From an uncultured Bacilli bacterium (GTDB lineage Bacteria > Bacillota_I > Bacilli_A > RF39 > UBA660), in the NCBI GenBank assembly GCA_947589435.1, contig CANQBI010000017.1, forward strand, positions 1-36,073: a stretch of DNA of 36,073 nt, read 5' to 3'. How positions within the stretch are numbered: position 1 is the first letter of the stretch; every line of letters starts with the position of its first letter. The notes under the pieces are model-generated. The model had not been told where the DNA came from and made no database searches. It saw only the letters and a list, made by a program, of their open reading frames with translations. Positions 1 to 36,073 of this stretch are shown here, piece after piece. The position numbers were made by a program, and so were the translations under genes.

Positions 1-4
1 GTTA

Positions 5-68
5 AGCGAGTTTACTCGCTAAATGTACTTTCAGTACCTGAAATAAGCCACGTACTTCCAGTGCGTGG
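5..68. repeat. Three tandem short hairpins
   Basis: Three perfect or near-perfect stem-loops stand back to back: 5-20 (6-bp stem, TTTA loop), 25-37 (5-bp stem, TTC loop) and 48-68 (8-bp stem with one G-T, loop TTCCA). The second and third share a GTACTT(T/C)CAGT core. No T-run follows, so they are not ordinary terminators. They end just before the -35 box of the next operon. They could be the end of a structured RNA whose remainder lies left of the window. The function is unknown. Confidence 0.5.
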
Positions 69-71
69 TAG

Positions 72-100
72 TTGACAATCATTAGTTTGTATCATATAAT
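72..100 (+). promoter_or_regulatory. Consensus sigma-A promoter of the Panacea TA operon
   Basis: TTGACA at 72-77 and TATAAT at 95-100 are separated by exactly 17 bases, a perfect vegetative promoter. A near-palindrome, TGTACC-TAG-GGAACA (106-120), covers the expected transcription start and could be an operator for autoregulation by the antitoxin (inference). Confidence 0.85.
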
Positions 101-184
101 TAAAATGTACCTAGGGAACATATAAATATTAAAATTTACCTTTTCTATAACATATATTGTAATATAAAGTTAAGGTGAATTTTA

Positions 185-736
185 ATGTTAAAAAAATTAT
201 TTACATGGTATAACAAATTATGCTATGATAAAACTAATAAGAAAGGTGATATTATGGAAAAAGAAGTGTCTAATAATCATTTAACTGTTTTTGATATTGC
301 AAATTTCTTTAGAAGCAAAGAAGCAATGACTCATAAAAAGTTACAAAAATTAGTTTATTATGCTTATGCTTGGTATATTGCCTTATATAATGATACAAAA
401 GATAATTTATTAAATAAATTATGTATTGATACAACTTTTGAGGCATGGATTCATGGTCCAGTTTGTAAAAAATTATATGATTTTTATTCAAATAATTATG
501 GTCAAGTTGATAAATATAAAGGACATTTAAATGAATTAATTGTAGGGGATTTAAAAAAGTTTTTAGAAGAAATATATAAAGTTTTTGGTAAATACACAGG
601 TGATGAATTAGAAGTGATGTCACATAATGAGTATCCTTGGCAAAATGCTAGAAATACATTATCGCCTTCTGAACCATCAAATAATATTATTTCGGAAGTA
701 GATATGTTTGTATATTATAATAATTTAAATGGCTAA
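185..736 (+). CDS. Panacea-domain (DUF4065, SocA-like) antitoxin
   Basis: This is a probable antitoxin with a Panacea/DUF4065 domain, a fold that in characterised systems neutralises many unrelated toxins by direct binding. The domain covers about residues 33-150: DIANFF near the start, KLQKLVYYAYAWYIALY, then FEAWIHGPVCKKLYDFY, the family's typical W-x-H/Y-G-P-V block. Two in-frame starts each have a good ribosome binding site: ATG 185 (AAGGTGA) and ATG 254 (AAAGGTGA). The 254 start gives a 160-aa protein closer to the usual family N-terminus, so the first 23 residues may be an extension. The stop overlaps the next gene by 8 bases, the usual layout of a translationally coupled toxin-antitoxin pair. 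It is driven by the consensus promoter at 72-100. Confidence 0.8.
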   Translation: MLKKLFTWYNKLCYDKTNKKGDIMEKEVSNNHLTVFDIANFFRSKEAMTHKKLQKLVYYAYAWYIALYNDTKDNLLNKLCIDTTFEAWIHGPVCKKLYDFYSNNYGQVDKYKGHLNELIVGDLKKFLEEIYKVFGKYTGDELEVMSHNEYPWQNARNTLSPSEPSNNIISEVDMFVYYNNLNG

Positions 737-1199
737 AAGGAAGAAACCGAAAACTTCAAATAATCCTATAAAATTATTTACTCCTACGGAAGTAAAAAAA
801 GAGAATAATAAACTATTAATATCATTTGAACATTTATGTTTAAATAATAAGAAATATAATATGGATGAAATTGGGGATAATAAAACTAAAAATAAATATT
901 ATCATGATTTTTATGAAAAAATATTAGAATATTCTAAATATGATAATTTTAAAAAATATATAAGTGAAAATGGAATTTATAGAGATAAAAATCATATTCA
1001 TCAAATAAAATGGAATGATAATCGGATTAATGAGAGTGCATTTACTTCATTAAATACTAATTTAATGGAACAAATAAAAGATGATTGTTGGCAATTGGGA
1101 ATAAATAATGATAAATTTAGAGTACATGGTTTTTTCGTTGATAATGTTTTCTATTTAGTATGGTTGGATCCACTTCATCACTTATACCCATTAAAGTAA
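729..1199 (+). CDS. Candidate toxin partner of the Panacea antitoxin
   Basis: I do not recognise the family with certainty. It encodes 156 aa with a basic Lys-rich N-terminus (AKRKKPKTSNN) and a C-terminal conserved-looking block, FRVHGFFVDNVFYLVWLDPLHHLYP in two overlapping pieces (RVHGFF...VFYLVWLD and PLHHLYP), with His and Asp residues that could be functional. Similar C-termini occur in small toxins encoded next to antitoxins, but this is memory of the pattern, not a search. It starts 8 bases inside the antitoxin gene and has no ribosome binding site of its own, so translation probably depends on the upstream gene. Transcription ends at the bidirectional hairpin at 1198-1231. The toxin role rests mainly on its position. 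Confidence 0.6.
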   Translation: MAKRKKPKTSNNPIKLFTPTEVKKENNKLLISFEHLCLNNKKYNMDEIGDNKTKNKYYHDFYEKILEYSKYDNFKKYISENGIYRDKNHIHQIKWNDNRINESAFTSLNTNLMEQIKDDCWQLGINNDKFRVHGFFVDNVFYLVWLDPLHHLYPLK

Positions 1200-1234
1200 A
1201 AAATGGTAATTTATAACAAATCACCATTTTTCTT
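1198..1234. terminator. Bidirectional terminator between TA pair and retron operon
   Basis: AAAAATGGT (to 1207) pairs with ACCATTTTT (1223-1231) around an A/T-rich inner stem, and T-runs follow on both strands. It sits at the convergence of the two operons. The stop codon of the 50-aa retron protein (1221-1223) lies inside it. Confidence 0.7.
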
Positions 1235-1373
1235 TGCCAACATTTTCATCCCAAGAAAATTCTTTAGCCAAATTTTTACCTTTGTAATGTTTGAATTTTT
1301 CTTTTAAAGAAGTGTTTTTGATTTTGGGTATACTTATTATTTTTCTGTCTTTCTTTTCTTTTAAAATTTTCAT
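1221..1373 (-). CDS. 50-aa retron-linked peptide resembling the MazE/PemI antitoxin tail
   Basis: This small gene encodes MKILKEKKDRKIISIPKIKN followed by TSLKEKFKHYKGKNLAKEF and SWDENVGKEKW. The second half matches, by memory, the pattern of the toxin-binding C-terminal tail of MazE/PemI-type antitoxins (LxERhKxYxGEnhAkEFxWdxPVGKEhW), but there is no room for the AbrB-type DNA-binding domain. Its ATG overlaps the TGA of the reverse transcriptase (ATGA), and GGAGGG lies just upstream, so it should be translated with the RT. That makes it a component of the retron operon. It could be an antitoxin-like regulator, a remnant antitoxin, or a small effector. No partner toxin is seen beside it. Confidence 0.75.
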   Translation of the reverse strand: MKILKEKKDRKIISIPKIKNTSLKEKFKHYKGKNLAKEFSWDENVGKEKW

Positions 1374-2326
1374 TTTCCCTCCTTATAAATAATATTTTTT
1401 ATGAATATTTTATAATTTGTAAACTCTTTATCTTGGTTATTAATTTGTAAAACATATAATATTTTACCATATAAACCACTTAAATATTTTTCTTTATTTT
1501 GGATATTTAATCTTTTTAAATGGGAAAGAAGACCATATTTTTTAATATAATAAACCTCTTGTCTAATTTTCTTCCGATAATTTTTAGATACTTGAATTTT
1601 TTTATTAACAATTATACCGGTGACATTTTGGCTATTATAATATTTAACAACATGAATTTTATCACTATTAAGAGTTAAACCAAGTTTAGATAAATGCTTT
1701 TTTACAAGTTTAATAATATCCGAAGGATTAAAATCCCCAGAAAAAGTCATATCATCGGAATATCTAGTATAACTAATATTTCCTTTTTCACAATAACTTC
1801 CTATTTTCTCATCAAAGTTTTTCATAACTAAATTAGAAATATAAGCAGAAGTTGGTGAGCCTTGAGTTAAATGGTCTTCATAAGTACATAGGGTAGTAAG
1901 TAGAATACCTACTGATTTAGGAAAATATTCTAAAGGAAAACAAGACTTATAAATATTTAAAAAAGAAATACTTTCAAAAAAGTTTTTAATGTCTAATTTT
2001 AAAATTATCTTTTTATTTAAATGAGGTATGGCATTATCTTTTAAAGAAATACCTTCTTTATAAGCTTTTGCATATTTGGAAATTTGTTTATTATTTAAAA
2101 TATTTTCTAAGATATTCTTTTGAATAGTTTTTAAAAGAGGAGTGGGTTCATAAATTGTTCTTAAATGGCCATTTCTCTTTTTAATCTTATATATATGATA
2201 ATTATTTTCGATATTATTACTTAAAGAATATAAAGTTTTTAAATATTTTTTGGGGTTTTTACATTTAAATAATTGGAGAGATAATAAAAATTCATTACAT
2301 TCTTTAACACCAATGTATTTCCACAT
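1370..2326 (-). CDS. Retron reverse transcriptase
   Basis: This 318-aa reverse transcriptase makes msDNA from the adjacent retron RNA. Visible motifs are NAIPH (98-102, the retron NAxxH signature), LDIKNFF with Asp112, QGSPTS (155-160), YSDD catalytic box (189-192; retrons more often have YADD) and NVTG (234-237, the retron VTG motif used for msr recognition). The length is typical of retron RTs and there is no maturase or endonuclease domain, which argues against a group II intron. ATG 2326 is chosen because GGGAGGT lies 7-8 bases upstream; a TTG at 2341 would place the ribosome binding site inside the gene and overlap the a2 repeat. The stop overlaps the 50-aa gene (ATGA). The ncRNA lies immediately upstream, the standard retron order. 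Confidence 0.95.
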   Translation of the reverse strand: MWKYIGVKECNEFLLSLQLFKCKNPKKYLKTLYSLSNNIENNYHIYKIKKRNGHLRTIYEPTPLLKTIQKNILENILNNKQISKYAKAYKEGISLKDNAIPHLNKKIILKLDIKNFFESISFLNIYKSCFPLEYFPKSVGILLTTLCTYEDHLTQGSPTSAYISNLVMKNFDEKIGSYCEKGNISYTRYSDDMTFSGDFNPSDIIKLVKKHLSKLGLTLNSDKIHVVKYYNSQNVTGIIVNKKIQVSKNYRKKIRQEVYYIKKYGLLSHLKRLNIQNKEKYLSGLYGKILYVLQINNQDKEFTNYKIFIKNIIYKEGK

Positions 2327-2340
2327 TTTATTACCTCCCA

Positions 2341-2508
2341 ACTTGCAGTACTAAAAGATAGAGTAATATGGAGATGGACGGAAAGCGAATGCGGCTACAC
2401 AAGGTGTAGAATTGTCCATTGGAGTATTACTATTAAATCTTTCCAACTTAAAATAGTTCTTTAACGACTCGCTAAAGTAGGAATAACATCCCAATCACTA
2501 CTGCAAGT
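2341..2508 (-). ncRNA. Retron ncRNA (msr-msd)
   Basis: Read on the minus strand, the RNA opens with a1 ACTTGCAGTA (2508-2499) and closes with its perfect complement a2 TACTGCAAGT (2350-2341), immediately before the RT ribosome binding site. Inside, the msr part shows two hairpins: GGGAT-GTT-ATTCC and CTTTAGC-GAGTC-GTTAAAG (7-bp stem). The msd part is a long hairpin: AGTAATA pairs with TATTACT, ATGGAC with GTCCAT, and its tip holds CTACAC-CTT-GTGTAG. This matches the known a1-msr-msd-a2 plan. The priming guanosine is probably the G just after a1 (inference). The a1 repeat coincides with the predicted transcription start. Confidence 0.9.
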
Positions 2509-2510
2509 GT

Positions 2511-2539
2511 ATTATATCACTTAGTGTCCTAAAACAAAA
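2511..2539 (-). promoter_or_regulatory. Retron promoter with extended -10
   Basis: On the minus strand TGATATAAT (2519-2511) is a perfect extended -10. A weak -35 (TTTTGT at 17-base spacing, or TTGTTT at 15) lies in the 3' end of the neighbouring gene. The predicted start falls at the first bases of repeat a1. Confidence 0.75.
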
Positions 2540-3132
2540 GTAGTAATAAATATAGTAGTTATTAAAATAGCACTTATAATTAAGATAACAGCTGCAAAAC
2601 CAGCTTTGCTATAATCCCCTAGAGGATTTTCTTCTTCCTCAGGAGGCATAAAGTTTACTACCGATTCATTAGTTCTAACTAGACGAGGACCTTTGGATTT
2701 ACCATTAACCGTATCATTATCATGTTTAATTAAATTTTGTTGAATTAATAAACTAGCGGGATTATTTATAAATTGTTCATCATAAGAAGTATAAATAGGA
2801 ATACCTAAGCCCCATGTTTTAACACTAGCTTCATTATTGCCAATTAAAGCTAAATCATTATATTTTAAATAATTATCTGTATAATCATTAATAAATTTAG
2901 TTTCATTATCATTTAAAGAATCTTTATATAAAAGTTCTAAAACATAGATAACTTGAAATATTTCGGTGGAATCTAAATAAAAGATATTGGGATTTAATAA
3001 AGATAGATTAGTATGATAAAGAGGAATTTTATAATAACCATTATAATTTAGAATAAGGTAATTACCTTCCATTGTAAAATTCTTTAAAGAAGGAAATGTC
3101 TTTTGTAAATTTTTTAAATATTCCTCGTTCAT
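2521..3132 (-). CDS. Tail-anchored membrane protein of unknown function
   Basis: I do not recognise this 203-aa protein. Residues 1 to about 165 form a soluble domain rich in Asn, Tyr and Leu. A Pro-Glu stretch (MPPEEEENP) leads to one C-terminal hydrophobic helix (about 179-201, AAVILIISAILITTIFITTF). The lack of a signal peptide suggests C-terminal anchoring with the body in the cytoplasm. AGGAGA lies 7 bases before the ATG. It is upstream of the retron on the same strand and its stop codon sits in the retron promoter region, so it could belong to the retron (some retrons use membrane effectors). It could equally be an unrelated host gene beside an insertion point. I slightly favour the second, because the retron has its own promoter. 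Confidence 0.6.
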   Translation of the reverse strand: MNEEYLKNLQKTFPSLKNFTMEGNYLILNYNGYYKIPLYHTNLSLLNPNIFYLDSTEIFQVIYVLELLYKDSLNDNETKFINDYTDNYLKYNDLALIGNNEASVKTWGLGIPIYTSYDEQFINNPASLLIQQNLIKHDNDTVNGKSKGPRLVRTNESVVNFMPPEEEENPLGDYSKAGFAAVILIISAILITTIFITTFVLGH

Positions 3133-3224
3133 ACACTATTCTCCTAGTATAATTTTAACCTAAATATGTAAAAATTACAATTGTTTTATTATTTATTTTA
3201 GTGTATTATATTATTGATGAAATT

Positions 3225-4517
3225 ATGGAAAGAAAGTTAGATAGAGAATTTATCGAGTGGTTAAGCCATAAAAAGGGTGAAGATGAAAGAATGCTTGAGT
3301 TTCGACTTAAGTCTTTTTCAGCATTCCAAGAAATACCTAATCCAACTTTTGGACCCAAGATAGATATTGATTTTGCAAATATTAATTATTATCATAGTGA
3401 AACTAAAAATGTGGAAAATAATTGGGAAAATGTCAATGACGATATTAAAAACACTTTTGCTTCTTTAGGGGTAATTGAGGCCGAAGAAAAATACCTAGAC
3501 GGTGTATCTAATCAATATGAAAGTGAAGTAGTTTATCATCATAATAAAACGGATAAAGATATTATTTTTATGAGTACGGATGATGCTTTAAAAAAATATC
3601 CCGAACTATTCTATAAATATTTTAATAATTTAGTTAAATATAATGAAAATAAATATACAGCTTTAAATGGAGCTTTATGGAGTGGGGGTTCATTTATTTA
3701 TATTCCACCTCATACTCATTTAGATCGTCCTTTGCAAAGTTATTTCCGCATTGATAGTGAATCCCTTGGTCAATTTGAAAGAACGATTATTATTGTGGAT
3801 GATGATAGTAGTTTAGAATATATTGAAGGATGTACGGCGAAAAGTTATTCCACATCTTCTTTGCATGCCGGTGTTGTGGAAATTTATGTTGGTAAAAATT
3901 CGCGTATGCGTTATTCTACCATTCAAAATTGGTCGACTGATGTTTATAACTTAGTAACTAAAAGAGCCATTGTGGATGAAGGTGGCATCATGGAATGGGT
4001 TGATGGCAATATTGGTAGTAAACTTACGATGAAATACCCAAGTTGTATTTTAAAAGGAGATAATTCCGTGGGAAGTAGTTTATCGATTGCTTATGCTAAA
4101 AGAGGACAAGTATTAGATGCTGGGGCCAAGATGATTCACCTAGGCAAAAACACGAAAAGTAATATCATTAGTAAAAGTATTGCGGAAGATACAGGGGTAA
4201 GTAATTACCGCGGCATGGTTAAAATTATGCAGGGTGCTGAAAATGCCATGGCCAAGGTGAAATGTGATACTTTAATTTTAGATAATAAATCCAGTAGTAA
4301 TACTTATCCTAAAAATATTTCTTATAATGAGAGTAGTACCATTGAACATGAAGCGACCATTTCCAAGGTTAGTGAAGAAAAACTTAATTATTTAATGAGT
4401 AAAGGATTATCCGAAGACAAAGCCAAAGAATTATTAGTTATGGGTTTCATTGCCGATTTCAAAAAAGAACTCCCGATGGAATATGCGGTGGAATTAAATC
4501 GTTTAATAAAAGATTAA
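3225..4517 (+). CDS. sufB: Fe-S cluster assembly scaffold SufB
   Basis: SufB is the scaffold subunit of the cytoplasmic SufBCD complex, where iron-sulfur clusters are assembled. The protein reads as SufB along its length: KYLDGVSNQYESEVVYH, ALWSGGSFIYIPP, the beta-helix core VDGNIGSKLTMKYPSCILKG, and the C-terminal LPMEYAVELNRLIK. The two conserved cysteines are present in EGCTA and KVKCDTLIL. At about 430 aa it is roughly 30 residues shorter than Bacillus SufB, all at the N-terminus. ATG 3225 and GTG 3201 are both possible starts and neither has a strong ribosome binding site; 3225 is preferred by comparison with the family start. The other suf genes are not adjacent in this window, which is unusual because sufB commonly closes a sufCDSUB operon. 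Confidence 0.95.
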   Translation: MERKLDREFIEWLSHKKGEDERMLEFRLKSFSAFQEIPNPTFGPKIDIDFANINYYHSETKNVENNWENVNDDIKNTFASLGVIEAEEKYLDGVSNQYESEVVYHHNKTDKDIIFMSTDDALKKYPELFYKYFNNLVKYNENKYTALNGALWSGGSFIYIPPHTHLDRPLQSYFRIDSESLGQFERTIIIVDDDSSLEYIEGCTAKSYSTSSLHAGVVEIYVGKNSRMRYSTIQNWSTDVYNLVTKRAIVDEGGIMEWVDGNIGSKLTMKYPSCILKGDNSVGSSLSIAYAKRGQVLDAGAKMIHLGKNTKSNIISKSIAEDTGVSNYRGMVKIMQGAENAMAKVKCDTLILDNKSSSNTYPKNISYNESSTIEHEATISKVSEEKLNYLMSKGLSEDKAKELLVMGFIADFKKELPMEYAVELNRLIKD

Positions 4518-4540
4518 TGTCAAATTTATGTAAAATATGT

Positions 4541-4572
4541 AAAAATGCCAATTATTATAAATTGGTGTTTTT
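4541..4572 (+). terminator. sufB terminator
   Basis: CCAATT (4548-4553) pairs with AATTGG (4560-4565), extended by A-T and G-T pairs, and ends in a T-run. Confidence 0.7.
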
Positions 4573-4699
4573 TAATTTGCTTTAAAAGTAAAAAATATAA
4601 AAATTGGTCATAAATAAAATCCAAAAGTCTAAATGTTTTGGTAGTTAGGAAAAAACAAAGAACAATGATAAATTGGAAATATGAAAGGAGGTTATTTAT

Positions 4700-5074
4700 T
4701 TGAATAGTGTTATTTTGGTTGGAAGACTCACTCAAAATCCCGAGATTCAAGTAGTAGATGACAATAAAAAAGTTACGACAATAATTTTGGCTGTAAATCG
4801 TAATTTTAAAAACCCTGATGGAATCTATGAAACCGATTTTATTCGTTGTATTCTTTGGAATAATGTTGCTGCCACCACCACCGAATATTGTCGAGTTGGC
4901 GATGTAGTTGGCATTAAAGGACGTCTTCAAACTAGCAAATATACTGATGAAAACGATAAAGTTCATTATGTGACCGACGTAATTGCTGAAAGAGTAACAT
5001 TTTTATCTTCAAATAAAAAGAAAAATAATGATGATGAAGAAAAAGAAGATGATGAACTGATGGATGTCGCTTAA
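4700..5074 (+). CDS. ssb: Single-stranded DNA-binding protein
   Basis: SSB coats single-stranded DNA in replication, recombination and repair. The OB-fold fills residues 1-105: MNSVILVGRLTQNPEI, the FIRCILWNN core strand, and VGDVVGIKGRLQT. A short acidic tail (NNDDEEKEDDELMDVA) follows. The tail lacks the usual DDDIPF tip that recruits partner proteins, and the protein is shorter than most Bacilli SSBs (about 160-170 aa). The start is TTG 4700, with an ideal AAAGGAGGT 7 bases upstream. It stands alone and not between rpsF and rpsR, so it may be a secondary copy or the lineage may have moved the gene. Confidence 0.92.
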   Translation: MNSVILVGRLTQNPEIQVVDDNKKVTTIILAVNRNFKNPDGIYETDFIRCILWNNVAATTTEYCRVGDVVGIKGRLQTSKYTDENDKVHYVTDVIAERVTFLSSNKKKNNDDEEKEDDELMDVA

Positions 5075-5124
5075 ATTAATGAATAAATATTCTAAATATT
5101 ATTATAATTTATTAAGGTGAATGT

Positions 5125-5919
5125 ATGAAAAATCTTTTTAAATATATGGGAATTGCAGCAATTTTATTTGGGGGCTTCTATTATACCGAAAAGATGAGTA
5201 ATATCGTCATCAATAATAGTAGTCTAGTAAATGAAATTAACAAGAGTAGTGGTGATTATAACGTGGAGGCTGTTAGCGCGGTCATTACTAAAGATTATAT
5301 TATTCCTGGCCTTAATGGATATGCCGTAAATGTATTAAAAAGTTATAATAATATGCGTTATTTAGATACCTTTAATTCTTATTATTTAGAATATGATAAG
5401 ATTGTCCCTGAAGTATCTTTAGAAAATAACAAAGATAAGATAATTAAATATGGTAATGAATCCAAGAGGAGCGTGTCTTTAATTATTAAAGACAATATTG
5501 ATGTTTTAAATTATAGTGTTAAACAAAATCTGAATATTACAAGACTAATTGATAGTAAGACTTTTGATAGTAATAATCGTTATGAACAAATTAATAATGA
5601 TTACCTAGAGTATAATAAAGTTGAGACTATGTTAAATAATAACAATGTTAATCAAAATATTTGTTATGTGGATAATAATATTAAAGATATTTGTTTAAAG
5701 AATAAAAAATATTTAGTTGAGGCATCATTAATATTAAATAATTATAATTTAGCTTCTGTTAAAGATAAAATAAGAAGTGGTTATATTATCTATATTAATG
5801 ATAACGTTAATTTGACTAATTTTAAATTACTTTTAAATGAGATTAATTACCATGATTTAAAAATAATTAATTTAAGTGAACTAATCAGTGAAGAAAACAA
5901 AATAGTTAATAACAAATAA
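5125..5919 (+). CDS. Membrane-anchored protein with a degenerate NodB-like fold (tentative)
   Basis: This 264-aa protein has an N-terminal membrane helix (about 5-22) and an extracytoplasmic body. Weak resemblance to polysaccharide deacetylases is visible: an early IPGLNGYAVN stretch, and near the end VKDKIRSGYIIYINDN then LLLNEINYHDLKIINLSELIS, which follows the closing pattern of NodB domains (a strand after an IKPG turn, then a helix and FVTLSEL). The Asp/His metal ligands of an active deacetylase are not seen, so any such activity is unlikely. AAGGTGA precedes the ATG. The next gene begins directly after it. The family assignment is inference from pattern only. Confidence 0.5.
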   Translation: MKNLFKYMGIAAILFGGFYYTEKMSNIVINNSSLVNEINKSSGDYNVEAVSAVITKDYIIPGLNGYAVNVLKSYNNMRYLDTFNSYYLEYDKIVPEVSLENNKDKIIKYGNESKRSVSLIIKDNIDVLNYSVKQNLNITRLIDSKTFDSNNRYEQINNDYLEYNKVETMLNNNNVNQNICYVDNNIKDICLKNKKYLVEASLILNNYNLASVKDKIRSGYIIYINDNVNLTNFKLLLNEINYHDLKIINLSELISEENKIVNNK

Positions 5920-5960
5920 TGTTATTGATAACCTATGTAGCACAGGAAGGAGAATTGATA

Positions 5961-6305
5961 GTGATAGACAAAGGCGAATATCAAATAAACATTAAATTAG
6001 TTGAAGGACGTCATGCCAAATATGAAGATGATGATTCGGAATATGATGCTTGTTATAGTTTAGAAGATTTAGATAATTGTATAAATGGTCTAATAAATGT
6101 CTTAAAAGAAAAAATTTATGATGATAAGGAAGACTCAATCGAAGATATTCTTTATACTGAAGGGTATCAAAAAGCCGAGAAAAGAGGCAAGAAAAAAGTC
6201 AAGAAAATCATCAAAAATTTATTAAAAGAGGGAATGCCTATAAAAGAAATAGCCAAAGTAACAAATTATTCAGAAGAAGAAATTTTGAATATCAAACACG
6301 ATTAA
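5961..6305 (+). CDS. Small protein with an Rpn/PD-(D/E)XK-type C-terminal tail
   Basis: The protein is about 114 aa from GTG 5961, chosen because AAGGAG lies 8 bases upstream; an upstream ATG at 5919 overlaps the previous stop but has no ribosome binding site. The N-terminal part is short and acidic and is not recognised. The C-terminal part (GYQKAEKRGKKKVKK then NLLKEGMPIKEIAKVTNYSEEEI) matches the basic helix plus HTH-like tail found at the end of Rpn/PDDEXK_2 family transposase-like nucleases. The nuclease domain itself is absent. It may be a stand-alone regulator using this tail, or a rearranged remnant of such a gene. Confidence 0.5.
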   Translation: MIDKGEYQINIKLVEGRHAKYEDDDSEYDACYSLEDLDNCINGLINVLKEKIYDDKEDSIEDILYTEGYQKAEKRGKKKVKKIIKNLLKEGMPIKEIAKVTNYSEEEILNIKHD

Positions 6306-6379
6306 TTATTTTAATGATAATCTTATATGACAATTTATTGTTAAGTTTTTTATCCTTTCTAAAATGAATACTAAATATA

Positions 6380-6410
6380 ATTGGTAAGCTTAAACGCTTA
6401 CCAATTTTGC
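6380..6410 (+). terminator. Terminator after the 5961-6305 gene
   Basis: A perfect 10-bp stem, ATTGGTAAGC (6380-6389) with GCTTACCAAT (6396-6405), is followed by a short T-rich stretch. Confidence 0.75.
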
Positions 6411-6420
6411 TTAAAAAAAG

Positions 6421-6449
6421 TTGTTTATTAAATAATATTATGTTAAAAT
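6421..6449 (+). promoter_or_regulatory. Promoter of the three-paralogue operon
   Basis: TTGTTT (6421-6426), 17 bases, then TAAAAT (6444-6449) preceded by TGT as an extended -10. An AAAGGAG ribosome binding site follows before the ATG at 6477. Confidence 0.6.
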
Positions 6450-6476
6450 AAATACTTAATCAAAGGAGCTGATAAA

Positions 6477-7310
6477 ATGGCTTATGCTTCAAAAAGTGAT
6501 GAGATACATGATAGAACAGTAAAGGCTAAAAATATATATCCCAATTTATTTCAAATTATTACTGTTCTAGAAGATATTAATGGTTTTACAGATACTGAAG
6601 TTTATCAAGAATTTGTCAGAAATAATTTAGGAAACATAATTAGTAAATGTAAAAGTAGTAATAATTTAGATATCAAAGATAAGTATATTCATTATTTAGA
6701 AAATGCTTCCGCTATCGAAGTAAAACACTTATTAACATTCTTAAAAAAGTATAAATTAATGGATTTTTATACTTATTATTTTCCAGGAAGAATTTATATG
6801 AGTCAAAAAGATAATTTAACTGAAGAAGATATTATGAATGCTTATAAAAAAGAATTATCCCGTTTAGCTATATTAGATAAAAATGAAATGAAAACGGATA
6901 TTATAAGGGAAAAACAATATTTAAAAGATTATAATTATTTAAATTATAGATTTGGTAATTGTCTTAGAGAAGCTATTTTAAATTATACTTTAAATAAGAA
7001 TAAAATGTTTAGTGATTTATATTTACATGTTGAGTCTAGACATCTTAAGTATGTTAAAAGTTTATTAGAATCTTATCAAATAAATTTTGAAATAGGAAAA
7101 GATAATAAACGCGATGATTATATTTTAACTATTTATATGCTAAAAGGTAAGGAACTCGAAATTATTCATAAATTATTAGATGCTTATCATGGAGAGTTAC
7201 AAAGATTCTATCATTATGGTAGTAGCAAAGAAAAGTTAGAAGAAGATAAAGAGAGATTTATTAATAATAATCAGTTATGGATAGAAAAGAAGAGGGAAAG
7301 AGGAAGATAA
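6477..7310 (+). CDS. Unknown protein, first and longest of three tandem paralogues
   Basis: I do not recognise this 277-aa protein. Its C-terminal 140 residues align with the two genes that follow: a helix like YRFGNCLREAILNYTL, a strand with YLHV, LKYVKSLLESYQINFEI, then a closing helical part LEIIHKLLDAYHGELQRF...SKEKLEEDKERFINNN. The N-terminal 130 residues are its own, mostly helical, with no signal peptide or membrane helix. AAAGGAG lies 7 bases before the ATG. It leads an operon with 2-3-base gaps. The alternation of short strands and helices suggests small alpha/beta domains, but no catalytic motif is visible. Confidence 0.75.
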   Translation: MAYASKSDEIHDRTVKAKNIYPNLFQIITVLEDINGFTDTEVYQEFVRNNLGNIISKCKSSNNLDIKDKYIHYLENASAIEVKHLLTFLKKYKLMDFYTYYFPGRIYMSQKDNLTEEDIMNAYKKELSRLAILDKNEMKTDIIREKQYLKDYNYLNYRFGNCLREAILNYTLNKNKMFSDLYLHVESRHLKYVKSLLESYQINFEIGKDNKRDDYILTIYMLKGKELEIIHKLLDAYHGELQRFYHYGSSKEKLEEDKERFINNNQLWIEKKRERGR

Positions 7311-7312
7311 AA

Positions 7313-7834
7313 ATGCAAGATTTATATGAAGTATTAGGTAGTTATGATTCTATTGAAGAAAAAAGGGAAAAATTAGATGAGGCTAATGAAATATTTGATG
7401 AATCTATAAGACTCTCAAGATATGAAAATGCTTATAAGGCTTTTATTAAAGATGAATTAGGTCTATATTCAGTTATCAAAGAATCTATTTTAAATTATTC
7501 TAGGAAGAGTGCAGGTAAGAATTTCTATCTAGTATTCCCCAATAAACATTATAGTTATAAAGATGGTACTTATTTAAAAATTAAATTTATAAGAGATTTT
7601 TTAGATAAATATGGTTTTGAAGTAGATGTTTTCTTTGACAAACCTGTCAAAAATAGTTATTACTATATTGATAACATTGGAACTATAGAAGATGTTAAAA
7701 GATTATTAAATTGTTTTTATTCAGAGCTTCAACAAATAGATTATTATAATATGAGTAAAGAAGAATTATGGGAAAGACACCAAAAATTTTGTGAAGAAAA
7801 TAAAAAATATTTAGAAGAAAAGAAAGGAAGATAA
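7313..7834 (+). CDS. Unknown protein, second of three tandem paralogues
   Basis: A 173-aa protein beginning MQDLYEVLGSYDSIEEKREK. ATG 7313 is chosen over an in-frame upstream ATG at 7277 because it sits 2 bases after the previous stop with GAGGAAG before it, exactly as in the third gene. It is closely related to the next protein (YENAYKAFIKDELGLYSVIK, FLDKYGFEVDVFF, YYIDNIGT, IEDVKRLLNCFYSELQQI, YYNMSKEELWERHQKF). It has no signal peptide and no recognised domain. High similarity at both protein and DNA level shows a recent duplication. Confidence 0.75.
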   Translation: MQDLYEVLGSYDSIEEKREKLDEANEIFDESIRLSRYENAYKAFIKDELGLYSVIKESILNYSRKSAGKNFYLVFPNKHYSYKDGTYLKIKFIRDFLDKYGFEVDVFFDKPVKNSYYYIDNIGTIEDVKRLLNCFYSELQQIDYYNMSKEELWERHQKFCEENKKYLEEKKGR

Positions 7835-7837
7835 AAT

Positions 7838-8371
7838 ATGCAAAATTTATATGAAGTTTTAGGAAATTATGAATCTATTGAAGAAAGAAAAGAAAAATTA
7901 GAAGAATTAAAGAAAGATTATGATGAATCATTTAGATTATCAGGATGGGAAAATGCGTATAATTTTTTTATTACAGATAGAAGAGGATTATATTCAATTA
8001 TTAAAAATTCCATTCTTGATTTTGATGAGAAAAAAACTATTCATATTGTAATAAGCGATACTAATGTTATTTATTGTGGTAGGTATTATTCAAAGTATGA
8101 AATTGTAAAAGAATTCTTAAATAAGTATGGATTTACAACAAAAAAATATTTTGATCCACGTTTTAGAAAAATTGATATGTACTATATTGATAATATTGAA
8201 ACTATGGAAGATATTAAAAGATTATTAAATTGTTTTTACTTAGAACTTCAACAAATAAATTATTATAATATGAGTAAAGAAGAATTATGGGAAAGACATA
8301 AGAAATTTTATGAAAATAATAAAGAATGGATGACAAGTGAAAAAATTGAAAGTCATCATAAAAGAGGCTAG
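7838..8371 (+). CDS. Unknown protein, third of three tandem paralogues
   Basis: A 177-aa paralogue of the preceding protein: MQNLYEVLGNYESIEERKEK, FFITDRRGLYSIIKNSIL, FLNKYGFTTKKYF, YYIDNIET, MEDIKRLLNCFYLELQQI, YYNMSKEELWERHKKF. The central region (after residue 60) differs most, and the C-terminal 60 residues are nearly identical between copies two and three. It starts 3 bases after the previous stop and ends at a strong terminator. Function unknown. Confidence 0.75.
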   Translation: MQNLYEVLGNYESIEERKEKLEELKKDYDESFRLSGWENAYNFFITDRRGLYSIIKNSILDFDEKKTIHIVISDTNVIYCGRYYSKYEIVKEFLNKYGFTTKKYFDPRFRKIDMYYIDNIETMEDIKRLLNCFYLELQQINYYNMSKEELWERHKKFYENNKEWMTSEKIESHHKRG

Positions 8372-8389
8372 ACTTAAGCCTTTTTTTTT
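8360..8389 (+). terminator. Terminator of the three-paralogue operon
   Basis: AGGCT pairs with AGCCT around AGACTTA, extended by A-T pairs, and is followed by nine Ts. It overlaps the end of the third gene. Confidence 0.8.
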
Positions 8390-8397
8390 GATATAAT
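8389..8397 (+). promoter_or_regulatory. Extended -10 promoter of the RNase J paralogue
   Basis: TGATATAAT is a perfect extended -10 directly behind the terminator T-run. No good -35 is visible. Confidence 0.55.
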
Positions 8398-8437
8398 TAT
8401 TTCCAGTGAAAAGAACTTTTTAGAAAGAGTGATTATA

Positions 8438-10072
8438 TTGAGTAAAATAAGAATTTTTGGCTTGGGTGGTCTTGCTGAAAATGGCAAAAATTGTTATGTA
8501 GTGGAAATTGATAACGATATATTTGTTTTTGATTCAGGACTTAAATATGCTAGTTCTAGTTTATTAGGTATTGATTATATTATGCCTGATTTTAATTATC
8601 TTGTAAAAAATAAAAAAAGAATTAAAGGGATATTTATTACCCATGGTCATAGTGAAAATTTAGGTAGTGCTCCAGATTTAGCCAAAGTATTACCGAATGT
8701 TAAAATATTTGCGACGAAATTTACAAAATTTGTTTTAGAGGAATATGGAGTTACGAAAAATGTTATAGAAATAAAACCCCATCGAAAAATAAATTTTGAT
8801 AATGGCATTTCTATATTTCCAATATCGGTATCCCATAGTATCCCGGATGCCGTTATGTATGTCGTAAATACTAAGGATGGGGCTATTTGCTATACTGGAG
8901 ATTTTGTTATTGACCCAACAATGCTTGGTTCATATGATATGGATTTAGGTAAAATTGCTTACATTGGAAAACAAGGTGTTTTATGTATGATGTGTGAATC
9001 TTCTTTCTCGGAGAAGAAAGGACACACATCTCCTAATCATCATTTAGAAGATTACTTTAAAGATATTATTAAACATAATGAAAAAAGAATTATATTCTCC
9101 CTTTTACCATACCATTTGTATACAATAACGGATATATTTAATGCGGCGCGAAATACGCACCGGAAAATAGTTATTATGGGGAAGAAACTTCAAAATGTTG
9201 TTAATTTCTCTATAAAAGAAAAATACTTAGAAGTGGAAAAAGATATTATTGGGGATTTATCTAATATTGAAGATGATAATGCAATTCTTTTAATTAGTGA
9301 TGAAAGAGCTAATCCTTATGCTAATGTTAGTAAGATTCTTCATGGTTATGATAAATATATTACTTTAAAAAACAGTGATACGATAGTATTCGCTGAACCA
9401 AGATATGATAGTAATGAAAAAACTTTAGTAAAACTCGAAAATGAACTAGCTAAGTTTGGCTGTAATATTGAAAATTTACCAAGTGATAAAATTATTTTAC
9501 ATCATCCATCTAGTGAAGATATTATGCTTATGATAAAACTTGTTCAACCTAAATACTATATGCCTGTTAAAGGAGAATATCGGTATATGGTTAACAATGC
9601 CAATTTAGCCAACCGTCTAGGTATTAAGCCTGATAATATTATCTTAAAACAAAATGGTGATGTTGTTACTTTTGAAGATGGAAATCTTGTTCAAAATGGC
9701 GATGTGATTAAAGTAAATGATGTCTTAATCGATGGTAAATCTTCAGAGGATATTGGGGAACTTGTTATTAAGGATAGGGAAATGTTATCCGAAAATGGAA
9801 TTGTTTTAATAAGTGCCACCATTTCTAAAAAAGATAAAGTAATGCTTGTAGGACCTGAAGTTACGTCAAGAGGATTTATCTATGTTAAAGATTCGGCTTA
9901 TTTAATTGAGGAAATAAAGAAAATTTGTGAAAATATTATAAATAGAAATATTACGCCAACTTATGTAGATTACAATAAAATTAAAGTGGAGATAAGAGAA
10001 GAATTAAGTAATTACTTATATGAAGAAACTGAATGTAAGCCCATGATTATTGCGGTTGTTCAAGAAGTATAA
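8438..10072 (+). CDS. RNase J-family protein with degenerate active site (RNase J2-like)
   Basis: The protein has the length (about 544 aa) and layout of RNase J: metallo-beta-lactamase domain, beta-CASP domain, C-terminal domain. Recognisable pieces are FGLGGLAENGKNCYVVE, SHSIPDA, TGDF, KYYMPVKGEYR and the tail GPEVTSRGFIYV. The metal-binding motif HxHxDH reads HGHSEN (69-74), losing the Asp and last His, and the beta-CASP HxSGH motif reads HHPSSE, losing the terminal His. In known RNase J1/J2 pairs the J2 subunit also has altered motifs and little activity, and it acts as a partner of J1. I infer such a structural role here. The start is TTG 8438 with AAAGAGTGA 5-6 bases upstream, which gives the usual N-terminus; GTG 8429 is the alternative. 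Confidence 0.88.
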   Translation: MSKIRIFGLGGLAENGKNCYVVEIDNDIFVFDSGLKYASSSLLGIDYIMPDFNYLVKNKKRIKGIFITHGHSENLGSAPDLAKVLPNVKIFATKFTKFVLEEYGVTKNVIEIKPHRKINFDNGISIFPISVSHSIPDAVMYVVNTKDGAICYTGDFVIDPTMLGSYDMDLGKIAYIGKQGVLCMMCESSFSEKKGHTSPNHHLEDYFKDIIKHNEKRIIFSLLPYHLYTITDIFNAARNTHRKIVIMGKKLQNVVNFSIKEKYLEVEKDIIGDLSNIEDDNAILLISDERANPYANVSKILHGYDKYITLKNSDTIVFAEPRYDSNEKTLVKLENELAKFGCNIENLPSDKIILHHPSSEDIMLMIKLVQPKYYMPVKGEYRYMVNNANLANRLGIKPDNIILKQNGDVVTFEDGNLVQNGDVIKVNDVLIDGKSSEDIGELVIKDREMLSENGIVLISATISKKDKVMLVGPEVTSRGFIYVKDSAYLIEEIKKICENIINRNITPTYVDYNKIKVEIREELSNYLYEETECKPMIIAVVQEV

Positions 10073-10080
10073 AAAATCAT

Positions 10081-10114
10081 AAATCACTCATACTAGAAAT
10101 GGGTGATTTATTTT
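10081..10114 (+). terminator. Terminator hairpin that also covers the next ribosome binding site
   Basis: AAATCACTCAT (10081-10091) pairs with ATGGGTGATTT (10099-10109), with one G-T, followed by a short T-run. The right arm contains GGGTGAT, the only ribosome binding site for the TTG start at 10113. The same hairpin may therefore end RNase J transcripts and reduce read-through translation. Confidence 0.65.
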
Positions 10115-10553
10115 GAAAAAAAATATGAGTGAAGAAGTAGAGTTTTTAAATTACATCTATAAGAATGCCGAGATGGGTATCATTGGTATTGATGATGTAA
10201 TTACGAAAAGTAGTAATGAAAAATTTACTAAACTTTTAAAAAGTCAAAAGGAAGATTACGAAGAAATTTGTAAGGAAGCTAAAGATATTTTAAAAAAGTA
10301 TGGCAAGAGTAATGAAGAAATTAGTATGATGGCTAAGATGAGTACGAAAATGATGGCTGAAATGAGTTTAATGAAAGAAGAAAGTGATCAGGTTATTGCC
10401 AAAATGATGATGGAAGGATCAAATAAGGGAGTTATAGAAATAACGGAAAAGATAAATGCATATAATAATATTGATGCAGAAATAGTCGTCCTTGCTAATA
10501 AATTAAAAAGTACTTTAGAAAAAAATATTGATGAATTAAAAAAATATTTATAA
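10113..10553 (+). CDS. Small ferritin-like four-helix protein (DUF2383-like)
   Basis: This 146-aa all-helical protein runs NYIYKNAEMGIIGIDDVITK, FTKLLKSQKEDYEEICKEA, then a Met-rich stretch SMMAKMSTKMMAEMSLMKEE and MMMEGSNKGVIEITEKIN. The pattern (NAxMGxxGIDxV, later EGxxxGVxxI) is common in small ferritin-like proteins of Firmicutes of the DUF2383 type. No clear di-iron ExxH pairs are visible, so metal binding is uncertain. The start is TTG 10113; the next in-frame ATG (10125) has no ribosome binding site. The site sits inside a hairpin. Confidence 0.6.
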   Translation: MKKNMSEEVEFLNYIYKNAEMGIIGIDDVITKSSNEKFTKLLKSQKEDYEEICKEAKDILKKYGKSNEEISMMAKMSTKMMAEMSLMKEESDQVIAKMMMEGSNKGVIEITEKINAYNNIDAEIVVLANKLKSTLEKNIDELKKYL

Positions 10554-10590
10554 AAATGGTCCAATAGATAATATTTTTGCATATTTAATG

Positions 10591-10620
10591 TTGACATTTA
10601 AAACGATTTTGTATTATACT
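10591..10620 (+). promoter_or_regulatory. tRNA-Asn promoter
   Basis: TTGACA (10591-10596), 18 bases, TATACT (10615-10620), then the tRNA 11 bases downstream. Confidence 0.75.
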
Positions 10621-10631
10621 ATTGGAGTAAT

Positions 10632-10707
10632 GCCCGATTAGCTCAGTCGGTAGAGCGCACGGCTGTTAACCGTTAGGTCGTAGGTTCGAGTCCTACATCG
10701 GGCGCCA
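10632..10707 (+). tRNA. tRNA-Asn (GTT)
   Basis: Full cloverleaf: acceptor GCCCGAT/ATCGGGC, D arm GCTC...GAGC, anticodon loop CTGTTAA (anticodon GTT), T stem GTAGG/CCTAC with TTCGAGT loop, and encoded CCA. The outermost anticodon-stem pair is a C-T mismatch. Length 76. Confidence 0.97.
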
Positions 10708-10720
10708 TTTAGAATTTTAA

Positions 10721-10754
10721 GCAAACCTAGATAAATAAAGGGTTTGTTTTTTTT
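10721..10754 (+). terminator. tRNA-Asn terminator
   Basis: CAAACC (10722-10727) pairs with GGTTTG (10741-10746) over a 13-base loop, followed by eight Ts. Confidence 0.75.
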
Positions 10755-10830
10755 AATATTAATTTGTAGTGCGATTTTGGCAGGTTTTTGAAAAAAGTGT
10801 CGCGAATTTTTTGCCATAAATTTAAAAAAT

Positions 10831-10973
10831 TATGGAACTAAATCTCTACAATCGATTAACCAATGTAGAGATTTAGTCCATATTGTTGCTATAGATTGTT
10901 AACTTATTTTTTGCAATTTCATTTGCAAAAAGTTAAAAAATAAAAAGTTTTGCAAATACGCTTGCAAAACTTT
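10831..10973. repeat. Three consecutive long hairpins in a non-coding spacer
   Basis: The 309-base gap between tRNA-Asn and the DUF4143 ATPase gene holds no open reading frame. It contains three inverted repeats: 10831-10850 with 10864-10882 (19 pairs, one bulged A), 10899-10916 with 10922-10936, and a perfect 12-bp AAAGTTTTGCAA/TTGCAAAACTTT (10944-10955 with 10962-10973). The last two share a TTGCAAAA core, present four times. None is followed by a convincing T-run. It could be a structured RNA, operators, or a decayed mobile element. Confidence 0.6.
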
Positions 10974-11016
10974 ACGAATCATTTTTTATGTGATAATATT
11001 AATTTGGTGATGATTT

Positions 11017-12222
11017 ATGATTATTAGAGATAGTTATTTAAAAAGAATGGTTGAGGCCAAGGATACCGAATTTATTAAAGTAATAACAGGTGTAAGAAGA
11101 AGTGGTAAATCAACTCTTTTATTGATGTTTAAAGATTATTTATTAAATGAAAAGGTTAAAGAAGAAAATATTATTCATCTAAACTTTGAATCAGCTAAAT
11201 ATGATGATATAAGAAATTACAAAGATTTATATAAATTTGTAGCGGATAAAATAAAAAAAGATAAGGTTTATTTGTTATTAGATGAAGTTCAAAATGTTGA
11301 AGCCTGGGAAAAGGCTATCAATTCATTTAAAGTAGACTTTGATATAGATATTTATATAACTGGTTCTAATGCGTATCTTTTATCCAGTGAATTATCAACA
11401 TTACTTTCCGGAAGATATATTGAAATAAAAATGTATCCTTTATCATTTAAGGAATTTTTGCTATTTAATAATTATGATAATCTAAATTTATCTGATAAAT
11501 TTAATGAGTATTTAAAATATGGAGGACTTCCTGCTATAACCATGATAAAAGATAAAGATGAATTAGTTTTGTCATATTTAAACGATATTTATAATACTAT
11601 TGTAAAAAAAGATATCATTGACCGTAATAAAATTAAAGATATTGCTCTTTTAGAAAATATAATCAAATTCTTAGCTAATAATATAGGGAATCCAATTTCT
11701 TCTACCAAAATAAGTGATTACTTAAATAGTAATAAAATAATAACAAATTCTAATCATCAAACAATCGATAATTATTTAAATATGTTAGAAAAATCATTTA
11801 TAATGTACAAAGTAAATCGTACTGATGTAAAAAATAAAACTTTATTAAAAACTTTAGGAAAATATTATATTTCTGATATTGGCTTAAGAAATATAATCCT
11901 TGGATTTAGAAATATAGATGAAGGACATATATTAGAAAATGTTGTTTATTTAGAACTTTTAAGAAGGGGATATAAAGTAAGTATTGGTAAAACCCAAGAA
12001 TATGAAGTTGATTTTGTTGCAGAGAATCCAAAAAATATAAAATATTTTCAAGTTACTAAGTCATTAGCTAATGAAGATGTTAAGATAAGAGAAGTAAGAA
12101 GTCTTGAAAGTATTAATGATAATTACGAAAAAATTATTTTAACTATGGATAAAACAATAAATAATGATTTTAATGGGATAAAAGTTTTAAATATTATAGA
12201 TTGGCTTTTAGAAAGTGAATAA
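11017..12222 (+). CDS. ATP-binding protein, AAA_14/DUF4143 family
   Basis: This 401-aa ATPase has Walker A GVRRSGKST (25-33), Walker B YLLLDEVQ (Asp89-Glu90) and the sensor stretch ITGSNAYLLSSELSTLLSGRY. A winged-helix region follows (residues 210-270). The C-terminal DUF4143 domain shows a PD-(D/E)XK-like core, ENVVYLELLRRGYKVSIG with EVDFVAE and FQVTKSL. The family is widespread in anaerobes and archaea, often near mobile or defence genes. Its biochemical role is not established, though DNA-related functions are suspected. GGTGAT precedes the ATG. A hairpin-rich spacer lies upstream and the gene is followed 11 bases later by a small acidic protein. Confidence 0.9.
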   Translation: MIIRDSYLKRMVEAKDTEFIKVITGVRRSGKSTLLLMFKDYLLNEKVKEENIIHLNFESAKYDDIRNYKDLYKFVADKIKKDKVYLLLDEVQNVEAWEKAINSFKVDFDIDIYITGSNAYLLSSELSTLLSGRYIEIKMYPLSFKEFLLFNNYDNLNLSDKFNEYLKYGGLPAITMIKDKDELVLSYLNDIYNTIVKKDIIDRNKIKDIALLENIIKFLANNIGNPISSTKISDYLNSNKIITNSNHQTIDNYLNMLEKSFIMYKVNRTDVKNKTLLKTLGKYYISDIGLRNIILGFRNIDEGHILENVVYLELLRRGYKVSIGKTQEYEVDFVAENPKNIKYFQVTKSLANEDVKIREVRSLESINDNYEKIILTMDKTINNDFNGIKVLNIIDWLLESE

Positions 12223-12233
12223 AAGAGGTAATT

Positions 12234-12446
12234 ATGGGTTTATTTAGTTTTATTTTAGGAATGACAGAAAGTGCCGATAAATATTCAAAAGATGAAAAGA
12301 AAAAGAAATTAGAGCAAGAAATGGATTGGAATAATTTAGATGATTATGAAAAAGAAGAAGTCCGTAAAGGAAATTATGATGTCTATAATTTTGAAGATTC
12401 CGAAGATGCCTACTTAGACGAAGATGATTATTATAGTGGAGATTAA
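12234..12446 (+). CDS. Small acidic hypothetical protein
   Basis: A 70-aa protein with a short hydrophobic start (MGLFSFILGM), a Lys-rich helix and a strongly acidic Tyr/Asp tail (EDAYLDEDDYYSGD). AGAGGT precedes the ATG, and the gap to the ATPase gene is 11 bases, so it is probably co-transcribed. No family recognised. Confidence 0.6.
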   Translation: MGLFSFILGMTESADKYSKDEKKKKLEQEMDWNNLDDYEKEEVRKGNYDVYNFEDSEDAYLDEDDYYSGD

Positions 12447-12452
12447 AATAAG

Positions 12453-12482
12453 TTGTAATTAATTTAAATATTATGTTATAAT
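12453..12482 (+). promoter_or_regulatory. Promoter of the 67-aa gene
   Basis: TTGTAA (12453-12458) is separated by 18 bases from TATAAT (12477-12482), which carries the extended -10 TGT. Confidence 0.65.
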
Positions 12483-12510
12483 AAATGAAATATTTAGGGA
12501 GGTTTTTAAG

Positions 12511-12714
12511 ATGCAAAGAGAACCAATAACAATTGAAAGAATTGATGCTGAAGTTAATGGAAAAGTAATAATGCCTAAAGAAAAAGAAAGAGAAAGACAT
12601 ATTGTTTTAGCGGAAGAAGGTAATCCTAAAGTACCTGTATTTACCGGTTATAGGAATGTTAAAAAAGATTATAATTATGAAACTCCTAAAGTTAGAACTT
12701 TAAAAAAATTTTAA
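12511..12714 (+). CDS. Small basic hypothetical protein
   Basis: A 67-aa, charged, soluble protein (MQREPITIERIDAEVNGKVI...). It has a strong GGGAGGT ribosome binding site, its own promoter and a terminator, so it is very likely a real gene of one. Function unknown. Confidence 0.65.
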   Translation: MQREPITIERIDAEVNGKVIMPKEKERERHIVLAEEGNPKVPVFTGYRNVKKDYNYETPKVRTLKKF

Positions 12715-12719
12715 AAGTG

Positions 12720-12743
12720 AACTCTTAAGTTAAGAGTTTTTTT
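12720..12743 (+). terminator. Terminator of the 67-aa gene
   Basis: AACTCTTA (12720-12727) pairs with TAAGAGTT (12731-12738) and is followed by a T-run. Confidence 0.8.
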
Positions 12744-12828
12744 ATCTAAATTTATTTCAAAGTGCTATAATTAAATTAAATTTATATATTAAAAATTATA
12801 TAATATATTAATATTGAGTGTGGTGGAT

Positions 12829-13851
12829 ATGAAAAAAATATTTAAAAATAAAAAAGTTATTATAATAATTATTATTTTATTTTTGGTTGTAATTGGTACT
12901 ATAGGGACTATATTATATTTAAATAATAAAGAAAATAATTCTGATAATGGACCAAAAGTAGAAGAAAAAGATAAAGATAAAATTAAAGAAGAAGGAGAGG
13001 AATATAAAGTTACTTTTAATCCTAATGGTGGATCAGTTGTAGATAGTATGTTGGTTAAAAGTGGTGAAAAAATAACTAAACCAGAAGATCCGACGAGAAA
13101 TGGATATAAATTTACTGGGTGGAAATTAAATGAAGAAGATTTTGATTTTGAAAAAGAAATAACTTCTGATATTACCCTAACTGCTAGTTGGATTAAAGAA
13201 GAAGATAACTCTGTAACAAATAGTTCTAGTGGTAGTAAAGAGTCATCAACCTCTAGTAATAGTCAAAAATATACATCTACTATTGATAAAATAAATTTAA
13301 ATGAATATCCAACCACCTCAATTGATTATGAAAATTATAGAGAGCCGATTGGTTATTATTTTATTAATAATTTAGGGGATGTTTTTCCTAGTCTTGCTGG
13401 TAAAAGTACTATTAAACTTTCTTGGGAAGAAGAGAATCCTACTAGTCAAGGATTAGATCTAAGAATAGATGAATGGTATGCTGCCTTTAATAAATTACAA
13501 TTTGATACAACTAAAGAAAATAAAGCTAAAACAACATTAAATAATATTAAAAATAAATCATATAAGGGAGTTATATTTGAGATGAGTGTTGGTAGTCCAT
13601 ATCCTAGTTATAATGATAATCATAGTGTTAGTTATAAATATAAATTTATAACTGTTAGTAAAACACCACTTACAACTTTATATAATCAAATGAAAAGTAT
13701 AAGAGATGGTTTAGATACAGAAATTTCTAAGGCCTTAAGTGGCTCAATTAAAGTAGTATTTCCGGGATATGGAGTTTATAGTAAATATGAAGCTGGTATT
13801 TTATCTGAGGAATTATGCGAAGAATATAATTTAGTTTGTGAACGGTGGTAA
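12829..13851 (+). CDS. Membrane-anchored surface protein with InlB B-repeat (Listeria-Bacteroides repeat)
   Basis: A 340-aa protein with an N-terminal signal anchor (about 9-32, VIIIIIILFLVVIGTIGTIL) and an exported body. Residues 57-122 form one Flg_new/InlB B-repeat beta-grasp module, shown by VTFNPNGGS, NGYKFTGWK and ITLTASW. A Ser/Thr linker (SSSGSKESSTSSNSQ) leads to a C-terminal domain of about 190 residues that I do not recognise, ending in ELCEEYNLVCERW with two cysteines that could pair. ATG 12829 is preferred to an upstream TTG at 12814. It sits 3 bases before the CHAP gene and is probably co-expressed with it. Confidence 0.8.
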   Translation: MKKIFKNKKVIIIIIILFLVVIGTIGTILYLNNKENNSDNGPKVEEKDKDKIKEEGEEYKVTFNPNGGSVVDSMLVKSGEKITKPEDPTRNGYKFTGWKLNEEDFDFEKEITSDITLTASWIKEEDNSVTNSSSGSKESSTSSNSQKYTSTIDKINLNEYPTTSIDYENYREPIGYYFINNLGDVFPSLAGKSTIKLSWEEENPTSQGLDLRIDEWYAAFNKLQFDTTKENKAKTTLNNIKNKSYKGVIFEMSVGSPYPSYNDNHSVSYKYKFITVSKTPLTTLYNQMKSIRDGLDTEISKALSGSIKVVFPGYGVYSKYEAGILSEELCEEYNLVCERW

Positions 13852-13854
13852 CTC

Positions 13855-14769
13855 ATGAAAAAGATTCTATTTATATTATGGTTATTATTAATTCCTTTTG
13901 TTAGTTATGCTGCCAGTAATCCTTATCCTAAAACTCAAACTTTTAATGGGGTAGTTAGTACACCTTGTACGAGAGTTGTCTGGCAAGAAGTTTATGATAG
14001 GCTTAAAATTGCTCTTCCTAGTTGGGGTAATGCTGTTGATTGGTATCGAAATGCCGCCAATGCTGGCTATCAAGTAGGAAGTGAAGCTAAACCTAATTCA
14101 GTTGCGGTTTATTCTGGTTTTCAAGGTTATGGCCATGTGGCTTTTGTTGTATCCGTATCTGATGAGGCTATGTATGTGGTGGAAAATAAGGGAAGTGGTG
14201 AAGGAAAAATAGAAGGTAGTAGAAGTAAAGGTATTGGTTCAGGAGCGCAAAGTGAAATTTACTTAATTGGCTTTATTTATATAACTGAACCTAAATCTAG
14301 TAGTTCTTCTAGTTCTAATACTTCTTCAAATACGACAACTACCACATCTAAAAAGTCAAATAATAGTTATTTAAAAAATTTAACTATTGAGGGTGTTCTT
14401 TTAGATTTTCATAAAGATAATTATTTTTATACTTTAAATGTCCCGTTTGAAACAAATAATATTACAATAAATGGTCAAACTGAATCTAACAAAGCAAATG
14501 TTGAGGGTTTAAAAAATTATGAATTAAATGTTGGTGAAAATATAATTACTATAAAAGTAGTGGCTGAAGATAAATCCGAATCATCTTATATTTTAAATAT
14601 TACAAGAGATAAAGAAGAGAAAGAAGTAGAAGAAAATAAAAGAGAAGTTATAGAAAAAGAAAATGTTAAGAAATTTAAATGGTCTAATTATTATTTAATA
14701 CCTATTATAGGTTTAATTATATTAATTAGTGGCTTAGTTATAATATTAATTAAAAATAAAAAACTCTAA
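13855..14769 (+). CDS. Secreted CHAP-domain protein with cadherin-like domain and C-terminal anchor
   Basis: A 304-aa exported protein. It has a signal peptide (1-19, cleaved after SYA), then a CHAP domain (about 22-145), the NlpC/P60-like fold that cuts peptidoglycan peptides or amides. The probable catalytic Cys38 lies in STPCTRVVW, His94 in GYGHVAFV and Glu110 in VVENKG. A Ser/Thr linker follows, then a cadherin-like beta-sandwich (about 172-252, YLKNLTIEGV...DNYFYTLNVP...SSYILNITRD). A charged spacer and a C-terminal membrane helix (about 280-300) complete it. There is no LPXTG motif, so the enzyme is tethered to the membrane. It follows the previous gene by 3 bases and ends at a terminator. 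Confidence 0.88.
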   Translation: MKKILFILWLLLIPFVSYAASNPYPKTQTFNGVVSTPCTRVVWQEVYDRLKIALPSWGNAVDWYRNAANAGYQVGSEAKPNSVAVYSGFQGYGHVAFVVSVSDEAMYVVENKGSGEGKIEGSRSKGIGSGAQSEIYLIGFIYITEPKSSSSSSSNTSSNTTTTTSKKSNNSYLKNLTIEGVLLDFHKDNYFYTLNVPFETNNITINGQTESNKANVEGLKNYELNVGENIITIKVVAEDKSESSYILNITRDKEEKEVEENKREVIEKENVKKFKWSNYYLIPIIGLIILISGLVIILIKNKKL

Positions 14770-14786
14770 TTGAGTTTCATTATCTT

Positions 14787-14812
14787 AAGAATACACTTGC
14801 GTATTCTTTTTA
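14787..14812. terminator. Terminator after the CHAP gene
   Basis: AAGAATAC (14787-14794) pairs with GTATTCTT (14801-14808), with a T-run on the plus strand. It may also serve the convergent XRE gene. Confidence 0.75.
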
Positions 14813-14823
14813 ATTTTAATATT

Positions 14824-15258
14824 TTATTTATCTCTATTCAATACATAGTCAATAGAGTAGTTACTTAACTTACATAAAGTAATTAATGTTTCGCTTTGAA
14901 TTAAATGCTCTCCTCATTCATAACTGGCTAATGCTGAAAAAGAAGTATTGAGTTTATCTCCAAGTTCTCTTAAGGTTAAACCAAGTTCCAAACGAATGCT
15001 TTTAAGTCTTTTTCCAATTTCTTTTAATTCAATTTTAGTTGGCTTATTAATTAATCTTCTATCTTTAGATAAATTTAATAAATAATCAATATTAACCTTA
15101 TAAAAATCCGCTAGTTCAATTATTCTTTTGGTGAGAATTGGTATTTTACTATGTTCCCATTCGGAATAGGTTGATTCATATACTTTTAAGTATTGAGCCA
15201 CTTCTTTAGATTTTAAATTTCTTTCATCTTTTAGTTGTTCTAATCTATTTTCATTCAT
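14824..15258 (-). pseudogene. Double-HTH XRE-family regulator interrupted by an in-frame TGA
   Basis: The reading frame holds two Cro/C1-type helix-turn-helix domains. The first is complete (LKDERNLKSKEVAQYLKVYE...ELADFYKVNIDYLLNL). The second begins GKRLKSIRLELGLTLRELGD and reaches SALASYE, then meets TGA (14914-14916). Reading through, the same frame continues GEHLIQSETLITLCKLSNYS then IDYVLNRDK and a TAA at 14824, exactly the normal end of an XRE domain. In this family the residue after SYE is commonly Arg, so CGA to TGA is a likely cause. The window otherwise uses TGA as a stop. A truncated 114-aa protein with an intact first domain could still be made from 15258. Confidence 0.8.
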
Positions 15259-15455
15259 TAATAATCATTCCTTACTTGAATAATTTTCCCATTTTAAATT
15301 AATAAATAGTTTTTCTTCTCTAAATACGCACAAAGTGGTATAATTAACTTGAATTATTTATATATAAGAAATATAAGTATTTAAATTTTAAATTTTTCGC
15401 TTATTTAAAATAACGAGATATAGTAAGTCGAAAACGATAAAATAGAGGTGAGTTT

Positions 15456-16745
15456 ATGAAAAAAGAAGAAAAAATTAAGAAAAATAGTAAAAAGAAAGTA
15501 ATAATTATTGTTGTTTGCATTTTAGCAATTATCTTAATTTCATTAGGGGTATTTATTTTCGTAAATAAGAAAGAAGATAAAGATGTAAAAGAAGAAACTT
15601 CAAAAATTAAATTAATCGATAATTTAGAAGTGGAAGTAAATAGTGAAGTAAATTTATTATCTTTTATAAGTGATAGTAAAGATGTAGAAATTCTAAGTAG
15701 TGATGAAACAGTAGATACTAGTACTTTAGGAGAAAAAGAATTAATAGTTAAATATAAAGAAGAAGGCAAAGAAAAAGAATATAAATTTACTATTAATGTA
15801 AAAGATAGTACTATTCCAGTTATTGAATATCAAAAAGAATTAAGTACTACAGTAGGAACGGAAATAGATTTATTAAAAGATGTTAAAGTAACGGATAATT
15901 CTAAAGAAGAAATAAAAGCTACTGTTGAAGGAGAATATGATTTTAATAAAGAAGGAACTTATACTTTAAAATATGTGGCTACTGATAGTAGTAATAACAA
16001 AGTAGAAGAAGAATTTACTTTAAAAGTAAATAAAAAAGAAGAAAAGAAAACAACTAATAAAAATACTACTAGTTCTAATAAAACAACTTCTAGTAGTAAA
16101 ACTCCGCCCAAAAGTACTAACCCTGATAAAGAATGGGTAGATTTTGATTATACAGAAGAAAATGGTCAAACAGTGGATTATAAATATGGTACTAAGGTAA
16201 CAGAAGTATATCAATACTTTGTCTTAAAATATAGTGATAATACGGAAGAAAAAGTTCCTGCTGGAGTATCATATAAATTAGATTCTTCTAATTATAATGG
16301 GACAACTAGTAGTATTTTAAAAGAGGCAACTGAAGTTGTTAATGGTAATTTAAGTTCACAAAATGAAATGCTAAAATATGTTAATGAATATAGAACTGAA
16401 GTAGGTGCAGAACCTTTAACAATAGATAGAGATTTGTCTATTGCGGCGACAGTTAGAGCCATAGAAATAGCATATTCTGGTAAGTTTTCACATGAAAGAC
16501 CTGGTATGAGTGGAAATGATAGTTGCTTTACAGTATTAAGTGATTTAAATATTAGTCGTTCTACTTTAGGAGAAAATATTGCTTATGGAAATTCTACGGT
16601 TAAAGCAACTGCTGTTCAATGGCGAAATTCCAGTGGTCATTATGCTAATATGATAAATTCCAATTATAAAAAGATTGGTATAGGTATATTTAAGGAAAAT
16701 GCTAGTAAATATCAATATACTTGGGTTCAAATATTTAGTAATTAA
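15456..16745 (+). CDS. Membrane-anchored Ig-like plus CAP (SCP/PR1) domain protein
   Basis: A 429-aa protein with a signal anchor (about 14-36). It has a bacterial Ig-like DUF5011 module (about 110-190, ending YTLKYVATDSSNNKVEEEFT), a Thr/Ser/Lys linker, and a C-terminal CAP domain (about 300-429). The CAP site residues are visible: FSHERP, GENIAYG and SGHYANM, which in the family form a His-Glu cavity able to bind divalent metal. Bacterial CAP proteins are secreted and mostly of unknown activity. AGAGGTGA precedes the ATG. It belongs to the local group of anchored surface proteins but has its own upstream region. Confidence 0.88.
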   Translation: MKKEEKIKKNSKKKVIIIVVCILAIILISLGVFIFVNKKEDKDVKEETSKIKLIDNLEVEVNSEVNLLSFISDSKDVEILSSDETVDTSTLGEKELIVKYKEEGKEKEYKFTINVKDSTIPVIEYQKELSTTVGTEIDLLKDVKVTDNSKEEIKATVEGEYDFNKEGTYTLKYVATDSSNNKVEEEFTLKVNKKEEKKTTNKNTTSSNKTTSSSKTPPKSTNPDKEWVDFDYTEENGQTVDYKYGTKVTEVYQYFVLKYSDNTEEKVPAGVSYKLDSSNYNGTTSSILKEATEVVNGNLSSQNEMLKYVNEYRTEVGAEPLTIDRDLSIAATVRAIEIAYSGKFSHERPGMSGNDSCFTVLSDLNISRSTLGENIAYGNSTVKATAVQWRNSSGHYANMINSNYKKIGIGIFKENASKYQYTWVQIFSN

Positions 16746-16750
16746 AATTA

Positions 16751-16790
16751 AAAAATAATCACATTTCTAAAAAAACGTGATTATTTTTTT
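16751..16790. terminator. Bidirectional terminator between CAP gene and ABC operon
   Basis: AAAAATAATCAC (16751-16762) pairs with GTGATTATTTTT (16777-16788), with A/T runs on both sides. It serves two convergent genes. Confidence 0.8.
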
Positions 16791-17581
16791 CAATTTAAAT
16801 GTTTTAATAATCTTTTTTCTAAGATTATAATTAACTTATAGAGAATATAAGAAATAATAGCAAGTAAAATAATACCTGTCATAACTAAATCTAAATTAAA
16901 GACTTGTTTACCATAAACAATAAGGTAACCAATACCCATTTTACTAACTAAAAATTCCCCCATAATAACACCGACTAGACTTTGGGCTATCGCTAATTTA
17001 AAAGAAGCAATAATAGTTTGATAACTGCTCGGAATAACTAGCATTATTAAAGTTTGCCATTTACTTGCATTCATCGTTTGAAATAATTTTAGACGGTACT
17101 CATCAGTTTGTAAAAAACCATTATATATAGTGATAATACTTACAATTAAATTAATAAGTAAAGCCATCACAATAACACTTTTAATATTTGCACCCCATAT
17201 AATAATAATTAAAGGTCCTAAAGCAACTTTAGGAAGCGAATTTAACATGGTTAAATAGGGATCAAGTATTTTAGCTAATCTTTTCCATTCATATAAGATA
17301 ATAGCTATTATAAAACCTAAAGTAATTCCTAATACAAAGGAAATAATTACTTCTTTTAAAGTTGTATAAACATGAATAAAGAAGTTATGGTCATTTATTA
17401 GATTTATAATTGTTTTAATTATTCTTGAAGGACTAGAATAGATAAAAGAACTAATAAGACCATTTTGCACTAAAACTTCCCATAGAACAAAAAATAAGAT
17501 TAATAAAAATAATTGCCAAAATAAGATTTTAATTTTATTAATTTTAATATCTTTTAAATATTTCTTTTGTTCAGAACTCAT
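16790..17581 (-). CDS. ABC transporter permease, NitT/TauT (SsuC/TauC/ThiX-type)
   Basis: A 263-aa inner-membrane permease with about six helices. The EAA-type loop is visible as FQTMNASKWQTLIMLVIPSSYQ, where the ATPase docks, followed by IIASFKLAIAQSLVGVIMGEFL, typical of the nitrate/sulfonate/taurine/thiamine-precursor group. Its ATG lies inside the end of the ATPase gene (ATGAGTTCTGA, 11-base overlap), so translation is coupled. It ends at the bidirectional terminator. The substrate is not determined by the permease sequence. Confidence 0.92.
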   Translation of the reverse strand: MSSEQKKYLKDIKINKIKILFWQLFLLILFFVLWEVLVQNGLISSFIYSSPSRIIKTIINLINDHNFFIHVYTTLKEVIISFVLGITLGFIIAIILYEWKRLAKILDPYLTMLNSLPKVALGPLIIIIWGANIKSVIVMALLINLIVSIITIYNGFLQTDEYRLKLFQTMNASKWQTLIMLVIPSSYQTIIASFKLAIAQSLVGVIMGEFLVSKMGIGYLIVYGKQVFNLDLVMTGIILLAIISYILYKLIIILEKRLLKHLN

Positions 17582-18317
17582 TATTTAAATCCTCCCATAT
17601 GATATCAAAATATTTTTGACCTAATTTATCTTTTCTTCGTTCTAAAACAGAAGTTTTATTTTCAATATCAATTTCTATTATTCTTTTTATCTTCGCGGGC
17701 CTTTCAGTAAGAACCACAACTCTATCAGAAAAAGTAATGGCCTCCTCAATATTGTGGGTTACCAAGATAACGGTTTTATTTTCCTTCTTACATATTTGAT
17801 AAACATCATTACTAATTAAAAGTCTTGATTGGCCATCTAAAGCACAAAAAGGCTCATCTAAAAGTAAGATATCGGGTTTTATTGCTAAAGTCCTAATTAA
17901 GGCTAGTCTTTGTTTCATACCTCCGGATAAATTCTTGGGATAATTATTTTTAAAATCTTTTAATTTATATAAATCCAGTAAGTAGTCAACATATTCTAAA
18001 TTTTCTTTGGTCATTTTATGATTTATTTTAAGACCTAAAATAGCATTATCATAAATAGTAAGCCAAGGAAGGAGGGCATCACTTTGGAGCATATAAGCCA
18101 TTTTAAGGTTATCCTTCTTATTAATGGTGCCCGTATAATCCTTATCTAGGGAAGAAATAATGGCAAGAAGAGTCGACTTTCCACATCCGGAAGGGCCAAC
18201 CAATGATATTATTTCGCCCTTTTTAATATCTAAATTAAAATTATCTAAGGCTTTAATTTCGCCTTCTTTGGTATGGTAATTTTTAGTTATATTTTTAAAC
18301 TCTAAGATATTATTCAT
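17571..18317 (-). CDS. ABC transporter ATP-binding protein, NitT/TauT type
   Basis: A 248-aa ATPase that powers the importer. Walker A GPSGCGKST (41-49), Q-loop Gln78, signature LSGGMKQR (130-137), Walker B ILLLDEP (150-156) and H-loop His188 (VTHNIEEA) are all intact. The ALLPWLTIYDNAILGL stretch after the Q-loop is characteristic of SsuB/TauB/ThiZ-like proteins. The start overlaps the end of the substrate-binding protein gene by 8 bases. Confidence 0.94.
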   Translation of the reverse strand: MNNILEFKNITKNYHTKEGEIKALDNFNLDIKKGEIISLVGPSGCGKSTLLAIISSLDKDYTGTINKKDNLKMAYMLQSDALLPWLTIYDNAILGLKINHKMTKENLEYVDYLLDLYKLKDFKNNYPKNLSGGMKQRLALIRTLAIKPDILLLDEPFCALDGQSRLLISNDVYQICKKENKTVILVTHNIEEAITFSDRVVVLTERPAKIKRIIEIDIENKTSVLERRKDKLGQKYFDIIWEDLNNEF

Positions 18318-19302
18318 AAAGATTATAAACCAAATCTTTATAGTAAACTGTCTTATTGATTAAATCATTTTCTTTAAGTAAATCAATTAAAGTATTAAAG
18401 AAATCTTCTTCAACGACTGGGGTACTTAACCAAACATCCGCTTTTTTATATCTTTCAATCATTATTTTTAAATCATCAACACTTGTATCACTAAATTGAT
18501 TTTTTACTACTTTAGCTACTTCTTCGGAATCATTATTTAAAGTAAAGTCCATTCCTTTTTTAATTGCCTTCGTAAAAGAAGTTAATAATTCTTTATTTTC
18601 TTTTAAATAACTTTTTTTCGCATAGAAGGCCGTATATGGGAACGGATCAGATGAAGCCCCGACACTTGTCACAACATAGCCATTATTACTTTCTTCTAGT
18701 TTACTTGCTAGAGGTTCAAATAGGTTAACGTAGTCCCCAACACCTCCGATGAAAGCTCCGGATAGTTCGCCAAATTCAATAGAGTAGTTAATATTAACAT
18801 CGCTTTCTTTGATACCTTCATTTTTTAAGGCTCTTAAAAAACTTAAACCAGGCATTCCGGTTTTTCTACCTACCAAAATTTCTTTACCAATTAAATCTTG
18901 CCATGCAAATTCTTTACCACTGCGGCTTAAGATAAATTGGCCATCTCTTTTAGTAAGGCCTGCGAATACTTCTAAATAGTCTTTTTCACCACCAAGATAA
19001 ACATAAGTTGCAGACTCGGGACCAGCAAGACCGACATTGGTATCACCGGCTAGAACAGAAGCCGCCACATTATCACTACCACTAACTAAAAGTAAATCAA
19101 TATCAATTCCTTCCTCTTTAAAATAGCCATTTTCCATTGCTACATAAAAAGGGGCATAGAAAATACTATGAGTTACTTCTGCTACTTTAATGGTTTGTAA
19201 ATCTTGGTCATCTTCTTTATTTTTAAATAGTAAACTGCCTATTAGGGCCAGAACTACTATTCCAATTACACTAGTTAAAACATATAAAAAATTTTTCTTC
19301 AC
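18310..19302 (-). CDS. ABC transporter substrate-binding protein, NMT1/THI5-like
   Basis: A 330-aa extracytoplasmic binding protein of the NMT1/SsuA-like type. It opens IKVAEVTHSIFYAPFYVAME then GYFKEEGIDIDL, with LAGDTNVGLAGPESATYVYL and LIGKEILVGRKTGMPG further on. Relatives bind nitrate, alkanesulfonates or the thiamine precursor HMP. No TPP riboswitch is seen upstream, so the substrate stays open. The N-terminal helix (about 4-25) has no lipobox cysteine, so it is probably held by an uncleaved anchor, unlike the usual Gram-positive lipoprotein. The start is GTG 19302 with AAGGAGTG 6-7 bases upstream. First gene of the three-gene operon. Confidence 0.9.
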   Translation of the reverse strand: MKKNFLYVLTSVIGIVVLALIGSLLFKNKEDDQDLQTIKVAEVTHSIFYAPFYVAMENGYFKEEGIDIDLLLVSGSDNVAASVLAGDTNVGLAGPESATYVYLGGEKDYLEVFAGLTKRDGQFILSRSGKEFAWQDLIGKEILVGRKTGMPGLSFLRALKNEGIKESDVNINYSIEFGELSGAFIGGVGDYVNLFEPLASKLEESNNGYVVTSVGASSDPFPYTAFYAKKSYLKENKELLTSFTKAIKKGMDFTLNNDSEEVAKVVKNQFSDTSVDDLKIMIERYKKADVWLSTPVVEEDFFNTLIDLLKENDLINKTVYYKDLVYNLYE

Positions 19303-19372
19303 AAAAACACTCCTTACATTTATAATATATTCTGGAATTTGGTTTTTTGTTAAATGAATAGGACTAGAAGAG

Positions 19373-19401
19373 TTGACATCTAACTTTAAAGAGTGTATAA
19401 T
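19373..19401 (+). promoter_or_regulatory. Consensus promoter of the AbiE operon
   Basis: TTGACA (19373-19378), 17 bases, TATAAT (19396-19401): a perfect sigma-A promoter. Confidence 0.85.
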
Positions 19402-19422
19402 GTTATTATTAAATTAAAAATT

Positions 19423-19447
19423 GTTATATTTTTAATAAAAATATAAC
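19423..19447. promoter_or_regulatory. Perfect palindrome, likely AbiEi operator
   Basis: GTTATATTTTT and AAAAATATAAC are perfect inverted repeats around AAT, lying between the promoter and the start codon. Characterised AbiEi antitoxins repress their own operon by binding inverted repeats here, so an operator role is a sound inference. Confidence 0.65.
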
Positions 19448-19471
19448 GTAATATATTTAAGGGGGATGTCT

Positions 19472-20125
19472 ATGAATTTAAATGATATATTAATTAAATA
19501 TATAAATGCTTATCCTTATGATGAGCCTATTTTTATTGAAGAAATAAGGGATTATTTCAAAAAATATATAAGGAAAAATTTTGATGTAACATTTAAGAAT
19601 ATTTATGTTTATGTTAATAGACTTGTTAGAGAAGGAAAAATAGTTCAATTTACTAAAGGCATTTATTATAAACCGATAAAAGGTACTTTTGGCAAGAAAA
19701 TACTTAATGTTAATAAAGTCATTACAAAAAAATATATATACGATAATAAAGGTCAAAAAGGTTATTATTCTGGGGCCTATTTATTTAATAAGATTGGATT
19801 AACTACCCAAATACCTAAAGAAATATTAATTGTTACCAATGAATGTCCCAATGCTAATGATTATAAAAATAAAAATTTAGGGGTTACGATTAGAAGGCCA
19901 AAATTAAAAATTACGGAAAAGAATTATAAATATCTCCAACTTTTTGATATTTTAATAAATAAAGATAATATCAAAATAGAAGTAAAAAATGAAAAGAAAA
20001 TTATTTATAAATTTATTAAAGATAATAAGTTAGAATTTGAAAAGATATTTGAATATGCTTATTTATTAAAAAATATTAAACCAATAAAAAAACTATATGA
20101 TTTAGGTGGTGAAGATATTGAATAG
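19472..20125 (+). CDS. abiEi: AbiEi-like antitoxin (DUF6088-type winged-helix)
   Basis: A 217-aa antitoxin of a type IV AbiE-like system, which in known cases represses its operon and counters AbiEii without direct contact. The N-terminal winged HTH is visible (FKNIYVYVNRLVREGKIVQF, TKGIYYKP), followed by the antitoxin domain (GYYSGAYLFNKIGLTTQIPKE, ILIVTNECP). ATG 19472 is chosen because GGGGG lies 6 bases upstream; ATG 19466 directly abuts it. The gene overlaps the toxin gene by 8 bases. A consensus promoter and palindrome precede it. Confidence 0.85.
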   Translation: MNLNDILIKYINAYPYDEPIFIEEIRDYFKKYIRKNFDVTFKNIYVYVNRLVREGKIVQFTKGIYYKPIKGTFGKKILNVNKVITKKYIYDNKGQKGYYSGAYLFNKIGLTTQIPKEILIVTNECPNANDYKNKNLGVTIRRPKLKITEKNYKYLQLFDILINKDNIKIEVKNEKKIIYKFIKDNKLEFEKIFEYAYLLKNIKPIKKLYDLGGEDIE

Positions 20126-21047
20126 AGAAGTTTTAGAAGAATTAATATTAGAAATTAATAATAGAACTAAAATCAGAAATGAAATTTTGGAAAAAGACTA
20201 TTATGTTTGTTTAGTTTTAAAAGAGTTAGCACGAAAACAAAATGAACTTAAAGCCTATTTTAAAGGAGGAACAGCAGTCTATAAGATTTTAAATCAGATG
20301 AATAGATTTTCTGAAGATATTGATTTAACGGTTAAAGTAAATCCTAAAGAAACAAATAATAGCAACAAAATGAGATTAAAAAAATCAGCTCTTGGATATA
20401 ATATTAAGGGTTTAGAATTAGTGAAGGAAGAAACTATTGATAAAAAAGGAAGTGTTACTTCGTTTTATAAATATGATTCTTTATTTAGTGTCAATGAACT
20501 ATTTAAATCTGAAAGGATTCAAATAGAGGCAACATCTTTTACAGTATCAGAGCCTGTTTCTACTTATACAATTGAACCGCTTATTTATAAGTATGCAACT
20601 AAAGAAGAAAAGAAAATTTTAAAAGAAAAATATAGCATATCAGAATTTAATATTGAAATTATTAAATTGGAAAGAATTTTTGTTGATAAGATATTTGCAG
20701 CCGAGTTTTATTATGAAAGAAAAATGTATGAAGATGTTTCAAAACATTTATATGATATTTCAATTTTAATAAAAAATGATGCTATAAAGAAATTGCTTAA
20801 TAATAAGAAAGAATTAAACAAATTAATTGGTTATAAAAGAGAAGAAGAAAAATACAGAGTAGGGGGAATATCTGAGGATAAAAATATAGTAGATTTTGAT
20901 TATATGAAATTAAACTTTAATGATGATTTTATTGATACTTTTGATAGAATGCAAAAAATATATGTATTAGATGATAATAGTATGATAACTATTAACGAAG
21001 TAAAAGATACTATTAAAGTATTATTAGAGGTGTTTAAAAATATATAA
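20118..21047 (+). CDS. abiEii: AbiEii/AbiGii-family nucleotidyltransferase toxin
   Basis: A 309-aa toxin of the DNA polymerase beta-like nucleotidyltransferase group. The core motif is present as FKGGTAVYKI (GG[S/T]) followed by RFSEDIDLTV, which supplies the Asp-x-Asp metal ligands. Later Lys-rich motifs (KLERIFVDKIFA, DVSKHLYDISIL) match the family's KxR/K and HLYD blocks. Relatives block translation, for example by adding nucleotides to tRNA acceptor ends. The start is TTG 20118 with AGGTGGTGA upstream, inside the end of the antitoxin gene. It serves abortive-infection phage defence or element stabilisation. It lies next to a tRNA gene, a common insertion position. Confidence 0.9.
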   Translation: MNREVLEELILEINNRTKIRNEILEKDYYVCLVLKELARKQNELKAYFKGGTAVYKILNQMNRFSEDIDLTVKVNPKETNNSNKMRLKKSALGYNIKGLELVKEETIDKKGSVTSFYKYDSLFSVNELFKSERIQIEATSFTVSEPVSTYTIEPLIYKYATKEEKKILKEKYSISEFNIEIIKLERIFVDKIFAAEFYYERKMYEDVSKHLYDISILIKNDAIKKLLNNKKELNKLIGYKREEEKYRVGGISEDKNIVDFDYMKLNFNDDFIDTFDRMQKIYVLDDNSMITINEVKDTIKVLLEVFKNI

Positions 21048-21076
21048 TATTTGGGTATATGAAAAGCATTTTTGTA

Positions 21077-21105
21077 TTGATTTTGTGTGTCTTTAATGTT
21101 AAACT
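21077..21105 (+). promoter_or_regulatory. tRNA-Glu promoter (probable)
   Basis: TTGATT, 17 bases, then TAAACT, ending 17 bases before the tRNA. Confidence 0.5.
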
Positions 21106-21122
21106 TAATTTGTTGCCAAATT

Positions 21123-21199
21123 AGCCCGTTGGTGAAGTGGCTTAACACACTGCGTTCTCAGCGCAGCATTCACGGGTTCGAACCCCGTACGGGTTACCA
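21123..21199 (+). tRNA. tRNA-Glu (CTC)
   Basis: Cloverleaf: acceptor AGCCCGT/ACGGGTT (one G-T), anticodon stem CTGCG/CGCAG enclosing TTCTCAG, so the anticodon is CTC (Glu, codon GAG), T stem ACGGG/CCCGT with TTCGAAC loop, and encoded CCA. The body resembles other bacterial tRNA-Glu genes. Length 77. Confidence 0.93.
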
Positions 21200-21207
21200 T
21201 TAAAAAT

Positions 21208-21245
21208 AAAAAAGCTGATACTATTTTTTAGCGTCAGCTTTTTTT
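21208..21245. terminator. Bidirectional terminator between tRNA-Glu and typA
   Basis: AAAAAAGCTGA (21208-21218) pairs with TCAGCTTTTTT (21234-21244). It overlaps the last codons of typA. Confidence 0.8.
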
Positions 21246-23029
21246 CTGAGTTCGGTATTTAAAATTACTTTTCTAAGTCTTATAAAGTTTGGAGTAACTT
21301 CGACAAGTTCATCTTGATTAATATATTCTAAAGCATATTCTAGAGTTATTGGTCTAGGTCTTTTTAAGACCACTGTTTTATCAGAGAAGGCCGCTCTGGT
21401 GTTTGTTAATTCTTTCCCTTTAACAATATTTATGGCTAAATCATTATCTCTATTACATTCGCCAACAATCATACCTTCATAAACTTCCGTATTAGGTTCC
21501 ACAAACATAATACCTCTATCTTCAAGTTGGCCAATTCCATAGGCTGTGGCTTTACCAGTTTCCGAAGATACTAGAACACCTAGTTTTCTTTCTCCTACAA
21601 TTTCTTTAGCCATTGGAGCATATTCTTTAAACGTATGGTTCATTATTCCATAACCTTTAGTTAAAGTCATAAAGTTAGTAGAAAAACCAATTAAACCACG
21701 TGATGGAATAGTATAACTTAATCTTGTTAAACTTCCTAAATGAGTCATATTATCCATGATGGCTCCCCGGGTACTTAATTCTTCAATAACCCCACCCATA
21801 TAATCATCTTCAACTTCAATTTGTAAATCTTCATATGGTTCACATTTAACACCATCTATTTCTTTAACAATAACTTTAGGTTTAGATACTTGAAGTTCAA
21901 AACCTTCTCTTCGCATATTTTCAATTAAAATAGATAAGTGAAGTTCACCACGACCTGATACTAAGAAGTTTTCGGAATCTAATTGTTCAATTTTTAAACT
22001 AACATCTTTTTGGGTTTCTTTAATAAGTCTTTCTTCTATCTTACGGCTTGTTAAAAGTTTTCCATCTTTTCCAGAGAATGGACTTGTATTAACTCCAAAA
22101 GTCATTTGTAAGGTTGGTTCATCAATATGAATTATTGGTAACCTTTCGTGATTGCCTACTTCGGTAATGGTTTCCCCAACGGATATATCTTCAAGCCCAG
22201 CAATAGCACAAATATCTCCGGCAGCAACTTCATTTACTTCTACTTTAGATAAAGCGGTAAAAGCAAATAACTTTTGAACTCTAAATTGTTTTTCGGTACC
22301 ATCTAATCTTAAGCAGTTAACCATTTCGCCAACTTTAATTTTACCATTAAAGATACGGCCAATGGCAATTCTTCCGACATAGTCATTATAATCAAGTAGG
22401 GCTGGTTGGAATTGAAGTGGTTTTGTTTCATCTCCACTAGGTTTACTAATTTCATTAACAATTAAATCTAAAACACATTTAAAAGATTTTTCTTGGGTAC
22501 TTAAATCAGGATCTAGACTAGATGTTCCATTTAAAGCACTAGTATAAGCTACTTTAAAATCTAATTGTTCATCACTAGCTCCAAGATCTAAGAATAAACC
22601 TAAAACTTCATCAACCACATCTTTAATTCTCGCTGTTGGTTTATCAACTTTATTAATAACGACAATGGGTTTAACTCCCGCATCAATAGCCTTTTTTAAA
22701 ACAAATCTTGTTTGAGGCATTGGTCCTTCATAAGCATCAACCACTAAGATAACACCATCAACCATTTTCATGATTCTTTCTACTTCGCCACCAAAATCGG
22801 CATGTCCTGGAGTATCCAAGATATTTATCTTGACACCATTATACATAATTGAGGTAGTTTTCGCTAAAATAGTGATACCTCTTTCTTTTTCTATTTCATT
22901 TGAATCCATTGAAAAACTATTTGCATCTTGATTTTCTCTAAAAGTTCCAACATATTTTAGTATCTCATCAACTAGTGCTGTCTTTCCATGGTCAACGTGC
23001 GCAATAATTGCAACATTTCTAATTTCCAT
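21221..23029 (-). CDS. typA: Translational GTPase TypA/BipA
   Basis: A 602-aa ribosome-associated GTPase related to EF-G, which helps 50S assembly and growth under stress. G1 AHVDHGKT (10-17), G2 ERGITI, G3 DTPGHADF and G4 NKVD are intact. The C-terminal family-specific domain is present (GERKLGVLVSSETGKATAYG, GQLEDRGIMFVEP, KRPRPITLEYALEYI). The length is normal. GGGGTGA precedes the ATG. It is transcribed alone toward tRNA-Glu and ends at the bidirectional terminator. Confidence 0.97.
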   Translation of the reverse strand: MEIRNVAIIAHVDHGKTALVDEILKYVGTFRENQDANSFSMDSNEIEKERGITILAKTTSIMYNGVKINILDTPGHADFGGEVERIMKMVDGVILVVDAYEGPMPQTRFVLKKAIDAGVKPIVVINKVDKPTARIKDVVDEVLGLFLDLGASDEQLDFKVAYTSALNGTSSLDPDLSTQEKSFKCVLDLIVNEISKPSGDETKPLQFQPALLDYNDYVGRIAIGRIFNGKIKVGEMVNCLRLDGTEKQFRVQKLFAFTALSKVEVNEVAAGDICAIAGLEDISVGETITEVGNHERLPIIHIDEPTLQMTFGVNTSPFSGKDGKLLTSRKIEERLIKETQKDVSLKIEQLDSENFLVSGRGELHLSILIENMRREGFELQVSKPKVIVKEIDGVKCEPYEDLQIEVEDDYMGGVIEELSTRGAIMDNMTHLGSLTRLSYTIPSRGLIGFSTNFMTLTKGYGIMNHTFKEYAPMAKEIVGERKLGVLVSSETGKATAYGIGQLEDRGIMFVEPNTEVYEGMIVGECNRDNDLAINIVKGKELTNTRAAFSDKTVVLKRPRPITLEYALEYINQDELVEVTPNFIRLRKVILNTELRKKADAKK

Positions 23030-23133
23030 AAAATCACCCCGTGCAACCTACATATTATAGCATTAAGTAAGTAGAAATGTAAATGTAAACTTATAAAAAT
23101 GTTTAAAATACTGAAAAAATTTTAAATTAATAG

Positions 23134-23162
23134 TTGTTTTAGAAAAAAGAATGTGTTAAACT
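23134..23162 (+). promoter_or_regulatory. Promoter of the CalY-like/repeat-protein operon
   Basis: TTGTTT (23134-23139), 17 bases, TAAACT (23157-23162) with TGT extending the -10. AAGGGTGA follows as ribosome binding site. Confidence 0.6.
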
Positions 23163-23181
23163 TAAAATAAGGGTGACATAC

Positions 23182-23874
23182 ATGAAGATAAAGGGTAAAT
23201 ATATAAAACGAGGTACTATTATTACTGTTGTTTCTATAATTGTTCTAACACTAGCCACTATGAATGTTTCATATTCATCCTTTTTTTCAGTGCAAACTCA
23301 AACCAATGTCCCTGTAATTACGGCAGGTAATTTAAGTGTCACGGCTGAGGTTACTCCAACACCTACTAGCCCAACTGGAGATGGTTTAATGCCATCAAGC
23401 GGTTATACTAGTATAACATCTTCGAGTTCACCAATTAGTGGTACACAAAATACTGATTATATAAAAGAGAGTTTAAAGATAACTAATAAAAGTAATTTAA
23501 AAGTAACAGTTGGAGTTTCTTTGCAAAACTCCAACATTGAAAACATTCAAAATGCTTCTCCAGAAAGTATTGTTATTGCTATCCAAAAAAACAATAGTTG
23601 GATAACTTTTGGAACAACTAGTACGTATTGGGTTCAACTTAGTAATTTAGTAACATCTAGTAATGGCATTTATCCGATTATTAAAGATGATATTGGAGCA
23701 AGTTCAGGTACTGGAACTGCTGTTACATATGATATTTATATGTGGGTTAAAGATGATGCTAAAGAAGAAGATGCCGAAAAAGACATTAGTTATAATATAT
23801 CTGTAAAAGCAATACCTGCTGAAGGTCAAGATAGTAGCAATTCAGTACCAAGTGTAAGTTCAAAAGCAAGTTAA
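23182..23874 (+). CDS. CalY/TasA-like exported surface protein
   Basis: A 230-aa exported protein. After a basic N-terminus comes a hydrophobic segment (about 13-31, TIITVVSIIVLTLATMNVS), then SYSSFFSVQTQTNVPVITAG followed by NLSVTAEV. This order (hydrophobic helix, a short FF-S segment, then a TAG-N-L strand) is the hallmark of camelysin/TasA-type fibre and biofilm proteins. The remainder is a beta-rich, Ser/Thr-rich domain (ESLKITNKSNLKVTVGVSLQ; AVTYDIYMWVKDDA). ATG 23182 is preferred over GTG 23173, which lies inside the ribosome binding site. It is 13 bases before the giant repeat protein and probably forms an operon and a structure with it. The family call is by pattern. Confidence 0.65.
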   Translation: MKIKGKYIKRGTIITVVSIIVLTLATMNVSYSSFFSVQTQTNVPVITAGNLSVTAEVTPTPTSPTGDGLMPSSGYTSITSSSSPISGTQNTDYIKESLKITNKSNLKVTVGVSLQNSNIENIQNASPESIVIAIQKNNSWITFGTTSTYWVQLSNLVTSSNGIYPIIKDDIGASSGTGTAVTYDIYMWVKDDAKEEDAEKDISYNISVKAIPAEGQDSSNSVPSVSSKAS

Positions 23875-23887
23875 TTAGGAGGTTTTT

Positions 23888-26800
23888 ATGTTTCCAAATG
23901 ATTATAATGAAAATGAAAATGTTGGTGTAATAAATGAAGAAGAATTAAGAAAGAAGAGATTAATGGCTATCGTAATAATGGTAGTTATTATGCTTTTAAG
24001 TTTAACTTTAATTCTTACATCATTTACTTTAGATTTTTGGGGAACTCATCAAATAGGGGGTTCTTTAACATATCCTCCAACTGATTTAAATGGTGATGGT
24101 ATACCTGATTTAAATATTCCTTATGGTAAATATAAAAATGGTGAAGGAATATTTAATGTTGATACTAATGGTGATGGTGTTGCTGATTTTAACTTTATAA
24201 ATCAAGATACTGATGGAAATGGTAAATGTGATTTAAACTGTGATATAACAGGAGATAATGTTCCTGATATTAATATTGATTTAGATGGTGATGGCAAAGC
24301 TGATTTAAACATTGATAATGAAGGTGCTTCTAAATGTTTTGACTATCCTAATGATAAAGGATTTGGCGATGGAAGAAGCGATATTTGTTTAGACCATGAT
24401 GGTATTCCTGATGTTAATATTGATATTAATGGTGATGGAAAACCTGATTTAAACGTTGATGTTGATGGCGATGGAAAACCAGACTTTAATATTGATACAC
24501 CAACTGGTAAACAAGAGTGTTATGATACCAATGGTGACGGAAAAAAAGACATTTGTATAAATGGTGATGGCAAAGCTGATGATAAATTAGTAGAGAAATG
24601 TTCAAAGTCTAATACAAAGAACTGTGATTCTAATGGTGATGGTTATCCAGATAGAAATGTCGATATTGATGGTGATGGTAAGTGCGATTTAAATTGCGAT
24701 GTTGATAATGATGGCAATTGTGATTTAAACTGTGATACTGATGGTAATAGAAAACCTGATTTAAACCTTGATATTGATAAAGATGGTAAATGCGATGTTA
24801 ACTGCGACACTAATGAAAATAAAGAACCAACTTGTTATGATTTTAATAAAGATGGTAATGAAGATATTTGTGTAAATGGTGATGGAAAACCAGATAAAAA
24901 TCTTACTAATCAAGATACCGATGGTGATGGTAAGTGTGATTTAAACTGTGATACTGATGGTGATGGTTATCCTGATACAAATGTTGATGTTGATGGCGAT
25001 GGAAAACCAGATTTAAATGTTGATGTTGATGGTGATGGAAAATGCGATTTTAACTGCGATACTGATGGTGATGGTGTACCAGATTTAAATCTTGATATCG
25101 ATGGAGACCATAAATGTGATTTTAATTGTGATACTGATGGTGATGGAAAACCGGATACTAAACCTGTAGGTAGTGGTCCAGATTGTACAGAGAACTGTGA
25201 TACTGATGGCGATGGATATCCAGATAAAAATGTTGATATCGATGGCGATGGCAAATGTGATTTAAACTGCTACGAAGGCGATAAATGTACAAAGAATTGT
25301 GATACTAATCATGATGGCAAATGCGATTACAATTGCGATAATAATGGTGATGGTAAATGTGATTTAAACTGTGGTGGAACAGGTAAAGATTGTCAAACTA
25401 ACTGTGATGAAAGTGGTAATGGCAAATGCGATTACAATTGTGACACTGATGGTGACGGTAGATGTGATCGTAACTGTGGTGGAACAGGTAAAGATTGCCA
25501 AACAAATTGTGATACCGACGGCGATGGTATTTGTGATAAAAACTGTAGTGATAAAAATGGTAATTGTATAAAGAACTGTGATACCGATAAAGATGGCAAA
25601 TGTGATAAAAATTGTTACAATGAAAATGGTGAATGTTATTTAAACTGCGAAGGTGTTAATGGTGGATGTGTTAAGAATTGTGATGATAATGGTGATGGTA
25701 AGTGTGACCGTAATTGTTATGAAGGCGATAAATGTGTTCTAAACTGTACTAATGGTACAGATAAATGCCAAACAAATTGTGATACCGACGGCGATGGAGA
25801 ACCAGATAAAAATGTTGATCCAGATGGTGATGGCAAATGTGATTTGAATTGTTATGATGGTAAAGATAAATGTCAAACCAACTGTGATACTAACGGCGAT
25901 GGTAAGTGTGATTTAAACTGTGATCCAGACCATACTGGTAAATGTCAAAATAATTGTGATACTGATGGTGATGGCGTTTGTGATTTAAACTGTGGAGGTT
26001 CTGGTAGTGGTGGAACCGGATGTACAAGAAACTGCGATACCAATAATGATGGCACATGTGATTATAACTGTTATAATGATAAAAATGTATGTTATAAAAA
26101 CTGTGGTGGAACAGGCGATAATTGTCAAAAGAATTGTTACGATGACAAAGGTGAAAAATGTATTAAAAACTGTATGGATGATACAGGTAATAAATGTTTA
26201 AAAAATTGTTATGATGCTGATGGTAAATGTACAAAGAACTGTGACGATGATAATAATGGCACTTGTGATTACAACTGTGATATCAATGGCGATGGTAAGT
26301 GTGATTTAAACTGTGGAACAAAAGATAATTGTGAAACTAATTGTCTTGCTCCAGGAGAATCTGGCGAACAAAAATGTTTTGATTCCGATGGCGATGGAAA
26401 AAATGATATTTGTGTCAATGGTAATGGTGAATGTGAATACAACTGTGTAGAAGGTGAAGGCGTTGACCAAAAATGTGTAAAGAACTGTGGTGGAACAGGT
26501 AAAGATTGTAAGACTAACTGTTACAATGAAAATGACAAATGTTATAAAGAATGTGACGTCGATCATAATGGTGATTGCGACCATGATTGTCATAATCCTG
26601 ATGGAACTTGTCGTAAAAAATGTACTGATGGTAATGGTAAATGTACTGATAAATGTGAAGAGGGCGGCAGTGATATTAAGGCATTAATGACTGTTGTTAG
26701 TGCTCGAGATGTTAATCTTGATGTTACCATTTACGATATGCTTAAAGAAGGTTATGGTGATAATTCATATAGAGATGTAAGAAGTAAGGAACCTGGTTCA

Positions 26801-27181
26801 TTAAAGGTTAGTTTAGATTCTCAAGCTGATACAACAAGTTGTCATTACAATATAATGTATAAAGTAGAAAAAAATAATTTCGAAAAAAGATATCCAAATG
26901 ATGGAGAACTATTTATTGAAATGGTTGGCTTTGATAATAATGGCAAAGAAAAGACTCATTTAATCGATATTACGGATAAAAAAGATAATGAGACTGGTAT
27001 TTTAGTTAGTGATACACTTATAGAAAATGATGCTAAGAAGGAAGAAGCAACTGTACAAGAATGGAAAATTAATCTAATATTTAGAAATTATCAAACTCAT
27101 GATCAAACATATAATGCTGGTAAAACAGCTAAGATTAAGATTCAATTAGAAGGTTCAGCAGCTTGCGAAAGAATTTATTAA
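23888..27181 (+). CDS. Giant membrane-anchored Asp/Cys-rich calcium-binding repeat protein
   Basis: A 1097-aa surface protein. A basic cytoplasmic start is followed by a signal anchor (about 27-50, AIVIMVVIMLLSLTLILTSF). Residues from about 65 to 930 are dominated by units of the type DTDGDGKCDLNC and variants (DVDGDGKPDLNV, GKDCQTNC, NGDGKCDRNC). The DxDxDGxxD loops match calcium-binding loops of thrombospondin type-3 and dockerin-like repeats; many units add two cysteines, suggesting a disulfide-stapled, calcium-stiffened rod. An early Cys-poor section (DLNIPYG...) shifts to a Cys-rich one. The C-terminal 160 residues (IKALMTVVSARDVNLDVTIY...) are a separate beta-rich domain. AGGAGG precedes the ATG. 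It follows the CalY-like gene. Confidence 0.85.
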   Translation: MFPNDYNENENVGVINEEELRKKRLMAIVIMVVIMLLSLTLILTSFTLDFWGTHQIGGSLTYPPTDLNGDGIPDLNIPYGKYKNGEGIFNVDTNGDGVADFNFINQDTDGNGKCDLNCDITGDNVPDINIDLDGDGKADLNIDNEGASKCFDYPNDKGFGDGRSDICLDHDGIPDVNIDINGDGKPDLNVDVDGDGKPDFNIDTPTGKQECYDTNGDGKKDICINGDGKADDKLVEKCSKSNTKNCDSNGDGYPDRNVDIDGDGKCDLNCDVDNDGNCDLNCDTDGNRKPDLNLDIDKDGKCDVNCDTNENKEPTCYDFNKDGNEDICVNGDGKPDKNLTNQDTDGDGKCDLNCDTDGDGYPDTNVDVDGDGKPDLNVDVDGDGKCDFNCDTDGDGVPDLNLDIDGDHKCDFNCDTDGDGKPDTKPVGSGPDCTENCDTDGDGYPDKNVDIDGDGKCDLNCYEGDKCTKNCDTNHDGKCDYNCDNNGDGKCDLNCGGTGKDCQTNCDESGNGKCDYNCDTDGDGRCDRNCGGTGKDCQTNCDTDGDGICDKNCSDKNGNCIKNCDTDKDGKCDKNCYNENGECYLNCEGVNGGCVKNCDDNGDGKCDRNCYEGDKCVLNCTNGTDKCQTNCDTDGDGEPDKNVDPDGDGKCDLNCYDGKDKCQTNCDTNGDGKCDLNCDPDHTGKCQNNCDTDGDGVCDLNCGGSGSGGTGCTRNCDTNNDGTCDYNCYNDKNVCYKNCGGTGDNCQKNCYDDKGEKCIKNCMDDTGNKCLKNCYDADGKCTKNCDDDNNGTCDYNCDINGDGKCDLNCGTKDNCETNCLAPGESGEQKCFDSDGDGKNDICVNGNGECEYNCVEGEGVDQKCVKNCGGTGKDCKTNCYNENDKCYKECDVDHNGDCDHDCHNPDGTCRKKCTDGNGKCTDKCEEGGSDIKALMTVVSARDVNLDVTIYDMLKEGYGDNSYRDVRSKEPGSLKVSLDSQADTTSCHYNIMYKVEKNNFEKRYPNDGELFIEMVGFDNNGKEKTHLIDITDKKDNETGILVSDTLIENDAKKEEATVQEWKINLIFRNYQTHDQTYNAGKTAKIKIQLEGSAACERIY

Positions 27182-27189
27182 TAAATGAG

Positions 27190-27217
27190 GGAATAAGAAA
27201 TTATTCCTTCTTTTTTA
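27190..27217 (+). terminator. Terminator of the repeat-protein operon
   Basis: GGAATAA (27190-27196), GAAA tetraloop, TTATTCC (27201-27207), then TTC and a T-run. Confidence 0.8.
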
Positions 27218-27267
27218 ATTAACAAAAATAAGTTATAATATTATTAGTAAGATAAAGGATGTGAATT

Positions 27268-28281
27268 ATGTTAGAGGATATTATAAATAAAAATGCCGAA
27301 TTAAAAAAACATCCTTCAATTATATCTATCTTAAAAAAGATTGAGTATTTAATACCTTTAAATGTTAGAGATAATTTCTATCGTAATTTAAGAACTTTAA
27401 AAGTAGAACTTTCTTCTAATAAAGGCGAAGATTATGCTTATTATGAATTTAAAGAAAATGAATTATATATATGTACTGATGTTGATGGATATTTATTAGG
27501 AGATTGGGAAAAAGATATCAAAGACAAAACGAAAAATAAAATTATAGAAAGTACTTTATGTCATGAATTTATGCATATGGCTAGTACGAAGTATTATTCT
27601 GATAGTAATTTAATTAATTCAGGATTTTCTTCAATTATTGGGGATGATAAAGTTTTAAATAATTATTTAAATGAAGGATTTACGGAAATGTTTGCAGAGA
27701 TTTTATATCCTGAATCTTTCCTTTATAGTGGGTATAAAGATACTACTTGTATTGCCAATATTATAACGAGTATTGTTGGATTAGATAAGATTAAAGAATT
27801 ATATTTTTCTAATAGCCTAGCTATAAGCTTAGAAAATTATCTAAAAAGTTTTGCTAATGAAATAGATGTTAAATCAATCTTTTATTGGGTTAGTAATATT
27901 TTTTGGGGTAAAATAAAAAAGAATAAAGATGATTATAATAATTCTTTAAAAAATGTTATTTTTCATGGTTTAATTCCCGTTTTAGATAAAGCTATTATAA
28001 ATGGTATTAATAATGGTAATTTTAAAAATATTGAAGAATTAATAGGTTATTATAATACTTATCTTAAACCTAATTTTGATTATCTAATTAATAATATATT
28101 ATTAAAAAATGGCTATAATGAAGATTTACTTAATGAATACTTAGAAGAAGTAAATTTTGATATTAATAATTATGGTAAGTATTTTGAAAATAACTTAAAA
28201 TTAGGTTATATTTCTGTATATGTTTTAATAAGTATTTTATTAATATTTATAGGAATAGGAGTATCATTTATTTTAATATAG
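27268..28281 (+). CDS. Tail-anchored zinc metallopeptidase-like protein
   Basis: A 337-aa protein with a HEFMH motif (99-103) and a downstream NEGFTE (135-140) that would supply the third, Glu, zinc ligand of a gluzincin-type peptidase. The rest is mainly helical and Asn/Lys/Tyr-rich and not recognised. One C-terminal membrane helix (about 311-335) and no signal peptide imply a cytoplasmic catalytic domain anchored at its tail. AAAGGATG precedes the ATG. The substrate is unknown. It is 18 bases upstream of the GNAT gene and probably co-transcribed. Confidence 0.75.
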   Translation: MLEDIINKNAELKKHPSIISILKKIEYLIPLNVRDNFYRNLRTLKVELSSNKGEDYAYYEFKENELYICTDVDGYLLGDWEKDIKDKTKNKIIESTLCHEFMHMASTKYYSDSNLINSGFSSIIGDDKVLNNYLNEGFTEMFAEILYPESFLYSGYKDTTCIANIITSIVGLDKIKELYFSNSLAISLENYLKSFANEIDVKSIFYWVSNIFWGKIKKNKDDYNNSLKNVIFHGLIPVLDKAIINGINNGNFKNIEELIGYYNTYLKPNFDYLINNILLKNGYNEDLLNEYLEEVNFDINNYGKYFENNLKLGYISVYVLISILLIFIGIGVSFILI

Positions 28282-28299
28282 AATAAGATGGAGTAGTTT

Positions 28300-28893
28300 A
28301 TGAATTATATTGGTAGTGAAACTATAGAAACTGAACGTTTAATTTTAAAGGCCCAAACCCTAAAAGAACAAAAAAGATTATGGGAAATATTAATGATTCC
28401 GGAAGTCAATAAATATTATTTAACCGTGCCATCAAAATTTAGAGAAAAATTATTAGATTGGTCTAAACAAGAAGAATTTTATAAGAAGAATATGGAAAGT
28501 GCCTATAATAAAGATGTTTTTATTTGGAGTATCTTTTTAAAAGAAAATGGGGAATGTATTGGGAGAATTTCTTGTCAAGAGAGTGGTTTAGATTTAAGTA
28601 TTAGAGATGTTGGTTGGTATATAGACCCAAATTATCAAGGAAAGGGCTATGGCACAGAAGCTGCCTATGCTATGATTGATTATATGTTTACGAAAGTAAA
28701 TATTAATAAAATTGTAACGGGAGCAGCGATTAATAATAAAGCATCATGGATGATTATGGAAAAGTTGGGTTTTAAAAGACAAGATAAAACTAAGATGGTG
28801 CAATATACTTTTTTAGATAAATTAACGAAAGATTATTCTTATACCATAGATAAAGAAGAGTGGTTTTCTTTAAAAAAGAGTAGAAGAAGATAA
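28300..28893 (+). CDS. GNAT N-acetyltransferase, RimJ/RimL type
   Basis: A 197-aa cytoplasmic acetyltransferase. It begins with the RimJ/L hallmark IETERLILKAQTL and carries VGWYIDPNYQGKGYGTEAAY, where QGKGYG binds the acetyl-CoA pyrophosphate, and NNKASWMIMEKLGFKR near the end. This subgroup acetylates N-terminal or side-chain amines of proteins or small molecules; the substrate is not predictable here. GGAG lies upstream of the ATG. Confidence 0.92.
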   Translation: MNYIGSETIETERLILKAQTLKEQKRLWEILMIPEVNKYYLTVPSKFREKLLDWSKQEEFYKKNMESAYNKDVFIWSIFLKENGECIGRISCQESGLDLSIRDVGWYIDPNYQGKGYGTEAAYAMIDYMFTKVNINKIVTGAAINNKASWMIMEKLGFKRQDKTKMVQYTFLDKLTKDYSYTIDKEEWFSLKKSRRR

Positions 28894-29040
28894 ATAGTTA
28901 TAAATTATAAGGTTAATAAAATCTTATTTTTTTATAATAATTAATTTTTTTAATATAATCAAATTACCTTAATAAACTACTTGTTTTTTTAAACTATTAC
29001 AAGAAAATATTAAATTTTTTTTAAAATATTGTAATATATG

Positions 29041-29049
29041 TGATATAAT
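29041..29049 (+). promoter_or_regulatory. Extended -10 promoter of the PIN-GNAT-PUA gene
   Basis: TGATATAAT is a perfect extended -10. The -35 is weak. The 187-base spacer upstream is nearly all A/T and holds no gene. Confidence 0.6.
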
Positions 29050-29080
29050 AGATAAAAAAATTATTCAAGGGAGTGATAAA

Positions 29081-30532
29081 GTGATAAAAATATTGTTAGA
29101 TACTAATTTATTAATATATCGAGAAAATCATTCGGTAATAGATGATAAAGTATTAGAACTTACAAAAATACTTTACGACTCAAATAAATATAAAATTGTG
29201 ATTCATCCAATGACTATAGAAGATATAAATCACATTAAAGATTTAAATGAAAGAGAAATATTCCATAGTAAGATTAAAATCTATGAAACTATAAAAAGAC
29301 CTCCAAAAGCAACAAACCATTTCAATAATCTAGTTGGATGTTCCAAATTCCCAAATGATCTAATTGATAATAATTTGTTATATGCAGTCTATAGAGATTG
29401 TGTTACTTATCTAATTACTAATGATAAAAAATTAAAAAATAAAGCTCAAAAAATAGGCTTAAGTGATAGAGTTTTTGGTATTGAAGATGCGATAGTTAAA
29501 TTTAAGCCACTTGAAGAAAAAGAAGTTAGGACACCAGCGTTTATAAATTATGAATATTTATATAACATAGAGATTGAAGATGATTTCTTTGATTCATTAA
29601 AAGCAGATTATAAAGGATTTGAAAATTGGTATAAGAAAAAATCTAGAGAAGGATATAAGGCTTATATAACGCGGTATTCTAATAATAAAATTGGTTCTTT
29701 TTTAATGTTAAAAGTAGAAGATGAAAGTGAAGATTATTCCGAATTTAAAGAACCATTAAAAAAAGGCATACATTTAAAAGTAGCGACATTTAAGGTTGCA
29801 AACACAGGAAATAAAATTGGTGAAAGTTATATAAAAATTATGGTTGAAGAAGCATTAAAAAATAAAGTTGATGATATATATGTTACTGTTTTTAAAAAAC
29901 AAAAAGAATTAATAAAACTATTTTTTGAATATGGTTTTATTAAAAACACAACAAAAATGACTGAAAAAGCAGATGGAAGTTTAGAAGAAGAATTAGTACT
30001 TGTAAAAAGTATGCATGATAATACTTATCCAAATTTTGATTGGGCAAATAGAGATACTTTTATTGTACCTATTAAACAAAAATATCATGAAAAGTTATTT
30101 CCAGAATCGGAGCCATTAAATCAACTTTCTTTTGAAGACCTTCAAGGCGTTAATACTTATTCACATACCATTAAAAAGGCATACATTTGTAAAAGTCCAA
30201 CACAACAAATAAAACCTGGTGATATTTTGCTTTTTTATGCTAGCGAGAGTAAACGGAGCATAACTACTATAGGAATAGTTGATAATGTATTTAGCAAATT
30301 TGCTACTCCTGAGGATTTATATGCTTTGGCCACAAAAAGAACAGTTTATTCATTAGAAGAAATTAAATCTAACTTTGATACTAGTTTAAAATTAATACTT
30401 TTTAAGTATTATAAAACATTAAAAGAACCGGTAACGTATAGTAGTTTAATAGAAAATAAAATATTAAAGAGTGCTCCTGCGTCTATCGTAAAAGTTGACT
30501 CTAATTTATCAAAAAAAATAATAAATATTTAA
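29081..30532 (+). CDS. PIN nuclease - GNAT - PUA/EVE-like fusion protein
   Basis: A 483-aa three-domain protein. Residues 1-145 form a PIN ribonuclease-like domain: ILLDTNLLIY (Asp7), IHPMTIEDI (Glu47), PNDLIDNNLL (Asp93/Asp96) and YLITNDKKL (Asp115) supply the usual acidic set. Residues about 193-310 read as a GNAT acetyltransferase fold (AYITRYSNNKIGSFLML, LKVATFKVANTGNKIGESYI, IKLFFEYGFIKN). Residues about 325-483 look like a PUA/EVE/ASCH-type RNA-binding domain (FIVPIKQKYHEKLF, IKPGDILLFYASES, TTIGIVDNVF). The start is GTG 29081 with GGGAG 7-8 bases upstream. The next gene encodes a separate ASCH protein. Together they suggest an RNA-targeting toxin or defence module, which is inference from domains. 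Confidence 0.8.
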   Translation: MIKILLDTNLLIYRENHSVIDDKVLELTKILYDSNKYKIVIHPMTIEDINHIKDLNEREIFHSKIKIYETIKRPPKATNHFNNLVGCSKFPNDLIDNNLLYAVYRDCVTYLITNDKKLKNKAQKIGLSDRVFGIEDAIVKFKPLEEKEVRTPAFINYEYLYNIEIEDDFFDSLKADYKGFENWYKKKSREGYKAYITRYSNNKIGSFLMLKVEDESEDYSEFKEPLKKGIHLKVATFKVANTGNKIGESYIKIMVEEALKNKVDDIYVTVFKKQKELIKLFFEYGFIKNTTKMTEKADGSLEEELVLVKSMHDNTYPNFDWANRDTFIVPIKQKYHEKLFPESEPLNQLSFEDLQGVNTYSHTIKKAYICKSPTQQIKPGDILLFYASESKRSITTIGIVDNVFSKFATPEDLYALATKRTVYSLEEIKSNFDTSLKLILFKYYKTLKEPVTYSSLIENKILKSAPASIVKVDSNLSKKIINI

Positions 30533-30558
30533 AATAAAAATAAAATGGGCAATTTTTG

Positions 30559-30567
30559 TGATATAAT
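30559..30567 (+). promoter_or_regulatory. Extended -10 promoter of the ASCH gene
   Basis: TGATATAAT, the same extended -10 sequence as in front of the upstream gene, within the 61-base gap. The two genes may therefore be regulated alike but separately. Confidence 0.55.
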
Positions 30568-30593
30568 GGTTATAATAGATGGGAGGTTATAAG

Positions 30594-30968
30594 ATGTGTA
30601 CTATACTATTGCCTATTAAACCAGAGTATGCAAATAAAATTGTATCCCAAACTAAGTTATACGAATATAGAAAAAATATATGTAAGAGAGATATAGATAA
30701 AATTGTTTTATATAGTACCTCTCCAGTAAAGAGAATTATTGCCGAAGTTGAAGTAAAGTCTATAATAACAAATACTCCCGATAAGTTATGGAATGAAACA
30801 AAACAATATGCTGGTATTTCCAAAACTAAATATATGAAATATTTTGCAAATAAAGATATTGCTTATGCTTATAAATTAGGAAAAGTAATGGTTTATGATA
30901 AGCCAAAAAAATTAAAAGACATTGGGATAGATTATTATCCACAATCTTATGTATATTTAACAAATTAG
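30594..30968 (+). CDS. ASCH/PUA-like domain protein
   Basis: A 124-aa single-domain protein with the ASCH/PUA-like pattern: LLPIKPEYANKIVSQTKLYE, YRKNICKRDIDKIVLYSTSP, VKRIIAEVEVKSII, and a closing PQSYVYL. ASCH domains are predicted to bind RNA or modified bases and are frequent beside toxins and modification enzymes. ATG 30594 is used because GGGAGGT precedes it; an in-frame ATG at 30579 would place that site inside the gene. Its first strand (LLPIKPEYANKI) resembles the start of the C-terminal domain of the upstream protein (FIVPIKQKYHEKLF), so the two may share ancestry or a ligand. Confidence 0.8.
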   Translation: MCTILLPIKPEYANKIVSQTKLYEYRKNICKRDIDKIVLYSTSPVKRIIAEVEVKSIITNTPDKLWNETKQYAGISKTKYMKYFANKDIAYAYKLGKVMVYDKPKKLKDIGIDYYPQSYVYLTN

Positions 30969-31040
30969 TATAACTCATTATATACTTTATAAAGAGTTAT
31001 AGAATATTTATAAAGAGTGTGTAAGAAATTTTCCATGATA

Positions 31041-31073
31041 GAAAGTAAGAAATTAATCTTACTTCTTTTTTTA
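31041..31073 (+). terminator. Terminator after the ASCH gene
   Basis: AAGTAAGA (31043-31050) pairs with TCTTACTT (31057-31064), followed by a long T-run. A second hairpin (ATAACTC/GAGTTAT) lies just upstream without T-run. The rest of the spacer to 31329 holds only a weak 40-codon frame at 31208-31330 containing three ATTAGGAAAT repeats. Confidence 0.75.
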
Positions 31074-31329
31074 TTATCTGATAATTTTCTATTTCAATAA
31101 AATAATTTATAATTAGAGATGAAATGTATTTGAATATTCGAAAAAGTTTGAACAGATTCCTTATGTAGGGCAAGAATAGTACACATTTGAAAAAAAGGTT
31201 AACTTCTATGTGTAATTATAATATTATTTTTAACAAAATAAATATTAAAGAATTATTTATTAGGAAATTTATTAGGAAATATATTAGGAAATATAGTATA
31301 ACTAATTTAGTAATAATTGAAGATGCTTA

Positions 31330-31434
31330 ATGATAGAAGCTATTGAAAACTCAAGAACCGAATTTAAAGTCAAATTAGTTGATGATTTAAAAGAGTCAGT
31401 TATAGTTTTTTTAATAAATAAAAACCCGCAATAG
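31330..31434 (+). pseudogene. Stump of an AlbA_2 (Schlafen-like) ATP-binding protein
   Basis: A 34-codon frame, MIEAIENSRTEFKVKLVDDL then KESVIVFL, matches the first helix and strand of AlbA_2/divergent-AAA proteins (ESRTxEFKxxxxDDLxKxVIAFxN). After FL it departs into INKNPQ and a stop, inside a hairpin. The body of the gene is missing. It is most likely the 5' remnant of a gene cut by an older rearrangement next to the tRNA-Gly attachment site. Confidence 0.55.
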
Positions 31435-31441
31435 CGAGTTT
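31405..31441 (-). terminator. Probable native tRNA-Gly terminator, displaced by the element
   Basis: On the minus strand AAACTCGC-TATT-GCGGGTTT (one C-A mismatch) is followed by TTATTTATT. It faces the direction of tRNA-Gly, whose 3' end repeat sits 10 bases away at 31450-31468, so it was presumably the tRNA terminator before the 2.8-kb insertion (inference). Confidence 0.6.
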
Positions 31442-31449
31442 AATTCAAA

Positions 31450-31468
31450 TGGAGCAAGTGAGCGGAAT
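31450..31468. repeat. Distal attachment site (copy of the tRNA-Gly 3' end)
   Basis: TGGAGCAAGTGAGCGGAAT is identical to 34258-34276, the 3' end of tRNA-Gly including CCA. A partial third copy (AATTGGAGCAAGTGAG) is at 31491-31506. Confidence 0.9.
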
Positions 31469-31539
31469 TTCTTTGTTTTGATTTAAAAAAAATTGGAGCA
31501 AGTGAGGAGAAATTGTGCTATTGCTTGTGAGTGGGTGCG

Positions 31540-31574
31540 AGTGTAGTTCGCACTCAACGAATGCGAACTACACT
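31540..31574. repeat. 13-bp inverted repeat upstream of rep, candidate replication origin
   Basis: AGTGTAGTTCGCA (31540-31552) pairs with TGCGAACTACACT (31562-31574) across a nine-base loop. An alternative hairpin, GTGCGA/TTCGCAC, overlaps it. GC-richer than its surroundings and 33 bases before rep, it is a good candidate for the Rep nicking site. Confidence 0.55.
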
Positions 31575-31606
31575 ATGCCCCAAAGTTAGACAATATATAA
31601 CGATTT

Positions 31607-32476
31607 ATGAAAAAACTTGATTCTACTATACTTGATAGTAGGCTCATAGTTACGACAAAAAAAGAAAATTATAACCTAAAAATGGTAACTTGTGGCGATT
31701 TTATACAAGTATATTTATATAGTGCTGATAAGATAAAAAGTACTAATGATTACTTGGACGATTTAAATTTAAAAAAGTGTGAAAAGAAAAGAAAACTAAA
31801 TGAGGTTATTAATTTAGAAGAAAGCACTGATATTGAAGATACTACTAATAAAGAGAATTTTAAAAAAGTAGATAAAAAGAATATTATTCGTAGTAAATTA
31901 GAGTGTCAAAGACTAGCTAAAGGAAATATTGAAGAGTGGGAAACTTTTATAACTTTAACTTTTTCTGATAATATTATTGATATGAATTATGCTAATAAAA
32001 AATTTAGATATTTTATCGATAAGATTAAAAGAGTATATAAAGATTTTAAATATCTTTGTGTTCCCGAATTTCAAAAACGAGGAGCTGTACATTATCATTT
32101 ATTGACTAATATTAAAATTAATGATAAAAAATTGATGTATAAACAAGAAAATAATTCTCGGTATAGTCATGTAAAATATTGGAACGAGGGTTTTACTAGT
32201 GTAGAAGAAATTAAAGGCGATATAAAAAAGATAGTAGGGTATATTGCCAAGTACATGACTAAAGACATTGATAATAGGTTGTTTAATCGCCATAGGTACT
32301 TTTATTCAAGAAATTTAAATATTCCTATTGTTGACTATATAAATATTAATATACAAGAGGACATAGAATATTATGCAAAAAAAATTCAAGATAAGGAACT
32401 TATTTACCAAAATGAATATTTAAACCCACTTGATAATTCACAAGTAACTTTTCTTGAATATACAAATTCTAAATAA
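31607..32476 (+). CDS. HUH rolling-circle replication initiator (Rep)
   Basis: A 289-aa replication initiator that would nick one strand at the origin and stay bound through a tyrosine. The three HUH motifs are visible: motif 1 FITLTFS (114-120), motif 2 GAVHYHLLTN with the His162-x-His164 metal pair, and motif 3 VGYIAKYMTKD with Tyr212 or Tyr216 as nucleophile. The general look is that of Reps from small ssDNA plasmids and Microviridae-like or inovirus-like replicons. The N-terminal 95 residues are Lys/Glu-rich and unassigned. The ATG at 31607 has no clear ribosome binding site. It is the first gene of the integrated element. Confidence 0.85.
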   Translation: MKKLDSTILDSRLIVTTKKENYNLKMVTCGDFIQVYLYSADKIKSTNDYLDDLNLKKCEKKRKLNEVINLEESTDIEDTTNKENFKKVDKKNIIRSKLECQRLAKGNIEEWETFITLTFSDNIIDMNYANKKFRYFIDKIKRVYKDFKYLCVPEFQKRGAVHYHLLTNIKINDKKLMYKQENNSRYSHVKYWNEGFTSVEEIKGDIKKIVGYIAKYMTKDIDNRLFNRHRYFYSRNLNIPIVDYININIQEDIEYYAKKIQDKELIYQNEYLNPLDNSQVTFLEYTNSK

Positions 32477-32516
32477 ATTATATATTAATATTTAAAAAAA
32501 GGAAAGAGGAGATTAT

Positions 32517-32663
32517 ATGTTTAGTATTATTTTTACATTAATTGCGTTGGTAGTTTGTGTTATTCATTTATTTAAATACGGGATTGAAGATAGGTACGAT
32601 ATTGATTTTTTGATTATATTTATATTACAAGTATTAATACTTATTTTTAACATAATTAAATAA
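32517..32663 (+). CDS. 48-aa two-helix membrane protein
   Basis: ATG 32517 follows a strong AGAGGAG site. The product, MFSIIFTLIALVVCVIHLFK then YGIEDRYDID then FLIIFILQVLILIFNIIK, has two membrane helices joined by a short charged loop. It lies 40 bases after rep in the same direction. It could be a holin-like or host-interaction protein, or a superinfection/maintenance factor. No family recognised. Confidence 0.65.
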   Translation: MFSIIFTLIALVVCVIHLFKYGIEDRYDIDFLIIFILQVLILIFNIIK

Positions 32664-32682
32664 AAATTTTTCACCTTAGATA

Positions 32683-32863
32683 GCATAATAAAATGTCAAT
32701 AGAAACATGGAATATCGCAACTTTGACATTTTATGATTCAAAGCGAGAATATGCCGTGAAAGTCTATTGACATTTTATTATGCGAAATATAATTGTGTTT
32801 CCTTCTTTCAGAAATGAACTTCTTGTTTCTCTTCTTTGATTATAATTTCATTTTGAAAGAAGG
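32683..32863. repeat. Long inverted repeats in the element, candidate origin or control region
   Basis: The 340-base gene-free stretch 32664-33003 holds a perfect 21-bp inverted repeat (32683-32703 with 32763-32783) and a third copy of its core TTGACATTTTAT between the arms (32723-32734). A second inverted repeat, CCTTCTTTCA (32801-32810) with TGAAAGAAGG (32854-32863), is extended imperfectly inward. Such structure suits a single-strand origin, copy-control RNA or repressor binding sites. Confidence 0.65.
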
Positions 32864-32903
32864 TATGCCTTAACGGCGAGTTATAAAAAATTTATAAAAA
32901 GTA

Positions 32904-32932
32904 TTGACATACATATTAAGTGTTGATATAAT
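32904..32932 (+). promoter_or_regulatory. Consensus promoter of the RHH-integrase operon
   Basis: TTGACA (32904-32909), 17 bases, TATAAT (32927-32932): a perfect sigma-A promoter. Confidence 0.85.
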
Positions 32933-33003
32933 CATTTTGTCATATAATATTTATTCTAAAAAATATTGTTCAAAAATTTAAATTTTAGAAAGGAATGATT
33001 ATT

Positions 33004-33270
33004 ATGGCAAAAGTAAAAAGTAATGTCGAATTGACAAGAGTTAATATGAATTTACCCACTAGTTTAGTCAATGATATTAAAGAATATGCAATGGAACGGG
33101 GAATTAATACTACAAATGCTTATATTAATTTATTACAAGAAATTGTTGAGCAAAAGAAAATGATTAAGCAATTACCCGAAAGTGTTGCTTTATTGCAAAA
33201 GCTTAATCTTATTGATGTTACTAATTTGGAGCAATTAAATAAAATTATGTCAATTCTAGAAAGGAGGTAA
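33004..33270 (+). CDS. Ribbon-helix-helix (Arc/CopG-like) regulator of the element
   Basis: An 88-aa protein whose middle reads as a ribbon-helix-helix fold: strand ELTRVNMNLPT, helix LVNDIKEYAMERG, turn INTTN, helix AYINLLQEIVEQ. The C-terminal 40 residues are helical. Such proteins dimerise on DNA and act as copy-control repressors or excisionase-like factors. ATG 33004 is preferred, since AAAGGA is about 9 bases upstream; ATG 32995 lies directly against that site. The integrase gene starts 2 bases after its stop, so the pair is co-translated. Confidence 0.8.
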   Translation: MAKVKSNVELTRVNMNLPTSLVNDIKEYAMERGINTTNAYINLLQEIVEQKKMIKQLPESVALLQKLNLIDVTNLEQLNKIMSILERR

Positions 33271-33272
33271 AA

Positions 33273-34250
33273 TTGTCTAAAATAAAATTTGCTGAAGTAT
33301 ATGCTGAATATCTTGTGTATGCAAAAAAGAATATGAAACCCCAAACCTATTATACTTTTTTTTATAATTTTAACTCTCGTATTTTACCATTTTTCAAAGA
33401 TATGTATTTAGAAGATATTACAAGTCTTGATATTCTTAATTGGGAAAATGAAATACTAAAATTAAATTATAGTAATAATTATAATAGAGGTTTATATTAC
33501 AATTTAAGTGGTTTTTTTGAATATTGCAAAAAGATTCATGGTTTTGATAAAACAATTATAAGTAATGTTGGTTGTTTTAAAAAACATTTAGAAGAAGATA
33601 AACATGACTTTTATACTTTAAAAGAGTTTAAGAAATTTATTAAATGTGTTGATAATAATATCTATAAACAATTTTTTAATCTTATGTTTTTTACTGGTAC
33701 AAGGCCCGGTGAGGCAATGGCTTTAAAATTTAGCGATTTAAAAAATGGGTATATTTCAATTAATAAAACTATTGAAAGTCATGGTAATCGTAGTTTAGGT
33801 ACTCCTAAAAATACTTCTTCTATTAGAAATATTAAAATTGATAGAAGATTACAAAAAGATTTAATGAAGTTATATAAATATTATAAAGACCAATACCATG
33901 AAGATTATGATTATTATATATTTGGTGGTAAAAAGTGCTTAAGTCCTACTACAATTAATAGGCATAAATTAGATGCTTGTAATAAAGCTAATATTAGACC
34001 TATTACATTACACCAATTTAGGCATAGTCATGCAACTTTATTATTAAAATGTAATATTTTAATCAATGAAGTTTCAAGAAGATTAGGACATAGTAAAACT
34101 TCTACAACACTAGATATATATGCCCACACTGATTTAACACAAGAAAAAAGAGTGTTTAACACCCTTAATTCAATGCGATACAATATCTTTGATATATTTT
34201 TCGAACCTATTAAGAATATTGTATCCTTTATATTAAAGCATAGGCTTTAA
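33273..34250 (+). CDS. int: Tyrosine recombinase/integrase
   Basis: A 325-aa integrase catalysing site-specific insertion into, and excision from, the tRNA-Gly 3' end. The N-terminal core-binding domain (about 1-100) is followed by the catalytic domain with all key residues: Arg144 (TGTRPGEAMAL), Lys179 (GTPKNTSSIR), His247 and Arg250 (LHQFRHSHAT), His273 (RLGHSKTSTT) and nucleophile Tyr283 (LDIYAHT). The start is TTG 33273 with AGGAGGT 4 bases upstream. It lies directly next to the attachment site, as usual for such elements. Confidence 0.96.
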   Translation: MSKIKFAEVYAEYLVYAKKNMKPQTYYTFFYNFNSRILPFFKDMYLEDITSLDILNWENEILKLNYSNNYNRGLYYNLSGFFEYCKKIHGFDKTIISNVGCFKKHLEEDKHDFYTLKEFKKFIKCVDNNIYKQFFNLMFFTGTRPGEAMALKFSDLKNGYISINKTIESHGNRSLGTPKNTSSIRNIKIDRRLQKDLMKLYKYYKDQYHEDYDYYIFGGKKCLSPTTINRHKLDACNKANIRPITLHQFRHSHATLLLKCNILINEVSRRLGHSKTSTTLDIYAHTDLTQEKRVFNTLNSMRYNIFDIFFEPIKNIVSFILKHRL

Positions 34251-34257
34251 CAACAAT

Positions 34258-34276
34258 TGGAGCAAGTGAGCGGAAT
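34258..34276. repeat. tRNA-proximal attachment site
   Basis: Copy of the 19-bp core TGGAGCAAGTGAGCGGAAT that forms the 3' end (T-stem strand, acceptor and CCA) of tRNA-Gly on the minus strand. Confidence 0.9.
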
Positions 34277-34332
34277 CGAACCGCCGTCCCAACCTTGGCA
34301 AGGTCGTATACTAACCGCTGTACTACACCTGC
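34258..34332 (-). tRNA. tRNA-Gly (GCC), integration target
   Basis: On the minus strand: acceptor GCAGGTG/CACTTGC (one G-T), anticodon stem CGACC/GGTTG with loop TTGCCAA (anticodon GCC), T arm GGCGG-TTCGATT-CCGCT and encoded CCA. Length 75. The element restores the full 3' end, so the tRNA stays functional. Confidence 0.96.
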
Positions 34333-34341
34333 ATATAGAAA

Positions 34342-34370
34342 ATAATAACAAATTTTTAAGAATAATGCAA
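34342..34370 (-). promoter_or_regulatory. tRNA-Gly promoter
   Basis: On the minus strand TTGCAT (34370-34365), 17 bases, TATTAT (34347-34342) with extended TGT. Confidence 0.6.
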
Positions 34371-34460
34371 TAAAAAAATTCAAATTTTTTCTTTAATTAA
34401 TTTTATTCTTTAATTTCGAAAATAATTCAAAAATATTTTGAGGAAAATTAAGCACTTAAC

Positions 34461-34489
34461 TTGATAATAACTTCACAATATGATAAAAT
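34461..34489 (+). promoter_or_regulatory. Promoter of the terminal surface-protein operon
   Basis: TTGATA (34461-34466), 17 bases, TAAAAT (34484-34489), extended by TGA. Confidence 0.65.
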
Positions 34490-34521
34490 CAATATAGATT
34501 AGAAAGTAGGGTGCTTTTCTT

Positions 34522-35226
34522 GTGAAGAAGATAGTTATTATACTAATTTTATTAATAATGCCATTATTTGTTCGGGCCGAATGTTCTTATCAAGATCAAC
34601 TTAATTTAAATAGTAAAGCTGCTAATGTAAGAACAAATTATGAATTAAAAACGGACCGAATTGAATATGAAGATGGTGTTAGTTATGTCGAATATTTTGT
34701 TATTCATATATTAAATGTGACCAATGAAACTTATGTTGAATTATCTAACAATGTAGAAGATGGTTCTAAAATATATCATTATGCTGATACTACTGATGGT
34801 AATGTAGATATAATTTGGACTAAGACTGAAGATATTGCTAATTTTACGGTTAAAGTATATGCCGAAAATGGAACAGCTTGTAGTGGAGACTTATTAAAGA
34901 CTAGTCGTTTTACAATGCCAAAGTATAATGGCTATTATAATAGAGCCATATGTGAAGAAATACCAGACTTTTATTTATGTCAAAAATATATAACTGTGGA
35001 AACTGTTGATGAAAGTGAATTTGTAAGTAAAGTTGAAGGATATATTAATGGGACAGTTAATAAAGATGGGGAAAAAGTAGAAGAAAAAGAAGATAAAAAA
35101 GGCATTTTAGAGTTTATTAATAAGAATAAATGGTATATAATAGGAGCTGCCGGAGTTATCGGTGTAGGTGTAGGAGTATTCGTATACCTAAAGAAAACTA
35201 AAAAACAAAGGGAGCTTGGAATATGA
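34522..35226 (+). CDS. Secreted surface protein with C-terminal membrane anchor
   Basis: A 234-aa exported protein. The signal peptide (1-19) ends at VRA-EC, and the Cys just after could act in a disulfide. The body is beta-rich (VSYVEYFVIHILNVTNETYV, ANFTVKVYAENGTACSGDLL) with four further cysteines, then a charged linker (EKVEEKEDKKG) and a C-terminal helix (about 200-223, WYIIGAAGVIGVGVGVFVYL) with a Lys-rich cytoplasmic end. There is no LPXTG. The start is GTG 34522 with AGGGTG upstream. It overlaps the next gene by ATGA. Family not recognised; it may be an accessory or minor subunit of the following adhesin-like protein. Confidence 0.7.
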   Translation: MKKIVIILILLIMPLFVRAECSYQDQLNLNSKAANVRTNYELKTDRIEYEDGVSYVEYFVIHILNVTNETYVELSNNVEDGSKIYHYADTTDGNVDIIWTKTEDIANFTVKVYAENGTACSGDLLKTSRFTMPKYNGYYNRAICEEIPDFYLCQKYITVETVDESEFVSKVEGYINGTVNKDGEKVEEKEDKKGILEFINKNKWYIIGAAGVIGVGVGVFVYLKKTKKQRELGI

Positions 35227-36073
35227 AAAAAGTTGTAAAAATATTAAGTTTAGTTGTTTTAACAATGATGTTATGGACTGTAGTTGTTAAAGCAGATGAT
35301 TGTGGAGGAATTGACATTTATTTTGAAGACAAGGAAGGAACAGGGTATACTGATCTTAATTCCCAATTTGCGGGAAGACCAATAACTGTTTATACTTTTG
35401 AAGGTTCTGATGGAACAAAATTCAAAGGATATTGTCATGACCCAAGAATAAATCCAGCAGTTGATGCTACTGGAAAGCCAACATCTGATAGAGTTAAAAT
35501 GGGATGTGTAAGTACATTAGTAAATCCTGAGAATACAGATGATACTACTAATGCTTTTAATGCAGGATTAGTAGAAATATTAACTTCAAATGATAGTGAT
35601 GCTGTTAAAGATACAGCTAAAATGATTTATCAAATGTATTGGTTAGTTAAAGATACAACTAAAGAAAATCCTGAAGATACGACCAATGAATATCGTTATT
35701 GGGTTAATAAATATATGAGTGAAGATAGCAAAGTAAAAGGATTGCTATCTAGTTTGCGTAAAAAATTAGGTACAGGAGTTATAAGAGGTAATGCTTATGC
35801 CGATGATAGAATCCAACAACCTACAGGTAATTATAATATGGATATGGATTCTGTAAAAAATCTAGTTATTAAAGGTTTAGAAAAAGCTTTAAATCATACT
35901 GAAGTTGCTCAAGTTACATCTCCTGATCCAGTAAAAACAAGAACTGAAAAAGAAGAAAATGGGGAAAAAGTATATTATCAAACAATAACTTATAAAATAA
36001 AAATTTCTAATTTTAATTCCGAAAGTGCTAAAGTTCGGTTAAATTTTGATTGTCCAAAATGTGCTGAATATGG
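35223..36073 (+). CDS. Secreted adhesin-like protein with thioester-domain features (runs off the window)
   Basis: The gene starts in the ATGA overlap and stays open to the end of the window (283 codons seen). After a signal peptide (MKKVVKILSLVVLTMMLWTV then VVKA) comes DDCGGIDIYF. The segments TVYTFEGSDGTKFKGYCHDP and AKMIYQMYWLVKD resemble the Cys-containing and Gln-containing motifs of Gram-positive thioester domains, in which a Cys-Gln bond forms covalent links to host or surface amines. A later part (VYYQTITYKIKISNF...) looks like an Ig-like repeat. The family call is by motif only. The C-terminus and its anchor are outside the window. Confidence 0.6.
   Translation, partial: MKKVVKILSLVVLTMMLWTVVVKADDCGGIDIYFEDKEGTGYTDLNSQFAGRPITVYTFEGSDGTKFKGYCHDPRINPAVDATGKPTSDRVKMGCVSTLVNPENTDDTTNAFNAGLVEILTSNDSDAVKDTAKMIYQMYWLVKDTTKENPEDTTNEYRYWVNKYMSEDSKVKGLLSSLRKKLGTGVIRGNAYADDRIQQPTGNYNMDMDSVKNLVIKGLEKALNHTEVAQVTSPDPVKTRTEKEENGEKVYYQTITYKIKISNFNSESAKVRLNFDCPKCAEY

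Follow-up and report, generated by a model that had tools for sequence, protein, structure and literature searches.

A probable miniature integrating rolling-circle element with inovirus kinship in a tRNA-Gly gene of an uncultured gut bacterium

A 2.8-kb element in the tRNA-Gly(GCC) gene of an uncultured Bacilli bacterium is probably a minimal integrating rolling-circle replicon akin to inoviruses, which would be excised by its own integrase (Int), would prime its second strand at a hairpin, and would leave the cell with help. We give this reading, which draws on sequence comparison, a probability of about 0.65. It is built on the anatomy of the element, a related locus that is free of it, a family of similar elements, the kinship of Rep and Int with inovirus proteins, tRNA-like attachment (att) cores in inoviruses, and a covarying hairpin. 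Excision, replication, and reintegration we infer from the gene families, and the circular form, the origin, the function of the hairpin, and the travel route are likewise proposed readings. The arrangement first noted is real and coherent, and it extends to a whole family of miniature inovirus-related elements that integrate and would replicate as rolling circles.

A four-gene element between copies of a tRNA-Gly end

The ORF list together with a tRNA and repeat search of the window (the whole 36,073-nucleotide stretch of DNA that was analysed) placed the element, with four forward ORFs between exact 19-bp repeats, at positions 31450-34276 (Table 1). This arrangement in tRNA-Gly(GCC) had been described in an earlier note on this DNA and was confirmed here: when the left flank was Markov-shuffled 20,000 times, the best exact match to the tRNA end was 13 bp, compared with 19 bp in the real sequence. 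An empty-site relative was found as well. In the congener G032, the sequence corresponding to about 31407-31468 (terminator included) joins the tRNA and the common right flank directly, which reveals an element-free site. The left end of the element is double, and the outer of its two att copies is the boundary that matches this site. The inner, imperfect copy resembles the GAGGAG variant of the tRNA end in congeners and may be left over from an earlier insertion or serve as an accessory site.

Farther to the left, the window and G032 differ, so the left flank has also been rearranged. A 34-aa ORF (31330-31434), which we take to resemble the start of an AlbA_2-type gene, is followed by a terminator, and the same terminator in G032 sits after a longer gene; the left flank thus seems to have lost most of a gene. 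The left flank also carries a gene pair (29081-30968) matching the candidate defence system PDC-M11 (M11A, 1.8e-141; M11B, 3.3e-44), which ends about 480 bp from the element.

Table 1 Features of the element and its boundaries (positions in the window).
Feature	Position	Strand	Description
attL	31450-31468	.	19 bp repeated from the 3' end of tRNA-Gly, forming the left boundary; once joined, the flanks agree with the G032 locus that lacks the element
Second imperfect att-like copy	31491-31506	.	AATTGGAGCAAGTGAG then GAGAAA
Hairpin upstream of Rep	31533-31581	+	13-bp perfect stem, longer imperfect stem; z -6.3
Rep	31607-32476	+	289 aa; HUH endonuclease, HYH motif, Tyr in VGYIAKYMTKD; inovirus-type rolling-circle initiator
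48-aa hydrophobic ORF	32517-32663	+	Without homologue; either cargo or a chance ORF
Conserved hairpin downstream of Rep	32683-32783	+	Candidate single-strand initiation site/ssDNA promoter
Second hairpin of 331-nt gap	32801-32863	+	Followed by ATGCCTTAACGGCGAG, recurring in L006 and L012
RHH (CopG/Arc-like) regulator	32995-33270	+	Pfam/PHROG searches; directly upstream of Int in relatives
Tyrosine integrase (Int)	33273-34250	+	Motifs complete (R, K, HxxR, H, Y); TTG start after AAGGAGG
attR	34258-34276	.	Inside the tRNA-Gly 3' end; right boundary
tRNA-Gly(GCC)	34258-34332	-	Intact despite insertion

Rep matched REP_ORF2-G2P (E 4e-20) and, among the PHROGs, a rolling-circle initiator of phages (5e-30), and Int matched Phage_integrase and PHROG 1. 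The RHH protein gave a weak Pfam match (1.5e-3), yet is conserved in relatives; it is a candidate repressor or recombination directionality factor. What had been called a 48-aa membrane protein is present as a hydrophobic ORF but may be a chance ORF, because no homologue was found in any family member or searched library. Searches of Pfam and PHROGs revealed neither a pI/Zot gene in the element nor a coat or adsorption family match for any of its ORFs; an unrecognised coat protein is conceivable, the 48-aa ORF being without homologue. No ORF of the element encodes a TcpA coupling protein, and the 289-aa Rep has no helicase domain match. An origin from a microvirus, one of the possibilities raised earlier, was not borne out either, as no capsid gene of this type was matched in Pfam or PHROGs.

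The element belongs to a family in uncultured gut Bacilli

Scanning genome contigs for Rep yielded 24 loci, among them 11 elements (the one in the window included) with a common layout: two att repeats, the second of them in a tRNA 3' end, enclose Rep, one or more small genes, a slot filled by RHH or another small gene, and Int, in this order. The elements measure 2.65-4.11 kb, have att repeats of 17-21 bp, and occupy genes for tRNA-Gly(GCC) (one), Gly(UCC) (four), Pro(UGG) (five), and His (one). Their hosts are uncultured gut Bacilli/Mycoplasmatota of several genera. L006, L013, and L028 are further members that lack a clean repeat pair or are cut by contig ends, and one genome, G365, hosts two elements (L013 and L017). 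Of the order's 385 genomes, 29 have Rep homologues; about ten belong to the element type, and most others lie beside inovirus genes. With element-type Reps in about 2-3% of these 385 genomes, the strong rarity supposed at first does not hold.

The small ORFs between Rep and RHH differ from member to member, so this interval looks like a cargo slot. Elements in which RHH was not detected encode instead an 84-101-aa protein (L011:2343-2594, L016:2274-2540, L028:1472-1774), for which no Pfam family was found, plus an antisense XRE-type regulator.

The recurrence of Rep and Int in all 11 bounded elements demonstrates that the two form one unit. That they stem from separate insertions, a concern of the earlier note, is refuted by their position between single att pairs in three tRNA types, and nothing was found in favour of this explanation.

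Rep and Int are related to proteins of different inoviruses

The HYH and Tyr motifs are conserved in 13 relatives, and the family matches identify the protein as an HUH rolling-circle Rep of the inovirus type. Rep is about 34-49% identical to Reps of inoviruses from related gut Bacilli (L005, L019-L027, L102). A tree of 24 Reps set all 13 that come from elements on one side of a branch (97/94), adjoining L019/L023, two inoviruses from the same bacterial group as the elements; a wider tree that included distant Reps suffered from long-branch problems. Searching viral contigs with the Rep alignment retrieved two inovirus contigs only. An AlphaFold2 model of Rep (mean pLDDT 75, from 13 sequences) gave weak matches in the PDB (E 0.008 or worse), led by Helitron and geminivirus-type HUH domains, and matched 191 viral models at E 1e-3 or better.

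Int matched 1,064 phage records, of which the best five are complete inovirus genomes from rodent and lemur faeces (bajarodino viruses 33, 49, and 55; Dulem viruses 59 and 71) with 44-56% identity, followed by records at about 33%; as a query against viral contigs, Int gave no match. In the integrase tree, elements and inoviruses are intermingled, with the L007 integrase nesting among those of inoviruses. In circular inovirus genomes, a core that resembles the 3' end of tRNA-Gly or tRNA-His lies 18-106 bp after int; the 17-bp repeat of element L014 has exactly the sequence of the core in bajarodino virus 49 (TGGAGCGGATGATGGGA). Judging from these cores, elements and inoviruses seem to have one kind of att site in common.

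In the inoviruses whose Int is nearest, Rep is short and unrelated to the element Rep at the BLAST level. Rep and Int kinship thus point to different inoviruses, which counts against the proposed reading. The locus L138 (G046:C105) is an inovirus that combines a short Rep of a different kind (by eye, Rep_2-like) with an integrase of the element family and the conserved hairpin, indicating that Rep and Int modules have been exchanged.

Few host genomes carry a recognisable inovirus helper. No pI/Zot was found in the element's own host draft genome (93% complete), and among all 13 element host genomes (own included) a pI homologue was present in two only: clearly in the host of L028 (E 6e-30) and less surely in that of L014 (E 5e-19 inside a 472-aa ORF). 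The remaining hosts showed weak pI matches (E about 1e-4) in ~440-aa ORFs resembling DnaA. The congener G025 harbours a clear pI and an inovirus-like Rep locus, so inoviruses do occur in the genus.

A covarying hairpin is shared by elements, inoviruses, and plasmids

Most relatives have, in a matching position, a counterpart of the hairpin that immediately precedes Rep (z -3.4 to -5.7, with a weaker one in L016); this hairpin is a candidate for the double-strand origin. The 331-nt gap between the 48-aa ORF and RHH also folds far better than its shuffles (z -6.3), and its first hairpin, the conserved one downstream of Rep, recurs in most elements, on the Rep strand. RNAalifold on an unfitted MAFFT alignment of seven elements found changes on both sides in 10 of 25 hairpin pairs. 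Across 19 sequences, aligned so as to fit the model, the share of paired cells was 95.6%, versus at most 42% when slid, and 14 of the 25 pairs had changed on both sides.

Hairpin models also matched inoviruses of the same bacteria (L102, L025, and L061, as well as L138 with its different Rep), inoviruses of isolate genomes (L066, L069, L070), and Dulem virus 59. Further matches were obtained in a 2.6-kb Rep/MobV plasmid and in conjugative plasmids, among them F, where the hairpin is on the minus strand at 53989-54078 (NC_002483; L084:8990-9079). This would be the transferred strand of F, provided that transfer runs leftwards from oriT. Like the Frpo/ssi ssDNA promoters of F (PMC9849209, PMC11541004), the element hairpin may act in a single-stranded stage, but its models match F away from the Frpo-like sites upstream of ssb, which they do not detect. 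Among 100 relatives, the hairpin was present in three genomes only, namely in the element of the window, in an inovirus, and at a site beside a serine recombinase. Patterns of the hairpin in IMG/VR also match contigs without recognised inovirus genes (L071, L073, L076, L079), and the hairpin has no Rfam family.

Because the hairpin accompanies different Reps and kinds of elements that share a single-stranded stage, our best guess is a single-strand initiation site or ssDNA promoter. A Rep-specific double-strand origin was rejected, given the different Reps of L066, L138, and plasmid F. Likewise, no match in G4, alpha3, phiX174, M13, ColE1, or pUB110 pointed to a G4-/phiX-type complementary origin or a pUB110/ColE1 signal. 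One arm of the hairpin holds ATTGAYATT, which is reminiscent of phiX-type nick sites. BLASTN of the intergenic regions returned mostly AT-rich noise.

Discussion

In the cycle that we propose, Int would excise the element from tRNA-Gly as a circle, probably with RHH as directionality factor or repressor, and Rep would nick the origin, probably the hairpin upstream of rep, to give rise to single-stranded circles. The conserved hairpin downstream of Rep would then prime the second strand, and Int would reinsert the double-stranded circle into the tRNA 3' end, where the 19-bp repeat would restore the end of the tRNA. Because the element has no coat, pI, or transfer genes, it would have to leave the cell with outside help, for which packaging by an inovirus in the manner of TLCphi is our first choice and the most likely exit route, at a little under even odds. 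This route has to be set against several observations. No known packaging signal was identified in the element, a pI homologue is present in just two of 13 host genomes, and the same compact layout in streptococci has been read as conjugative mobilisation (PMC5357655). Nor does the hairpin itself mean packaging, since it is also found in conjugative and Rep/MobV plasmids.

Conjugation offers a different exit, in which the element would be a miniature integrative and mobilizable element (IME) whose HUH protein acts as a relaxase and whose excised circle is mobilised through the pore of a conjugative element. Streptococcal IMEs with a compact relaxase-excisionase-integrase order, relaxases resembling rolling-circle initiators, and insertion in tRNA 3' ends (Coluzzi 2017, PMC5357655) speak for it, as do the HTH-ORF-Rep-DUF3173-Int unit on Enterococcus faecium plasmids and the conserved hairpin in conjugative plasmids including F and beside the serine recombinase in a relative's genome. 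However, the element lacks a coupling protein, is smaller than the reported 5-18 kb, and has a Rep and an Int nearest to those of inoviruses rather than to the Enterococcus unit. We consider this explanation unlikely, though not to be dismissed, and rate conjugative mobilisation similarly or marginally higher when it is weighed as one of three transfer options. The same low odds apply to a self-sufficient integrating rolling-circle plasmid without dedicated transfer, spread by chance uptake, vesicles, or generalized transduction. The genes indeed suffice for replication and integration only, most host genomes are without a helper phage, and bacteria are known to harbour integrated plasmids that combine an HUH Rep with att repeats (PMC6668415), but sequence sharing and matching att cores suggest regular contact with inoviruses, and the elements are spread over several genera. 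Kinship of Rep and Int with inoviruses and the small size would also fit a decayed prophage that has lost its structural genes. This is disfavoured and very improbable, as all 13 element Reps sit on one branch apart from inoviruses, the ORFs are intact, remnants of structural genes were not seen, and gene order and att repeats are conserved.

We retain the helped, inovirus-related replicon as the preferred reading. The interpretation in the earlier note is supported in part. An integrating rolling-circle element kin to inoviruses is backed by the element-free site, the family, and the Rep and Int kinship, and a replicating circle is presumed. For an inovirus-like satellite, the replication module without morphogenesis genes and the chromosomal integration were found, and satellite status itself is plausible. 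We regard as doubtful, with the odds clearly against it, the more ambitious view that uncultured gut Bacilli hold a hitherto undescribed family of inovirus satellites (about 2.7-4 kb) that integrate into tRNA genes by an integrase of their own, together with a new class of cis-acting ssDNA hairpin that plasmid F and small Rep/MobV plasmids share with the elements and with inoviruses whose Reps differ. A new class of mobile element was too strong a claim, because there are known IMEs with the compact Rep/relaxase-excisionase-integrase order and known inovirus satellites that depend on Xer, and the transfer mode that would make the family new is itself a proposal.

Inovirus satellites include RS1. 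TLCphi, a satellite inovirus of Vibrio cholerae, resembles the elements in its autonomous replication module, lack of morphogenesis genes, and chromosomal integration (PMC4246890). In contrast to TLCphi, which uses host XerC/XerD at dif, the element family encodes its own tyrosine integrase and targets tRNA genes, and packaging of the elements by a helper is a proposal. The integrase-bearing gut inoviruses share with the elements the related Int and the tRNA-3'-end-like att core downstream of int, but carry Zot/pI and further genes on 5.3-7.1 kb, besides their dissimilar short Reps. Inoviruses of related gut Bacilli (L005, L019-L027, L102) have the same Rep family, as a sister group in the Rep tree, together with pI, adsorption, and coat-like genes and, unlike the elements, no integrase beside Rep. 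The compact streptococcal IMEs (Rel_PHA00330, MobT, and others) have the Rep/relaxase-excisionase-integrase order and the tRNA 3' ends in common with the element, RHH being the putative excisionase. They are larger (5-18 kb), generally carry TcpA (19 of 21 in this compact class), which the element lacks, and are described as mobilised by conjugation (PMC5357655). Integrated pCRESS plasmids likewise combine an HUH Rep with site-specific integration and no structural genes, but their Reps have a nuclease and a helicase domain (PMC6668415), in contrast to the Rep of the element.

The element illustrates how little DNA an integrating mobile element can need, and exchanged integrases and a similar att site link filamentous phages to IME-like elements. 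The covarying ssDNA hairpin makes the start of second-strand synthesis testable in widely different bacteria. Should packaging hold true, the elements would be filamentous-phage satellites that enter tRNA genes by means of an integrase they encode themselves. What looks like a comparable miniature element, a ~4-kb HTH-ORF-Rep-DUF3173-integrase unit, is present on the E. faecium plasmid pNUITM-V19_1 (L056:3402-7292).
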